From the NCBI RefSeq assembly GCF_009663685.2, contig NZ_RCOG02000001.1:248152-312151 (forward strand): a stretch of 64,000 nt of DNA. Reading direction: 5' to 3'. A program made the translations under genes and the position numbers. Below are positions 1-64,000 of the stretch, piece after piece. Within the stretch, counting starts at the first letter, position 1. Every line of letters begins with the position of its first letter. The stretch comes from Cupriavidus sp. U2. GTDB lineage: Bacteria > Pseudomonadota > Gammaproteobacteria > Burkholderiales > Burkholderiaceae. The notes under the pieces were generated by a model, which saw only the letters and a program-made list of their open reading frames with translations, did not search any database and was not told the DNA's origin.

Positions 1-33
1 TCGTTACCGCTGTGCAGCCGACCCTTCAACCGG

Positions 34-1224
34 TCAGTCCCACGACAACGCGCCGCCGGTCTGGTACTCGATCACGCGCGTTTCGAAGAAGTTGCGTTCC
101 TTCTTCAGGTCGATCATCTCGCTCATCCACGGGAACGGGTTTTCCTCGTTCGGGAACAGCTGGTCCAGGCCGATCTGCTGGCAGCGGCGGTTGCAGATGT
201 AGCGCAGGTAGCCCTTGAACATCGGCGCGTTCAGACCCAGCACGCCGCGCGGCATGGTGTCCTCTGCGTAGCGGTATTCCAGATCCACGGCCTTCTTGAA
301 CAGTTCGGTGATCTCGGCCTTGAACTCGGGCGTCCACAGGTGCGGGTTCTCGAGCTTGATCTGGTTGATCAGGTCGATGCCGAAGTTGCAGTGCAGCGAT
401 TCGTCGCGCAGGATGTACTGGTACTGCTCGGCGGCGCCGGTCATCTTGTTCTGGCGGCCCATGGCCAGGATCTGCGTGAAGCCCACGTAGAAGAACAGGC
501 CTTCCATGATGCAGGCGAAGACGATCAGGCTCTTCAGCAGCTTCTGGTCGTTCTCCGGCGTGCCGGTCTTGAACGACGGATCGGTCAGCGTGTCGATGAA
601 CGGGATCAGGAACTCGTCCTTGTCGCGGATCGACTGCACTTCATGGTACGCGTTGAAGATCTCGGCCTCGTTCAGGCCCAGCGATTCCACGATGTACTGG
701 TACGCGTGCGTGTGGATCGCCTCTTCGAAGGCCTGGCGCAGCAGGTACTGGCGGCATTCCGGCGCCGTGATCTGGCGGTAGGTGCCCAGCACGATGTTGT
801 TGGCGGCCAGCGAGTCGGCCGTCACGAAGAAGCCCAGGTTGCGCTTGATGATGCGGCGCTCGTCCTCGGTCAGACCGTTCGGGTCCTTCCACAGGGCGAT
901 GTCGCGCGACATGTTGATTTCCTGCGGCATCCAGTGGTTGGCGCAGCCGGCCAGGTACTTTTCCCAGGCCCACTTGTACTTGAACGGCACCAGCTGGTTC
1001 ACGTCCGTGGCGCCGTTGATCACGCGCTTGTCGGCGGCGTTCACGCGGCGCGTGCTTTGCGCGGCGGCGGCGTTCGGGTTGTTGCCGAGGATGCCCGTCG
1101 GCGCGGTGGCGGCCGGCGGCAGCACGCCTTGCTGGTCGGGCGTGGCGGACGGCGCGGCGGGTTGCAGGGCAGGCTGCGGCGCAGCTTGCGGCGTGGCTTG
1201 AACGTCGTCGTCCCAGCTCAGCAT
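34..1224 (-). CDS. nrdB: Class Ia ribonucleoside-diphosphate reductase, beta subunit
   Basis: This is the small subunit of aerobic ribonucleotide reductase. It houses the di-iron centre and the tyrosyl radical that NrdA uses to make dNTP precursors in the cytoplasm. The protein has 396 residues. Residues 8-58 form a Pro/Ala/Gln-rich low-complexity extension absent from E. coli NrdB. The core then shows D137, the EExxH pair at 167-171 and Y175, which has the His-plus-four spacing of the E. coli radical tyrosine. A second ExxH (DESLH) lies further on. The ATG at 1224 is the only start that keeps the whole frame. It lies 137 bp behind nrdA on the same strand and probably shares its NrdR-controlled transcript, although a REP-like palindrome sits in the gap. 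Confidence 0.96.
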
Positions 1225-1309
1225 GTTGTGTTCTCCGATGATTCGATTAGGGGCGGCTGGTGGCCAGCATCACGCATCCGGGTCAGGATGCGCCGGCCCT
1301 CTCCCCCGG

Positions 1310-1335
1310 CCCCTCTCCCGCATGCGGGAGAGGGG
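1310..1335. repeat. REP-like palindrome between nrdA and nrdB
   Basis: A 26-bp perfect palindrome with arms CCCCTCTCCCGCA and TGCGGGAGAGGGG. It is flanked by more C/T-rich and G-rich sequence. A near-identical element occurs at 34106-34132. The form (CTCCCGC..GCGGGAG inside C/T-rich flanks, intergenic, between co-directional genes) is that of REP-type elements seen in many GC-rich proteobacteria. In RNA it would form a strong hairpin between nrdA and nrdB, with no T tract. Confidence 0.7.
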
Positions 1336-1361
1336 AGAAACCCGAGGGGGTTGGTATGACG

Positions 1362-4310
1362 TTACTGGCAGGCCTCGCACTCTTCAAAGCCGGGGTCGCC
1401 CGGACGCATCGTGCAGACCGCGCCTTCGGCTTCCGGCATGGCCGGGGCCGCAGCGGCGGCGGCGTCGATGGCCGACTGGCCGTCCGCGCCCGACGACACC
1501 GCGTTCAGCGAGCCGCGCGTCACGGTGGACTTCTCCACGTGCGTGGCGGCCATCGTGCGCAGGTAGTACGTGGTCTTCAGGCCACGCAGCCAGGCCAGCT
1601 TGTACGTGTCGTCCAGCTTCTTGCCCGATGCGCCGGCCATGTAGATGTTCAGCGACTGGGCCTGGTCGATCCACTTCTGGCGGCGGCTTGCGGCCTCCAC
1701 CAGCCAGGTCGGCTCCACTTCGAAGGCCGTGGCGTAGATGTCGCGCAGGTCTTGCGGGATGCGGTCGATGCGGGCCAGCGAACCGTCGAAGTACTTCAGG
1801 TCGGCAACCATCACTTCGTCCCACAGGCCGCGGTCCTTCAGGTCGCGCACCAGGTAGTCGTTCACCACCGTGAATTCGCCCGACAGGTTCGACTTCACGT
1901 ACAGGTTCTGGAACGTCGGCTCGATGCAGGCGGACACGCCGATGATGTTCGAAATGGTGGCGGTCGGGGCGATCGCGATGCAGTTCGAATTGCGCATGCC
2001 GTGCTGCTTGATGCGGGCGCGCAGGCTGTCCCAGTCCATCGTCGACGACAGGTCCACGTCCAGGTAGCCGCCGCGCTCTTCGGCCAGCAGCTTCAGCGAG
2101 TCCTGCGGCAGGATGCCGCGATCCCACAGCGAACCCTCATAGGTGCTGTAGCGGCCGCGCTCTTCGGCCAGTTCGGTCGAAGCCTGATAGGCGTAGTAGC
2201 AGACCGCTTCCATCGACGTATCGGCGAACTTCACCGCGGCGTCGCTGGCGTACGGCGTGCGCAGCACGTGCAGGCAGTCCTGGAAGCCCATGATGCCCAT
2301 GCCCACCGGACGGTGGCGCAGGTTCGAATTGCGCGCCTTGTCCACCGCGTAGTAGTTGATGTCGATCACGTTGTCGAGCATGCGCATCGCGGTGCGGATC
2401 GTCTTCTGCAGCTTGGCGTGGTCCAGCACGTGCGTGCCGTCGGCCTGCTGCTTCAGGTGGGCCACCAGGTTCACCGAACCCAGGTTGCACACGGCGATTT
2501 CGCTTTCGTTCGTGTTCAGCGTGATTTCCGTGCACAGGTTCGAGCTATGCACCACACCCACGTGCTGCTGCGGGCTACGGATGTTGCACGGGTCCTTGAA
2601 CGTGATCCACGGATGGCCGGTCTCGAACAGCATGCCCAGCATCTTGCGCCACAGCTGCATGGCCGGCACTTTCTTGAACAGCTTCAGTTCGCCGTTGGCA
2701 GCCTTGGCTTCGTAGCCCAGGTAAGCCTGCTCGAAGGCCTTGCCGACCTTGTCGTGCAGGTCCGGGCAGGTGGCCGGCGAGAACAGCGTCCATTCGCCGT
2801 TCTCCATCACGCGCTTCATGAACAGGTCCGGAATCCAGTTGGCCGTGTTCATGTCGTGCGTGCGGCGGCGGTCATCGCCGGTGTTCTTGCGCAGTTCCAG
2901 GAATTCCTCGATGTCCAGGTGCCACGTTTCCAGGTAGGCGCAGACCGCGCCCTTGCGCTTGCCGCCCTGGTTCACGGCCACGGCCGTGTCGTTGACCACC
3001 TTCAGGAACGGCACCACGCCCTGCGACTTGCCGTTGGTGCCCTTGATGTGCGAGCCCAGCGCGCGCACGTTGGTCCAGTCGTTGCCCAGGCCGCCGGCGA
3101 ACTTCGACAGCAGCGCGTTTTCCTTCAGGGCTTCGTAGATGCCTTCCAGGTCGTCCGACACCGTGGTCAGGTAGCACGACGACAGCTGCGAGCGGCGCGT
3201 GCCCGAGTTGAACAGCGTCGGCGTGGACGACATGAAGTCGAACGACGACAGCAGCTGGTAGAACTCGATGGCGCGGGCTTCGCGATCCTTTTCTTCCAGC
3301 GCCAGGCCCATGGCCACGCGCATGAAGAATGCCTGCGGCATTTCGATGCGCACTTCGTCCACGTGCAGGAAGTAGCGGTCGTACAGCGTCTGCAGGCCCA
3401 GGTAGTTGAACTGGAAGTCGCGCGAGGCGTCCAGCGCGGCACCCAGGCGGGCCAGGTCGTACGTGGCCAGCTTTTCGTCCAGCAGTTCGGCTTCGATGCC
3501 GCGGGCGATGAACTTCGGGAAGTACTCGGCGTACTTCGTCGACATTTCGGCCTGGGTCACTTCGGCGCCCAGGATTTCCTTGCGGATCGTGTGCAGCAGG
3601 ATGCGGGCGGTCACCTGGCTGTAGGCCGGGTCCTTCTCGATCAGCGTACGCGCGGCCAGGATGGCCGAGTCGTAGACCTGCGTCATCGGCACGCCGTCGT
3701 ACAGGTTCTTGAGCGTTTCCTTCAGGATCGGCTCGGCGCTGACGGCATTGCCCAGGCCGCTGCAGGCGTTGTCGATCAGCGCGTGCAGCGCCGCCAGGTC
3801 CAGCGGACGCGTGACGCCGTTGTCCGTCACGTTGAACGACGCACCCGATTCCTGCACGCGGGCCACGGCCTGCGCGTTGGCCTGGGCGCGCTCCTGCGTG
3901 CGCTTTTCGCGGTACAGCACATAGGCACGGGCCACCTCATGCTCGCCCGAGCGCATCAGCGCCAGTTCCACGTGATCCTGCACGTCCTCGATATGGAAGG
4001 TGCCGCCATTCGGACGGCTGCGCACCAGCGCGCGCACCACGGACTGCGTCAGTTGTTCCACCAGCTCGCGCACGCGGGCCGATGCCGCGCCCTGGCCTCC
4101 GTTGACGGCCAGGAAGGCCTTGGTCACGGCCACGGCAATCTTGTTCGGCTCGAACGCCACCACGGCGCCGTTGCGGCGGATCAGCTTGTAGTCCTGGTAC
4201 GACACACCTGCAGCGGCAGGGCTCTGCTGCGAGCTACCGGCTGCTGCGCCACCGATGCCGGTTGCGCCAGTCACGCCGGTGGTTTGTTGTTCGTTTTGGG
4301 CCGTTTGCAT
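1362..4310 (-). CDS. nrdA: Class Ia ribonucleoside-diphosphate reductase, alpha subunit
   Basis: The catalytic large subunit of ribonucleotide reductase, which reduces ribonucleoside diphosphates using a thiyl radical generated through NrdB. At 982 residues it is longer than the E. coli enzyme and closer to the long Pseudomonas type. An ATP-cone begins near residue 40 (KLIRRNG), giving allosteric activity control by ATP/dATP. Catalytic-barrel cysteines are visible in SSCYLTT, NLCTEI and AVCNLGS. The C-terminal shuttle pair CxxC (C978, C981) sits at the very end. The ATG at 4310 is preceded by a GGAG Shine-Dalgarno. It is first in a two-gene unit with nrdB and has a leader of roughly 270 nt carrying a long inverted repeat. 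Two NrdR boxes lie upstream. Confidence 0.97.
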   Translation of the reverse strand: MQTAQNEQQTTGVTGATGIGGAAAGSSQQSPAAAGVSYQDYKLIRRNGAVVAFEPNKIAVAVTKAFLAVNGGQGAASARVRELVEQLTQSVVRALVRSRPNGGTFHIEDVQDHVELALMRSGEHEVARAYVLYREKRTQERAQANAQAVARVQESGASFNVTDNGVTRPLDLAALHALIDNACSGLGNAVSAEPILKETLKNLYDGVPMTQVYDSAILAARTLIEKDPAYSQVTARILLHTIRKEILGAEVTQAEMSTKYAEYFPKFIARGIEAELLDEKLATYDLARLGAALDASRDFQFNYLGLQTLYDRYFLHVDEVRIEMPQAFFMRVAMGLALEEKDREARAIEFYQLLSSFDFMSSTPTLFNSGTRRSQLSSCYLTTVSDDLEGIYEALKENALLSKFAGGLGNDWTNVRALGSHIKGTNGKSQGVVPFLKVVNDTAVAVNQGGKRKGAVCAYLETWHLDIEEFLELRKNTGDDRRRTHDMNTANWIPDLFMKRVMENGEWTLFSPATCPDLHDKVGKAFEQAYLGYEAKAANGELKLFKKVPAMQLWRKMLGMLFETGHPWITFKDPCNIRSPQQHVGVVHSSNLCTEITLNTNESEIAVCNLGSVNLVAHLKQQADGTHVLDHAKLQKTIRTAMRMLDNVIDINYYAVDKARNSNLRHRPVGMGIMGFQDCLHVLRTPYASDAAVKFADTSMEAVCYYAYQASTELAEERGRYSTYEGSLWDRGILPQDSLKLLAEERGGYLDVDLSSTMDWDSLRARIKQHGMRNSNCIAIAPTATISNIIGVSACIEPTFQNLYVKSNLSGEFTVVNDYLVRDLKDRGLWDEVMVADLKYFDGSLARIDRIPQDLRDIYATAFEVEPTWLVEAASRRQKWIDQAQSLNIYMAGASGKKLDDTYKLAWLRGLKTTYYLRTMAATHVEKSTVTRGSLNAVSSGADGQSAIDAAAAAAPAMPEAEGAVCTMRPGDPGFEECEACQ

Positions 4311-4367
4311 GAGGTAACTCCGGTATTAACCCTGAAATGAATACTTCTGTTCTTGTACTGAGACGAC

Positions 4368-4462
4368 AAAGTCCCTAGCAAAATGCGCTATATAAGTCAC
4401 TTGATTCAGGCGATGCCAGATGCGAACCAAACTGCTTGTGCGGACACTTTGCTAGGGACTTT
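4368..4462 (-). repeat. 15-bp perfect inverted repeat in the nrdA leader
   Basis: Arms AAAGTCCCTAGCAAA at 4368-4382 and TTTGCTAGGGACTTT at 4448-4462 are exact reverse complements separated by 65 bp. If transcription starts near 4584, as the NrdR/-10 layout suggests, both arms are in the nrdA mRNA and could close a 65-nt loop just upstream of the ribosome-binding site. They could instead be a pair of oppositely oriented protein-binding sites. No known riboswitch class was recognised. Confidence 0.6.
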
Positions 4463-4553
4463 CGGTACTGCTCCGGCCCGCCAATCCTTGTGCAGTGGAT
4501 CGCGTATCTTGCTGCGACGATTGCTGCACCTGCCGGCCGATTCCCCGGTAGCA

Positions 4554-4569
4554 CCACTAGATGTTGTGG
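4554..4569. promoter_or_regulatory. NrdR box 1 upstream of nrdA
   Basis: CCACTAGATGTTGTGG matches the NrdR consensus (ACACwATATATwGTGT) at about 12 of 16 positions. It sits inside a larger perfect palindrome AGCACCAC-N8-GTGGTGCT. NrdR is the zinc-finger/ATP-cone repressor of ribonucleotide reductase genes and normally binds two boxes in helical phase. The second box starts 31 bp away, which is the spacing typical of the family. Confidence 0.75.
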
Positions 4570-4584
4570 TGCTGTTCAAAACTG

Positions 4585-4600
4585 GGCCTAAGTATAGTGA
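4585..4600. promoter_or_regulatory. NrdR box 2 upstream of nrdA, overlapping a -10 hexamer
   Basis: GGCCTAAGTATAGTGA matches the NrdR consensus at about 10 of 16 positions and begins exactly 31 bp after box 1. On the minus strand TATACT (4596-4591) is a plausible -10, with TGGTCA 16 bp upstream as a weak -35. The box therefore overlaps the core promoter, as expected for repression by NrdR. Confidence 0.65.
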
Positions 4601-5014
4601 AAAGAGACCACATGACCAGTCTTGACAAGCGCGGTCTGGGGTCTTGGCTGGCCGGTGCGGCGGCGCCACATTCCCGCAAAGCGCGCTGCCTCAAGGCTTG
4701 GCGGCGTCACGTTCGGTGGCGCACAAAATTCCGAAAATTTTTTAATGGGAATGGATCACCGATAGGTGACCCAGGATGGGGCGCGCCCGCGACCGCCGGG
4801 GACGCGATTGTAGCCGCCCTTGCGCCGAAATGAAGCGGCGTACACGCAACTGCATCGTGATTTTTCAGCGCGATGACACCCTACGGTGCGTGAGGTTTTG
4901 CCGGCGCCACATTCCCCGTTTTGACGCCACCGGGAGTTTGCGGCGTTTGTGCAACACAGTGATTATCCCTACACAGATTCGCCCGGCCGTGCCGATATGG
5001 CCGACCCTGTCGGT
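4601..5014. other. Non-coding stretch between ampD and the nrdA promoter
   Basis: About 400 bp with no convincing gene: open frames here lack family resemblance and ribosome-binding sites. It holds a 15-bp exact direct repeat, CGGCGCCACATTCCC, at 4661-4675 and 4902-4916. No clear intrinsic terminator was found for ampD. It may also contain upstream activating sites for nrdA. Confidence 0.5.
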
Positions 5015-5626
5015 CTATCGATTCCCCGATTGCGGGCGATAGGGCAGCAGCGCGGCAGGCAGGCCCGCCAGCCTGGCGAACCGGTCCCAGTCGAAATGCG
5101 GCCCCGGATCGGTCTTGCGCCCAGGGGCAATGTCGCTGTGCCCCGCCACGCCCTGGATCGCGTACGCGGCACGCAGCCCGGCCACCAGCGCGGCGGCGGT
5201 GTCGTACTGGGCCAGCGTGAATGGCTGGTCGTCGGCGCCCTCGATCTCGATGCCGATCGAGAAGTCGTTGCAGCGTGGCCGTCCGCAGTATTCGGATTGC
5301 CCCGCATGCCACGCGCGCTGCGTGCATGCCACGAACTGCACCAGTTCGCCGTCGCGGGCGATCAGGAAGTGGGCCGACACGCGCACGTCGCGGATGGTCT
5401 CGAAGAACGGATGGCGCGACGCATCGAGCCGGTTCTGGAAGAACGCCTCGATGTCACCGGTGCCGAACTGGCCGGGCGGCAGGCTGATGTTGTGGATGAC
5501 CACCACGTCCAGCGGCACGCCGTCGGGCCGGGCGTCGAAATTCGGCGACGGCACGCGGCGGGCGGCGGGCACCCAGCCTTGCGCGTCGGGCCTGAATGCG
5601 CGGGCGCCGGCAGCCGCGTCAGACAT
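5015..5626 (-). CDS. ampD: 1,6-anhydro-N-acetylmuramyl-L-alanine amidase AmpD
   Basis: A zinc amidase that removes the stem peptide from anhydro-muropeptides during cytoplasmic cell-wall recycling; in many Gram-negatives its loss derepresses AmpC. The amidase_2 fold is clear, with zinc ligands in VIHNIS and GHSDIAPGRKTDPG and the family segment HPFFETIRD. The frame opens further upstream, but the start at 5626 (MSDAAAGA) is preferred because it overlaps the pilR stop by 8 bp and gives a normal N terminus, for about 203 residues. It is the last gene of the pilS-pilR-ampD unit. The link to pilus regulators looks positional rather than functional. Confidence 0.93.
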   Translation of the reverse strand: MSDAAAGARAFRPDAQGWVPAARRVPSPNFDARPDGVPLDVVVIHNISLPPGQFGTGDIEAFFQNRLDASRHPFFETIRDVRVSAHFLIARDGELVQFVACTQRAWHAGQSEYCGRPRCNDFSIGIEIEGADDQPFTLAQYDTAAALVAGLRAAYAIQGVAGHSDIAPGRKTDPGPHFDWDRFARLAGLPAALLPYRPQSGNR

Positions 5627-7295
5627 CGCGCCCCTCGCCCTCGGCCAGCGGTTCGCCATCGTCGGCGGGGTCGCGGCCATCCCGGCCATCGCGTTCGTCG
5701 CGAATGCCCAGTTGCTGGATGCGGTAGCGCAGCTGGCGGAAGTTCAGGCCCAGCAGCGGCGCGGCAGCCGTGCGGTTGAAGCCGGTCTGGCGCAGCGCTC
5801 GCAGGATCATCGCGCGCTCCACGGCTTCCAGCCGCGCGGGCAGGTCGATCGGGAATTCGATGTCGGCCAGCGCCGCGCCCAGCGGGTCGGTCACCGCACC
5901 GTCGCCGCCCTGCCCGGCTTCGCCAGCATCCACGCCGGGTTCGGGCGCCCGTTCGGAAAGACCGCCCATCGATGGCGCTGCGCCGGTGGCCGGCCAGGTC
6001 GTCGAACTGCCCCACGCGTGATAGCCGACCGGCGCCGGCACGGGCGCGACGGCAGGCATCGGCGGCATGCCCGCCTGCAACAGGCTGGCGCGCTCCATGC
6101 CGGCGTCGAGCGGCCCCAGATCGGCCACGGCGATCTCGTCGGTCTCCGCAAACGCGTAGGCGCGCTCCAGCAGGTTTTCCAGTTCCCGCACGTTGCCCGG
6201 GAACGGATACGCCGCCAGGCGCTCCAGCGCGGCGCGCGACAGCCGTTTGGGATGGGCATCGCCATAACGCGTGGCCAGGTGCTCCAGGATGGCATGCGCC
6301 AGCACGGGCACGTCCTCGCTGCGCTCGCGCAGCGTCGGCATGCGCAGTTCCAGCACGTTGAGCCGGTAGTACAAGTCCTGCCGGAACAGGCCGGCCGCCA
6401 CCATCGCGGCCAGATCCTTGTGGCTGGCGCACATCACGCGCACGTCCACGCTGTCTTCCTTGCTGGCGCCGATCTTGCGCACGCGGCGTTCCTGCAGCGC
6501 GCGCAGCAGCTTGACCTGCATGGCCAGCGGCAGGTCGGCCACCTCGTCCAGCATCAGCGTGCCGCCATGGGCGGCCTGGAAGAAGCCCCCGCGCTCGGCG
6601 TCGGCGCCCGTGAAGGCGCCCTTCACATAGCCGAAGAATTCCGACTCCATCAGCGTTTCGGGAATCGCGCCACAGTTCACGGCCACGAACGGGTGCGCCG
6701 ACCGGGCGCTGATGGCGTGGATGGCGCGCGCGGCGCGCTCCTTGCCGCTGCCGGACTCTCCGCTGATCACCACGGGCGCCATGCTGCGCGCCAGCCGCGA
6801 CAGCGAACGCCGCACCTCGCTGACGGCCGCGGACACGCCGGGCAGCAGCTGCGCCGCGCGGTCGGCCAGTTCCGACGACTCCGCCGGGCTGACGCCATCG
6901 GCTGGCGCGCGGTGCTGCCGCCCCAGCGCGTTCAGGATCAGCGTGCGCAGTTGTTCCAGCGAGACCGGCTTGGCGATGTAGTCGAATGCGCCCGCCTTCA
7001 GCGCATCCACGGCGTTGTCGGCGCTGCCATAGGCCGTGATCACCGCCACCGGCGTCCGCTCGGGCGACGCCGACAGCTGGCGCACGATGTCGATACCCAG
7101 CCCGTCGCCCAGGCGCATGTCGGTCAGCACCAGGCTGTAGCGGCGCTCGGCCAGGCGCAGGCGCGCCTCGGCCAGCGAACCGGCCATCACCACGTCATGG
7201 CCCATGCGGCGCAGCGAAATGTCCAGCAGCTCGCGCAGGTCGGCCTCGTCGTCGATGACGAGAATCGGGGCGGGGGCGGGCGGTCTGGGTGGCAT
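5619..7295 (-). CDS. pilR: Sigma-54-dependent response regulator PilR
   Basis: An NtrC-family transcriptional activator of about 558 residues. The N-terminal receiver domain starts at ILVIDDEAD, has the phosphoacceptor in LVLTDMRLGD, and ends with the conserved lysine in YIAKPV. The central AAA+ domain has Walker A GESGSGKE and the GAFTGA loop that contacts sigma-54. The C-terminal Fis-type helix-turn-helix contains TGFNRTAAAPLLGL. The receiver closely resembles Pseudomonas PilR, and the gene follows a PilS-type kinase after 38 bp. It should activate pilin transcription from -24/-12 promoters; no pilA gene lies in this window. The ATG at 7295 was chosen because the receiver domain begins directly after it, although the frame stays open upstream inside pilS. 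Confidence 0.9.
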   Translation of the reverse strand: MPPRPPAPAPILVIDDEADLRELLDISLRRMGHDVVMAGSLAEARLRLAERRYSLVLTDMRLGDGLGIDIVRQLSASPERTPVAVITAYGSADNAVDALKAGAFDYIAKPVSLEQLRTLILNALGRQHRAPADGVSPAESSELADRAAQLLPGVSAAVSEVRRSLSRLARSMAPVVISGESGSGKERAARAIHAISARSAHPFVAVNCGAIPETLMESEFFGYVKGAFTGADAERGGFFQAAHGGTLMLDEVADLPLAMQVKLLRALQERRVRKIGASKEDSVDVRVMCASHKDLAAMVAAGLFRQDLYYRLNVLELRMPTLRERSEDVPVLAHAILEHLATRYGDAHPKRLSRAALERLAAYPFPGNVRELENLLERAYAFAETDEIAVADLGPLDAGMERASLLQAGMPPMPAVAPVPAPVGYHAWGSSTTWPATGAAPSMGGLSERAPEPGVDAGEAGQGGDGAVTDPLGAALADIEFPIDLPARLEAVERAMILRALRQTGFNRTAAAPLLGLNFRQLRYRIQQLGIRDERDGRDGRDPADDGEPLAEGEGRDV

Positions 7296-7333
7296 GACGA
7301 AGGGATGTCCGGTTGTTGTTGTGGCGATGCGAA

Positions 7334-9355
7334 CTAGCCGGCGATGGCCGCATCGACCACGTCGGGGGTCTCGATGCGCATCGTCAGCACGAATGCCTTG
7401 GCCGGCAGTGTATCGCGAGCCCCGCCCGCCAGCATGCCGGTGCGATCCAGCAACGCGTCGAGCACGATCGCCCCGTAACGCACCTGGGCGTCGTTCGCCC
7501 CGCAGAGTTCGCGCGCCATGAACAGGCCCAGCCCGGTACCCTGCGGATTGCTGGTGAAGAACGGCTCGAACAGGCTGCGCTGCTGCTCGCGCGTGACTTC
7601 GGCCCCATCGTTCCAGACGATCAGTTCGGCGTGGTGCTGGTCCAGCGCGTGGGCCAGCAGCCGGATCGATCCCGGCAGCCGGCTGCAATAGCGCCAGGCG
7701 TTGTCGAGCAGGTTGCCCAGCACCTGTTGCAGCTGCGAGGCATCGAAGATCACCGGCCCCTGCAGGTCCACGGCCACGCGCACCGCATTGGGATTGACCT
7801 CGGCGCGGGCGCCGGCGCGCGAGCGCATCTCCAGCCGCCAGCGGTCGACGATCTCGGGCAGCGCCTGCCCCAGATCCACCGCGCTATGGCCGGCCTTGGG
7901 GCGGCGCGACAACTGCAGCACGTCGGACACCACCTGGTCCAGCCGGCGCACGTTGTCGCTGATGATGCGCAGCAGCCGGGCATCGATGGCGGAACCCTCG
8001 CCGCCGCCCGAATCGGCCAGCAGCTCGTTGGCCTGGCTGATGGCGGCCAGCGGATTGCGGATCTGGTGGGCCACGCTGGCCACCAGCCGGCCCATGGCCG
8101 CCAGTTTTTCCTGCTGCACCTGCTCGGCGATCCGCTCCCAGCTTTCGATATGGACCAGCACCGTGTCGCGCATTTCGCTGCGCAGCAGCGTCTCGTCTTC
8201 CGGGCTCCAGGCCATGGCCTCGTTCTGGGCAATCGCCAGCCGCAGCCGTGCCGCGCCTTCGGCGGACATGTCGTGCAGGCCCGTGGTATCGCCCCCCAGC
8301 GACGACACACCGTTCAGCGTGGCCCGCAGCCCGGCCAGGCCCGGCAGCACGAAGCGCAGGCGCAGCCGGGTGTGCAGCATCGGCGTCCGGCTGGCCGTCG
8401 GGCGCGACGGCAGCGGCAGCAGCTGCAGGATGCGCGGCACGTCGTCCTTGCGCTGGATCCAGTCGCGCAGCATCTCCATCAACGGCTGCAGGCGCGGGAT
8501 GCGGCGCAGGTCGAACAGCACGTTGTCGCGCTCGCCCGCGCGCACCTGGCCCTGCCTGACCCGCTCGTGCGGCTGCACGCCCAGCAGCACGAACGCCGCC
8601 GGGTTGGCGGCCACCACCGCGCCGTGGGCGCGCACCAGCATCACGCCGTCCTGCATGTCGTTCACCATCAGCCGGTTCACCAGCTGCTGCATGCGCAGTT
8701 CCTGCTCGCGCGCCAGGGCCAGCTGTTCCTGCGCGAGCTGGCGGTTCGCCAGCATGTACATCAGCAGCGCGGCGATCATGAACACCAGCCCGAACAGGCC
8801 GGAGCCCAGCAGGTTGGCGTCGGCCTGGCGCACCAGCAGCGTCTGGACGAACGGATTGGCCATCACCAGCATGGCCGACACCGCAGCGGTCAGCAGCGCG
8901 AACATCAGGCTGGTCAGCGCCCCGGCCTCCAGCGCGGGCAGCAGGAAAATCATCGCCAGCCCTTCGCCGTGATTGCCGCTGCGGCCCAGCACCATATAGA
9001 TGGCAGCCAGCAGCGCCAGGTCGACGATGACCTGCGCGCGCACCCGCACATGGAAATGGCGCCGCCATAACGTGCCCAGCAGCGTGGCCAGCCCGATGCA
9101 CAGGTACGGCACCACCACGGGAATCGCGGCGGCCGTGCGCGCACTTGCGGCCAGGTCCGCCACGGCCACGCCGGCACCGCCACGCTCCAGCGGCAGCCAG
9201 GCGTAGCCCAGCAGCAGCACGGCCACGGTGGCGCGGGTCCAGCAGAAGTAGCGCAGCAGGCGCCAGTGGAAGTCGGGCGGCTCGGGCTGGCGCCAGAGAT
9301 CGGACAGCGTATGCCAGCCGCTCAACCGGGACCAGACCGACGCCCGCCGCTTCAT
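7334..9355 (-). CDS. pilS: Sensor histidine kinase PilS
   Basis: A 673-residue inner-membrane sensor kinase partnered with PilR. Roughly residues 35-235 contain about six hydrophobic helices, followed by a PAS-like region (NDMQDGVMLV). The HisKA domain has the phosphorylated histidine near residue 430 (AHQIRNPLAAI). The ATPase domain shows an N box (NLLDNAW) and G box (GTGLGLF). This is the six-helix PilS architecture, in which the kinase senses pilin in the membrane. The insert between PAS and HisKA is long. The start at 9355 overlaps the preceding small gene by 4 bp (ATGA), indicating translational coupling. Confidence 0.9.
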   Translation of the reverse strand: MKRRASVWSRLSGWHTLSDLWRQPEPPDFHWRLLRYFCWTRATVAVLLLGYAWLPLERGGAGVAVADLAASARTAAAIPVVVPYLCIGLATLLGTLWRRHFHVRVRAQVIVDLALLAAIYMVLGRSGNHGEGLAMIFLLPALEAGALTSLMFALLTAAVSAMLVMANPFVQTLLVRQADANLLGSGLFGLVFMIAALLMYMLANRQLAQEQLALAREQELRMQQLVNRLMVNDMQDGVMLVRAHGAVVAANPAAFVLLGVQPHERVRQGQVRAGERDNVLFDLRRIPRLQPLMEMLRDWIQRKDDVPRILQLLPLPSRPTASRTPMLHTRLRLRFVLPGLAGLRATLNGVSSLGGDTTGLHDMSAEGAARLRLAIAQNEAMAWSPEDETLLRSEMRDTVLVHIESWERIAEQVQQEKLAAMGRLVASVAHQIRNPLAAISQANELLADSGGGEGSAIDARLLRIISDNVRRLDQVVSDVLQLSRRPKAGHSAVDLGQALPEIVDRWRLEMRSRAGARAEVNPNAVRVAVDLQGPVIFDASQLQQVLGNLLDNAWRYCSRLPGSIRLLAHALDQHHAELIVWNDGAEVTREQQRSLFEPFFTSNPQGTGLGLFMARELCGANDAQVRYGAIVLDALLDRTGMLAGGARDTLPAKAFVLTMRIETPDVVDAAIAG

Positions 9356-9618
9356 GCCCCGCCCTCGCCGGCCGAATCGGGCAGATGGCTGCGGCGGCAG
9401 TAGTGCTGCCCCTGCCAGGCAATGGCGTCAGTGCGCGGCAGGTGCACGCCGCATTGCGCGCATTGCACCATCGGCTGAGCGGCCTCCGGGCTCGCCGGTT
9501 CGCGCCCCGCGGCGGCATCGCGCCGTGCCGCGCCGGATGCCCGGCGTGCGCTGGCACGCTGGCGCAGCCACCAGAGGACGCCCAGCACGACAGCCAGCAG
9601 GATGAAGATTCTTGCCAT
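9352..9618 (-). CDS. PP0621-family small membrane protein with Cys motif
   Basis: An 88-residue protein with one N-terminal hydrophobic helix (about residues 3-18, ending WWLRQR). A basic, Ala-rich linker follows, and then a compact Cys/His cluster (C53, C56, H72, C74, H78) that could hold zinc. This matches the PP0621-type proteins commonly found next to pilS in pseudomonads and Burkholderiales; their function is unknown. Its stop overlaps the pilS start by 4 bp, so it is probably co-translated with the kinase. Any role in pilus sensing is only an inference from position. Confidence 0.8.
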   Translation of the reverse strand: MARIFILLAVVLGVLWWLRQRASARRASGAARRDAAAGREPASPEAAQPMVQCAQCGVHLPRTDAIAWQGQHYCRRSHLPDSAGEGGA

Positions 9619-9669
9619 GGATCGGAAATACAGGAACGGGTTGGCCTGGAGAAAGGACGATGGGTCCGG

Positions 9670-10614
9670 TCAGGTGATCCGGTGCAGCACCACTTCGATC
9701 ACGAAGCGGCTGCCCACATAGGCCAGCAGCAGGATGCCGAACGACGCGATGACCCAGCGCAGCGCCGTGCGGCCGCGCCAGCCACGGAAGTGCCGGCCGA
9801 TCAGGATGCCGCCGAACATCAGCCAGGAGATGATCGCGAAGACGGTCTTGTGATCCACCCGGAATGCGCGGGCGAACAGCTGCTCCGAGAACAGGAAGCC
9901 CGACGCGATGGTCAGCGTCAGCAGCACGAAGCCGGCCGCGATCAGGCGGAACAGCAGTTTTTCGAGTGTCAGCAGCGGCGGCAGCAGGTCGAGCCAGCGG
10001 CCCAGCCACTGCCCGGACGCCGCCTCGCCCGCCGTCGGGCGGGTAAAGCCATGCAGGCGGCGCTCGGCGAGCAGCATCAGGAAGGCGTGAAAGGCAGCCA
10101 GCGTGAACAGCCCGTAGGCCACGTTGGCGATCACGAAATGCAGCTTGAACAGCGGCCGCGCCGCGTAGCCCAGGATCTGCGCCCCCGGAAACGCGAGCGG
10201 CATCAGGCTGGCCAGCATCGCCACCGGGAACACGATCAGCCCCAGCCCGGCCAGCGAGAAGAAGAAGCTTTCGATCCAGTAGATACCCACGCCCAGCCAG
10301 AGCATGGCCGACAGCGCGAAGGCGAAGCCGAACATCATGTGGTCGGCCGGGAAGATGGTTTCGTGCAGCAGCACGCCGTGGCTGACCAGCGCGGCCAGCA
10401 CCAGCCCATGCCACCAGGCCGGCTGGCCGTCGATGCGCCCGCCGTTGGGCGTGGGCGATGGCATCAGCACGGCCGTGGCGCCGCCGCCGGGACGCCCGGA
10501 TGGCCCGACCGTCGCCCCGCCGGCTGCCGCCAGTTGCGGGTTGCGCGTCGCCCAGCCGTGAAAGGCCAGGCCGCAGTAGAGAATTGCCGTCAAGGCATAC
10601 AGTACAATGGCCAT
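9670..10614 (-). CDS. ypjD: CcsA/HemX-like inner membrane protein (YpjD family)
   Basis: A 314-residue polytopic membrane protein of the cytochrome c assembly (CcsA/CcmC-like) superfamily. About eight hydrophobic segments are visible, along with conserved histidines in the WHGLVLAALVSHG, ADHMMFG and DHKTVFAI regions. The last two-helix unit (SWLMFGGILIGRHFRGW) is typical of YpjD. In E. coli ypjD also neighbours ffh, as it does here, in divergent orientation. It is often suggested to bind haem, but no transport role is proven. The ATG at 10614 is 118 bp from the ffh start, so the two genes share a short divergent promoter region. Confidence 0.85.
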   Translation of the reverse strand: MAIVLYALTAILYCGLAFHGWATRNPQLAAAGGATVGPSGRPGGGATAVLMPSPTPNGGRIDGQPAWWHGLVLAALVSHGVLLHETIFPADHMMFGFAFALSAMLWLGVGIYWIESFFFSLAGLGLIVFPVAMLASLMPLAFPGAQILGYAARPLFKLHFVIANVAYGLFTLAAFHAFLMLLAERRLHGFTRPTAGEAASGQWLGRWLDLLPPLLTLEKLLFRLIAAGFVLLTLTIASGFLFSEQLFARAFRVDHKTVFAIISWLMFGGILIGRHFRGWRGRTALRWVIASFGILLLAYVGSRFVIEVVLHRIT

Positions 10615-10732
10615 TTGCGCAGTTTACCTTAGTGCCATCACGGGTGGTTCTGGCGATGGGATTCCCGCCACACCCTCTTGCCCCGAGCCGGCTGCGCCCC
10701 GCATTCAAGCCGATTTCCTCCCCTTTTCTGCC

Positions 10733-12124
10733 ATGCTGGATAACCTCACACAACGCCTGGCGCGGGTCGTCAAGACCATGCGCGGCGAGGCCCGACTGAC
10801 CGAGGCCAACACCGCCGAGATGCTGCGCGAAGTGCGCCTTGCCATGCTCGAAGCCGACGTGGCGCTGCCGGTCGTGCGTGACTTCATCGCCCGCGTCAAG
10901 GAAAAGGCGCTTGGCGAGGACGTGGTCACCAGCCTGACGCCAGGACAGGCCCTGGTTGGCGTGGTGCAGCGCGAGCTGACCGCGATCATCGGCGGTGACG
11001 ACGCCATTGCCGACCCGAAGATTACCGAGCTGAACCTGAACGTCCAGCCGCCCGCCGTGATCCTGATGGCCGGCCTGCAGGGTGCGGGCAAGACCACGAC
11101 ATCCGGCAAGCTGGCCAAGTGGCTCAAGGAAAACAAGAAAAAGAAAGTGCTGACGGTGTCGTGCGACGTGTATCGCCCCGCCGCCATCGCGCAGCTCAAG
11201 ACCGTGTCCGAACAGGTGGGCGCGGACTTCTTCCCGTCGCAGCCCGACCAGAAGCCGGTGGACATCGCCCGTGCGGCGCTGGACTGGGCCCGCAAGCACT
11301 ACCACGACGTGCTGATCGTCGATACGGCCGGCCGGCTTGGTATCGACGAGGCGATGATGCAGGAAATCGCCGCCCTGCACGCCGAACTGAAGCCCGCCGA
11401 GACGCTGTTCGTGGTCGACGCCATGCTGGGCCAGGACGCCGTGAACACGGCCAAGGCGTTCAACGACGCCCTGCCGCTGACCGGCGTGGTGCTGACCAAG
11501 CTGGACGGCGACGCCCGGGGCGGTGCCGCGTTGTCCGTACGTCACATCACCGGCCGGCCGATCAAGTTCGTCGGCGTGGCCGAAAAGCTCGACGGCCTGG
11601 AGCCGTTCTATCCTGACCGCATGGCCCAGCGCATTCTGGGCATGGGCGACATCCTCGCGCTGGTGGAGGAAGCCCAGCGCGGCGTGGACATGGAAGCGGC
11701 CGAGAAGCTGGCCAAGAAGATCAAGAAGACGGGCGGCTTCGACCTGGAAGACTTCAAGGCACAGATCGGCCAGATGAAGAAGATGGGCGGCCTGGGCAGC
11801 CTGGTCGACAAGTTGCCGGCCCAGTTTGCGCAGCAGGCGCAGGGCGCCAACATGGACCAGGCCGAAAAGCAGGTGCGCCGCATGGAGGGCATCATCAACA
11901 GCATGACCGCCGCCGAACGCGCCAAGCCGGAACTGATCAAGGCCAGCCGCAAGCGTCGCATCGCGGCGGGCGCCGGCGTGCCGGTGCAGGAAGTGAACCG
12001 CCTGCTGAACCAGTTCGACCAGATGCAGGGCATGATGAAGAAGCTCAAGGGCGGCGGCATGATGAAGATGATGCGCCAGATGGGTGCCATGAAGGGCGGC
12101 ATGAAGGGCCTCTTCAACCGCTGA
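10733..12124 (+). CDS. ffh: Signal recognition particle GTPase Ffh
   Basis: The protein part of the signal recognition particle. It binds 4.5S RNA and signal sequences and docks with FtsY to deliver membrane proteins co-translationally. The 463 residues show an N domain, then a G domain with Walker A GLQGAGKTTT near residue 107, DTAGRLG and TKLDGDARGG, then a Met-rich M domain ending in a flexible Met/Gly/Lys tail. The ATG at 10733 starts the N domain (MLDNLTQRLA); the frame extends upstream but without homology. A TACAAT hexamer at 10603-10608 may be its -10, although no good -35 is present. Confidence 0.97.
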   Translation: MLDNLTQRLARVVKTMRGEARLTEANTAEMLREVRLAMLEADVALPVVRDFIARVKEKALGEDVVTSLTPGQALVGVVQRELTAIIGGDDAIADPKITELNLNVQPPAVILMAGLQGAGKTTTSGKLAKWLKENKKKKVLTVSCDVYRPAAIAQLKTVSEQVGADFFPSQPDQKPVDIARAALDWARKHYHDVLIVDTAGRLGIDEAMMQEIAALHAELKPAETLFVVDAMLGQDAVNTAKAFNDALPLTGVVLTKLDGDARGGAALSVRHITGRPIKFVGVAEKLDGLEPFYPDRMAQRILGMGDILALVEEAQRGVDMEAAEKLAKKIKKTGGFDLEDFKAQIGQMKKMGGLGSLVDKLPAQFAQQAQGANMDQAEKQVRRMEGIINSMTAAERAKPELIKASRKRRIAAGAGVPVQEVNRLLNQFDQMQGMMKKLKGGGMMKMMRQMGAMKGGMKGLFNR

Positions 12125-12174
12125 CCCGTCCCCTACCCTGATTCCCGCAAAAGACAAGTAACAGGACACCGATC

Positions 12175-12717
12175 ATGATGACCGCCGATCAGGCCCGCGA
12201 ACTCTGGGCCAGCTCCGAGGAAATCGTCAGCGCCCAGGAGGTGCAGGACTCGCTGGACCGCATGGCCAGCGAGATTACCGACAAGATGGGCAACGACTTC
12301 CCGCTGGTGCTGTCCGTGATGGGCGGCGCCGTGGTGTTCACGGGCATGCTGCTGCCCAAGCTGCAGTTCCCGCTGGAATTCGACTACATCCATCTGTCGC
12401 GCTACAACAACAAGACGGTGGGCGGCGAGATGCAATGGCGCGTGGCGCCGCGCGAATCGGTCAAGGATCGCGTGGTGCTGGTGCTCGACGACATCCTCGA
12501 CGAAGGCGAGACCATGGCGGCCATCCGCCAGCGCATCATGGACATGGGCGCCAAGGAATTCCACGCCGCGGTGCTGTGCGAAAAGACGCTGACCAAGCTC
12601 AAGCCGATGCACCCCGACTTCTGCGGCTTCCAGGTGCCAGACCGCTACGTGTTCGGCTGTGGCATGGACGTCAAGGGCTACTGGCGCAACCTCGGCGCCA
12701 TCCGCGCCCTGGTCTGA
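12175..12717 (+). CDS. hpt: Hypoxanthine-guanine phosphoribosyltransferase
   Basis: A purine-salvage enzyme that converts hypoxanthine and guanine to IMP and GMP using PRPP. The 180-residue type I PRTase fold shows the PRPP loop VVLVLDDILDEGET (about residues 100-113) and, near the C terminus, GFQVPDRYVFGCGMD, which shapes the base pocket. Two adjacent ATG codons (12175, 12178) are possible starts. It lies 50 bp after ffh on the same strand and may be co-transcribed. Substrate preference among hypoxanthine, guanine and xanthine cannot be set from sequence alone. Confidence 0.9.
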   Translation: MMTADQARELWASSEEIVSAQEVQDSLDRMASEITDKMGNDFPLVLSVMGGAVVFTGMLLPKLQFPLEFDYIHLSRYNNKTVGGEMQWRVAPRESVKDRVVLVLDDILDEGETMAAIRQRIMDMGAKEFHAAVLCEKTLTKLKPMHPDFCGFQVPDRYVFGCGMDVKGYWRNLGAIRALV

Positions 12718-12718
12718 A

Positions 12719-12756
12719 CCGCACGGGTCGCCGTCCTGGCGCTACGCCCCGTGCGG
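12719..12756. terminator. Hairpin between converging hpt and lysE-like gene
   Basis: A 9-bp perfect stem (CCGCACGGG / CCCGTGCGG) with a 20-nt loop just after the hpt stop. It lies across the 3' end of the converging LysE-type gene. There is no T tract on either strand, so it is at most a weak or Rho-assisted terminator. Confidence 0.4.
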
Positions 12757-13380
12757 GTGGGCGCCCAGGATGGGCCACAGCGAAGCCAGTAAAAGTATCG
12801 CCATCGTCACATTGAATACGCGCAGCACGCGCGGATTTGCGAGCCAGCGGCGCAATGCCGCGCCGAAGACCGCCCACGTCGTGATGCTGGGCAGGTTCAC
12901 CACCCCGCACAGCACCGCCATCAGGGCCGCGTTGGTCCACAGGTTGGGATGCAGCACATAGGCGCTGCACGCGCCCACCGCCATCACCCAGGCTTTCGGA
13001 TTCACCCACTGGAATGCCGCCGCGCGCAGGAAGGTCATCGGCTGCGCCACCTCGCGGTCCTGCAGCCCGCCCGCCGTGGCCAGCTTCCACGCCAGCCAGA
13101 CCAGGTAGGCGGTAGCGGCGACGCGCAGCACGCTCCACGTCCACGGAATCGCCGTGAACACCGAGCCCAGGCCCAACCCCACGATGACCATCATGACCAC
13201 CATGCCGATACAGATGCCGAGCAGGTGCGGCACGGTACGGCGCAGGCCGAAGTTCACACCCGAAGCCAGCAGCATCGTGTTGTTCGGGCCAGGGGTGATC
13301 GACGAAACCAGCACGAAGGCGCTGTAGGCCATCAACGCGCCGGTACTGGCGGCAAATTCGGGGGGCAGGGTCAGAGCCAT
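12742..13380 (-). CDS. LysE/RhtB-family amino acid exporter
   Basis: A 212-residue inner-membrane exporter of the LysE superfamily with about six hydrophobic helices. The family signature SSITPGPNNTMLLASG lies in helix 1, and further conserved features include FQWVNPKAWVMA. Members export amino acids or derivatives such as homoserine, threonine, lysine or cysteine products; the substrate cannot be read from sequence. It converges on hpt and has its own upstream region with direct repeats of CTGTA. It is a family relative, not a close copy, of the next gene upstream. Confidence 0.88.
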   Translation of the reverse strand: MALTLPPEFAASTGALMAYSAFVLVSSITPGPNNTMLLASGVNFGLRRTVPHLLGICIGMVVMMVIVGLGLGSVFTAIPWTWSVLRVAATAYLVWLAWKLATAGGLQDREVAQPMTFLRAAAFQWVNPKAWVMAVGACSAYVLHPNLWTNAALMAVLCGVVNLPSITTWAVFGAALRRWLANPRVLRVFNVTMAILLLASLWPILGAHPHGA

Positions 13381-13432
13381 GACGGCGCTCCAGAAAATCG
13401 AAACAGGCGCTCAGTCTAAGGACACTGCTCAG

Positions 13433-13448
13433 TACAGTACCGATACAG
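13433..13448 (-). promoter_or_regulatory. Direct repeats of CTGTA upstream of the LysE-type gene
   Basis: On the minus strand CTGTATCGGTACTGTA contains two head-to-tail CTGTA pentamers with an 11-bp period, about 55 bp upstream of the exporter start. Head-to-tail half-sites one helical turn apart are typical of operators for GntR/MocR-type regulators, which often control amino-acid exporters. No such regulator is encoded in this window. This is an inference from pattern only. Confidence 0.35.
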
Positions 13449-13491
13449 TTGAGGCGAAAGCCGCCGGTACGGCATCGGTCAAGCCCATGGG

Positions 13492-14163
13492 CTACCGTCC
13501 GGCGGCGTGGATCGCGACCGCCACGGCCATGCCCCACAGCACGACCCCGGTCGCCCGCTCCACGGTGCGCACCGACCGGACAAAGCGCCGCATCACGGCC
13601 GGGTGGCGCACGGCGGCCGCCACGGCGAGGTCCCACAGCAGGACCGCCCCGAACATCCACACACCATAGGCCGCCTGCGTGGCCAGCGGCGTAGACTGCC
13701 CCGCCAGCACCGCGAACAGGCTGGCGTAGAACAGTCCGTTCTTCGGATTGAGGACTGCCGACAGAAACCCTGTGCCGACCTGCGCCAGATAGGCGGGCCC
13801 GGTCATTCCGCCCGCTGCCCCCCGGGCATCGGTGGCATCGGCAGCGCCGGACGGCAGCCGCACGGCGCCACGCGAGCGCAGGAATTTCCATCCCATCCAT
13901 GCCAGATAGGCGCAGCCGGCCCACTGCAGCGCGCCGAACAGGCCATGCATGCCAGCCGTGGCGGCCAGACCGGCGAGCGCCAGCGCAATATAGACGCTGT
14001 TGCCCAGCGCGATGCCCAGGCATACGCCGGTGGCGCTGCGCACGCCATCGACCATCGACGCACGCACCACCAGAAAAAAATCGGGCCCCGGACTCAGCAG
14101 CGCCAACCCGTGCGCGCCGGCCACCATCGCAAACTGCTGCCACGATGCCTGATCGAATGCCAT
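13492..14163 (-). CDS. LysE-family exporter
   Basis: A 223-residue LysE/RhtB exporter. The signature LALLSPGPDFFLVVRAS is in the first helix, followed by five more hydrophobic segments and a hydrophilic, Ala/Gly-rich loop near the middle. The family motif GFLSAVLNPKNGLFY is clear. The frame is open far upstream, but the ATG at 14163 (MAFDQASWQQ) gives the normal family length. An AraC-type regulator lies 125 bp upstream on the same strand and is a likely controller. The substrate is unknown. Confidence 0.86.
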   Translation of the reverse strand: MAFDQASWQQFAMVAGAHGLALLSPGPDFFLVVRASMVDGVRSATGVCLGIALGNSVYIALALAGLAATAGMHGLFGALQWAGCAYLAWMGWKFLRSRGAVRLPSGAADATDARGAAGGMTGPAYLAQVGTGFLSAVLNPKNGLFYASLFAVLAGQSTPLATQAAYGVWMFGAVLLWDLAVAAAVRHPAVMRRFVRSVRTVERATGVVLWGMAVAVAIHAAGR

Positions 14164-14288
14164 CCTTGCCTCCCAGCCGGTATGCACCTGCAAAGGCGGC
14201 AGTCTGGCTGGATCGGCGCGGCAAGGATTGAAGAAAATTGCGCGGGCGCGCGGAAAGACCGCAGGTCGCCTGAAAGGCCGCTTGCCGG

Positions 14289-15137
14289 CTAACCGGCCCG
14301 CTGGTACGCGCGCGGCGTCAGTGCCACGCGCTGGCGGAACGCGCGATGGAAGTGGCTCTGGTCGGCAAACCCGAGCTGCTGGGCCACGTCGGCCGGGGCA
14401 TCGCCGCGACGCAGCAGCCGGCGCGCGTGCTGAATGCGGATGTCGAGCTGGAACGCATGTGGCGTCATGCCGAACCGGGCCCGGAAATGGCGGATCAACT
14501 GGTAGCGGCTCATGCCCGCCACCGCGGCCAGTTCGGCCAGCGGCAGGGCGTCGCCATGGCGGTCGTGCAGCAGCGCGGTGACGCGATCGAGCCGGCCATC
14601 GGCTGGCGGGCCATCGTCGGGCACGCCGTGCCGCAGGCGATGCTGCCCGAGCCAGCCTTGCATGTCTCCCACGAACGCCACCAGTGCCGCCTCCTTTTCC
14701 ATCAGGTCGGCGTCCGAAAACAGCGTGGCGTTCAGCGCGCAGACCAGTGCGTAGGGCGCGGCATCGGCGCTGACGTGCACCCGGCGCACCCGGGCCCGGC
14801 CCGCTTCGTCGAGCACCCCATCGGCCCATGCCGCATCGACGTGGATCATCTGGTAGCTCCAGCGCCCGTCGGGCACCGGGTTGCAGGCATGCACGCAGCC
14901 GGCGGGCACCCACACCACTGCGCCCGGGGCCAGCAGGTTGTCGTGGCGCGCACCGCGCGAATCATGACTGAAGACACTGGCGCCACCATCGACGGCGCCC
15001 ACCGACAGCGTGGGATGCGTGTGCGGCAGATAGGCGGCCCGGCTATCGCAGGCGCGCCGGCTTTCGACCACCTGCAGCGCCGGGTCGAACCAGAAGCGGC
15101 TCAGCCCCGGCTGCGATACGGTTGCTCGCGCAGCCAT
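14289..15137 (-). CDS. AraC-family transcriptional regulator
   Basis: About 282 residues. The N-terminal half is a cupin-like ligand-binding domain (HTHPTLSVGAVDGG; GAVVWVPAGCVHACNP). The C-terminal half is a double helix-turn-helix with MSRYQLIRHFRARFGMTPHAF and the family end QSHFHRAFRQRVALTPRAYQ. This form is common beside LysE exporters and suggests control of the downstream exporter by its substrate. The ATG at 15137 is preferred to a GTG at 15152. Either start overlaps the end of the upstream hydroxylase gene (15101), so the two genes are probably translationally linked. Confidence 0.85.
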   Translation of the reverse strand: MAARATVSQPGLSRFWFDPALQVVESRRACDSRAAYLPHTHPTLSVGAVDGGASVFSHDSRGARHDNLLAPGAVVWVPAGCVHACNPVPDGRWSYQMIHVDAAWADGVLDEAGRARVRRVHVSADAAPYALVCALNATLFSDADLMEKEAALVAFVGDMQGWLGQHRLRHGVPDDGPPADGRLDRVTALLHDRHGDALPLAELAAVAGMSRYQLIRHFRARFGMTPHAFQLDIRIQHARRLLRRGDAPADVAQQLGFADQSHFHRAFRQRVALTPRAYQRAG

Positions 15138-16033
15138 TTGGTGGCGATCCACTTTTCGCCCGATTCCACGGGCAGGCCGGCATGCAGCGTACGGTCGTCG
15201 AGCGTGCCGTCGGGCTGCTTGTAGTGGAATAACACCGCGTTGCCCTTGACCGGCGCCACTTCCAGCCCAAGACGCGGAAACGCGGTGGCGCCACCGGCCG
15301 GCGGGCTGTTCAGGTAGATCACCAGTGTGGCCACGCGCTGCCCGCCCACGCGCAACTGGCGCGCTTCGCCGGGGCGCTGCGGGTTGAAGAAATCGAAATG
15401 CGGCTGATACTCGCCGCCGGGCTTGTAGTTGAGGATTTGCAAACCCTCGCCATGTTCGACCGGCAAGCCGGTGATGGCGGCAATGCGCGCCTCGATCCGC
15501 TGGATCAGCGCATGCTCGCCCACCTGGAACATCGCCCCCATGCTGGTGCGGGCGTCGATCAGGTTTTCGTCGCCGGTATCGGGATTGACCACGGGCGAAC
15601 GCTGCAGGCGGTCGCGCGCCAGCGTGATCAACGCATCACACTCGGTACCGTCGAGCAAATTTTGCAACAGCAGGATGCGCGGCGCCTCCAGCGCGAACAG
15701 GATAGGCACCTCGCGCCCTTCGTGGCGGAACGCATTGCGGCCGGCGGCCGGCATGTCCGATTCTGCCGACGTGGTTGCCGGTGTGGCCGCGGTCCTCGCA
15801 GGCTGCACCGCCGCGCGCGTCACCCCCGGCGCGGGCGCCGGCACCTGCCTGGCGGGCGCGCGATGGCCCAGCGCGCCATTGACGGTATCGCGGGCAAACG
15901 TGGCGTCGTAGCCGGACCGCAGCATCGACAGCACCAGCGATTCGGCATCGAAGCCCTGTTCGATATGGCGTGCCAGCCATAGTTCGAGTTCGGGAGACGT
16001 AGCGCAATACCCTGCGCGGGACTCACGTGTCAT
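15101..16033 (-). CDS. 2OG-Fe(II) oxygenase, prolyl 4-hydroxylase-like
   Basis: A 310-residue protein. Residues 1 to about 90 form an unassigned N-terminal region with a helical segment (LELWLARHIEQGFDAESLV) and a Pro/Ala-rich linker. The rest is a P4H-type double-stranded beta-helix: PHFDFFN supplies the first His and Asp iron ligands, and RTLHAGLPVESGEKW supplies the distal His and the 2-oxoglutarate-binding Lys. Bacterial relatives hydroxylate prolines in proteins or small peptides; the target is unknown here. The ATG at 16033 overlaps the stop of the upstream lytic transglycosylase by 4 bp, so the two are likely co-expressed. An ATG much further upstream is unlikely, because it would run through that gene. 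Confidence 0.87.
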   Translation of the reverse strand: MTRESRAGYCATSPELELWLARHIEQGFDAESLVLSMLRSGYDATFARDTVNGALGHRAPARQVPAPAPGVTRAAVQPARTAATPATTSAESDMPAAGRNAFRHEGREVPILFALEAPRILLLQNLLDGTECDALITLARDRLQRSPVVNPDTGDENLIDARTSMGAMFQVGEHALIQRIEARIAAITGLPVEHGEGLQILNYKPGGEYQPHFDFFNPQRPGEARQLRVGGQRVATLVIYLNSPPAGGATAFPRLGLEVAPVKGNAVLFHYKQPDGTLDDRTLHAGLPVESGEKWIATKWLREQPYRSRG

Positions 16034-16791
16034 GACGGATTGGCCAGCCGCTGGGGCGAGAACGGGTTGCGCGCGGGCGATTCGGGCGGCAGCGTGCGGC
16101 GTGCCGGCGCCGTGGCCGCCGGGGTCGCGCCGTCCGGGTCGCCGGCAATCGTGACCGTGGCCTCGGAATACTGCCAGCGTTTCCAGGCCCCGAGCACCGC
16201 ATTCGGATACTCGGGACGGCCACGGCTGCCGTTGTACCGGCCCAGCGCCAGGAACAGGTCGCCGTTCTCGCGATCCAGATAGTGGCGCAGGATGGTGCAC
16301 CCGTAACGCAGGTTGCTCTGCAGGTGGAACAGCTTGCGGGTGTCACCGTCGCCGATCGAGCGCACCCAGAACGGCATCACCTGCATCAGCCCGCGCGCAT
16401 CGGCCGAACTGATGGCGTACTTGCGGAAGCCGCTTTCCACCTGCACCAGGCCCAGCACCAGCGACGGCTCCAGCCCGGCGCGCTTGGCCTCGTAATAGAC
16501 GGTCTCGATCAGTTCGACCCGCGTCTGCGGGTCGGGCAGCTTCGATTCCAGCCGGCGCGACATCTCGCCCAGCCATTTCAGATAGCCTAGCTTCTCGCCG
16601 CCCGACGCGAACGTCGGCCGCACCGGCCGGTTATCGGCAATTGCCGCCGCCAGCGCGCCCCGCACGGAATCGGCCAGCGCCTCTTCCTTCTGTGCGCCGG
16701 CCTGGGCTGCCGTGGACAATGCGGCACATAACACGCCGCCGGCCAGGGCGGCAGCCCAGCGGCGGGATATCGGCAGGCCTGCGGCGCGCAT
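16030..16791 (-). CDS. Lytic transglycosylase (SLT domain) exported protein
   Basis: A periplasmic murein lytic transglycosylase of 253 residues. It has a signal peptide of about 31 residues (basic start, hydrophobic core, cleavage near TAAQAGA). The SLT domain is visible from about residue 95: LVQVESGFRKYAISS with the catalytic Glu, GLMQVMP, and the LGRYNGSRG segment corresponding to the family AYN motif. A Pro/Ala-rich tail follows. Such enzymes cut glycan strands to give 1,6-anhydro ends, the substrate later recycled through AmpD. It is first in the unit with the 2OG oxygenase (4-bp overlap). Confidence 0.9.
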   Translation of the reverse strand: MRAAGLPISRRWAAALAGGVLCAALSTAAQAGAQKEEALADSVRGALAAAIADNRPVRPTFASGGEKLGYLKWLGEMSRRLESKLPDPQTRVELIETVYYEAKRAGLEPSLVLGLVQVESGFRKYAISSADARGLMQVMPFWVRSIGDGDTRKLFHLQSNLRYGCTILRHYLDRENGDLFLALGRYNGSRGRPEYPNAVLGAWKRWQYSEATVTIAGDPDGATPAATAPARRTLPPESPARNPFSPQRLANPS

Positions 16792-16806
16792 GACGTCGAC
16801 TGTCGC

Positions 16807-18528
16807 TTAGCTGGCCAGCAGGTGGCGCACGTGCGCCACCACGTCGGTCACGGCTACGGGGGTCGCCTGCGCGTCGCGGCGGCCCTGGTATTCGACCTTG
16901 CCTTCCTTGAGGCCACGGTCGCCCACCACCACGCGATGCGGCACGCCGATCAGTTCCCAGTCGGCAAACATCACGCCAGGGCGCTCGCCACGGTCGTCCA
17001 GGATCACGTCCACGCCGGCTGCCAGCAGTTCGGCATGGATGCGGTCGGCCTCGGCCTTCACGGCTTCGTTGCGGTCATAGCCGACCGGGCACACCACCAC
17101 CGCGAACGGGGCAATCGACGCCGGCCAGATGATGCCGCGCTCGTCATAGTTCTGCTCGATGGCGGCGCCCAGGATCCGGGTGACGCCAATGCCATAGCAG
17201 CCCATCTGCATCGGCTGGTTCTTGCCGGTTTCGTCCAGGAACACGGCATTCATCGACTCCGAATAGCGGGTGCCCAGCATGAAAACGTGGCCCACCTCGA
17301 TGCCGCGGCAGATTTCCAGCGTGCCCTTGCCGTCCGGCGACGCGTCGCCGGCCACCACGTTGCGCAGGTCTGCCACCACCGGCTCGGGCAGGTCGCGGCC
17401 CCAGTTCACGCCGGTGTAGTGGTAGTCGCGCTCGTTGGCGCCGCAGCAGAAATCGGCCATGTTGGCCACGGTGCGGTCAGCCACCACCTTGACGGGCTTC
17501 TTCGTGCCGATCGGGCCCAGATAGCCCGGGGGCGAGCCGAACGCATCGACAATCTCGGTCTCGGTGGCAAATCGGAATTCGGCCAGGCCCGGCACCTTCG
17601 ACGCCTTGACCTCGTTCAGTTCGTGGTCGCCACGGACCAGCAGCAGCCAGATCTGCGCGCCGGCATCGCCATCGGTGGCCAGCACGATGGACTTGACCGT
17701 GCGGTCCAGCGGCATGCCCAGGAATTCGGCCACGTGCTCGCACTTGGCCTTGCCCGGCGTGGACGTTTTGGCCAGGGCCTCGGCCGGCGCGGCGCGCTGG
17801 GCCGTGAGCGGCAGCGCCTCGGCGGCTTCCATGTTGGCGGCGTAATCCGACGTGGGGCAGTAGACGATGGCGTCTTCGCCGGTGTCGGCGATCACGTGGA
17901 ATTCGTGCGAGCCGGAGCCGCCGATGGCGCCGTTATCGGCCGCCACGGCGCGGAATTCCAGGCCGAAACGCGTGAAAATGCGCTGGTAGGCGTCGTACAT
18001 CTTCTGGTACGAGACCTTCAGGCCCTCGACGTCACGGTCGAACGAATAGGCGTCCTTCATCGTGAATTCGCGGCCGCGCATGATACCGAAGCGCGGACGG
18101 CGCTCGTCGCGGAACTTGGTCTGAATCTGATAGAAGTTCACCGGCAGCTGCTTGTAGCTGCGGATTTCGCCCCGGGCGATGTCGGTGACGACCTCTTCCG
18201 ACGTCGGCTGCATGGCGAAGTCGCGCTCGTGGCGGTCTTTCAGGCGCAGCAGCTCGGGGCCCATCTTGTCCCACCGGCCGGTTTCCTGCCACAGCTCGGC
18301 CGGCTGGACCACCGGCATCAGCAGTTCCACGGCCCCGGCGCGGTTCATTTCCTCGCGAACGATGTTCTCCACCTTGCGGATCACCCGCAGGCCCACCGGC
18401 ATGTAGCTGTAGATCCCGGCGCCCAGCTTCTTGATCATGCCGGCCCGCATCATCAGTTTGTGCGACACGATTTCCGCGTCGGCGGGGGCTTCCTTGAGGG
18501 TGGAAATGAAGAAATGCGAGGCTTTCAT
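16807..18528 (-). CDS. proS: Prolyl-tRNA synthetase (bacterial type)
   Basis: A class II aminoacyl-tRNA synthetase charging tRNA-Pro, 573 residues. It carries the bacterial layout: catalytic core with [12 protein letters not shown] and the class II motif 2 region [17 protein letters not shown], then a YbaK-like editing insertion (about residues 220-400, including [11 protein letters not shown]), then motif 3 ([14 protein letters not shown]) and the anticodon-binding domain. The ATG at 18528 (MKASHFF) is the family start; the longer frame to 18654 lacks homology. It is divergent from rppH. Confidence 0.97.
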
Positions 18529-18686
18529 CCGTTGGTTTCTCGTAAGGCTGGTCGTGGCGGGCCGTATCGGCCGCGCCGCCGGACGGCAGCATAGGGCTTT
18601 CGGTTCACGGGGGGACGCGCCTGAAACTGCCCATCTGCTCGGGAAAACCAGCATTCCCGGGGTCGGGCCGACGCGCGCGCATCCCT

Positions 18687-18692
18687 TATAAT
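18687..18692 (+). promoter_or_regulatory. -10 hexamer for rppH
   Basis: A perfect TATAAT 32 bp before the rppH start codon in the proS/rppH divergent gap. No convincing -35 lies 16-18 bp upstream, so the start site near 18699 is an inference. A GGATTCGAGGTG Shine-Dalgarno region follows. Confidence 0.5.
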
Positions 18693-18724
18693 CGACGTAA
18701 TTCTAAAGGATTCGAGGTGCAGTC

Positions 18725-19438
18725 ATGCTCGATCGTGAAGGCTTTCGCCCGAACGTCGGCATCATCCTCATCAACGCACGTAACGAGGTTTTCTGGGGCA
18801 AGCGAATCGGCGAACACTCCTGGCAGTTTCCGCAAGGTGGCATCAAGTACGGCGAGACGCCGGAACAGGCCATGTTCCGCGAGCTGCAAGAAGAAGTCGG
18901 GCTGCTTCCGGAGCACGTCAGGATCGTCGGTCGCACGCGCGACTGGCTGCGTTATGAGGTGCCGGACAAGTTCATTCGCCGCGAGATCCGCGGCCACTAC
19001 AAGGGCCAGAAGCAGATCTGGTTTCTGCTGCGCATGGTGTGTCGCGATTGCGACATCCACCTACGCGCGAGCGACCATCCGGAGTTCGATGCCTGGCGCT
19101 GGAGCGAGTACTGGGTACCGCTCGACGCCGTGATCGAATTCAAGCGCGATGTCTACCAGCTGGCGCTGACCGAGCTGTCGCGGTTCCTGAACCGTGGACG
19201 CGTGCCGCTGAGCCCCTATGGGCATCACCATATGGGACACGGCCGGCACGGCGAAGGCGCGCGTGCGCCCCGGCAGCCCGAGACCGTGCCAGCGGCGGCC
19301 TTGCAGGCGGCCACCGCAGGCAACGGCCAGCCCGCCCATGTCGTCGATGAGACGGCTGCCATGGACGCGGCGGCCATCGTGCCCGAAACCTCTCTTTCGC
19401 CGGACCAGCCGGCGACCAACAAACGGAGTCATGGATGA
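18725..19438 (+). CDS. rppH: RNA pyrophosphohydrolase RppH
   Basis: A Nudix hydrolase that removes pyrophosphate from 5'-triphosphate RNA ends, starting RNase E-dependent mRNA decay. The Nudix box spans about residues 38-60 ([12 protein letters not shown] then RELQEEVGL), and RppH-type segments WQFPQGG and WFLLRMV are present. The catalytic domain ends near residue 160. The remaining 75 or so residues are a low-complexity Ala/Gly/Pro/His tail absent from E. coli RppH (176 residues) but of a kind common in Burkholderiales homologues. The stop overlaps the next gene by 4 bp. Confidence 0.93.
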
Positions 19439-20013
19439 CTAGTTTCAGCGGCCGGAGTCTTCGCTTCGGCCTGTTGCTGGCGGCAGCCTGCCTGGCGCTC
19501 GCCGGCTGCAAGACCACCGCCAAGGGCATGCCCGAGGAAGAACAGCCGGCGTCCGACAGCGGCTTCATCAACCCCTTCGAGGACCGGCCGTTCAAGGAAG
19601 TCCAAACGGCGCTGCCGGCCCTGCCCCAGGATGCGGACCTGATCCCGTTCACGGTCAACGATTCGTCGGACTTCCGCTTCATGGTCGATCCGAAGTCGAT
19701 CTCGGTCGGCCCGGACCGCGTGGTGCGCTATACGGTGGTCATCACCAGCGCCGGTGGCGGCCGCAATGTCAGCTATGAAGGCATGCGCTGCGATGCGTTC
19801 GAGCGCCGCATCTACGCCACGCTGCCCAAGGGCGCCACGGCCTGGGTGCCGAACCTGGGCGAGGACCGCGACATGTGGATCCGCATGCAGACCCGTTCCC
19901 GCAACGCCTATGCGGCCACGCTGGCCACCGATTATTTCTGCGAAGGCCGCACGGTGGCCGGCAAGCCGGAGCAAATGATCCGCGACCTGAAGGCCTACGC
20001 GCCCAGCCGCTGA
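19435..20013 (+). CDS. CNP1-like family lipoprotein
   Basis: A 192-residue predicted outer-membrane or periplasmic lipoprotein. The signal sequence ends in a lipobox LALAGC with C25 as the lipidated residue. The body (about residues 55-185) matches the CNP1-like family, including a conserved Cys pair (MRCDAF, DYFCEG) that may form a disulphide. The family takes its name from a cryptic neisserial protein and has no settled function. Its start overlaps the rppH stop (ATGA), so it is co-expressed with RppH. It is followed at once by an intrinsic terminator. Confidence 0.82.
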
Positions 20014-20028
20014 CCGGCCCTTCGGCAC

Positions 20029-20064
20029 AAAAAAGGCGAGTACCCGAGGGGACTCGCCTTTTTT
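20029..20064. terminator. Bidirectional intrinsic terminator between rppH operon and proB
   Basis: A 13-bp stem (AAAAAAGGCGAGT / ACTCGCCTTTTTT) with a 10-nt loop. Tracts of T follow the stem on the plus strand and precede it as A on the minus strand, so it serves both the CNP1-like gene and the converging proB. Confidence 0.9.
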
Positions 20065-20103
20065 CATGGGCACCGGCCCGACCCGGCCTGCGCCGGACCC
20101 GCG

Positions 20104-21222
20104 TCAGACCAGCACGAGGTTGTCGCGATGGATCAGCTCGGGCTCGTTCAGATGACCCAGTACCGACTCGATTTCCGACGACGGCTTGCGGGCGATCAAC
20201 CTGGCCTCGGCGCTTGAATAGTTGGTGATGCCGCGCGCCACCTCGCGGCCGCTGCTGTCGACACAGGCCACCACTTCGCCGCGCGCGAACTCGCCCTGCA
20301 CCTCGGTCACGCCGATCGGCAGCAGCGACTTGCCGCCGCCCGTCAGCTTTTCGACGGCGCCGGCATCGATGACCACGCGCCCGCGCAGCTGCAGGTGATC
20401 CGCCATCCATTGCTTGCGCGCCGTCAGCCGGCCCGTGGGCGCCAGCAGCTGCGTGCCGATGGCTTCGCCTGCCGCCAGGCGGCCCAGCACGTCCTGCTCG
20501 CGGCCCGATGCAATCGTGGTGTGCGCGCCCGACTTGGCAGCCCGCTTGGCCGCCAGGATCTTGGTCAGCATGCCGCCACGCCCGATGGACGTGCCCGCGC
20601 CGCCCGCCATGGCTTCCAGCTCCGGCGTGCCGGCCAGCGCCTCGTGGACGAATTCGGCATCCGGGTCCTTGCGCGGGTCGGCCGTGTACAGGCCACGCTG
20701 GTCGGTCAGGATCACCAGCGCATCGCCCTCGATCAGGTTCGTGACCAGCGCGCCCAGCGTGTCGTTGTCGCCGAACTTGATTTCGTCGGTGACCACGGTG
20801 TCGTTCTCGTTGATGATCGGCACCACGCCCAGGCTCAGGAGCGTCAGCAGCGTGGAGCGCGCATTGAGATAGCGTTCGCGGTCGGCCAGGTCGGCGTGGG
20901 TCAGCAATACCTGCGCCGTGCGGATGCCGTAACGGCCGAACTGGCTCTCGTAGACCTGGGCCAGGCCCATCTGGCCCACCGCGGCGGCGGCCTGCAGTTC
21001 ATGGATTTCCTTCGGCCGGCGGGTCCAGCCCAGCCGCTGCATGCCTTCGGCAATGGCCCCGGAACTTACCAGCACCACTTCCTTGCCCGTCCCGCGCAGC
21101 TTGGCGATCTGGGCGGCCCAGCGCGCAATGGCGTCGTGATCCAGCCCCTTGCCGTCGTTGGTGACCAGGCTCGAACCCACTTTGACGACGATACGCTTTG
21201 CCTGGGCGATGACCGATTGCAT
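20104..21222 (-). CDS. proB: Glutamate 5-kinase
   Basis: The first enzyme of proline synthesis: it phosphorylates glutamate with ATP and is feedback-inhibited by proline. At 372 residues it has the amino-acid-kinase domain ([11 protein letters not shown] at the start, NENDTV, GGMLTKI) and a C-terminal PUA domain (from about residue 275, [10 protein letters not shown]). The ATG at 21222 is well placed. It lies 51 bp after obgE on the same strand, as is usual in beta- and gammaproteobacteria. proA is not in the window. Confidence 0.96.
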
Positions 21223-21273
21223 GACGAGTTCCCTGTCTCCGAGCCGTGGTAGTTGTGTTGAAGGTGTGACAGC

Positions 21274-22569
<1,296 letters not shown>

Positions 22570-22572
22570 TTA

Positions 22573-22833
22573 TCAGGCCGCCGGAACGACGCTGACTTGC
22601 TGCTTCTTGGCAGCGCCCTTGACTGCGAACTGCACGTGGCCGTCGACCAGTGCAAACAGCGTGTGGTCCTTGCCGACACCCACGTTGTCGCCAGCGTGCA
22701 CGCGCGTGCCGCGTTGACGAACGATGATGCCGCCGGCGTTGATGGCCTGACCACCGTACACCTTCACGCCCAGACGCTTCGATTCCGAATCACGTCCGTT
22801 CCGCGTAGAGCCGCCGCCTTTTTTCTGTGCCAT
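22573..22833 (-). CDS. rpmA: 50S ribosomal protein L27
   Basis: An 86-residue large-subunit protein whose N terminus reaches the peptidyl-transferase centre. The sequence [19 protein letters not shown] and [10 protein letters not shown] are standard for L27. No N-terminal cleavage extension of the Firmicutes type is present. It lies 51 bp after rplU in the usual order. Confidence 0.98.
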
Positions 22834-22884
22834 GTCTTAACTCCTGTTGACCTATTGCGAGGAAACCTGTTTCCGAGCCGTGGC

Positions 22885-23196
22885 TCAGGCAACGATGGCT
22901 TCGATGCGCAGTTCGGTGTAATTCTGACGATGGCCCTGACGCTTCTGGTAGTGCTTGCGACGGCGCATCTTGAAGATCTTCACCTTGTCGTGACGACCTT
23001 GGGCGATAACGGTAGCCTTGACGGAAGCCCCGCTCACCAGCGGCGTACCAAACTTGATTTGGTCGCCAGCGCCCACTGCGAGCACCTGGTCCAGCGTGAT
23101 TTCTGCGCCAATGTCAGCCGGTATCTGTTCTACTTTCAGTTTTTCGCCAGCAGCAACCTTGTATTGCTTGCCGCCGGTTTTTACGACCGCGTACAT
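22885..23196 (-). CDS. rplU: 50S ribosomal protein L21
   Basis: A 103-residue 23S rRNA-binding protein with the family start [14 protein letters not shown] and the C-terminal signature [14 protein letters not shown]-like segment. The ATG at 23196 is the family start although the frame is open further upstream. It is first in the rplU-rpmA unit and is transcribed from a good promoter at 23314-23342. Confidence 0.98.
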
Positions 23197-23313
23197 TGTC
23201 GAACCTCTCGATGTTGATTGAAACGATGAATGCTGCCCCGGGAGGCCCGAAGCCGGCGCCGTTTCGTGCGCCGCAGACGGTGCGCGCATGAAACGCGACC
23301 GAAGGAACCGCAA

Positions 23314-23342
23314 ATTATAATCCGGTTTACGGAAAAGCGCAA
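23314..23342 (-). promoter_or_regulatory. Promoter of rplU-rpmA
   Basis: On the minus strand TTGCGC (23342-23337), a 17-bp spacer, then a perfect TATAAT (23319-23314). The transcript would start near 23307 and give a leader of about 110 nt, long enough for ribosomal-protein or stringent control. Confidence 0.75.
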
Positions 23343-23412
23343 AGAAAACAACGGGATAGCCGGCCGGACGCCGGTTGAGGCGGGCGGCGCACTTCCGGCG
23401 TTGCGCGCAGGA

Positions 23413-23511
23413 TCAGGTCAGGTCGGCCAGCAGAAACCCGGCCAGGGCAGCGAACGCCACCCACCAGGCGGTGCGGCGGACATGCCGGCGGGATGCATGG
23501 GGCTTGTCCAT
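23413..23511 (-). CDS. Possible 32-residue single-helix membrane microprotein
   Basis: The frame reads a basic start (MDKPHASRRHVRRT) followed by one hydrophobic helix (AWWVAFAALAGFLLADL) and ends. A TATAAT lies on the minus strand at 23523-23518, six bases before the ATG, so a transcript from it would begin at or next to the start codon, i.e. leaderless. No Shine-Dalgarno is present. The topology is typical of short inner-membrane proteins with a cytoplasmic, positive N terminus. No family was recognised and the frame could be chance. Confidence 0.35.
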   Translation of the reverse strand: MDKPHASRRHVRRTAWWVAFAALAGFLLADLT

Positions 23512-23619
23512 GGCGGCATTATAGGGGCGCCAGCGCCGCCGCAGACACCCTTCCCCCGCCGCGCCTGACATTCCCTTCCATCCCGCGCCAGCGACAGCCA
23601 TAGTCACATCGGCATCGCA

Positions 23620-23637
23620 TATAATCCTCCGGTTTTG
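23620..23637 (+). promoter_or_regulatory. ispB -10 box and 5' exon bearing IBS2-IBS1
   Basis: TATAAT (23620-23625) is followed by CCTCCG (IBS2, 23626-23631) and GTTTTG (IBS1, 23632-23637), and then the intron. The -10 is perfect, but no good -35 is seen. It points toward ispB, from which it is now separated by about 3 kb of intron. The predicted start near 23632 would leave only about six exon bases in the transcript. Confidence 0.6.
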
Positions 23638-24796
23638 GTGCGACACGCACGCTCGTGTCCGGGTAGCTCCAACGTAAGGAGCATCGACCTTTCGTTGAGA
23701 CAAGGGGAAAGCTTCGGCCTGAACCGTCCAATCTCAACCATTTCTTGCTTTGACAAGCCCAGCCGCAAGGCTGGAGCGAGTCCATGTGTTGCGGGAAGGC
23801 CAGCGTATCGGCTAACTCGCAGCTTGCTATTTGCTGGATGGATTTCCAGCCATTGCCCAAAGGCGGGGACGCTTGCCTTTGGGCAGGTGTCTTTGCAGTA
23901 CGCGCTCTCCCCGGAGGGTGCGGGTGGACATGCAGCGGCAGTTTCGCTGCGTGTTCGCTACATAGCGTTTAAACCGACCCAGTAGGGTCGGCGCTACGTT
24001 CTTTGGGACGCAGGCCATGTGCTCACAAGAGCCCGCCTGTCGTCAAGCGCCTGCCAGCACGGAGGCACTGAAGTAATGAAGTGAGGTTTCCCGGAGCGTA
24101 TAGCTCTGCGCGTTATGGTTCGGTCGAATACACCCGCGAGGGTGCCTCGATAGAGAACCTGCTATGCGACTAGCAGTAGCCTATGGAGACATGCGTCACT
24201 GGTTAACGGTGGGGTATGAAGCTCTCCTGACAACGCTGCCCCCGTAAGGGTGCGTCCATGCCGTGAGGCCGGGATGTAGAGGCTCCCAGCAGCAAAGGGG
24301 TCGAGGTGCGGGCTGGCTGGTATGGGTAACGTAGTGAACTGCTGATAAACGTCGTAAGGATTGCGGTGCCAAAGCTGCTGATAGGCACTAACCAAACGGT
24401 ACGTGGTCGGATGCCCCGCTCAAAACTCGGGACACGTCGCTAGTATGACCACCGGCGGAGAGGCAGGCCCTAACCCAGTCGTGTAATGCGCAGGGAACGT
24501 GGTAAGCCCGTATGGCTGCCGGAGTGCAATTTGACTCAGGCAGGCGAACCGTAAGGAACGCTGTTGGCTGTGCGGGTATGGGAGGTTGGAGAAAGCGAAC
24601 GCCAGGCTGTAATGGTCCGGATAGGGGTTGAAACATCATCCCACGCGAAAGCGGGCAGACTTCCAACTGGTCTCTCGTCGCAAGACGGCTGACTGAACTC
24701 GCTTGTTTAATTTTCTTCCCTTTGGGGGGTGACATGCCCCCCAAGGGGGCATGTTGTCTCTGCTGTTTGGGGAAGTCCTCAAGATAGGAGAGCAGC

Positions 24797-26497
24797 ATGG
24801 AAGTATTGATCCGAGAGGATGAATCTGCGCCCTCCGGCATCCCGCAACGATGGGGCGACATCAATTGGCGCCGCGTCGATCGGAATGTTCGGGCAATGCA
24901 GATTCGAATTGCGAAGGCAACACAGGAAGGGGATTGGCGCCGGGTGAAAGCCCTGCAACGATCCCTGACCCGCTCGTTTTCCGCCAAAGCATCGGCGGTA
25001 AGGCGAGTGGCGATGAACCAAGGTGCGCGGACGGCAGGAGTCGACCGCGAAAAGTGGAAATCGCCTGAAGCCCGATGGGAAGCCATCGGGCGGTTGAAGC
25101 ACCGGGGGTACCGCCCGCTGCCGTTAAGGCGGGTTTACATCCCCAAGGCCAACGGAAAGGAACGCCCTCTGGGTATCCCGACCATGTTGGACAGAGCCAT
25201 GCAGGCGTTGTATCTGCTGGCGCTGGAACCAGTGTCCGAAGGGACGAGCGATCCGAACTCCTATGGGTTCCGGATCAATCGATCCACGGCGGATGCCATG
25301 TCCCAGCTATTCGTCAATTTGTCCAGAAAGGCTTCGGCCCAATGGATCCTAGAAGCGGATATCAAAGGGTGTTTCGACCATATCAGTCACGACTGGCTGG
25401 AGCGCAATGTCCCTATGGACAAAGCAATCCTGCGGAAGTGGCTGAAAGCTGGCGTGGTATTTCAGGGCCAGTTTCAGGCGACCGACGCTGGAACACCACA
25501 GGGGGGCATCATTTCCCCGACCTTGGCTAACGTGGCACTGAATGGGTTGGAACAACAACTGGTCGAGTCCCTACGGGCAAAGCTGGGAGTAACCAACACG
25601 AAGAAGCTGAAAGTGAATGTCGTACGGTATGCAGATGACTTCGTGATCACCGGCAACACGCCGGAAGTCCTAGAAAACGAAGTGAAGCCGTGGGTGGAAC
25701 AGTTCCTAGCAACAAGGGGGCTTTCGCTATCCACGGAGAAAACGCGAATCGTCAACATCGCCGAAGGCTTTGACTTCCTTGGGTGGAATTTCCGGAAGTA
25801 CTCGGGAACACTGCTCATCAAACCGAGCAAGAAGAACGCACAAACGTTTTATCGCAAGGTCAAGGAGGTCATCAGTGCTCACAGCGGGCGAAAGCAGGCG
25901 GACCTAGTCCAAACGCTGAACCCGATGCTCAGGGGCTGGGCGCAGTATCACAGCCCAGTGGTTGCGAAGGCGACGTTCACCCGAATGGAGCACCTGATAT
26001 TTAGGGCGCTGTGGAGGTGGGCAAAACGGCGACATCGAAGAAAGAAAGTTGAATGGGTGCGAAAGAAATACTTCGCATCAATCGATGATCGGAATTGGGT
26101 GTTCGGTTCCACGGAAGTGAACAAGGCTGGCGAACGCTACTGGAAAGGACTGTATTCGATCCCGAGTACGCCTATCCGGAGGCACAAGAAGGTGCGGGGG
26201 GACTACAACCCTTTCGACCCAGCGCAGGAAATGTATGGCGAAACGCTGCGACAGGAACGCATGGCAGAAAGCATGGCGTACCGGAAGCAGTGGGCAAAGC
26301 TGTTCATGTCCCAGCGAGGCTTGTGCGCGGTGTGTCACAGCGCGATAAGCAAAGAGACCGGGTGGCATGACCACCACATCGAACCCAGAGTAGCAGGCGG
26401 GTCCGACGCTCTAAGCAATCGTGTACTGGTACATCCCGACTGCCATGTCCAGGTTCATCACTATGGCAGAGCCGCAGTGAAGCCGGTGTTTGAGTAA
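24797..26497 (+). CDS. ltrA: Group II intron-encoded reverse transcriptase/maturase with HNH endonuclease
   Basis: A 566-residue multifunctional protein that binds the intron RNA, helps it splice, and copies it into target DNA. In order it has an RVT-N segment (about residues 17-100, ending YRPLPLRRVYIPK); the reverse transcriptase with GIPTMLDRAMQ, GCFDHISHDWL, GTPQGGIISP and the active-site YADD (about residue 280); the maturase domain X (LNPMLRGWAQYH); and a C-terminal HNH nuclease with CAVCHS, DHHIEPRVAGGSD and HPDCH. The ATG at 24797 follows TAGGAGAGCAGC. All catalytic residues look intact. It lies in intron domain IV. Confidence 0.96.
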   Translation: MEVLIREDESAPSGIPQRWGDINWRRVDRNVRAMQIRIAKATQEGDWRRVKALQRSLTRSFSAKASAVRRVAMNQGARTAGVDREKWKSPEARWEAIGRLKHRGYRPLPLRRVYIPKANGKERPLGIPTMLDRAMQALYLLALEPVSEGTSDPNSYGFRINRSTADAMSQLFVNLSRKASAQWILEADIKGCFDHISHDWLERNVPMDKAILRKWLKAGVVFQGQFQATDAGTPQGGIISPTLANVALNGLEQQLVESLRAKLGVTNTKKLKVNVVRYADDFVITGNTPEVLENEVKPWVEQFLATRGLSLSTEKTRIVNIAEGFDFLGWNFRKYSGTLLIKPSKKNAQTFYRKVKEVISAHSGRKQADLVQTLNPMLRGWAQYHSPVVAKATFTRMEHLIFRALWRWAKRRHRRKKVEWVRKKYFASIDDRNWVFGSTEVNKAGERYWKGLYSIPSTPIRRHKKVRGDYNPFDPAQEMYGETLRQERMAESMAYRKQWAKLFMSQRGLCAVCHSAISKETGWHDHHIEPRVAGGSDALSNRVLVHPDCHVQVHHYGRAAVKPVFE

Positions 26498-26519
26498 CTC
26501 ATACATTTTGTAGAGGCTT

Positions 26520-26596
26520 GAGCCGTATGCGGGGAAAACTCGCACGTACGGTTCTTAGGGGGGAGGGATCCAGCAATGGGTTCCTCCTACCCTCCC
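26520..26596 (+). ncRNA. Group II intron domains V and VI
   Basis: Domain V begins GAGCCGTATGCGG, contains the catalytic AGC triad at 26521-26523 and closes with CGTACGGTTC. Domain VI pairs GGGGGGAGGG with the C/T-rich strand ending ACCC, leaving one unpaired A at 26589, the expected branch-point nucleotide. Together they form the splicing active site and lariat branch point. Confidence 0.9.
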
Positions 26597-26613
26597 GAAA
26601 CGGTGATCTCATC

Positions 26614-27591
26614 TTGTCCCAGTCTTCCGCCACTGCCTTGCTTGCCCCGGTCGCTGCCGACATGCGCGCCGTTGACGCCGTGATCCGCCGACGCCTGTCG
26701 TCGGAAGTCCCGCTGGTCGAACAGATTGGCGAATACATCATCAGCGCGGGCGGCAAGCGCCTGCGCCCGGTCATCCTGCTGCTGTCGGCGCGCGCGTTCG
26801 GCTACGAGGGTCATCGCCATCACGAACTGGCCGCGGTGGTGGAGTTCATCCACACCGCCACGCTGCTGCACGACGACGTGGTGGACGAATCCGAACTGCG
26901 CCGGGGCCGCCAGACCGCCAACGCCGTGTTCGGCAATGCCGCCAGCGTGCTGGTCGGCGATTTCCTCTACTCGCGCGCGTTCCAGATGATGGTCGACGCC
27001 GGCAGCATGCGCATCATGGAGATTCTCTCCAACGCCACCAATGTGATCGCCGAGGGCGAGGTGCTGCAGCTGCTGAACATGCACGACCCCGATGTCACCG
27101 TGGAACGCTACCTGCAGGTGATCCGGTACAAGACGGCCAAGCTGTTCGAGGCTTCGGCGCAACTGGGCGCGGTACTGGCCGGCGCCGACGCCGCCATGGA
27201 AGAAGCGGCCGCCGAGTACGGCCGGCGCATCGGCACGGCATTCCAGCTGATCGACGACATGCTGGACTACACGGCCAGCGCCGAGCAGATGGGCAAGAAC
27301 GCCGGCGACGACCTGCGTGAAGGCAAGCCCACGCTGCCGCTGCTGCACCTGCTGGAGCATGGCACGGCCGAGCAGCGCGAACTGGCCCGTGACGCCATCG
27401 TGCAAGGCGGCACCGAACACTTCGACGCCGTCTTCTCGGCCATCCACGCCAGCGGCGCGCTCGAAGTAACGTTCGCGGCCGCGCGCCACGAGGCCGAAGC
27501 CGCCGAGCGGGCCGCCATGCAGTTTCCGGACTCGCCGCTCAAGAACACGCTGATCGAGCTGTGCGCGTTCTCGCTGCAGCGGCAGAGCTGA
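26614..27591 (+). CDS. ispB: Octaprenyl diphosphate synthase
   Basis: A trans-polyprenyl synthase making the C40 side chain of ubiquinone from FPP and IPP. The 325 residues show the first Asp-rich motif LLHDDVVDESELRRG and the second, FQLIDDMLDYTA, plus GGKRLRP for substrate binding. The TTG start at 26614 is chosen: GGTGA lies 7 nt upstream and the N terminus (MSQSSATALLAPVAADM) looks natural; the frame extends back into the intron without meaning. The group II intron ends about 17 bp before this codon, cutting the gene off from its TATAAT box. ispB is essential in organisms that depend on ubiquinone, so expression must pass through the intron. Confidence 0.94.
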   Translation: MSQSSATALLAPVAADMRAVDAVIRRRLSSEVPLVEQIGEYIISAGGKRLRPVILLLSARAFGYEGHRHHELAAVVEFIHTATLLHDDVVDESELRRGRQTANAVFGNAASVLVGDFLYSRAFQMMVDAGSMRIMEILSNATNVIAEGEVLQLLNMHDPDVTVERYLQVIRYKTAKLFEASAQLGAVLAGADAAMEEAAAEYGRRIGTAFQLIDDMLDYTASAEQMGKNAGDDLREGKPTLPLLHLLEHGTAEQRELARDAIVQGGTEHFDAVFSAIHASGALEVTFAAARHEAEAAERAAMQFPDSPLKNTLIELCAFSLQRQS

Positions 27592-27622
27592 CGGCGGGCG
27601 ATACTTTTTCTTGAGATGGTGC

Positions 27623-27651
27623 TTGCCAACTCCGGGAAACGCCGCTAGAAT
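27623..27651 (+). promoter_or_regulatory. Promoter of tRNA-Pro
   Basis: TTGCCA (27623-27628), a 17-bp spacer and TAGAAT (27646-27651), about 47 bp before the tRNA. Both hexamers are close to the sigma-70 consensus. Confidence 0.75.
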
Positions 27652-27697
27652 TTTATTCTTTGCTGCTGACGACGCACTGTCAGCCGGCAACAGAAAT

Positions 27698-27774
27698 CGG
27701 GGTGTAGCTTAGCCTGGTAGAGCGCTACGTTCGGGACGTAGAGGCCGGAGGTTCGAATCCTCTCACCCCGACCA
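27698..27774 (+). tRNA. tRNA-Pro(CGG)
   Basis: A 77-nt cloverleaf. The acceptor stem is CGGGGTG / CACCCCG, the anticodon loop TTCGGGA gives anticodon CGG between CTACG/CGTAG arms, the T loop is GGTTCGAATCC and the CCA end is encoded. It lies between ispB and pilB. No integrase or att duplication is adjacent. Confidence 0.97.
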
Positions 27775-27827
27775 GATTTCGATGCAAGGTGATGCAAGAC
27801 GTTGCCGGACATCACAGGTATCAGCAG

Positions 27828-27856
27828 AAAGCCGCACAGCGATGTGCGGCTTTTTT
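27828..27856 (+). terminator. Intrinsic terminator after tRNA-Pro
   Basis: A 10-bp stem (AAAGCCGCAC / GTGCGGCTTT) with a 6-nt loop, followed by a run of T. It ends the tRNA transcript, and perhaps ispB read-through, before pilB. The next 270 bp up to pilB hold a long pyrimidine-rich tract but no gene I can support. Confidence 0.9.
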
Positions 27857-28123
27857 GTTTTGGTCTCCCGCCCCTCCCCTCCTTTTCCCCCTTCTTTCCG
27901 CCGGACCGCGCCACCCCTCTTTCCGCCCCCCGCGCAAGTAGGGTTGCAGCCGTGTCGCGCAAACGCCAACGCGCACGCGCGCCAGCTTTACAAAAAGTGA
28001 CCCCGGCGGCAAACTGCCCCGATCCTGGGACCCACGCCCGCCGTCCCGACGCTGTCAACCGCGCCGTCCGCCGTTTTCCGCCCAGCCTTCGGCAGCCTGC
28101 GCACCTTGCATCGACTTTCGACC

Positions 28124-29845
28124 ATGACACTAGGTCTTGCGCTTGCCCAGAGCCGGCGGATCGCGCCGGCGCTGCTCGCCCAGCTGGAGCAATCGGCACG
28201 GGAAAAGAAAACGCAGCTGATCGACGAGATCATCGGCAGCGGCACGATGTCCGCCCACGACGTGGCGATCTTTGCTGCCGACAAATACCGGCTGCCGCTG
28301 CTGGACCTGACGCAATACAGCCTGGACCGCGTGCCATCGGTACTGGCCGGCAACCGCGAATTCCACGCCCACCGCCTGCTGCCGCTGGGCCGGCGCGAGA
28401 ACCGGCTGATCGTGGCGACGTCCGACCCGGCCAACCAGGCCGGCGTGGAGGCCATCCGTCAGAAGATGAACCTGACGGTCGAAACGGTCGTGGTCGAGCA
28501 CGACAAGCTCATGAAGCATGTGCAGGCCGCCGGTGAAACACTCGGCACGCTCAAGAACATCTCGCCGGTGACGCCGACCGCGCAGAAGATGATCGAGTAC
28601 GACCCGTCGGCCGCGGCTGCCGCGCGCAAGGGGCCGGGCAACGACATCGACGACGCCCCGGTGGTGCGCTTCCTGCAGAAGCTGCTGAACGAAGCGTTCA
28701 ATCGCGGCGCATCGGACTTGCATTTCGAGCCGTTCGAGTTCTTCTACCGCATTCGCTTCCGCGTGGACGGCGTGCTGCAGGAAGTTGCGCGCCCGCCGCT
28801 GGACATCCGCGACAAGATCGCCACCCGCATCAAGGTGCTGTCGCGGCTGGACATTTCCGAAAAGCGCGTGCCGCAGGACGGCCGGATGAAGCTGCTGATC
28901 TCCGTGCCCAAGGACAAGGACAGCAAGGAAACCATCGAGAAGGCGATCGACTTCCGGGTATCGACCCTGCCGACGCTGTTCGGCGAGAAGATCGTGATGC
29001 GGATTCTCGATTCTTCCACCGACAAGCTCGACATCGACCAGCTTGGCTACGAGCCGCAGCAGAAGGAACTGCTGCTCGACGTCATCAAGCGCCCGTACGG
29101 GATGGTGCTGGTCACCGGCCCGACCGGCAGCGGCAAGACCGTGTCGCTCTACACGTTCCTGAACATGCTGAACCAGGGCGACATCAACATTTCCACGGCG
29201 GAGGACCCGGCGGAAATCCAGCTGCCCGGCGTCAACCAGGTGAACGTCAACGACAAGGCCGGCCTGACCTTCGCGGCCGCGCTCAAGTCGTTCCTGCGGC
29301 AGGACCCGGACATCATCATGGTCGGCGAAATCCGCGACCTGGAAACCGCCGACATCTCGATCAAGGCCGCGCAGACCGGCCACCTGGTGCTGTCGACACT
29401 GCACACCAACGACGCGCCCACCACGCTGACGCGCCTGATGAACATGGGGGTAGCGCCGTTCAACATCGCGTCGTCGGTGCTGATGATCACCGCGCAGCGC
29501 CTGGCGCGCCGCCTTTGCTCGTGCAAGCGCGCGGGCGACCTAGCGCCGCAGGTGCTGCTCGATGCCGGCTTCACGCAAGCCGATATCGACGGCAGCTGGA
29601 AGCCGTACCACCCGGTGGGCTGCGAACGCTGCAACGGCAGCGGCTACAAGGGGCGCTGCGGCATCTACCAGGTCATGCCCATCACCGAAGCCATCCAGCA
29701 GATCATCCTGTCGCACGGCACGGCTTTGCAGATCGCCGAACAGGCCCGTAAAGAGGGCGTGCTATCGTTGCGCGAGGCCGGGCTGCAGAAGGTGAAACAG
29801 GGCATCACGTCGCTGGAAGAAGTGCTGGCGACCACGAACAGCTAG
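28124..29845 (+). CDS. pilB: Type IV pilus assembly ATPase PilB
   Basis: The hexameric ATPase that powers pilus extension at the cytoplasmic face. In its 573 residues the N1 domain lies at about 1-150. The catalytic core has Walker A GPTGSGKT, an Asp box, Walker B DPDIIMVGEIRD and a His box (LSTLHTNDAPTT). A tetracysteine zinc motif (CSCKRAG...CERCNGSGYKGRCG) lies near residues 465-510. The ATG at 28124 (MTLGLALAQ) is preferred to a TTG slightly upstream. It leads the pilB-pilC-pilD-coaE-zapD-yacG series common to beta- and gammaproteobacteria. Its regulators PilS-PilR are elsewhere in the window. Confidence 0.95.
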   Translation: MTLGLALAQSRRIAPALLAQLEQSAREKKTQLIDEIIGSGTMSAHDVAIFAADKYRLPLLDLTQYSLDRVPSVLAGNREFHAHRLLPLGRRENRLIVATSDPANQAGVEAIRQKMNLTVETVVVEHDKLMKHVQAAGETLGTLKNISPVTPTAQKMIEYDPSAAAAARKGPGNDIDDAPVVRFLQKLLNEAFNRGASDLHFEPFEFFYRIRFRVDGVLQEVARPPLDIRDKIATRIKVLSRLDISEKRVPQDGRMKLLISVPKDKDSKETIEKAIDFRVSTLPTLFGEKIVMRILDSSTDKLDIDQLGYEPQQKELLLDVIKRPYGMVLVTGPTGSGKTVSLYTFLNMLNQGDINISTAEDPAEIQLPGVNQVNVNDKAGLTFAAALKSFLRQDPDIIMVGEIRDLETADISIKAAQTGHLVLSTLHTNDAPTTLTRLMNMGVAPFNIASSVLMITAQRLARRLCSCKRAGDLAPQVLLDAGFTQADIDGSWKPYHPVGCERCNGSGYKGRCGIYQVMPITEAIQQIILSHGTALQIAEQARKEGVLSLREAGLQKVKQGITSLEEVLATTNS

Positions 29846-29982
29846 TCACGGACAAGGCGGTACTGACCAGGCGCGCGGCCGGGGACAGTACGAAAGGCAG
29901 AGCCGGCCGCGCATACGGGCATCCGCATCGGGTTGCGGAGGTCCAAAAACAATAGCAATAGCAATACTTCGGGGGTCAAATC

Positions 29983-31248
29983 ATGGCGACGCGCGCACCA
30001 GCGGCGGGCGCCCGGACGGCAGCGCCGTCACGGGCCAGGACAGGGCGGAAGGCGCCCACGCAATACATCTTCGAGTGGGAGGCCAAGGACCGCAAGGGCA
30101 AGTCCTTCAAGGGCGAGCAACGGGCCGAGAGCCAGGCGGAGGTCACCACCACCCTGCGCAAGCAGGGCCTGACCGTCGTCAAGATGAAGAAGCGCAAGGC
30201 GGCGCGCGGCAAGAAGATCACCGAGAAGGACATCGCATACTTCACGCGCCAGCTATCGACCATGCTGAAGGCCGGCATTCCGCTGCTGCAATCGATCGAC
30301 ATCATCGCGCGCGGCCACGCCAACCCCAACTTCACCCAGCTGCTGAACGACATCCGCTTCGATATCGAGTCCGGCAGCAGCATGGCACAGGCCTTCCGGC
30401 GCCAGCCGAAGTACTTCGACACGCTGTACTGCAACCTGATCGATGCCGGGGAACAGGGCGGTATTCTCGACGCGCTGCTCGAGCGCCTGTCGCTGTACAT
30501 GGAAAAGAGCATCGCGCTGAAGAGCCAGATCAAGTCGGCGATGATCTACCCGATCGCCGTGCTGTCGGTGGCCTTTGCCGTGACCGTGGTGCTGATGCTG
30601 TTCGTGATCCCGGCCTTCAAGGGCGTGTTCTCGAGCTTCGGCGCGGCGCTGCCGGCGCCTACGCAGGTCGTGATCGGCATGTCCGATTTCTTCGTCGAAT
30701 ACTGGTATCTGATCGTCGGCGCGCCGATCCTGTCGATCGTCGCCTACTTCCGCGCCCGCAAGACATCGGAAAAAGTCCAGCGATGGCACGACAAGATGCT
30801 GCTGAAGATGCCGATCTTCGGCAGCCTGTTCCGCAAGGCCGTGGTCGCACGCTGGACTCGCACGCTGGCCACGATGTTCGCGGCCGGCACGCCGTTGGTG
30901 GAGTCGATGGAATCCGTGGGCGGTGCGGCCGGGAACTGGCTGTATTACGATGCCACGCGTGAAATCGAGCAGGCCGTGCGCATCGGTACCAGCCTGACCA
31001 ACGCCATGCAGGCCACGCACCTGTTCGACAACATGGTGCTGCAGATGACGCAGATCGGCGAGGAATCAGGTGCGCTGGACAACATGCTGCTGAAGGTGGC
31101 GGAATTCTACGAGCGTGAAGTGGACGACGCCGTGGCTGCCATTTCGAGCCTGATCGAGCCGCTGATCATCGTGATCCTGGGTGTGCTGATCGGTGGCATG
31201 GTGGTTGCCATGTACCTGCCGATCTTCAAGCTGGGCCAGGTGGTTTAA
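29983..31248 (+). CDS. pilC: Type IV pilus inner-membrane platform protein PilC
   Basis: A 421-residue polytopic protein that couples PilB and PilT to the growing pilus. It has two T2SSF repeats (around residues 85-210 and 290-410), each with the pattern TRQLSTMLKAGIPLLQS or TRTLATMFAAGTPLVES, and three main transmembrane helices. A basic Ala/Arg-rich N terminus precedes the first domain. The 137-bp gap after pilB contains a short AATAGC repeat (near 29950-29965), but no terminator was seen. Confidence 0.95.
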   Translation: MATRAPAAGARTAAPSRARTGRKAPTQYIFEWEAKDRKGKSFKGEQRAESQAEVTTTLRKQGLTVVKMKKRKAARGKKITEKDIAYFTRQLSTMLKAGIPLLQSIDIIARGHANPNFTQLLNDIRFDIESGSSMAQAFRRQPKYFDTLYCNLIDAGEQGGILDALLERLSLYMEKSIALKSQIKSAMIYPIAVLSVAFAVTVVLMLFVIPAFKGVFSSFGAALPAPTQVVIGMSDFFVEYWYLIVGAPILSIVAYFRARKTSEKVQRWHDKMLLKMPIFGSLFRKAVVARWTRTLATMFAAGTPLVESMESVGGAAGNWLYYDATREIEQAVRIGTSLTNAMQATHLFDNMVLQMTQIGEESGALDNMLLKVAEFYEREVDDAVAAISSLIEPLIIVILGVLIGGMVVAMYLPIFKLGQVV

Positions 31249-31263
31249 CAACAGGTATCTCGC

Positions 31264-32157
31264 ATGCAAGCAGTTTTTGGACCGGCCGGGGCCGTCACGC
31301 TGGATGCCCTGGCGCTGGTGCCGGCGCCTTTCCTGATCGTCGTGGCCGGTCTGCTGGGCCTGCTCGTGGGCAGTTTTCTCAATGTCGTGATCCATCGCCT
31401 GCCAAGGATGATGGATCACGAAGAGGCCAACTACATTGCCGAACTGCGCGGCGAGCCCCTGCCGCATCCCGGGCGTTACAACCTCATGGTGCCGCGCTCG
31501 GCCTGCCCGCACTGTGGGCACCAGATCGCGCCCTGGGAAAACGTGCCAATCGTCAGTTACCTGTTCCTGCGGGGCAAGTGCTCGTCGTGCAAGGCGCCGA
31601 TCAGCATCCGCTACCCGCTTGTGGAAGCGGTGAGCGGGGTCCTGACCGCGCTGGCGATGTGGCATTTCGGCCCGACCGCCCAGGCGCTGGCCGCCATCGT
31701 CATGATCTGGGCCCTGGTGGCACTGTTCCTGATCGATGCCGATACCCAGCTGCTGCCTGACCAGATCACGCTGCCGCTGCTTTGGCTGGGGCTGCTGCTG
31801 AATTTGCAAGGATGGTTTGCGCCGCTGGCCGATGCCGTGATCGGGGCCGCCGCCGGGTATCTGGTGCTATGGACCGTCAACCTGCTGTTCACGCTGGTGC
31901 GCGGGCAGGCCGGCATGGGCCATGGCGACTTCAAGCTCATGGGTGCGCTGGGCGCATGGTTTGGCTGGCAGGCACTGCCGGCGCTGATTCTGATGTCGTC
32001 GATTGTCGGCGCGATCATCGGCGGGCTGATGCTGGTGGTCCAGCGCAAGGGCCGCGACACGGCGTTTCCGTACGGCCCGTACATTGCCGGGGCCGGCCTG
32101 ATCGTGCTGTTCCTGGGCCCGGACGTACTGCCGCTGGGGCTGATCGCGGGCCATTAG
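31264..32157 (+). CDS. pilD: Prepilin peptidase/N-methyltransferase PilD
   Basis: An integral membrane aspartic protease that cleaves leader peptides of type IV prepilins and methylates the new N-terminal Phe. The 297 residues hold the zinc-binding pair of CxxC motifs (CPHCG, CSSCK at about residues 80-105), the first catalytic Asp in LIDADTQLLPD and the second in GMGHGDFKLMG. About eight hydrophobic helices are visible. It follows pilC by 15 bp. It may also process type II secretion pseudopilins. Confidence 0.95.
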   Translation: MQAVFGPAGAVTLDALALVPAPFLIVVAGLLGLLVGSFLNVVIHRLPRMMDHEEANYIAELRGEPLPHPGRYNLMVPRSACPHCGHQIAPWENVPIVSYLFLRGKCSSCKAPISIRYPLVEAVSGVLTALAMWHFGPTAQALAAIVMIWALVALFLIDADTQLLPDQITLPLLWLGLLLNLQGWFAPLADAVIGAAAGYLVLWTVNLLFTLVRGQAGMGHGDFKLMGALGAWFGWQALPALILMSSIVGAIIGGLMLVVQRKGRDTAFPYGPYIAGAGLIVLFLGPDVLPLGLIAGH

Positions 32158-32222
32158 CGATGCCAGACCGGCCGTCATCGCAACCGGCAGTGCAAAACTG
32201 GTATCGTGGGCACCATTAGCCA

Positions 32223-32867
32223 ATGACCCCCCTGCCTGCCCCCATGCTGGAAATCGGCCTTACAGGCGGTATCGGCTCCGGCAAGACCCGCGTCGCGGAC
32301 ATGTTTGCCGAGCGCGGTGCCGCGTTGATCGATACCGATCTGCTTGCCCACGAGATCACCGCGCCCGGCGGCGCGGCCATCGCACCGCTAGTGGAAGCCT
32401 TCGGCCCGCGCTGCCTTCGGTCCGACGGCGCCATGGACCGCGACGCCATGCGCGCGCTGGTGTTTTCCGATCCCACGGCCAAGGCCCGGCTCGAAGGCAT
32501 CACCCACCCTCTGATCCGCCAGCTGACCGAAGCACGCGCGGCCGCCATCCGGTCCGCCGGCCAGCATCCATATCTGATCTACGTGGTGCCGCTGCTCGTG
32601 GAATCGGGCACGTGGCGGGCGCGCGTCGGGCGCGTGCTGGTGGTCGATTGCCAGGAAGAGACGCAGGTGGCGCGGGTCATGGGCCGGAACGGGTTCACGC
32701 GTGACCAGGTGCTGGCCATCATGCACAAGCAGGCCACCCGGGCGGCACGCCTGGCCGTGGCCGACGACGTGATCGATAACGATGGCCCGCCCGACGCACT
32801 CGCGCCGCAAGTGGCGCGGCTCGATGCGCTGTATCGCAGTCTGTCGGCGCGCCCGGCGACCACATAA
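32223..32867 (+). CDS. coaE: Dephospho-CoA kinase
   Basis: Catalyses the last step of coenzyme A synthesis, phosphorylating the 3'-OH of dephospho-CoA. The P-loop is GLTGGIGSGKT near residue 12, followed by DTDLLAHEIT and the lid region VGRVLVVDCQEETQ. The 214 residues match the family. A second ATG at 32244 (MLEIGLTGG) could be the true start. It lies 65 bp after pilD, an order kept in many proteobacteria. Confidence 0.95.
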   Translation: MTPLPAPMLEIGLTGGIGSGKTRVADMFAERGAALIDTDLLAHEITAPGGAAIAPLVEAFGPRCLRSDGAMDRDAMRALVFSDPTAKARLEGITHPLIRQLTEARAAAIRSAGQHPYLIYVVPLLVESGTWRARVGRVLVVDCQEETQVARVMGRNGFTRDQVLAIMHKQATRAARLAVADDVIDNDGPPDALAPQVARLDALYRSLSARPATT

Positions 32868-32945
32868 GACGACCCAAGGATCACCCGGTGGGGTTTCGCG
32901 CGGCGCCTGGGCTGTTCGGTCTGCGTCGCCCGGGGAACTTTCGAT

Positions 32946-32974
32946 TTGTGGTTGGGCTCCGACTCGCATAGAAT
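32946..32974 (+). promoter_or_regulatory. Candidate promoter of zapD-yacG
   Basis: TTGTGG (32946-32951), 17-bp spacer, TAGAAT (32969-32974) in the 259-bp gap between coaE and zapD. The -35 is weak and the -10 good. It would give a leader of about 145 nt. Confidence 0.5.
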
Positions 32975-33126
32975 GCGCTGAAACATGCCGGGGAAAAAGC
33001 ACCGAGTGACGGCTCCCGGCCTCTGCGCCACGGCTGGACCACCAGCGTGCGCGGAGAAACCGGCGGCAGCACCGCCGGGCGCCCTCGCTTACGAACCGCC
33101 ATTCGGCGCGCAGCACGGATACCGAC

Positions 33127-33885
33127 TTGATCCTGTACGAATATCCTTTCAACGAACGCATCAGGACGCTCCTGCGCCTGGAAGACCTGTTCGATCGGCT
33201 GGATTATTTCCTCGGGCAGGAACATTCGCTGCAGCACCACGTTGCCATCACCACGATCTTCGAGATCATCGACGTGGCCGGCCGTGCCGATCTCAAGACC
33301 GACCTGATCAAGGAACTGGAGCGTCAGCGCCAGGCCCTGGCGCCGCTGCGTGCCAATCCGCAGATCGACCAGGATGCACTGGTCAGCGTCATCACCGAAG
33401 TCGAGCAAGGCATTGCGGCACTGAGCCAGACCGTTGGCAAGGCCGGCCAGCTGCTGACCGACAACGAGTGGCTCACCAGCATCCGCAGCCGGGCGATCAT
33501 CCCGGGCGGCACCTGCGAATTCGACCTGCCGGCCTACTATGCGTGGCAACACCGTCCCGCCGAAGACCGCCAGGCCGATATCCTCAAGTGGGCCCGGCCA
33601 CTGGCCTCGCTGCGCATGGGCGCGACCATCGTGCTGCGCCTGCTGCGTGAGTCGGGCCAGAGCGGCAAGGTCATCGCCACGGGCGGCAGCTATCAGCAGA
33701 TGCTGTCCGGCCGCAGCTACCAGCTGATGCAGGTGTACCTGGACGAATCGCTGCTGGCCTTCATCCCCGAGATGAGCGCCAACAAGTACATGCTCTGGGT
33801 CCGCTTTACCCAGCAGGACGGCGACATGCGGCCGCGCTCGGTGGACGCGGATATCCCCTTCCTGCTCAAACTCTGTAATTTCTGA
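33127..33885 (+). CDS. zapD: Cell division protein ZapD
   Basis: A cytoplasmic protein that crosslinks FtsZ filaments and stabilises the Z ring. The 252 residues match the ZapD (YacF/DUF1342) family: [15 protein letters not shown] at the start, the helical N-terminal domain, and the beta-rich C-terminal part with [21 protein letters not shown], which carries the FtsZ-tail binding surface. The start is TTG at 33127, directly at the family N terminus [10 protein letters not shown]. It acts on the FtsZ encoded about 13 kb away in the dcw operon. Confidence 0.94.
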
Positions 33886-33893
33886 AGTTCGCG

Positions 33894-34085
33894 ATGCCAG
33901 CCGTCGTCAAGTGTCCCACCTGCGGCAAGGATGTCGCCTGGGTGCCGGAAAACAAGTTCCGCCCGTTCTGCTCCGATCGCTGCAAGCAGATCGACCTTGG
34001 CGCCTGGGCGTCCGAGAAGTACGTCATCGGCGGCAAGCCGGACGAATCACCATCGCCAGACCTGCCGGCGGACGACGAAGACTGA
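33894..34085 (+). CDS. yacG: DNA gyrase inhibitor / zinc-binding protein YacG
   Basis: A 63-residue zinc protein with CPTCGK (C7, C10) and CSDRCK (C26, C30) holding one zinc. An acidic C-terminal tail follows. E. coli YacG binds GyrB and blocks DNA binding. It starts 8 bp after zapD and completes the unit. Confidence 0.93.
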
Positions 34086-34105
34086 CGAGCGTCGTAGGGC
34101 TGGCT

Positions 34106-34132
34106 CCCCTCGCCCGCATGGCGGGAGAGGGG
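34106..34132. repeat. REP-like palindrome downstream of yacG
   Basis: CCCCTCGCCCGC and GCGGGAGAGGGG arms around ATG, differing by one mismatch and one extra base from the palindrome at 1310-1335. It lies between the converging yacG and mutT. Confidence 0.65.
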
Positions 34133-34178
34133 ATTGCGTAGCACGCTCCCGCAGTCTCTCGCCGTCGCCCACGGAAAT

Positions 34179-34198
34179 GCCGGGCCGAAATGCCCGGC
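34179..34198. terminator. Hairpin between converging yacG and mutT
   Basis: A 7-bp GC stem, GCCGGGC / GCCCGGC, with a 6-nt loop. Only short T runs follow on either strand, so its strength as a terminator is uncertain. Confidence 0.4.
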
Positions 34199-34226
34199 TT
34201 GTAGCCGGGGCATGCCTTGCCTGCGT

Positions 34227-34670
34227 TCAGCTGGCGCGGGATTCCTCCGCCAGCCATTCGACGACCGGGATGGTCGCCGGTAGCAGCGGCCCCACGTCCA
34301 CGGGTACCGCCTGCCAGGAAAATGCCTGGCCCTCCCTGCCGACCGGCTCGCCGCGCCAGTCGGTGATCTTGCAGAAATACAGCCGCACATAGGCGTGCGG
34401 GTAATCATGCTCGAGCGTGTGCCAGCGTTCGCTGCGCACGATGTCGAGCCCCAGTTCCTCGTGCAGTTCGCGCGCCAGCGCGTCTTCCACCGTTTCGCCC
34501 GGTTCCAGCTTGCCGCCCGGAAATTCCCAGTAGCCCTCGTAGGGCTTGCCCGCCGGGCGCTGTGCCAGCAGGAAGCGGCCATCGGGCTGGATCATCACGC
34601 CCACGGCCACCTCCGTGACCTTGCGCGTCTGGCCGTCGGCCGTCGTCACGGTTTCCACCTGCGCCGTCAT
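34227..34670 (-). CDS. mutT: 8-oxo-dGTP diphosphatase MutT (Nudix)
   Basis: Sanitises the nucleotide pool by hydrolysing 8-oxo-dGTP, preventing A:T to C:G transversions. The 147-residue protein carries the full Nudix box at about residues 52-74 ([22 protein letters not shown]) and the MutT-type substrate segment [19 protein letters not shown]. It lies 6 bp after the DUF815 ATPase gene, in the same place as E. coli mutT relative to secA. Confidence 0.9.
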
Positions 34671-34676
34671 GCCCGG

Positions 34677-35567
34677 TTATTCCTTGTCCGCCACGAACGG
34701 CTGGCCATGCTTGCCGCCCCAGTCGCGCGCAAATTGCCAGGCCACCCGGCCCGAACGCGAGCCGCGCTCCAGTGCCCAGATCAGCGCGTCGCCGCGCGCC
34801 GCCTCGATATCGGCCGGCGTGCAGCCGAAGTGCGACAGCCAGTGCCCGACGATCGCCAGGTACTCGTCCTGCTTCGGCGGGTAGAACGACAGCCACAGGC
34901 CGAAACGCTCGGACAGCGAGATCTTCTCTTCCACCACCTCGCCCGGATGGATCTCGCCATCCGACGTGTGCTGGTACGTCTCGTTGTCCTTCATGTACTC
35001 GGGCAGCAGATGGCGGCGGTTCGACGTGGCATAGATCAGCACGTTGTCCGACTGCGCAGCCACCGAACCGTCGAGCGCCGACTTCAGCGACTTGTAGCCC
35101 GACTCGCCGTCTTCGAACGACAGGTCGTCGCAGAAAATCACGAAGCGTTCCGGCCGCGAAGCCAGCCTTTCGACGATGTCGCCCAGGTCGCCCAGGTCGT
35201 CCTTGTCCACTTCCACCAGGCGCAGCCCATCCTTCACGAATTCGTTCAGGATGGCCTTGATCAGCGACGACTTGCCCGTGCCGCGTGCGCCGGTCAGCAG
35301 CACGTTGTTGGCCGGCAGTCCCTTCACGAACTGGCGCGAGTTGGCCACGATCGCGTCCTTCTGGCGATCGATGTTCTTCAGGTCGTTCAGGTGGATCGGC
35401 GGCAGCTGGCGGATAGCCTGCAGATAGCCGATGTTGCCGAACAGGCTCTGCCGCTTGCGCCAGCGGAATGCTACCGCCTCCTTCCAGTCCACCTCGGTCA
35501 GTTCGGGCGGCAGCCATTGTTCAAGGCGGGCGAGGAAGTTGTCGAGGCGGGCAGCAAGGTCGGACAT
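34677..35567 (-). CDS. DUF815-family ATP-binding protein (AAA-type)
   Basis: A 296-residue ATPase of the DUF815 family. Walker A GARGTGKSSLIK lies about residue 90 (NNVLLTGARGTGKS), Walker B is FVIFCDDLSFE, and SNRRHLLPEYM is a sensor-1-like segment. The start MSDLAARLDNF at 35567 was chosen because homology begins there; the frame is open further up without support. The family is widespread next to argJ and secA in Burkholderiales. Its role is not established. Confidence 0.85.
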   Translation of the reverse strand: MSDLAARLDNFLARLEQWLPPELTEVDWKEAVAFRWRKRQSLFGNIGYLQAIRQLPPIHLNDLKNIDRQKDAIVANSRQFVKGLPANNVLLTGARGTGKSSLIKAILNEFVKDGLRLVEVDKDDLGDLGDIVERLASRPERFVIFCDDLSFEDGESGYKSLKSALDGSVAAQSDNVLIYATSNRRHLLPEYMKDNETYQHTSDGEIHPGEVVEEKISLSERFGLWLSFYPPKQDEYLAIVGHWLSHFGCTPADIEAARGDALIWALERGSRSGRVAWQFARDWGGKHGQPFVADKE

Positions 35568-35620
35568 GGGGCGCTTCTTCTCAGACGAATGACGGAATAC
35601 GAAAGGCGACGGGCGACTGG

Positions 35621-35655
35621 CGTAAGTCGAGAATTTGAAGGTTCTACGACTTACG
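35621..35655 (-). terminator. Hairpin at the end of argJ
   Basis: CGTAAGTCG (35621-35629) and CGACTTACG (35647-35655) form a 9-bp perfect stem with a 17-nt loop that includes the argJ stop codon in one arm. No T tract follows. It may slow ribosomes or RNA decay between argJ and the DUF815 gene. Confidence 0.35.
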
Positions 35656-36877
35656 AACGGTAATCGGCGTTGATCGACACGTAGTCGTGCGACAGGTCGC
35701 ACGTCCACACCGTGGCGTCGGCATTGCCACGGCCCAGCGCGATACGCACCGTGATCTCGGCCTGCTTCATCACGCGCTGGCCGTCTTCCTCGCGATAGTC
35801 GGGGTTGCGGCCGCCATCGCGTGCCACCCAAACGTCGTCGAGCCACAGGTTGACGCGGTTCACATCGAGATCGTTCACGCCGGCATAGCCCACGGCGGCC
35901 AGGATGCGGCCCAGGTTGGGGTCCGACGCATAGAAAGCGGTCTTGACCAGCGGCGAATGGGCCACGGCATAGGCGATCTGGCGGCATTCGGCCACATCGT
36001 TGCCGCCTTCCACGCGAATCGTCATCAGCTTCGTGGCGCCTTCGCCATCGCGCACGATCATCTGGGCCAGTTCCTGGGCCAGCGACGTCACCGCGTCGCG
36101 CAGCGCGTCATACGCCGGGCCTTCGGCGGCGGTCACGCTGGCGCCCGACTTGCCCGAGGCAATCAGCACGAACGAGTCATTGGTCGACGTATCGCCATCG
36201 ATCGTGATGCTGTTGAACGAGTGATCGGCCGCATGCGACACCAGCTTCTGCAGCACCGGCTGGGCCACGGCGGCGTCCATCGCAATAAAGCCAAGCATCG
36301 TCGCCATGTTGGGACGAATCATGCCGGCACCCTTGCTGATGCCCGACAGGGTCACGGTCTTGCCGTCGATCTGCACCGTGCGCGACGCGGCCTTGGGCTG
36401 CGTGTCGGTGGTCATGATCGATTCGGCGGCGGCCAGCCAGTTGTCGGGGCGCGCGTTGGCGATGGCCGTGGGCAGCGCGGCGGTCAGGCGATCCACGGGC
36501 AGCTGCTCCAGAATTACGCCGGTCGAGAACGGCAGCACCTGGTTGGCGGCGATGCCCAGCTGCTTGGCCAGCGCATCGCAGGTGGCGCGCGCGACGGCCA
36601 GGCCCGGTTCGCCGGTACCGGCGTTGGCATTGCCCGTGTTGACCACCAGCGCGCGGATGCCGGCGCCCGCGGCCAGGTGCTCGCGGCAGACCTGCACCGG
36701 TGCGGCGCAGAAGCGGTTCTGGGTGAAGACGCCCGCCACCGTGCTGCCTTCGGCCACCTTGACCACAAGCACGTCCTTGCGATTGGCCTTGCGGATACCG
36801 CCCTCGGCCCAGCCGAGTTCGACGCCAGCGACGGATTTCAGGTTGTCTGCCTGCGGCAGGGGCAAGTTCACGGGCAT
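35651..36877 (-). CDS. argJ: Bifunctional ornithine acetyltransferase / N-acetylglutamate synthase
   Basis: Recycles the acetyl group in arginine synthesis, moving it from N-acetylornithine to glutamate, and can also use acetyl-CoA. The 408-residue precursor shows the autocleavage site [15 protein letters not shown], cut before the Thr that becomes the beta-chain nucleophile. The C-terminal [19 protein letters not shown] and the end [13 protein letters not shown] are family features. The ATG at 36877 matches the family start. Its substrate range (one or two reactions) cannot be settled by reading. Confidence 0.95.
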
Positions 36878-36917
36878 GTTCGTTTCCTTTGCTGCAAATT
36901 GTGTGATGCACCTGATG

Positions 36918-36954
36918 AACATGCCCGCTTGAGCGGTCGGCTCAAGCGGGCATG
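36918..36954. terminator. 16-bp perfect hairpin between secA and argJ
   Basis: ACATGCCCGCTTGAGC (36918-36933) and its exact complement (36939-36954) flank a 5-nt loop. It lies downstream of secA and 41 bp upstream of argJ on the minus strand. There is no T run after it in the direction of transcription, so it may be a Rho-assisted terminator, an mRNA-stabilising barrier, or a regulatory site. Confidence 0.55.
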
Positions 36955-37015
36955 TCCAGGGATTCGGTCGATGACGCGCCGCTCGGGGCGCATCACCGGC
37001 AGTGGCGGGCCAGCT

Positions 37016-39805
<2,790 letters not shown>

Positions 39806-40047
39806 CGAGTGCTTTCACCTGCGCGGCAGACCGGTACGAGACCCGCCAAATCCGCGCGAGGAATGGGTAGATTGGCGCAAAACGCCGAGTTTATCATGTG
39901 CCGATGTCCTGACCGGACCTGTCACCAGCACAGTTTCTGTACAGGTGCAACCGCCCGGCCCCATTGACTGGCGGCCCGTACAGCAGGTTGGGACAGACGC
40001 GGCGGCTTCAATGTTCCGGGCATCCGGCCCGATGGCGGCCGGTGGCG

Positions 40048-40992
40048 TCATCGGATGGCGCGCCGGTCGGCCGGCGCAGGGGCAGCCGCCAGGGGGAGCT
40101 GCGCCGACGCCGGCATCGCGGCGCTCAGGAAGCCGCCCGGGTTGCGTGGCACGCCGTTCACATGGACCTCGAAATGCAGGTGCGCCCCTGTGGAGCGGCC
40201 CGTGCTGCCCACGCGGGCGATCGGCTGGCCCGGCCGGACCAGGTCGCCGGCCTTGACCAGCACTTTCGACGCGTGGGCGTAGCGGGTCTTGAGGCCGTTG
40301 CCATGGTCGATATCGATCATGTTGCCGTACTCGTGATGCCATTCCGAGGCCACCACCACCCCGCCGGCAGCGGCCACGACCGGCGTGCCGGCCGGCGCGA
40401 CGAAATCCACGCCATCGTGCTGCGAGCGGCGGCCGCTAAAGGGATCGATGCGCGCGCCGAAGCTCGATCCATCGTAGCCCGACGCCACCGGCAGCACGCT
40501 GGGCTGACGGCGCTCATGCAACTGGCGATCCATCAGCGCGGTCTCGATCACGTCGAAATAGTCGACGCGATGGTCGGCCTGGCGGCCCAGCCGCGCCAGT
40601 TCGTCGCTAAGCTCGGGCATCGTGAGGTCGCTGGACTGTGCGGGGTGGGCCGGGCCGCCGCGCGCCGGGCGATGGCGGAAATCGAAATCCTGGGGGGAGA
40701 TGCCGGCCAGGCCGGACACGCGCTCGCCGAGCGCGTCCAGGCGCACCATCTGGGCCTGCAGTTCGCCCAGCCGGGTGGCCATCACGGCCAGGTTCTCGCG
40801 CAAGTACGCATTGTCCCGCGCCTGTCGGGTGATTTCCGGCGCCGACGCGTTGCGGGCAACCAGCCAGGTCAAACCCGACGAGGCCGCCGCCACCAGCGCG
40901 CACAGCGCCAGGCCGAAGAGCACGACGCGCGCCCGCGTCAACTGGAAGCGAAACACCCGCGGCTCGCGCGGATGCAGCACGATGATCTGCAT
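40048..40992 (-). CDS. M23-family peptidase, membrane-anchored
   Basis: About 314 residues with one N-terminal membrane helix (residues 26-46). A helical stretch with repeated charged and leucine positions (about 55-105) is probably coiled-coil. The C-terminal LytM/M23 domain has the zinc motifs HDGVDF and HLHFEV and the segment NMIDIDHGNGLKTRYAH. Both motifs are complete, so it may be an active endopeptidase rather than an EnvC-like activator. The start MQIIVLHPRE at 40992 is chosen because the membrane helix follows directly. This gene commonly stands upstream of secA in Burkholderiales. Confidence 0.88.
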   Translation of the reverse strand: MQIIVLHPREPRVFRFQLTRARVVLFGLALCALVAAASSGLTWLVARNASAPEITRQARDNAYLRENLAVMATRLGELQAQMVRLDALGERVSGLAGISPQDFDFRHRPARGGPAHPAQSSDLTMPELSDELARLGRQADHRVDYFDVIETALMDRQLHERRQPSVLPVASGYDGSSFGARIDPFSGRRSQHDGVDFVAPAGTPVVAAAGGVVVASEWHHEYGNMIDIDHGNGLKTRYAHASKVLVKAGDLVRPGQPIARVGSTGRSTGAHLHFEVHVNGVPRNPGGFLSAAMPASAQLPLAAAPAPADRRAIR

Positions 40993-41099
40993 GACCGTTC
41001 CCCAATTCCCAAAGGACGGCGCCATCGAGGCACCGGCGCGCTTGCAGGCATCGCATCCCGGCTCTCGGACGGGCAAGGATTGCGCGCTAGAATGCTTGC

Positions 41100-41603
41100 A
41101 TGCGCTTGTTCACCCACCACGCTCACCAGACCCCGAACGCCAAGCCTCTCAATGATTGGCTGGCCAAGTCCGGCCCGGTTTCCGCGCTGATGCAGACCGC
41201 GCGGCAACTGGCGTCACTGGAAGCGGAAGTCTTTGCGTTGCTGCCACCGGCCCTGCGCAGCGGCATTGCGGTGGGCGGCATCAAGACCGACAACCGGGGC
41301 CCGCAGGCGGAGCAGACGCTGCTGTTGCTGGCCGCCCATGGCGCGGCCGCCGCACGGGTCAGGCAAGTGGTGCCCACATTGCTTTCCCGGTTGCAACAAC
41401 GAGGCTCGCAGGTTACTGCAATCCGGGTACGGGTACAACCCGAGGTGGGACGCGGCGACTGGGACACCGAGCCGGTCGAGCGCAAGCCGCGCACGCAGAA
41501 TCTGTCGCCAGCCGGCATGCAGAGCATGGACGCGCTGGCGCGCACCCTCGAGGATTCGCCGCTGAAGGATGCCGTGCAGGCATTGCTGGCGCGTCACCGC
41601 TGA
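41100..41603 (+). CDS. DUF721/DciA-like protein
   Basis: A 167-residue protein with the DUF721 core (about residues 15-115). DciA, the best known member, loads the replicative helicase DnaB in bacteria lacking DnaC. The core is followed by a basic, Arg/Gln-rich stretch and a helical tail ending LKDAVQALLARHR. Divergent from the M23-secA unit. Whether it truly acts as DciA is an inference from the family. Confidence 0.75.
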   Translation: MRLFTHHAHQTPNAKPLNDWLAKSGPVSALMQTARQLASLEAEVFALLPPALRSGIAVGGIKTDNRGPQAEQTLLLLAAHGAAAARVRQVVPTLLSRLQQRGSQVTAIRVRVQPEVGRGDWDTEPVERKPRTQNLSPAGMQSMDALARTLEDSPLKDAVQALLARHR

Positions 41604-41799
41604 AGACCGAAAGCCCCAAAACGCTTCAGTCGAGCCCATCACGATAATCCCGCATCGTTGCGCCAATCGGGCAGATGCGACGGTCATCGCAAATCCTGAT
41701 ATTTCCCCGCGATTTTGATGTACCGGCGCTGGCCCGCGCATCGAACCCGCTGTCGGCAAAACCATGACGCCGGGCAATTTGATCATGCTTTCGGGCTCA

Positions 41800-41805
41800 T
41801 AGAAT
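41800..41805 (+). promoter_or_regulatory. Candidate -10 box for the M20 hydrolase gene
   Basis: TAGAAT 51 bp before the start codon, in a 250-bp gap. TTGATC lies 15 bp upstream (41779-41784), a short spacing, so the -35 assignment is doubtful. Confidence 0.35.
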
Positions 41806-41855
41806 GGCCTCGGGCGTACATCACGACCCTTTGCATTGTCCAAAGGAGAAACATC

Positions 41856-43028
41856 ATGTACCAGCGCATTCTGAAAGCCATTTCCGAAAGCGAAGACAGA
41901 TTTATCCGAATTCGGCGCCAGATCCACCAACACCCGGAAATCGGATTCGAGGAAACCCGGACCAGTGATCTCGTAGCAGAAATGCTAAAAGGCTGGGGCT
42001 ACGAGGTGCATCGCGGCTTGGCGCGGACCGGCGTGGTCGGCACGCTGAAGGTGGGCAATGGCAACAGGCGCCTGGGCATCCGCGCCGATATGGACGCCTT
42101 GCCGATGACCGAAAACAGTCAAAAGGAATGGAGCAGCACCGTTCCTGGCAAATTCCACGGGTGCGGCCATGACGGACATACCGCGATTCTGTTATGTGCG
42201 GCGGAATATCTGGCAAAGAGCCGGAATTTCGACGGCACCCTGCATCTGATTTTCCAGCCCGCCGAGGAATTGCTTTACGGTGGCAAGGTCATGGTGCATG
42301 ACGGATTGTTCGAGCAGTTTCCCTGCGATGCGATTTTCGCCATGCATAACATGCCGGGATTCAAGGAATGCGAATTCTATTTCAGGAAGGGCGCATTCAT
42401 GGCATCGTCCGACACCTTGCATATCGAGATTACCGGGGTCGGCGGGCATGGTGCGATTCCGGAGAAAGCGGTCGATGCCACGCTGGTTGCCTGCCATATC
42501 GGCACCGCGCTGCAAACCATTGTCTCGCGTAATGTGTCGCCGTTCGAGGCGGCGGTTATCACCATCGGCAGCATCCAGTCCGGAGAGGCGCCAAACATTA
42601 TCAACGCCAAGGCCCTCATGAAACTGAGCGTCCGGTCGTTGAATCCGTCCATCCGCACCCTGCTGCTAAAGCGGATCGGCGAAGTCGCCCAGCTGCAGGC
42701 GCAGAGTTTTGGCGCTACCGCCGAAGTCTTTCATGTGAACGGCAGCCCGGTGCTGGTCAATGACGACCACGCCACCGAGTTCGCCGCCGAGGTCGCGCAG
42801 GACGTGTTTGGCAGGAACAAGGTCCATACCGACGCGCCCCAGCTACCCGGCAGCGAGGATTTTGCGTTCATGCTGGAGGCCAATCCGAATGGCAGCTACA
42901 TGCTGATCGGCGGCGGCGACGAGCCGGGCTATTGCATGGTGCATAACCCCGGTTATGACTTCAACGACAAATGCCTGGTGCCTGCCGCCGCATACTGGTG
43001 CGCACTGACCGAGCGATACCTGAAGTAA
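41856..43028 (+). CDS. M20-family metallo-amidohydrolase (hippurate hydrolase-like)
   Basis: A 390-residue cytoplasmic M20D peptidase/amidohydrolase. Metal ligands are seen in GIRADMDALPM, GCGHDGH and QPAEEL, with the dimerisation lid between about residues 185 and 295 and the last His ligand in the C-terminal part. Relatives cleave N-acyl amino acids, hippurate, or indole-acetyl amino acid conjugates; the substrate is not determined. The ATG at 41856 follows a perfect AAAGGAGAA ribosome-binding site. Codon use at the 5' end is less GC-rich than in the neighbours. It sits between the DUF721 gene and lpxC together with a membrane protein gene, where related genomes usually have nothing. Confidence 0.9.
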   Translation: MYQRILKAISESEDRFIRIRRQIHQHPEIGFEETRTSDLVAEMLKGWGYEVHRGLARTGVVGTLKVGNGNRRLGIRADMDALPMTENSQKEWSSTVPGKFHGCGHDGHTAILLCAAEYLAKSRNFDGTLHLIFQPAEELLYGGKVMVHDGLFEQFPCDAIFAMHNMPGFKECEFYFRKGAFMASSDTLHIEITGVGGHGAIPEKAVDATLVACHIGTALQTIVSRNVSPFEAAVITIGSIQSGEAPNIINAKALMKLSVRSLNPSIRTLLLKRIGEVAQLQAQSFGATAEVFHVNGSPVLVNDDHATEFAAEVAQDVFGRNKVHTDAPQLPGSEDFAFMLEANPNGSYMLIGGGDEPGYCMVHNPGYDFNDKCLVPAAAYWCALTERYLK

Positions 43029-43059
43029 GCCCAATTAAGGCTGGATTCGAGGCTATCCC

Positions 43060-43764
43060 ATGAAAACACAGGATCTGGCGCTGGTCGCGCTGCTCTGCCT
43101 GATACTTCTGCCGTTCGCCGTGTTCCCGGAATGGCTCGATGCCTACAAGCGCTTCAACGGGCAGCACGGCATGGTCATGGCATTTATCAAGTTTGGCGTG
43201 CTGGCGACGTTGGGCGAGGTCATCGGGCAGCGCATTCGCACCGGGCATTATCTGAGGAAGGGGTTCGGCATCCTGCCGAGAATGGTCGTCTGGGGGATTC
43301 TCGGCCTGTTCATCAGCATGGCGTTCAAGGTCTTTGCCGTCGGATCGCCCTATTTTGCGGAATACCTGGGCATCGACGGCATCGTCGCGGCCATGGCGGG
43401 CGGTTTCACGATGCTCAAACTGGCGGGCGCCCTGATCATCAGCACCTTGCTGAACCTGACCTTCTCGCCGGTCATGATGACCGCCCACAAGGTCACGGAC
43501 ATGCATATCGTCCGCTATCAGGGATCGTTGCGGTCGCTGTACCGGCCGATTGCCGTCGCGGAACACCTGAAGGCGCTCGACTGGCAGACGCAGTGGGGCT
43601 TCGTGTTCAAGAAGACCATTCCGTTTTTCTGGATTCCCGCCCATGGGCTGACCTTTCTGCTGCCCCCCGATTCCCAGATCCTGTTTGCGGCATTGCTCGG
43701 TGTCGCCCTGGGTATCGTGCTGGCCCTAGCAGGCCCCAAACCTGCGAAACCGTTGCCGGCCTGA
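43060..43764 (+). CDS. Uncharacterised multi-pass membrane protein
   Basis: A 234-residue protein with about five or six hydrophobic segments (residues 5-22, 40-52, 75-95, 110-150, 195-230). The C-terminal part, FFWIPAHGLTFLLPPDSQILFAALLG, faintly recalls the end of Mpv17/PMP22-type proteins, but I cannot confirm this. It starts 31 bp after the M20 hydrolase and ends at a strong terminator, so the two form a bicistronic unit. A role in moving the hydrolase's substrate or product is possible but only inferred. Confidence 0.75.
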   Translation: MKTQDLALVALLCLILLPFAVFPEWLDAYKRFNGQHGMVMAFIKFGVLATLGEVIGQRIRTGHYLRKGFGILPRMVVWGILGLFISMAFKVFAVGSPYFAEYLGIDGIVAAMAGGFTMLKLAGALIISTLLNLTFSPVMMTAHKVTDMHIVRYQGSLRSLYRPIAVAEHLKALDWQTQWGFVFKKTIPFFWIPAHGLTFLLPPDSQILFAALLGVALGIVLALAGPKPAKPLPA

Positions 43765-43779
43765 TCGGCGATCCCAACA

Positions 43780-43811
43780 AAAAACCCCCGCTCTCACGAA
43801 CGGGGGTTTTT
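43780..43811. terminator. Bidirectional intrinsic terminator between the membrane protein gene and lpxC
   Basis: An 11-bp stem (AAAAACCCCCG / CGGGGGTTTTT) with a 10-nt loop and T runs on both strands. It ends the M20-membrane protein transcript and the converging lpxC transcript. Confidence 0.9.
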
Positions 43812-43837
43812 CAATCTGGTGGAACGGCTATGGACGA

Positions 43838-44755
43838 TCAGGCAAAGGCCGGTTGCGCCTGCGGCAGGAAGGCCGTCGGCGCTTCCTCGACCTTGTCGAA
43901 GGTCACGATCTCGTACGCTTCCTGATCCGCCAGCAGTGCGCGCAGCAGCTGGTTGTTCAGGCCGTGGCCCGACTTGTGGGCAACGTACGAGCCAATCAGC
44001 GGATGGCCCACCACGTACAGATCGCCAATGGCGTCGAGGATCTTGTGACGCACGAACTCGTCGCCGTAGCGCAGTTCCTCGTTGTTCAGCATGCGGTGCT
44101 CGTCGAGCACGATCGCGTTGTCCAGGCTGCCGCCACGGGCCAGGCCCATCTCGCGCAACGCTTCCACCTCGTGGGCAAAGCCGAACGTGCGGGCACGCGC
44201 GATCTCGCGGACATAGCTCGTATCGGCAAAGTCGATCGAGAACGTCTGGCCGGTCTTGTCCACCGCCGGATGGCGGAAGTCGATCGTGAACGCGAGCTTG
44301 AAACCGAAGAACGGCTCCAGGCGGGCCAGCTTGTCGCCCTCGCGCACTTCCACCGCCTTCTTGACGCGGATGAAACGCTTGGCGGCCGGCTGCTCCTCGA
44401 TGCCCGCGGACTGCAGCAGGAATACGAACGAAGCCGCGCTGCCGTCCATGATCGGGATTTCCTCGGCGTCGACGTCGACGTAGAGGTTGTCGATGCCCAG
44501 GCCGGCGCATGCCGACATCAGGTGCTCGACCGTCGAAACGCGGGCGCCGTCCTTCTGCAGGACCGACGCCAGACGGGTGTCGCCGATGGCGCTGGCGGCC
44601 ACCGGAATTTCTACCGCTTCGGGCAGATCGACGCGCGTGAAGACGATGCCGGTATCGGCAGGGGCCGGCCTCAGCGACAGCGTCACCTTGCGACCCGAGT
44701 GCAAACCGATGCCGACCGTCTTCACCACGGATTTGATAGTGCGCTGTTTGAGCAT
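43838..44755 (-). CDS. lpxC: UDP-3-O-acyl-N-acetylglucosamine deacetylase
   Basis: A zinc enzyme that commits UDP-GlcNAc derivatives to lipid A synthesis and is the main control point of LPS production. The 305 residues form the two LpxC domains, with zinc ligands in VEHLMSA, in HKILDAIGD (His and Asp), and the catalytic His in GHPLIGS. The signature [13 protein letters not shown] is present. The ATG at 44755 is standard. The C terminus ends in an Ala-rich stretch; in E. coli the C-terminal tail is the FtsH/LapB degradation signal, but conservation of that role here is unknown. Confidence 0.97.
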
Positions 44756-44878
44756 GACGGCCTCAACTATTATTAAAAGCTATTGGGCGTAATTTCCAAT
44801 AACGCGATACTACCATTACTGGATGTATTGCGCTGCACCACTTTGTGTCCGGGTGTTATGCAATGTTAATCAAGCGCC

Positions 44879-44913
44879 CAAAAAATCACTTCTACTGACA
44901 CGCTTCGTGTCAG
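44879..44913 (-). terminator. Terminator after the peroxiredoxin gene
   Basis: On the minus strand CTGACACG-AAG-CGTGTCAG forms an 8-bp stem that includes the stop codon. It is followed nine bases later by TTTTTT. The gap between stem and T tract weakens the call. Confidence 0.5.
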
Positions 44914-45416
44914 GCGCGCAACGCTTCCAGAACGGCTTCGGCGCTGCTGACCTTGAATTCGCCCGGTTCTTCCACGGCCAGATGCGTCACCACGCCATCG
45001 TCGATGACCATGGCATAACGCTTGGCGCGCACGCCCAGGCCGCGCTGGCTCAGGTCCTGGTCCAGGCCGAGCGCCTTTGCCCACTGTGCGGCACCGTCGG
45101 CCATCATGCGGACCTTTCCGTCGGTCTTCTGCTCGCGGCCCCAGGCGCCCATCACGAAGGCGTCGTTGACCGAATGGCACCAGACCTCGTCCACGCCGGC
45201 CGCGCGCAGCTGGTCGTTGAGCTTGACGAACCCTGGCACATGCTTGGCCGAGCAGGTGGGTGTGAATGCGCCGGGCAGGCCAAACACCACGATCTTCTTG
45301 CCCTTGACCAGTTCGGCCACCGGAAAGGCGTTGGGGCCCAGCGCGCAGCCGCCGGTCTCGGTTTCAAAGAATTCGTACAACGTGGCGTCGGGGACGCGCT
45401 GGCCAACGGCGATCAT
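44910..45416 (-). CDS. Peroxiredoxin, Prx5/AhpE-like thiol peroxidase
   Basis: A 168-residue thiol peroxidase that reduces hydrogen peroxide and organic hydroperoxides. The active-site motif PGAFTPTCSAKHVPGF carries the peroxidatic Cys near residue 50; a second Cys lies in VWCHSVND. This is the Prx5 group, usually reduced by glutaredoxin or thioredoxin. The ATG at 45416 (MIAVGQRVPD) is preferred over an upstream TTG because GGAGG lies 10 bases before it. It sits between ftsZ and lpxC. Confidence 0.9.
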   Translation of the reverse strand: MIAVGQRVPDATLYEFFETETGGCALGPNAFPVAELVKGKKIVVFGLPGAFTPTCSAKHVPGFVKLNDQLRAAGVDEVWCHSVNDAFVMGAWGREQKTDGKVRMMADGAAQWAKALGLDQDLSQRGLGVRAKRYAMVIDDGVVTHLAVEEPGEFKVSSAEAVLEALRA

Positions 45417-45819
45417 TTTGGACAATCCTCCAGCGTGGTGTCTGGCGTGTATCGGAAAAACCTGCCTGCATCATAGGGGCGGATGCCGTCGCCACCAAGC
45501 GGCGCGGCATGCGGGTGCAGCAGGAATTACCTGGGATTCGAAACGCCGCGCGGCGCGTTGGGTAAACGCGCCGCGCGGACGGAGACATCCCGCCGCCGGG
45601 GGCGGGAAACCAGTCCGGGGAGGCGGCCGATGGCCTGCCTGCCCGGCAACGGGATGCGACGGACAACATGTGGCGTGGCGCGGCGCAGCCGCACGCACTG
45701 ACGGGTGACGTCAGTCCAGGCAAACGCCGGGCGGATAGGGAGCGCCCAGGCGATGCGTGACGGACCGCTGACAGCCTGCCAGGCGCGCGGCGGATGCCGC
45801 TGCCCTGCCGGTTCCCAAC
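45417..45819. other. Intergenic region between ftsZ and the peroxiredoxin gene
   Basis: About 400 bp without a supportable gene; all frames here are short and unlike known families. Its main feature is a 14-bp perfect GC-rich hairpin (CCGCGCGGCGCGTT at 45546-45559, complement at 45565-45578, loop GGGTA). It lacks a T tract but is placed where ftsZ transcription could end. Confidence 0.6.
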
Positions 45820-47010
45820 TTAGTCTGCCTGCTTGCGCAGGAAGGCCGGGATGTCGTACGTATCCACACCCTTTTCTTGCAACGCCGCCACGTGAGCCGA
45901 TGCCGACTCACGCGAACTGCGCCACACCGCCGGGGTATCCAGGTTGCTGTAGTCCGGCGATGCATGGGCCGGCGCGGCCGTCAGGCCTGCCATCATCTGC
46001 ACCGGGATGTTGTCCGTGCCGGTCTTCAGCAGCGTCATCGGCTGCTGCTTCTTGGCCGAACGGCCCAGGCCCGTGGCCACCACGGTCACGCGCAGGGCGT
46101 CACCCATCGAGTCGTCGTACACCGTACCGAAGATCACGGTCGCGTCTTCCGCGGCATAGCTGCGGATCGTGTTCATGACTTCCTTGGTTTCCGACAGCTT
46201 CAGCGAACGGCTGGCCGTGATGTTGACCAGCACGCCACGCGCGCCGGACAGGTCCACGCCTTCCAGCAGCGGGCTGGCCACGGCCTGCTCGGCCGCCAGG
46301 CGGGCGCGATCCACGCCCGACACGGTTGCCGTGCCCATCATGGCCTTGCCCTGCTCGCCCATCACCGTCTTCACGTCTTCGAAGTCGACGTTCACCAGAC
46401 CATCGACATTGATGATCTCGGCGATACCGGCCACGGCGTTGTGCAGCACGTCATCGGCGCACTGGAAGCACTTGTCCATCTCGGCGTCGTCGCCCATCAC
46501 TTCGAACAGCTTCTCGTTGAGCACAACGATCAGCGAGTCCACCGACGATTCCAGCTCGCCCGAGCCATGTTCGGCCACCTTGGCGCGGCGCGCGCCTTCG
46601 AAGTCGAACGGCTTGCTGACCACGCCCACGGTCAGGATGCCCATTTCCTTGGCCACCTGCGCCACGATCGGCGCAGCACCGGTACCGGTACCGCCGCCCA
46701 TGCCGGCAGTGATGAAGACCATGTGGGCGCCGCGCAGCGAATCGGCGATCTGTTCGCGCGCCTGCTCCGCGCAGTTGCGGCCCACTTCAGGCTTGGCGCC
46801 GGCACCCAGCCCGGAATTGCCAAGCTGCAGCACGCGCGATGCGCTCGAACGCTTCAGCGCCTGGGCATCGGTGTTCATGCAGATGAATTCCACGCCCTGC
46901 ACGCCACGGCTGATCATGTGCTGCACGGCGTTGCCGCCTGCACCGCCCACGCCCACCACCTTGATGATGGTGCCGTCCTGAATCTCCGTTTCGATCATGT
47001 CAAAGTCCAT
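45820..47010 (-). CDS. ftsZ: Cell division GTPase FtsZ
   Basis: The tubulin-like protein that forms the Z ring. The 396 residues show the N-terminal VGVGGAGGNAVQHM, the tubulin signature GGGTGTGAAP near residue 107, the T7 loop GLVNVDFEDVK, a variable linker, and the C-terminal peptide DIPAFLRKQAD that binds FtsA, ZipA and ZapD. The ATG at 47010 follows GGAGG by 5 bases. It is the last gene of the dcw operon, separated from ftsA by 196 bp that could hold an extra promoter. Confidence 0.98.
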   Translation of the reverse strand: MDFDMIETEIQDGTIIKVVGVGGAGGNAVQHMISRGVQGVEFICMNTDAQALKRSSASRVLQLGNSGLGAGAKPEVGRNCAEQAREQIADSLRGAHMVFITAGMGGGTGTGAAPIVAQVAKEMGILTVGVVSKPFDFEGARRAKVAEHGSGELESSVDSLIVVLNEKLFEVMGDDAEMDKCFQCADDVLHNAVAGIAEIINVDGLVNVDFEDVKTVMGEQGKAMMGTATVSGVDRARLAAEQAVASPLLEGVDLSGARGVLVNITASRSLKLSETKEVMNTIRSYAAEDATVIFGTVYDDSMGDALRVTVVATGLGRSAKKQQPMTLLKTGTDNIPVQMMAGLTAAPAHASPDYSNLDTPAVWRSSRESASAHVAALQEKGVDTYDIPAFLRKQAD

Positions 47011-47206
47011 CACTGCCTCCGAGAAAAATCAGTCCCCAAACGCTGCAGCCTCCCCGCCGCAACCCTTGGTTTCTGAACAAGAAACCATCAAAAAATGAGT
47101 AGCCAATACCGCAGCAAAACTGCTTGACCTGCTCAACGTGCCACGATCCGTTCGGCTGACTGCAACAGGATCGTCACACTTAAAAAAGTCCTGACAAGCT
47201 TGCGGC

Positions 47207-48439
47207 TCAGAAGTTGCCGACAAACCATTCCTTCATGCGGGTCCACACCTGCTTCACCTGGCCGCTCTGCACGGCCACCTTGCGGCCGCGCATGCGCTGC
47301 ACGCAGCCTTCCTGCAGCAGACCCATAACGGTCGAATAGCGCGGACTCTTCACGACTTCGTGCAGATTGCCGCGGTACTCGGGCACGCCCACGCGCACCG
47401 GCTTCAGGAAAATGTCCTCGCCCAGCTCGACCATGCCCGGCATCATCGCCGTACCGCCGGTAATCACCACGCCCGACGACAGCAGCTCCTCGTAGCCCGA
47501 CTCGCGCACCACCTGGTGCACCAGCGAATACAGCTCCTCGATACGCGGCTCGATCACGGCGGCCAGCGCCTGGCGGCTCAGCGTGCGCGTGCCGCGGTCG
47601 CCCACGCCGGGCACCTCGATCATGTCTTCCGGGTCGGCAATCGCCTGCTTGGCAATGCCGTACTGCATCTTGATGTCCTCGGCATCGGGCGTCGGCGTGC
47701 GCAGCGCCATGGCGATGTCGTTGGTGATCTGGTCCCCGGCGATGGGGATCACGGCCGTATGGCGGATCGCGCCCTCGCTGAAGATGGCGATGTCGGTGGT
47801 GCCGCCGCCGATGTCGACCAGCACCACGCCCAGTTCCTTCTCGTCCTCGGTCAGCACCGCCAGGCTCGACGCCAGCGGCTGCAGGATCAGGTCATGCACT
47901 TCCAGCCCGCAACGGCGCACGCACTTGACGATGTTCTGCGCCGCGCTGACCGCGCCCGTGACGATATGCACCTTCACTTCCAGGCGGATGCCGCTCATGC
48001 CGATGGGCTCGCGCACGTCTTCCTGGCCGTCGATGATGAATTCCTGCGTCAGGATGTGCAGGATCTGCTGGTCGGTCGGGATGTTCACCGCCTTGGCGGT
48101 CTCGATCACGCGGGCCACGTCCGTCTGCGTGACCTCCTTGTCCTTGATCGCCACCATGCCGCTGGAGTTGAAGCTGCGGATATGGCTGCCGGCAATGCCC
48201 GTGAACACCTCGGCAATCTTGCAATCGGCCATCAGTTCGGCCTCTTCCAGCGCCCGCTGGATCGACTGCACGGTGGCCTCGATGTTGACCACGACCCCCT
48301 TCTTCAAACCCTTGGACTCTGACTGGCCCATCCCGATGACCTCATAGCTGCCGTCGGGGCGCAGTTCCGCCACCACGGCCGCCACCTTCGAGGTGCCGAT
48401 GTCGAGACCGACCAGAAGGTCCTTGTATTCCTTGCTCAT
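47207..48439 (-). CDS. ftsA: Cell division protein FtsA
   Basis: An actin-like ATPase that ties FtsZ to the membrane. The 410 residues include LLVGLDIGTSKVAAVV (phosphate 1), VLVDIGGGTTDIAIF (phosphate 2) and VVITGGTAMMPG (adenosine), and end with an amphipathic membrane-targeting helix (VWTRMKEWFVGNF). The start overlaps ftsQ by 4 bp. Confidence 0.97.
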   Translation of the reverse strand: MSKEYKDLLVGLDIGTSKVAAVVAELRPDGSYEVIGMGQSESKGLKKGVVVNIEATVQSIQRALEEAELMADCKIAEVFTGIAGSHIRSFNSSGMVAIKDKEVTQTDVARVIETAKAVNIPTDQQILHILTQEFIIDGQEDVREPIGMSGIRLEVKVHIVTGAVSAAQNIVKCVRRCGLEVHDLILQPLASSLAVLTEDEKELGVVLVDIGGGTTDIAIFSEGAIRHTAVIPIAGDQITNDIAMALRTPTPDAEDIKMQYGIAKQAIADPEDMIEVPGVGDRGTRTLSRQALAAVIEPRIEELYSLVHQVVRESGYEELLSSGVVITGGTAMMPGMVELGEDIFLKPVRVGVPEYRGNLHEVVKSPRYSTVMGLLQEGCVQRMRGRKVAVQSGQVKQVWTRMKEWFVGNF

Positions 48440-49338
48440 CGAGTTTTCTCCGCGTTCTTACTCTTGAGTCGCGTCGGATTGTTGTTGGTGTTGCCGGCCG
48501 AAGCCGCTTGGGAACCTGCCGCACCCGCTGCCGCCTTGGCCGCTGCCTTGGCCGCCGCCTGCGCCTGGGCATCGGTCAGGAAGCGCACGCTGGCCGTGCG
48601 GATGGCAAAACCGTTGGGATACCGCAGGTCGGCGTACTCGATCTGCTTGCCCCACTGCTGGGTCAACTGCGGCCACGACGCCACGAAACGCTTGACCCGC
48701 GCCTCCATGGCGGCGCGATCCTCGTCGTTCTGCTCGCGCCCGAACTCGATCACCGTGCCGTTGGACAGCTTCGCCCGCCACGCATAGCGGCTGGAAAGGG
48801 CCACGGCCAGCGGTTCGGCCTTGATCGGCTTGAACCACTCGCGCATGGTCTCCAGCTTCTCGACCACGTCTTCCTCGCTGTCCGGCGGGCCGTCCAGCGC
48901 CAGCAACTGGGCGTCTTCCTCGGCTTCGGCCGTGTTGGCCACGAATACCTCGCCGTAGGTATTGATCAGCCGGCCGCTGTCCGGCCCGCCCCACGTGCCC
49001 AGCGCCTCGTGCTCTTCCACCTGTACCGCCAGGCCGTTCGGCCATTCGCGCCGCACGCTGGCATGGCGCACCCAGGGCACCGACTCGAACGCCTGGCGCG
49101 CCGCGTTCAGGTCGAGCGTGAAGAAATTGCCCGACAGCTTGTTCAGCGCGTTGGCCCGCACGCTCGGCGCGTTCACGTGGCGCAGCTGGCTGCCGTCCAG
49201 CGACGTCAGTTCCACGTGGGTAATGGCGAACACGGGCCGCTGCGCCAGCCACAACAGGCCGGCGCCAAGCGCCATGAGCGCCACCAGCGCATAGAGCGCT
49301 GAGGCGATCAGGTTGAGCAGGCGCGCGTTGTGCCACAT
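48436..49338 (-). CDS. ftsQ: Cell division protein FtsQ
   Basis: A bitopic divisome protein linking FtsA/FtsZ to FtsL-FtsB. It has a short cytoplasmic start, one membrane helix (about residues 10-31), a POTRA domain (VFAITHVELTSLDG onward) and the beta domain (GTWGGPDSGRLINTYGEVF). The last 55 or so residues form an Ala/Asn-rich tail that looks disordered. 300 residues in total. It lies 37 bp after ddlB. Confidence 0.94.
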   Translation of the reverse strand: MWHNARLLNLIASALYALVALMALGAGLLWLAQRPVFAITHVELTSLDGSQLRHVNAPSVRANALNKLSGNFFTLDLNAARQAFESVPWVRHASVRREWPNGLAVQVEEHEALGTWGGPDSGRLINTYGEVFVANTAEAEEDAQLLALDGPPDSEEDVVEKLETMREWFKPIKAEPLAVALSSRYAWRAKLSNGTVIEFGREQNDEDRAAMEARVKRFVASWPQLTQQWGKQIEYADLRYPNGFAIRTASVRFLTDAQAQAAAKAAAKAAAGAAGSQAASAGNTNNNPTRLKSKNAEKTR

Positions 49339-49375
49339 GGTCGTTTGGTGGGGCGGTCAGCCGTTGGTGATGCGG

Positions 49376-50359
49376 TTATTCGGGTTTCCAGTGCTCGTTC
49401 GGATGCAGGTCAAGCGTCGCGGCGGCCAGCACCTGCATCACGAAATCCTCGTAGCTGATGCCCGCCGCGCGCGCCGCCATCGGCACGAGCGAATGGCCGG
49501 TCATGCCGGGCGACGTATTCATTTCGAGCAGATGCGGGCGGCCGTCGCGGGTCAGCATGACGTCCGCACGGGCCCAGCCACGGCAACCCAGCACGCGAAA
49601 CGCTTCGACGGCCAGCGCCCGCACTTCGTTCTCCAGTGCCTCAGGCAAAGTTGACGGGCACAGGTATTGGGTAACGTCAGTAAAGTACTTATTTTGATAG
49701 TCGTAGTTCGACTCGGGCGCGACAATCTTGATAACGGGCAGTGCTTCGGCCGTTGCGCCCTCGCCCACTACCGGGCAGGTCAGCTCGTCGCCATCGATGA
49801 ACGTCTCGGCGATGACATCGGCATCGAGCCCCGCCGCCTTCTCGAACGCCTCGCGCATCTGGCCGGCATCGGTGACCTTGGTCAGGCCGATCGACGACCC
49901 CTCGCGGGCCGGCTTGACGATCAGCGGCAGGCCCAGATCCCGCACCACGGCGTCGAAATCGGTATCGGCATACAGCATCGCAAAGCGCGGCGTGGCCAGG
50001 CCGTGCGTCATCCACAGGCGCTTGGTGGCCTGCTTGTCCATGGCCAGCGCCGACGCCAGCACGCCGCTGCCCGTATAGGGCACGCCCAGCTGTTCCAGCA
50101 GGCCCTGCATCGTGCCGTCCTCGCCGTAACGGCCATGCAGCGCGATGAAGACGCGGTCGAACTTCGCCGCGGCCAGTTCCGCCACGGACTGCAGCGCCGG
50201 GTCGAACGCGTGGGCGTCCACGCCGCGCGACTTCAGTGCCGCCAGGACGCCGTTGCCGGACATCAGCGAGATTTCGCGCTCGGCCGAGCGCCCGCCCAGC
50301 AGCACGCCAACCTTGCCCAGCGATTCCGGATCGATATTGGGATGCGCCACGAAGCTCAT
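49376..50359 (-). CDS. ddlB: D-alanine--D-alanine ligase
   Basis: An ATP-grasp enzyme making the D-Ala-D-Ala terminus of peptidoglycan precursors. The 327 residues include [50 protein letters not shown] and the C-terminal [13 protein letters not shown]. No vancomycin-resistance-type substitution is evident. It overlaps murC by 4 bp and is placed between murC and ftsQ as in E. coli. Confidence 0.97.
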
Positions 50360-51771
50360 TGCTGACCTCCCGCCTGGTGCGACACCAGTTGTCCCGGCAC
50401 CGCACCGATCGTGCCGGCACCCATGGTCACGACCACATCGCCAGGTCGCACGGCATCCATGATCGATTGGGGCATGTCTTCGATCTGTTCCACAAAAACG
50501 GGTTCTACCTTGTTGGCCACCCGCAGCGCGCGGGTCAGCGCGCGGCCGTCGGCGGCCACGATGGGCGCCTCGCCGGCCGCATACACCTCGGCCAGCAGCA
50601 GCGCGTCGACGGTGCCGAGCACCTTCACGAAATCCTCGAAGCAGTCGCGCGTCCGCGTGTACCGGTGCGGCTGGAAGGCCAGCACCAGCCGGCGGTCCGG
50701 GAATGCACCGCGCGCGGCGGCCAGCGTGGCGGCCATTTCCACCGGGTGGTGGCCGTAGTCGTCCACCAGCGTGAACGTGCCGGCGCCATCGGGCGTCGCC
50801 ACCTCGCCGTAGCGCTGGAAGCGGCGGCCAACACCGTGGAATTCGCGCAGCGCCTTGACGATGGCGGCGTCGGGCACCTCCAGTTCGGTGGCGATGGCGA
50901 TGGCGGCCAGCGCGTTCTGCACGTTGTGCAGGCCCGGCAGGTTCAGCACCACGTCCAGCGGCGGCTCCGCGTGGCCGTTGAGCTGGCGCAGCACCGTGAA
51001 ATGCATCTGGCCGTCCACCGCGCGGGCATTGACCGCGCGGATCTGGGCATCCTCGGCAAAGCCGTAGCGCACCACGGGCTTGGACACGAACGGCATGATC
51101 TCGCGCACGTTCGGGTCATCCACGCACAGCACGGCAATGCCGTAGAACGGCAGGCGCTGGGTGAATTCCACGAACGCCTGCTTCAGACGGGCAAAGTCAT
51201 GCCCGTACGTGTCCATGTGGTCGGCGTCGATATTGGTGATGACTTCCATCACCGGGAACAGGTTCAGGAACGACGCATCGGACTCGTCGGCCTCGGCGAC
51301 GATGAAGTCGCCCGTGCCCAGGCGCGCGTTGGCACCGGCCGAATTCAGCCGGCCGCCGATCACGAAGGTCGGGTCGAGCCCGCCCTCGGCCAGCACCGAC
51401 GCCACCAGGCTGGTGGTCGTGGTCTTGCCGTGCGTGCCGGCGATGGCCACGCCCTGCTTCAGGCGCATCAGTTCGGCCAGCATCACGGCGCGCGGCACCA
51501 CCGGAATGCGCTTGGCGCGCGCGGCCAGCACTTCCGGGTTGTCGTGGGTCACGGCGGTCGACACGACCACGGCGTTGGCGCCTTCCACGTTGGCGGCGTC
51601 ATGGCCGTGGCACACGCGGGCGCCCAGCGAGGCCAGGCGCCGCGTGGCAGCGTTGCTGCCCATGTCGGAGCCCGAGACCTTGTAGCCCAGGTTCAGCAGG
51701 ACCTCGGCGATGCCACTCATGCCGGCCCCGCCAATGCCTACGAAGTGGATGTTCTTGACGATATGCTTCAT
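50356..51771 (-). CDS. murC: UDP-N-acetylmuramate--L-alanine ligase
   Basis: Adds L-Ala to UDP-MurNAc, the first amino acid of the stem peptide. The 471 residues begin with [15 protein letters not shown] and have the ATP loop [14 protein letters not shown] near residue 112, followed by the central and C-terminal Mur ligase domains ([16 protein letters not shown]). The ATG at 51771 matches the family start; it follows murG by 10 bp. Confidence 0.97.
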
Positions 51772-51781
51772 TGCTTCCGTT

Positions 51782-52852
51782 TCATTTTTCGCCCGCCATC
51801 TGACGGCAGATCTCGGCCACTCGCCGGGTTGCCTCAGGTTTTGCAAGGCTGCGCGCAGCGCGCGCCATGTCCTTCAACTGGCCGCGGTCCAGACCGGCGA
51901 TCGTTTGCGCCAGGCCCTCCGCGGTCAATGCGTTCTGTTGCACCAGCAACGCCGCGCCCTGCTTCGACAGGAAGCTGGCGTTGGTGGTCTGGTGATCGTC
52001 CACCGCGTGCGGGAACGGCACGAACAGCGCGGCCACCCCGGCGGCCGCCACTTCCGAGACCGTCATCGCGCCAGCGCGGCAGATGACCAGGTCGGCGTCG
52101 GCGTAGGCCGCCGCCATGTCGTCGATAAATGGCACGGTCTCGCCGGCCACGCCCGCCGCCACGTAGTTCGCGCGCAGCTGGTCGATCTGTTTCGCGCCCG
52201 CCTGATGCTTCACCGTCGGCCGGGTGGCCTCGGGCAGCAAGGCCAGCGCCTTCGGCACCACGTCGTTCAGTGCCGCCGCGCCGAGGCTGCCGCCCACCAC
52301 CAGGATGCGCAGCGGTCCGGTGCGCTGTTCGTAGCGCGATGCCGGGTCCGGGATCTCCGCCAGTTCGGCGCGGACCGGGTTGCCGGTCCATTCGCTGTCC
52401 GGCAGCGCGTCCGGGAACGCGCACAGCACGCGGTCCGCCACCTTGGCCAGCACCTTGTTGGCCAGCCCGGCGATGGAATTCTGCTCGTGCAGCACCAGCG
52501 GGCGGCCCAGCAGCGACGCCATCATCCCCGCCGGGAACGTGATGTAGCCGCCCATGCCCAGCACCACGTCGGGCTTCACGCGGCGCAGCGCGCCGATGCT
52601 TTGCCAGAACGCGCGCAGCAGGTTCAGCGGCAGCAGCAGCTTGGTCACCAGACCCTTGCCGCGCAGGCCACCGAACTGGATGTACTCCATCGGGATGTCG
52701 TGCTTGGGCACCAGCGTGGCTTCCATGCCCGAACGATTGCCCAGCCAGACCACCCGCCAGCCCTCGTCGCGCAGCGCGCGCGCGACCGCCAGCCCCGGGA
52801 ACACGTGTCCCCCGGTGCCGCCAGCCATGACGAGAAGGGTGCGGTCGGTCAT
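51782..52852 (-). CDS. murG: UDP-GlcNAc:undecaprenyl-pyrophosphoryl-MurNAc-pentapeptide GlcNAc transferase
   Basis: The peripheral membrane glycosyltransferase that converts lipid I to lipid II. The 356 residues show the GT28 N-terminal [11 protein letters not shown] (residues 10-20), a second G loop [12 protein letters not shown] and the donor-site segment [16 protein letters not shown]. The ATG at 52852 overlaps ftsW by 4 bp; the frame runs upstream through ftsW only as shadow. Confidence 0.97.
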
Positions 52853-54090
52853 ACCTTCCCTCCGCGCATCAACACTCGATTTTCGTAGTCGATCCGCAGG
52901 ACGATCGCCAGCGCCACGCAGTTCATCAGGATGCCCGAGCCGCCGTAGCTCACCAGCGGCAGCGTCAGTCCCTTGGTGGGCAGCAGGCCCAGGTTCACGC
53001 CCATGTTGATGAAGGTCTGCCAGCCGACCCACACGCCAATGCCCTTGGCCACCAGCCCGGCAAACGTGCGGTCGAGCTGCAGCGCGGTGCGGCCGATGTT
53101 GAAGCAGCGGCGCACCAGCCAGTAGAACAGCACGATCATCACCAGCACGCCGATGAAGCCGAATTCCTCGCCGATCACCGCCAGGATGAAGTCGGTATGC
53201 GCCTCGGGCAGGTAGTGCAGCTTCTCGATGCTGCCGCCCAGGCCCACGCCCGTCCATTCGCCACGGCCGAAGGCGATCAGCGAGTGCGTCAGCTGATACG
53301 CCTTGCCCAGCGCGTTGCTCTCTTCCCACGGGTTCAGGTACGCGAAGATCCGCTCGCGGCGCCAGGGCGACGCCGTGATCAGCAGCGCGAACGCGCCCAC
53401 GGCCACGCCCACCAGGCCCGCGAACAGCTTGCCGTTGATGCCGCCCAGGAACAGGATGCCCATGGCCACGGCCGCGATCACCAGGAACGCGCCCATGTCG
53501 GGTTCCAGAAGCAGCAGCATGCCCACCACCACCACCGCCACGCCCATCGGCAGGAAGCCCTTGCTGACGGTCTGCATCCATTCCTGCTTGCGCACCGTGT
53601 AGTTGGCCGCGTACAGCACCACGGCCAGCTTCATCAGTTCCGATGGCTGGAAGTTCATCACGCCCAGCGGAATCCAGCGCCGCGCGCCGTTCACGCCCTT
53701 GCCCACGAACGGCACCAGCACCAGCACCAACAGCACCAGCGCGATGATGAACAGCTTGGGCGCGTACTTGTCCCACACCTTGACCGGCACCTGGAACGCC
53801 GCCAGGCCCACCGACAGGCCGATGAACAGCGCGAACGCATGGCGCACCAGGAAGTGCGCCTCGCGGTAGTTGGCGTAGCGCGGCGAGTCGGGCAGCGCGA
53901 TCGATGCCGAATAGACCATCACCAGGCCGAACGTCAGCAGCACGATGGCCACCCACAGCAGGGGCTGGTCGTACTCCATCATCCGCGAACGGGTTGGCTT
54001 GACGCCCGACACCGCGTCGCGCAGGCCACCCCAGGCGTTGCCGATGGTGGCGCCGATGAATCCGCTGCGCTTGACCTGCGAATCGCTCAT
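52849..54090 (-). CDS. ftsW: Septal peptidoglycan polymerase FtsW (SEDS family)
   Basis: A ten-helix membrane glycosyltransferase that polymerises lipid II at the septum together with FtsI. The 413 residues contain the SEDS features [49 protein letters not shown] and [14 protein letters not shown]. The ATG at 54090 overlaps murD by 4 bp. The first 40 residues are cytoplasmic. Confidence 0.97.
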
Positions 54091-55598
54091 GGCATGATCC
54101 CCCGGGACAGGGCCAGTTCTTCCACCGCGCCGCGAAACACCTGCGCGCGATGCACGTAATTGCGGAACATGTCGAGGCTGGCACAGGCCGGCGACAGCAA
54201 TACGACATCGCCCGATTCGGCCAGGCCCGCCGATTTCTCGACCGCTTCTTCCAGCGTGGCGGCGTCAACGATCTGCGTGCCCGTGGCGGCCAGTGCCTCG
54301 CGGATGGCGCCGGCGTCCTTGCCGATCAGCACCACGGCGCGTGCATATTGCGTCACCGGCGCGGCCAGCGGAGAAAAGTCCTGGCCCTTGCCTTCGCCGC
54401 CGGCGATCAGCACCACGCGCTTGTCCAGCCCGTTCAGCGCGGCCACGGTGGCGCCCACATTGGTGCCCTTGCTGTCGTCGAAATACTCGACCTCGTCGAT
54501 GGTCGCCACCCACTCCACGCGGTGCGGCTCGCCGCGATACTCGCGCAGGCCATGCAGCAGCGCGTTCAGCGGCAGGTCGATCGCCCGGCACAGCGCCAGC
54601 GCCGCCATGGCGTTGGTGGCGTTGTGCAGGCCACGGATATGCAGCGCATCGGCCGGCATCAGTCGCTTGTGGCGCACCGGCACGGCTTCCGTGACCGCCT
54701 CGTCCTTCTTGCGGCGGCGCGGCTTCTGCTCCGGTTCGGCTTCCGTATCGGGCTCGGCCACGATCAGCCACGGCATGCCGCCGTCGCGCAGTACGCCGTA
54801 GCTGCCGACGGTCTCGGGCAGGTCGGTGCCGAAGGTGACCGGCGTCGCGCCCGGACGGGCCATCTCCAGCGTCAGCTTGTCCTGGCGGTTCAGCACCTGT
54901 ACGCAGCCTTTGCCATCCGGGCCGAAGATGCGGGCCTTGGCGGCGGCGTAGGCTTGCATGCTGCCGTGCCAGTCCAGGTGATCCTGCGTGACGTTGAGCA
55001 CCGTCGCGGCGTGGGGCGCCAGCGAAAACGTGTATTCCAGCTGGAAGCTCGACAGCTCCAGCACCCAGACATCGGGCAGCGTGGCGCTGGCGATGCAGGC
55101 CGACAGCTTGTCCAGCGCCGACGGGCTGATATTGCCGGCCACGCCAACGGTCTTGCCCGCGCGCTCGATCAGCCGGCCGGTCAGCGCCGTGGTGGTGGTC
55201 TTGCCGTTGGTGCCGGTGATGGCCAGCACGCGCGGCGCGTAGCCCGACGCGGCTTCCAGATAGCCCAGCGCCTGGGCGAACAGTTCGATCTCGCCGCAGA
55301 CCGGGATGCCGCGCGCCTGGGCCGCATCGAGCAGCGCCTTCGTGCCGGCTTCCAGCGGCGACAGGCCGGGGCTGATCGCCACCAGGCCGATATCGTCGAG
55401 CAGGCCTTCGGCGAACGGGCCGCCCACGAACTGCGCCGTGGTCAGCTCGGCCTGGAGGAAGACAAGGTTGGCGGGCGCCTCGCGTGTGTCGGCCACGCGC
55501 ACGCGGCAGCCGTTCAGGCCGCACCAGCGTGCCATGGCCAGCCCCGATTCACCGAGGCCAAGTACCAGCACATGAGGTTTCTGCAACACGCCAAACAC
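54087..55598 (-). CDS. murD: UDP-N-acetylmuramoyl-L-alanine--D-glutamate ligase
   Basis: Adds D-Glu to the peptidoglycan precursor. The 503 residues begin [17 protein letters not shown] and carry the P-loop [15 protein letters not shown] and the central [13 protein letters not shown]. The start is GTG at 55598 ([10 protein letters not shown]), preceded by AGGA at 7 bases; it fits the family N terminus. A Glu/Arg/Lys-rich insert (about residues 295-320, [15 protein letters not shown]) enlarges it relative to the E. coli enzyme of about 440 residues. Confidence 0.96.
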
Positions 55599-55644
55599 TT
55601 CGATTTCCTGCCTATATATAGAGAGCTTCAGTTTTCGGGGACGC

Positions 55645-56814
55645 TCAGCGCAGCTTCAGCGTCGACAGGCCAATCAGCACCAGCAGCATCGTGATGATCC
55701 AGAACCGCACGGTGACCTGTGTTTCCTTCCAGCCACTCAGTTCGAAGTGGTGGTGCAGCGGCGCCATGCGGAACAGGCGCCGGCCTTCGCCATGGCGTTT
55801 CTTCGTGAACTTGAACCACGTGACCTGCAGCATCACCGACAGCGTTTCCACCACGAAGATGCCACCCATCACGAACAGCACGATTTCCTGGCGCACGATC
55901 ACGGCGATGGTGCCCAGCGCGCCGCCCAGCGCCAGCGCGCCGACATCGCCCATGAACACCCGCGCCGGGTGCGCGTTGAACCAGAGGAAGGCCAGGCCCG
56001 CTCCGGCCATCGCCGAGCAGAAGATCAGCAGTTCGCCGGCGCCCGGGATATGCGGGAACAGCAGGTACTTGCTGTAGACCGCGTTGCCCATCACGTAGGC
56101 GAACACGCCCAGGCCGCCCCCGACCAGCACCACGGGCATGATCACCAGGCCGTCCAGCCCGTCGGTCAGGTTCACCGCGTTGCTGGAGCCGACGATCACC
56201 AGGTACGTCAGCACGATGAAGCCGGTCACGCCCAGCGGGTAGCTGATTTCCTTGAAGAACGGGACGATGAGGTTCGTCTTGTACGGCACATCGGCGAACA
56301 TGCCGCCTTCGATCCAGCTCAGGAACAGGCTCCAGACCCGCACGTTGCTAGCCTCGGTCACCGAGAACGCCAGGTACACGGCAGCCACCAGGCCAATCAG
56401 CGTCTGCCAGAAGAACTTCTCGCGGCTCGACATGCCGCGCGGGTCGCGATACACCACCTTGCGATAGTCGTCGACCCAGCCCACGGCGCCGTAGCCCAGC
56501 GTCACCAGCAGCACCACCCAGATGAAGCGGTTGCCCCAGTCGCACCAGAGCAGCGTCGACACGCAGATCGAGATCAGCACCAGCACGCCGCCCATGGTGG
56601 GCGTGCCGGACTTGACCAGGTGCGTCTGCGGGCCGATGGTACGCACGGCCTGGCCGATCTTCAGTTCGGTCAGGCGACGGATGACCCACGGCCCGAAACC
56701 GAGGCCGATCACCAGCGCGGTGAGGTTGGCCATCACCGCGCGGAAGGTCAGGTAGTTAACGACCCGCAGGAAGCTGTAATCGTTTTGCAGCCACTGGGCC
56801 AGTGCCAATAACAT
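55645..56814 (-). CDS. mraY: Phospho-N-acetylmuramoyl-pentapeptide transferase
   Basis: The ten-helix membrane enzyme that makes lipid I from UDP-MurNAc-pentapeptide and undecaprenyl phosphate. The 389 residues include [19 protein letters not shown] with the catalytic Asp pair, NLTDGLDGL and the [13 protein letters not shown] motif. A 46-bp gap separates it from murD, the largest in this part of the operon. Confidence 0.97.
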
Positions 56815-56826
56815 CGTTCGTCTTTC

Positions 56827-58227
56827 TTAGTGAGCGGAAGGGGATGCGACCAGCGCATCGACCATCCGTTCCATGCGCATGAAGCGCGATCCCTTCACGA
56901 GCACGGCGGCCGCACCAGCCACCACGCCCTCCTTGTCTTCCTTCAGCGCCTGCGCCAGGGCTTCCGCACCGGCAAAATGGCGCGCGCCCGGGCCGTATGC
57001 CTGCACGGCATGCGTGGCCAGATCGCCCAGCGCCCACAGCGTCTCGATGCCGCGGTCGCGCGCGTAGGCGCCAATCTCGGCATGGAACGCCGGGCCCTGG
57101 TCGCCGACTTCACCCATGTCGCCCAGCACCAGCACGCGCGGGGCGGCAAACCCGGCCAGCACGTCGATGGCGGCGCGCACGGAATCGGGATTCGCGTTGT
57201 AGGTATCGTCGATGACCACCGTGCCGGCCGGCGTGTGCCTGACCTGCAGGCGGCCCTTCACGGCCGAGAAGCCCGCGATGCCGCGCTGGATCGCATCCAC
57301 CGCCACCCCGGCCGCCAGCGCGCAGGCCGTGGCGGCCAGCGCGTTGCGCACGTTGTGCGCGCCCAGCAGCTGCAGCCGCAGATCGAAGCTCTGGTTTGGC
57401 GCCGTCACGTGCAGCACCTGCACGCCGTCGTCCAGCGTCACGGTCGCGCACACATCGGCCGAAGCGTCGGTACCGAACGCCAGCACGCGGCGGGCGCCCG
57501 CCGCCTGGCGCCAGATCGCGGCATGCGCGCCGCCGCTTTCGGCATCCACCGGGAACACCGCCACGCCATCGGCGGGCAGCGCGGCGATGGCGCTGGCGTG
57601 CTCGTGGGCCACCGCTTCCACGCTGACCATGAATTCCTGGTGCTCGCGCTGCGCGTTGGTGATTACGGCCACGGTCGGCTGGGCGATGGCCGCCAGGTAG
57701 ACCGTCTCGCCCGGATGGTTCATGCCCAGTTCCAGCACCGCCAGCCTGTGGTGTGCACGCAGGCGCAGCACCGTCAGCGGCAGGCCGATATCGTTGTTCA
57801 GGTTGCCGCCCGTGGCCAGCCGGTCGTCCTCGCCCACGGCCGCGGCAAAGATCGCCGCGACCATTTCCTTGACCGTGGTCTTGCCGTTGCTGCCGGTGAC
57901 GGCCACCGTCGGCGGCGTGAACTGGCGGCGCCAGCCGGCACCCAGTTCGCCCAGGCCGATGCGCGTGTCCGGCACGATCAGCGCCGGCACGTCGAGGTCG
58001 ATGTCGCGGCTCACCAGCACGGCGGCGGCGCCGCGCGCCACCACATCGGCCAGGAAGTCATGGGCGTCGAAGCGGTCGCCCTTGAGCGCCACGAACAGAT
58101 CGCCCGGCTGTACGGTACGGCTGTCGGTGTGCACGCGCGAAAACGTGCGCGTGGCATCGCCGGAAATACGCGCGCCGGCCATCCAGCCGGCGGCTTGCTG
58201 CAAATTCGTCATCTGGTGTCCGTTCAT
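56827..58227 (-). CDS. murF: UDP-N-acetylmuramoyl-tripeptide--D-alanyl-D-alanine ligase
   Basis: Adds the D-Ala-D-Ala dipeptide made by DdlB. The 466 residues have VHTDSRTVQPGDLFVALKG near the N terminus, the P-loop VTGSNGKTTVKEM, and VIDDTYNANPDSVRAAI, a family motif. The ATG at 58227 overlaps murE by 4 bp, which supports this start over an internal ATG five codons later. Confidence 0.96.
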   Translation of the reverse strand: MNGHQMTNLQQAAGWMAGARISGDATRTFSRVHTDSRTVQPGDLFVALKGDRFDAHDFLADVVARGAAAVLVSRDIDLDVPALIVPDTRIGLGELGAGWRRQFTPPTVAVTGSNGKTTVKEMVAAIFAAAVGEDDRLATGGNLNNDIGLPLTVLRLRAHHRLAVLELGMNHPGETVYLAAIAQPTVAVITNAQREHQEFMVSVEAVAHEHASAIAALPADGVAVFPVDAESGGAHAAIWRQAAGARRVLAFGTDASADVCATVTLDDGVQVLHVTAPNQSFDLRLQLLGAHNVRNALAATACALAAGVAVDAIQRGIAGFSAVKGRLQVRHTPAGTVVIDDTYNANPDSVRAAIDVLAGFAAPRVLVLGDMGEVGDQGPAFHAEIGAYARDRGIETLWALGDLATHAVQAYGPGARHFAGAEALAQALKEDKEGVVAGAAAVLVKGSRFMRMERMVDALVASPSAH

Positions 58228-59771
58228 GCCGACACCCCCCGCGTGCCCAGGGTCAGGCGCACATGTTCGCGGTCCGAGAACGGCCGCTTGCGGCCCTGAA
58301 TCTCCTGCGTGGCTTCATGGCCCTTGCCGGCCACGAGCACCACATCGGCCGGGGCGGCGTGCTTGATTGCGTAAAGAATGGCCGCGGCGCGGTCTTCGAT
58401 CAGCCGCACGCGGCTGCGGTCCTGCATGCCGTCGGCGATCTGTTCGAGGATATCGAGCGGATCTTCGCTGCGCGGATTGTCGCTGGTCAGCACCACGTCA
58501 TCGGCCAGGCGCTCGGCCACGCCGCCCATCAGGGGGCGCTTGGTGGCGTCGCGGTCGCCGCCGCAGCCGAATACGCACCAGAGCCGGCCCTGGCGGGCGT
58601 CGGCCACCGGGCGCAGCGCGGTCAGCGTCTGCACCAGCGCGTCGGGCGTATGGGCGTAGTCGACCACGGCCAGCGGCGCCTCATGGCCGCCGAACAGCTC
58701 CATGCGGCCATCGACCGGCGTCAGCTGGCGAAGGGCGGCAATCGCCGCATCCCAGGCCACGCCCTGCGCCAGTGCCGCACCCAGCACCGCCAGCAGATTG
58801 CTGACGTTGAAGGCGCCGATCATCGGCGTGGTCACGTCGGCGCTGCCGAAGCTGCCATCGACATGGAACGCCGTGCCCGAGGCCGTGGCGCGCACATCGG
58901 TGGCGCGCAGCCACTGGCCGCGTGCCGCGGAGGCACCGGCCTTGCCGTCGATGCCATATTCGATCACCTGCGGCGCGCTGACGGCGGCGGCATTGCCGGC
59001 CAGCAGGCGGCCGCCCATGGCGTCGTCGCGATTGATCACGGCCGCGCGCAGGCCATCCCACTGGAACAGCAGCGCCTTGGCCGCCTCGTACTCGGCCATC
59101 GTGCCGTGGTAGTCGAGGTGATCCTGCGTCAGGTTGGTCAGCACCGCCACGCCAAACGCGGTGCCGGCCACGCGGCCCTGTTCCAGGCCGTGCGACGACA
59201 CTTCCATGGCGATGGCGCGCGCGCCCGCATCGTTCAACTCGGCCAGACTGGCCTGCAGCTGCACGGCATCGGGCGTGGTGAAACCGGTGATGCGCAGTGC
59301 ATCGGGGAAGCCCGTGCCCAGCGTGCCGATCGTCGCGCACGGCGTGCCGGTGCCCTGCAGCAGGCGCGCCAGCCACTGCGCGCACGATGTCTTGCCGTTG
59401 GTGCCCGTGATGCCGGTCACGGCCAGGTTGCGGGCGCCAACGCCGTACCAGCCGGCCGCGATCGGGCCGGCCAGCCAGTGCAGTTGCGACACGGCCAGGT
59501 GCGGCACGGCGTCGCCGTGCGGCCAGTCGAAGCCATCGGCCTCGTAGACCACGGCCGAGGCGCCGGCGGCGATGGCCTTGTCGATATGCGGACGGCCGTC
59601 GGTCGCCAGGCGTTCGTTACCCAGCACGTAGGCAAAGAACACGTCGCCCGGCTGCAGGCGGCGCGTATCGCCGGTCAGCCTGGCACCGGCCGGCGCGTGC
59701 GAATGCAGCCAGGCCAGCGAGTTGCTGGCCTGAGTGGACACCTCGAGCGGGAGCAGCGGCTTGGCCGTCAT
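58224..59771 (-). CDS. murE: UDP-N-acetylmuramoyl-L-alanyl-D-glutamate--2,6-diaminopimelate ligase
   Basis: Adds the third stem amino acid. The 515 residues have the P-loop [14 protein letters not shown] and the specificity loop DNPRSEDP, which marks meso-diaminopimelate rather than lysine. The ATG at 59771 overlaps the ftsI stop by 4 bp and is preferred to an upstream GTG. It follows the usual ftsI-murE-murF order. Confidence 0.97.
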   Translation of the reverse strand: MTAKPLLPLEVSTQASNSLAWLHSHAPAGARLTGDTRRLQPGDVFFAYVLGNERLATDGRPHIDKAIAAGASAVVYEADGFDWPHGDAVPHLAVSQLHWLAGPIAAGWYGVGARNLAVTGITGTNGKTSCAQWLARLLQGTGTPCATIGTLGTGFPDALRITGFTTPDAVQLQASLAELNDAGARAIAMEVSSHGLEQGRVAGTAFGVAVLTNLTQDHLDYHGTMAEYEAAKALLFQWDGLRAAVINRDDAMGGRLLAGNAAAVSAPQVIEYGIDGKAGASAARGQWLRATDVRATASGTAFHVDGSFGSADVTTPMIGAFNVSNLLAVLGAALAQGVAWDAAIAALRQLTPVDGRMELFGGHEAPLAVVDYAHTPDALVQTLTALRPVADARQGRLWCVFGCGGDRDATKRPLMGGVAERLADDVVLTSDNPRSEDPLDILEQIADGMQDRSRVRLIEDRAAAILYAIKHAAPADVVLVAGKGHEATQEIQGRKRPFSDREHVRLTLGTRGVSA

Positions 59772-61585
59772 GGCGTGGCGCTCCACGGTGGTTCGCTTTC
59801 CTGGACCTTGTCGGTGACCATCAGCTGGCGGATCGGCGAATCGGGCTGGACGTTCAGCGAGCGCAGCGCGCCGCCGGTGATGGCCGAGAAGACCGGGCCG
59901 GCCACGGCACCGCCGTAGTGGCTGCCGGCGGTCGGCTCATCGACGCTGACCGCCACGATCACGCGCGGGTTCGACATCGGCGCCAGGCCGATGAACGACG
60001 CGCGGTACTTGCTGCGGTCATAGCCACGGCCAACGTGCTTGTATGCGGTACCGGTCTTGCCGCCCACGCGGTAGCCCATCACCTGCGCTTCCGGCGCGGT
60101 GCCGCCCGGAGCGGTCACGGTTTCCAGCATGCCGCGCACTTCACGCGCGATCTGGGGCGTCAGGATGCGTTCGCCGGTGACCGGGCCGTTGGTCTTGAAC
60201 ATCGACACCGGAATCAGCTCGCCGTCATGGGCAAAGATCGTATAGGCGTGCGCCACCTGGAACAGCGACACCGACAGGCCGTAGCCGTAAGACATGGTGG
60301 CCTGCTCGATCGGGCGCCAGCTCTTCCAGGGCCGCACGCGGCCAGCCACCGCGCCCGGAAAGCCGATCTTCGGCGCCTGGCCCAGGCCCACGCTGGTGAA
60401 CATGTCCCACATCTCCTGCGGCTTCATCATCATCGCGATCTTGGTCGTGCCGATGTTGCTGGACTTCTGGATCACGCCGCCCACCGTGAGCGTGCCGTAG
60501 TTGTGGGTATCCGAGATCGTGGCGCCTTCGAAGTTGAACTTGCCGGTGGTGACCACCGTCGTGGCCGGCGTCACGCGGCCCAGCTGCAGCGCCAGGCCGA
60601 TGGTGATCGGCTTCATCATCGAACCGGGCTCGAAGGTGTCGGTCAGCACGCGGTTGCGCAGCTGTTCGCCCGACAGGCGGCTGCGGTCGTTCGGGTTGTA
60701 GGTGGGCCAGTTGGCCAGCGCCAGCACCTCGCCGGTCTGGGCGTCCAGCACCACCGCGCTGGCGGCCTTGGCCTTGTTGCGCTCCACCACGGCCTTGACC
60801 TCGTTGTAGGCCAGGTACTGGATCTTGGCGTCGATCGACAACTGCATGTCCTGGCCGTCGCGCGGCGTCTTCAGGATGCCAACGTCTTCCACCACGCGGC
60901 CCAGGCGGTCCTTGATCACCTGGCGCGCACCGGGGCTGCCGGCCAGCACGCTTTCGCGCGCCAGTTCCACGCCTTCCTGGCCCTTGTCCTCGACGTTGGT
61001 AAAGCCGACGATGTGCGCCATCGCCTCGCCTTCCGGGTAGAAACGCTTGTACTCGCGGGTCTGGTGCACACCCTCGATCTTGAGCGCGGCGATCTTGTCG
61101 GCGGCGTCGGGCAGCACCTGGCGCTTCAGGTAGACAAAGCTCTTGTCTTCATTGAACTTGGCGCGCAGGTCCTTCTCGGACATGTCCAGCAGCCTGGCCA
61201 GCTGGCGCATGCGCTGGGGATCGAGATCGGGCACGTCTTCGGGCACGGCCCAGATCGCCTTGACCGGCAGGCTGGTGGCCAGCACCAGGCCGTTGCGATC
61301 CAGGATCTTGCCGCGCGTGGCGGGCAGTTCCAGCGTGCGCTGAAAACGCTTCTTGCCCTCCATCTCGTAGAACTGGTTGCCCGGGCCCTGGATCCACATC
61401 GCCCGCGCGGCCAGTGCCACGAACGCGGCGAACATCAGGAACACCACGAACTTCGAGCGCCACATCGGCAGGCGCAGGCCCAGCACCGGGCTGGCCGAGA
61501 ACTGGCCGGTGCGCGGGCGCGCGGCCTCGCCACGCGGCTTGTTGCCGGCGCGGGCGCGGTTCAGGCTCGGGCGGGCCAGGCTCAT
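59768..61585 (-). CDS. ftsI: Septal peptidoglycan transpeptidase FtsI (PBP3)
   Basis: A bitopic class B penicillin-binding protein that crosslinks septal peptidoglycan with FtsW. The 605 residues include a basic cytoplasmic start, one membrane helix (about 46-63), the PBP dimer domain, and the transpeptidase domain with the active-site SxxK in EPGSMMKP, SSN in QKSSNIGT, and KTGT in VGGKTGTAYK. It overlaps ftsL by 4 bp. Confidence 0.97.
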   Translation of the reverse strand: MSLARPSLNRARAGNKPRGEAARPRTGQFSASPVLGLRLPMWRSKFVVFLMFAAFVALAARAMWIQGPGNQFYEMEGKKRFQRTLELPATRGKILDRNGLVLATSLPVKAIWAVPEDVPDLDPQRMRQLARLLDMSEKDLRAKFNEDKSFVYLKRQVLPDAADKIAALKIEGVHQTREYKRFYPEGEAMAHIVGFTNVEDKGQEGVELARESVLAGSPGARQVIKDRLGRVVEDVGILKTPRDGQDMQLSIDAKIQYLAYNEVKAVVERNKAKAASAVVLDAQTGEVLALANWPTYNPNDRSRLSGEQLRNRVLTDTFEPGSMMKPITIGLALQLGRVTPATTVVTTGKFNFEGATISDTHNYGTLTVGGVIQKSSNIGTTKIAMMMKPQEMWDMFTSVGLGQAPKIGFPGAVAGRVRPWKSWRPIEQATMSYGYGLSVSLFQVAHAYTIFAHDGELIPVSMFKTNGPVTGERILTPQIAREVRGMLETVTAPGGTAPEAQVMGYRVGGKTGTAYKHVGRGYDRSKYRASFIGLAPMSNPRVIVAVSVDEPTAGSHYGGAVAGPVFSAITGGALRSLNVQPDSPIRQLMVTDKVQESEPPWSATP

Positions 61586-61899
61586 TTGGCGGGTCCCCCG
61601 GCGGGTTGCTGGGCATCGGGCGGGGTGTCAGGCAGCACCACGCCCTGCAGGTATTGGGTACGGCCGGCCATGGCCGGCGCCATCTTCAGCTGCGCACGCG
61701 CCGAATCGGCAATGCGCGCGCTCTTGCTGAGCGAACTCTGCTGGTACTGCAGGCGCGACCAGTCGATGTCGAGCTGCTTTTCCTCGGTCTGCGCGCGCTC
61801 CAGCGCCACGAACAGCGTGCGGGCCTGGTGCTGGGCGCTCACCAGCGACAGCGCGCACAGCATCAGCGCGGCAAGCAGGAAGAAGGTCAGGCGGTTCAT
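61582..61899 (-). CDS. ftsL: Cell division protein FtsL
   Basis: A small bitopic divisome protein (105 residues) forming the FtsQLB complex that activates FtsWI. One membrane helix (about 3-22) is followed by a periplasmic coiled coil (residues 30-75, [16 protein letters not shown]) and a Pro-rich tail. Sequence conservation is low in this family, so position between rsmH and ftsI is the main support. It overlaps both neighbours by 4 bp. Confidence 0.92.
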
Positions 61900-62873
61900 G
61901 CCGGCCGGCCTCCGAGCTTTTCGGCCACGCGCATCACGGCCGAGCGCGCGCGCGGGTTATCGGCCACTTCCTGGGCGCCGGGCTTGAAGCGGCCCAGCAG
62001 CTTCATGGTCGGCTGCGGCAGGTCCGCGGCACGCAGCGGCGCGCGGCGCAGCGCCGGGTCCGCGTCGCGGTCCGGATGGGCGTGCGCCTGCATGAACCGC
62101 TTGACGATGCGGTCCTCGAGCGAGTGAAAGCTGATCACCACGAGGCGGCCTCCGACCTGCAGCAGCTCGTACGCCGCCTTCAGGCCTCTTTCGAGGTCCG
62201 CAAGCTCTTGATTGACGTGAATCCGTAGAGCTTGAAAGGTGCGGGTCGCAGGGTCCTGACCCTTCTCGCGTGTCTTGACGGTTTTCGCCACGAGCGCGGC
62301 AAGCTCTGAAGTAGTGGCGACAGGTCCGCCATCGCCGGGTTCGCTCCGGCGAGCAACAATCGCCTTTGCAATCTGTACAGCAAACCGTTCTTCCCCATAG
62401 TCTCGTATCACCCTGGCAATGTCCTGCTCGTCCGCCTGTGCAAGCCATTCGGCTGCAGTGACGCCGCGCGTGGTGTCCATGCGCATGTCCAGCGGGCCCT
62501 CGAAACGAAAGGAAAATCCCCTCGCCGCCTCGTCGATCTGGGGCGAGCTGATGCCCAGGTCGAGCAGCACGCCAGCCACGGGCGGGCGCCCGGCCAGCCG
62601 GTCGCCCATCTCCGCAAAGCTCGCGTGCTCAATGGAGAAGCGGGCATCCTCGATGGTGCCCGCTTCTGCGATTGCTGCCGGATCCTTGTCGAATGCGACG
62701 AGGCTGCCGGCCGGCCCCAGCCGCGCCAGCACGGCACGGCTGTGACCGCCTCTTCCGAAGGTGCCGTCCACATAGGCGCCGTCGGGCCGCCAGACGAGCG
62801 CGTCGACGGCCTCGTCCAGCAACACGGTGCGATGGCGCAGGGCGGTGGTCCCCGGCGTTTCGGTAGGGGTCAT
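61896..62873 (-). CDS. rsmH: 16S rRNA (cytosine-1402-N4)-methyltransferase RsmH
   Basis: Methylates N4 of C1402 in the ribosomal P site. The 325 residues have [13 protein letters not shown], the SAM motif [27 protein letters not shown] and the C-terminal [16 protein letters not shown]. The protein is normal and unbroken. However, from about 62175 to 62525 codons become markedly less GC-rich at third positions (for example ATT, GCA, GTT, TTT, CAA, ACT) than on either side, suggesting that a stretch of the gene was replaced by recombination. It overlaps ftsL by 4 bp. Confidence 0.97.
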
Positions 62874-62880
62874 GACCTCT

Positions 62881-63309
62881 TCAGAAAGAGAAATTCTTCA
62901 ATGCGTCCGGCATGCCTTGCGCCATCGCCGCCTGTTCCTTGGCGGCGTAGGTGGCGGCATCCCAGACTTCGAAATGGCTGCCCATGCCGAGCAGCATCAC
63001 TTCCTTGTCGAGCATGGCGGCAGTGCGCAGTTCCGGTGCGATCAGCACGCGGCCCGCGCCATCCATTTCCACGTCGGCGGCGCTACCAAGGAAGATCCGC
63101 TTCCACCAGTGGGCATCCATGGGCAGCGCCGCGATGCGGCCGCGGAAAACCTCCCACTCGGGCCTTGGAAAGAGCAACAGGCAGCCATCCGGGTGCTTGG
63201 TCAGCGTCACCCGGCCCTCGGCCTGCGTTTGCAGCGCCTCGCGGTGCCTGGCCGGAATGGACATCCGGCCCTTGGCATCGAGCGACAGCGCCGATGCTCC
63301 CTGAAACAA
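62881..63309 (-). CDS. mraZ: Transcriptional regulator MraZ
   Basis: A DNA-binding protein with two SpoVT/AbrB-like halves (residues about 5-50 and 80-125, [16 protein letters not shown] and [15 protein letters not shown]). It represses its own dcw operon. The 142-residue frame starts with TTG at 63309, which lies at the family N terminus MFQGASAL and has GGGGGA upstream. Three matching binding boxes lie at the promoter about 120 bp upstream. It leads the operon, 7 bp before rsmH. Confidence 0.95.
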
Positions 63310-63428
63310 GCTCTTTCCCCCGGTAACCGCCGGCTATTTCAGCCTTTGGCAGGTCGATTCGTCCTTGTCCGCAACCGCCCGGTCCGATGCGAATCATCGC
63401 AGAGACAAGGCGGTATTTCACACAAAAA

Positions 63429-63453
63429 TACACTTCCTCACACTATTTCCCAC
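63429..63453 (-). promoter_or_regulatory. MraZ operator: three boxes in 10-bp phase
   Basis: On the minus strand GTGGG, GTGTG and GTGTA recur exactly every 10 bp (63453-63449, 63443-63439, 63433-63429). Known MraZ sites are tandem TGGGN or GTGGG boxes with five-base spacers upstream of mraZ. The first box is a full match and the others are degenerate. The operator overlaps the -10 of the dcw promoter, fitting autorepression. Confidence 0.75.
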
Positions 63454-63480
63454 TTTAGAGGAAGCGTTTTGGCCGGTCAA
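63452..63480 (-). promoter_or_regulatory. Main promoter of the dcw operon
   Basis: TTGACC (63480-63475), a 17-bp spacer, then TAAAGT (63457-63452) on the minus strand. The -35 is near consensus and the -10 weaker. The start would be near 63445, inside the MraZ boxes, giving a leader of about 135 nt. Confidence 0.7.
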
Positions 63481-63823
63481 GGCTCGCTATGGGGCAAAAA
63501 ACAGGGTTTTTTTAATCAGAACAAAGACTTAGCGCGCCAACTTCACGCACCGCAACAGTGAATCCTTAATGAAATGAAGCACTTGGGGAAGAAAGCAGAG
63601 AAACCACCTGAGAACTATCTGAGGGAGGACTGCTGACGGCGAGAATCGCATCCGGTTGCGCGCCGTCGGGAAGGATACAACGTTTTGCCGCCAGCCCCGC
63701 CCGACCAAGGGCTCACGGCAGTTTTCCACAGCTGTGCGAGGCAGCGTTCAGATGCCCGTTGGAAATGAAAATGGCAACGATGCGTACACGCCCGTCGCCA
63801 TTTGCCATACGCCCGGGTGGCGA
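63481..63823. other. Intergenic region between coq7 and the dcw promoter
   Basis: About 340 bp with no supportable gene. It has a lower GC content near 63490-63600. A possible coq7 terminator is an imperfect 11-bp stem (AAATGGCAACG 63769-63779 with CGTCGCCATTT 63793-63803, one mismatch), followed by TTTTCATTT on the minus strand. Confidence 0.5.
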
Positions 63824-64000
63824 CTAGATGCGATAGGCCGTGGTGGTCATGATCTTCGAGGCGGCGCGCATCAGTGCACGCACCGGGCCGGGCAGCGGCA
63901 CGCCGCCGGCGTCGCGGGCGGCATCGCCATGGCGGATCTCGTCGTCGCGCATCTGTTCCAGGATGGCTCGCGAGCGGCCGTCAGCGGGCGGCAGGCGGTC
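63824..64000 (-). CDS. coq7: 3-demethoxyubiquinol hydroxylase Coq7, C-terminal part
   Basis: The last 58 codons of a gene that continues past the window edge. The fragment reads [13 protein letters not shown], with the di-iron ExxH ligands, then [23 protein letters not shown] and a TAG stop. This matches the C terminus of Coq7, the membrane-associated di-iron hydroxylase of ubiquinone synthesis. It is too short for the present open-frame cut-off but the match is clear. It ends about 340 bp before the dcw promoter. Confidence 0.85.

Follow-up and report, generated by a model that had tools for sequence, protein, structure and literature searches.

The group II intron that precedes ispB in Cupriavidus sp. 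U2 probably belongs to a single proteobacterial clade that homes to sites including a promoter -10 element. The initial annotation of the window (the whole 64,000-nucleotide stretch of contig NZ_RCOG02000001.1 that was analysed) had placed such an intron at the predicted transcription start of ispB, behind a perfect TATAAT, and this location was borne out by the analysis. The arrangement had been regarded there as an oddity of one host, but it proved to be common to an intron clade.

The intron ahead of ispB

The features concerned are listed below, with coordinates given as positions in the window.

23620-23625, forward strand: TATAAT, -10 box of the predicted ispB promoter and part of the homing target
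23623-23627, forward strand: IBS2 (AATCC), overlapping the 3' half of the -10 box; 5 of 5 pairs with EBS2
23632-23637, forward strand: IBS1 (GTTTTG); 6 of 6 pairs with EBS1
23638-26595, forward strand: group II intron, IIB / chloroplast-like (from the 5' GTGCGAC, Rfam and the empty-site junction)
23660-24096, forward strand: structured extension after the first bases of domain I, limits approximate (from the outgroup alignment)
24158-24308, forward strand: domain I core (Rfam RF02012, group-II-D1D4-7, 108.9 bits)
24358-24362, forward strand: EBS2 (GGATT)
24421-24426, forward strand: EBS1 (CAAAAC)
24797-26497, forward strand: intron-encoded protein of 566 aa, with RT, maturase domain and HNH endonuclease
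26518-26595, forward strand: domains V and VI (Rfam RF00029, Intron_gpII, 63.3 bits)
26596-26613, forward strand: 3' exon leader of ispB (from empty sites)
26614-27591, forward strand: ispB, octaprenyl diphosphate synthase, TTG start (NCBIfam NF008140)

Rfam matches, an RT-maturase ORF and the sites of intron-free relatives agree that the element is a group II intron. It starts at 23638, 12 bp past the TATAAT, with GTGCGAC (GUGYG type), matches both RF02012 and RF00029, and carries a D5/D6 fold (z -5.06 for 26498-26610) in which a predicted bulged A at 26589 is the likely branch point. A comparison with intron-free strains, proposed earlier as a check, fixed both intron ends and revealed a -10-like box in those strains too. 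Because intron-free orthologous sites read uninterrupted (for example CATATAATCCACCGGTTTTG^CGAAACGGTGATCTCATCTTG in L005), the intron spans 23638-26595 and the spliced exon junction would be GTTTTG^CGAAACGG, not GTTTTG-GAAACGG as first proposed. An intron 3' end at 26596 was rejected as one base off, and the distance from the intron to the ispB TTG, previously put at about 17 bp, is thus 18 bp. The usual 3' end of group II introns is AY; the window intron ends in CC, and several other introns of the clade were seen by eye to end in TAC or GAC. The extension at 23660-24096 is missing from the short outgroup introns in the alignment, the stretch from the intron start to the corresponding alignment column measures 219-633 nt in 77 clade introns, and 23638-24130 folds with a z of -7.3. 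The intron is present as a single copy in its own genome, with one match each for its protein and its RNA part.

The RT-maturase-HNH protein, which looks intact from its sequence, matched the profiles TIGR04416 (380 bits), RVT_1, RVT_N, GIIM and HNH. Its closest solved structure is 6ME0 (residues 17-555 of the intron protein, E 7e-173; next best 6.9e-39), which we take to be T. elongatus TeI4h, a IIB / chloroplast-like intron; this nearest solved relative, together with the HNH endonuclease domain, points to the same class for the window intron. Membership in class C (IIC) is unlikely, as HNH is present and TANNNT lies upstream at all 37 distinct sites described below.

As for the host gene, NF008140 matched the longer ORF 26518-27591 with an E of 2.1e-126, and the TTG and the codons that follow it are common to relatives. 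No coding sequence is split by the intron, since the start and frame of ispB, a probably essential gene, lie wholly within the 3' exon. The usual +1 is the seventh base after the -10 box, which makes G 23632 the predicted start. On this start IBS1 would be transcribed and IBS2 would not, as had been proposed. GTTTTG had been correctly named as IBS1, but the sequence given for IBS2 (CCTCCG) has to be replaced by AATCC, the covarying partner of EBS2.

Placement of related introns at -10-like boxes

Among the best 80 of 565 candidate introns, all 76 that were readable carried TANNNT starting 16-18 bp upstream of the intron. The 5' ends were located by ungapped matching, and three of the 80 loci (L043, L106 and L109) gave none; in L040 just 254 bp separate the 5' end from the protein gene, and its box was seen by eye. 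The 76 introns, that of the window and L040 make up 78 introns at 37 distinct sites; 77 had both ends (L104 lacked the 3' end), and every site had a usable member. TANNNT was found at 37/37 of these sites, at -16 in 29, -17 in 6 and -18 in 2, against a background that averages 0.15 of 37 at each position from -95 to -21. No site lies inside a predicted gene, and all 37 precede a gene in the sense direction. The next called gene is more than 350 bp away at four sites, including L078, where a tRNA gene is nearer, and L099, where the called start is 1100 bp away and ribF, judged by eye, begins about 20 bp past the intron. The box is also carried by L132 and L134. Among the loci fetched, five copies were found on NZ_OCSR01000001.1 and four in Ralstonia sp. 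25mfcol4.1.

The box is kept where the intron is absent. TANNNT at -14 to -19 was present in 26/26 intron-free Cupriavidus ispB loci, and in 27/27, 25/26 and 26/26 intron-free orthologous sites of ribF, erpA and a peptidyl-prolyl-isomerase-like gene, respectively, which amounts to 104/105 overall. Among the 30 erpA loci, L202 comes from a genome that was already included and represents its second match, with 62% identity.

In a tree of 109 rows, the introns with the box form one clade (SH-aLRT 100), with the box at -16 to -18 in 84 clade rows and at -15 in L116, and with four clade rows unreadable, and none of the 24 readable introns outside the clade has TANNNT at -14 to -19. The tree leaves out L122 and L123 because of their short length, and no 5' end could be read in L123 and L142. 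When six more introns were added, the node separating the clade from a box-negative Serratia intron had a support of 0. The clade also takes in introns from the records of phage phi3 and pPH2PALO530, both without a readable 5' exon.

The pairings with the intron RNA follow the box. EBS2 and IBS2 are fully paired (5/5, G-U allowed) in 35/37 sites, compared with a maximum of 12 in 2000 shuffles, and EBS1 and IBS1 (6/6, G-U allowed) in 33/37, with a shuffle maximum of 8. EBS2 pairs with five bases, the final three of the -10 box and the two that follow; in 7/7 sites with a spacing of 17 or 18 it pairs 5/5 at the box, as opposed to 1-2/5 at a fixed distance. A constant EBS2 was rejected, as EBS2 covaries with the site except at one base. 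Its third base is A in 37/37 sites, pairing with the T that ends the box. As aligned, the EBS2 of L069 makes 2/5 pairs; visual inspection suggests that it would pair if the alignment were moved by one base.

How the target may be recognized and used

From these sequences, the target consists of TA at about -16/-15, then IBS2 and, after a short gap, IBS1 (-6 to -1), with EBS2 reading IBS2 and EBS1 reading IBS1. The TA is presumably read by the intron protein, in which clade-specific residues such as W299, F332, L484, D525 and R542 are candidates for this contact. Insertion would fall about +4 to +7 past the predicted start, and an insertion a few bases after this start would leave the host promoter alive, so that it would transcribe the intron in sense almost from the first base. 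IBS2 and the -10 box, being untranscribed, would then probably serve DNA recognition only, and splicing would need the transcribed part of the target, meaning all or most of IBS1. Changes in EBS1 and EBS2 could let copies settle at other promoters. We regard as doubtful the further idea that the transcription bubble itself is the landing site of the retroelement, with active promoters preferred over silent copies.

A competing reading, which has a substantial chance of being right although we favour it less, is that the RNP reads a fixed DNA motif that resembles a -10 box, promoters being hit because AT-rich motifs of this kind are rare in the rest of a GC-rich genome, and genic insertions being purged. 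The two readings overlap, as the motif is read in both, and promoter activity is irrelevant in this one. Of the 66 TANAAT motifs in GC-rich host flanks, as many as 44 already lie between genes in the sense orientation, with 11 intergenic in antisense and 11 genic, so that much of the pattern could arise from recognition of the motif alone, and a plasmid copy (L127) sits at TACTAT at -16 without a convincing sense gene. The lack of a -35 signal points the same way: in a matrix-based test, the used sites showed no -35 enrichment over genic (p 0.85), antisense (0.98) or sense intergenic (0.99) TANNNT (one-sided), and matches to TTGACA peak at a spacing of 17 among 37 spacings only slightly (1.84 vs 1.78 and 1.76 elsewhere). 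On the other hand, 37/37 sense placements exceed the 44/55 observed for intergenic TANAAT, with a probability by chance of about 3e-4 under the assumption, not fully valid, of independent sites. Moreover, the invariant T, A and last T are the most conserved positions of sigma70 -10 boxes, and the other box positions covary with EBS2.

It is unlikely that the intron stays unspliced, either as a 3-kb leader or with ispB expressed from a promoter that lies within the intron or farther upstream. The ispB frame, intact in the 3' exon, and hence in the unspliced RNA too, would allow this, but the EBS-IBS pairings, D5/D6 and the maturase argue for splicing. A consensus scan of 23200-26650 found no sigma70 promoter, and so none inside the intron, though the scan also misses the predicted ispB promoter. 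A chance landing at ispB with a coincidental TATAAT can be dismissed, given the same geometry in 37/37 distinct sites of one clade.

With homing to a -10 element, splicing would yield an ispB mRNA with a nearly original leader. The initial annotation saw a paradox in splicing with IBS2 untranscribed; the problem is smaller than stated, and the arrangement at ispB is probably normal operation, because in RmInt1, a IIB intron, the IBS1-EBS1 pairing is both required and sufficient for excision in vivo (PMC3123198). If homing works in this way, the transcription start separates the DNA-only half of the exon-intron code from the RNA half, and the roles of IBS1 and IBS2 could be tested in nature.

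Comparison with known group II introns

The target of RmInt1 is an insertion sequence. Its IBS2 lies at -13 to -9 and its IBS1 ends at -1, as in most of the clade described here, and IBS2, like the distal 5' exon, is important for its DNA homing (PMC3123198). The RmInt1 protein has no endonuclease domain (PMC8914252), unlike the HNH-bearing protein of the window intron. In EcI5, likewise a IIB / chloroplast-like intron, the protein reads -18, -17, -15, -14 and +5 beside the IBS stretches, the neighbourhood of the TA here, and the T. elongatus introns are located between genes, within other introns, in an insertion element and in a few genes; the passages of PMC2882425 on these introns describe no promoter rule for the latter, in contrast to our clade.

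A search of the open-licence literature found no description of promoter-homing group II introns among the titles and abstract starts listed, an absence that is not proof. If such homing is confirmed, new copies would land in sense under a working promoter without splitting reading frames, where they are hard for the host to delete, and the clade would be a natural basis for directing insertions to promoters in laboratory bacteria. Group IIC introns likewise home to a gene-expression signal rather than to one gene and so spare coding sequence. They recognize terminator or attC motifs and have no En domain (PMC4424553), whereas here a -10 box is largely read by EBS2 and HNH is present. The same 2015 review distinguishes three target specificities of bacterial group II introns, namely homing sites, terminator motifs and attC; homing to the -10 box would, if true, constitute a fourth.

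The intron ahead of ispB

The initial annotation had placed a group II intron 12 bp past a TATAAT ahead of ispB, and this placement was confirmed, with the edge at 23638:

23638-26595, + strand: group II intron, first bases GTGCGAC, preceding ispB
23620-23625, + strand: TATAAT box, 12 bp ahead of the intron 5' edge
24797-26497: intron-encoded protein, 566 aa, with RT, maturase and HNH domains

The 3' edge at 26595 was set by intron-free relatives such as L005, a locus from another genome whose empty site ahead of the ispB TTG reads CATATAATCCACCGGTTTTG^CGAAACGGTGATCTCATC. The genes rplU, rpmA and obg (read by eye) lie on the minus strand, divergent from the intron and ispB. Rfam matches within the intron covered the domain I core and domains V-VI, the closest solved structure to its protein was 6ME0 (E 7e-173), and its 5' part folds strongly (z -7.3). 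A search of its own genome returned a single match for the protein and a single match for the RNA part. Of 60 genomes searched, all from the window's genus, the 30 best Cupriavidus-group ispB loci were examined: 4 carry an intron and 26 are empty.

A box ahead of the readable introns of one clade

Relatives were collected by a protein search of genome contigs, the best 80 of at least 565 (67-100% identical) being retained, and intron starts were placed without reference to the upstream sequence. Burkholderiaceae account for 72 of these 80 loci, Arenimonas, Rhodanobacter, Pseudomonas and others contributing one locus each. The wider family is sparse: among 274 genomes from the class, 12 have a protein match at E 1e-90, and among 399 from the order, 11 have one at 1e-150. 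All 76 readable starts in this best-80 set have the -10-like motif TANNNT 16-18 bp upstream. Together with the window and locus L040 they make 78 introns at 37 distinct sites, every one with the box (at -16 in 29, -17 in 6 and -18 in 2, the window's being at -18), while TANNNT at other upstream positions averaged 0.15 of 37 sites per position. A codon-usage gene caller run on the joined host flanks placed none of the 37 sites inside a gene, and the next downstream gene was in sense at all 37 (median distance 80 bp, range 10-1752). From their N-termini we take these genes to be ispB, gltX, ribF, rpiA, erpA, secB, psd, secA, lepA, uvrC, prfB and others. By eye, ispB is also the target in a Paraburkholderia locus (L068) with a differing IBS1, and ribF in Cupriavidus and Undibacterium alike.

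In a protein tree of 109 rows, all 84 box-positive rows fell in one clade (SH-aLRT 100). The other rows of this 89-row clade are 4 unreadable ones and L116, an intron scored box-negative, with a TATTAT starting at -15, which by eye lies upstream of an M48-peptidase-like gene in sense. Outside the clade, TANNNT at -14 to -19 was found in 0 of 24 introns (19 readable outgroup rows, L122, which was too short for the tree, and L235-L238). When six introns were added to the tree, those of phage phi3 and of a Pseudomonas record grouped within the clade. L235, a Serratia plasmid intron that is 59.7% identical and lacks the box, formed a long branch directly outside it. Because the node dividing L235 from the clade has support 0 and the node including it 100, the box trait may have arisen just after the L235 branch or been lost on it. 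The distance from intron start to protein gene is 870-1363 nt in 77 of 78 clade introns (254 in one truncated copy) and 533-723 nt in 15 of 20 measured outgroup introns, five reaching 822-1022; L116, at 973 nt, is tabulated with the outgroups yet belongs to the clade. A strongly structured extension near the intron 5' end (window 23660-24096) varies in length within the clade and is missing in short outgroup introns.

In L127, from a C. taiwanensis plasmid, a clade intron starting at 2922 has TACTAT at -16, and a search for a convincing sense gene downstream of it found none. In L078 a sense tRNA-Ser gene (6860-6949) lies shortly downstream of a clade intron, so tRNA promoters may also be among the targets. 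The phage phi3 record (L233 1-2930, KT887559.1) opens one base ahead of a clade intron with a tRNA-Met gene downstream, and this intron probably represents host sequence, located at a tRNA promoter beside the attachment site. A Pseudomonas aeruginosa circular "plasmid" of 2837 bp (L234 1-2837, CP075775.1, pPH2PALO530) is exactly one clade intron, running from GTGCGAC to CTACCCGAC; it could be an intron circle, although a contig made by repeat collapse is likelier. Three outgroup introns (L115 587-3243, L124 587-3245, L141 from 529; genomes G296 and G460) split the anticodon arm of tRNA-Gly genes, and each has an intact tRNA-Gly gene of its own directly before the protein gene. The carried anticodons (ARAGORN) are TCC in L115 and CCC in L124 and L141, equal by eye to those of the broken genes, and these introns look self-compensating.

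Recognition of the target

A covariation scan of aligned domain I, intron columns against exon positions at the 37 sites, gave EBS1-IBS1 as its strongest signal. A second covarying run joined exon -13 to -9 with window 24358-24362 (sum of z 13.8, against at most 6.2 in 50 shuffles). Allowing G-U, EBS1-IBS1 pairs at 6/6 in 33 of 37 sites and at least 5/6 in all 37, and box-anchored EBS2-IBS2 at 5/5 in 35 and at least 4/5 in 36; the maximum of fully paired sites in 2000 shuffles was 8 and 12, respectively. At 7 sites the spacing is 17 or 18 (8 in the position count, since L074 is compatible with 16 as well as 18). Here EBS2 pairing is 5/5 when placed on the box versus 1-2/5 at a fixed distance, so the anchor is the box and not the distance. 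EBS2 base 3 is A at all 37 sites, facing the last T of the box, whose first T and A lie outside both pairings. The fixed positions of the box (T, A, last T) are the most conserved ones in sigma70 -10 boxes. By analogy with the EcI5 protein, described as recognising bases -18, -17, -15 and -14 (PMC2882425), the first T and A would be read by the intron protein.

Promoters as probable targets and predicted splicing from a short exon

That the introns read the box motif is well supported; it is likely that they read promoters as such. In favour of promoters, TANNNT at -14 to -19 is kept in intron-free Cupriavidus loci of ispB (26/26), ribF (27/27), erpA (25/26) and a peptidyl-prolyl-isomerase-like gene (26/26); the sequence directly upstream of the box drifts at ispB and ribF, and at erpA it is conserved as well. 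Of the TANNNT motifs in the host flanks, 578 lie in genes, 386 are sense intergenic, 164 are antisense and 50 are undetermined; for TANAAT the counts are 11 in genes, 44 in sense and 11 in antisense. If TANAAT reading alone were at work, the chance of 37/37 sense intergenic sites would be ~3e-7, and with genic insertions purged that of 37/37 sense sites ~3e-4, both taking the sites as independent, which holds only partly. Against promoters, used sites showed no -35 enrichment over genic (one-sided p 0.85), antisense (p 0.98) or sense intergenic TANNNT (p 0.99), and a consensus promoter scan of 23200-26650 found no promoter.

Transcription usually starts about 7 bases after the -10 box. At that spacing the window RNA would begin at or near G 23632, its predicted 5' exon GUUUUG being exactly IBS1, and IBS2, inside the -10 box, could not be in the RNA. 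The earlier proposal that IBS1 is transcribed and IBS2 is not thus holds at the usual start distance, with IBS2 overlapping the box; the start itself is a prediction. Where the box lies at -16, only ~4 bases of 5' exon would be in the transcript. The whole ispB frame lies within the 3' exon, so ispB expression would be independent of exon joining.

Splicing from an IBS1-only 5' exon appears workable on published grounds, because in RmInt1 EBS1-IBS1 is described as required and sufficient for excision in vivo, IBS2 and position -15 being needed for homing and dispensable for excision, and cis-splicing of ai5-gamma is reported to need EBS1-IBS1 alone (PMC3123198). According to a 2015 review, bacterial introns have three target specificities, namely homing sites, terminators and attC (PMC4424553), and none of the open-licence papers listed in literature searches was on promoter homing. 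Apart from its target rule, which did not turn up among those papers, the window intron is built like any IIB group II intron.
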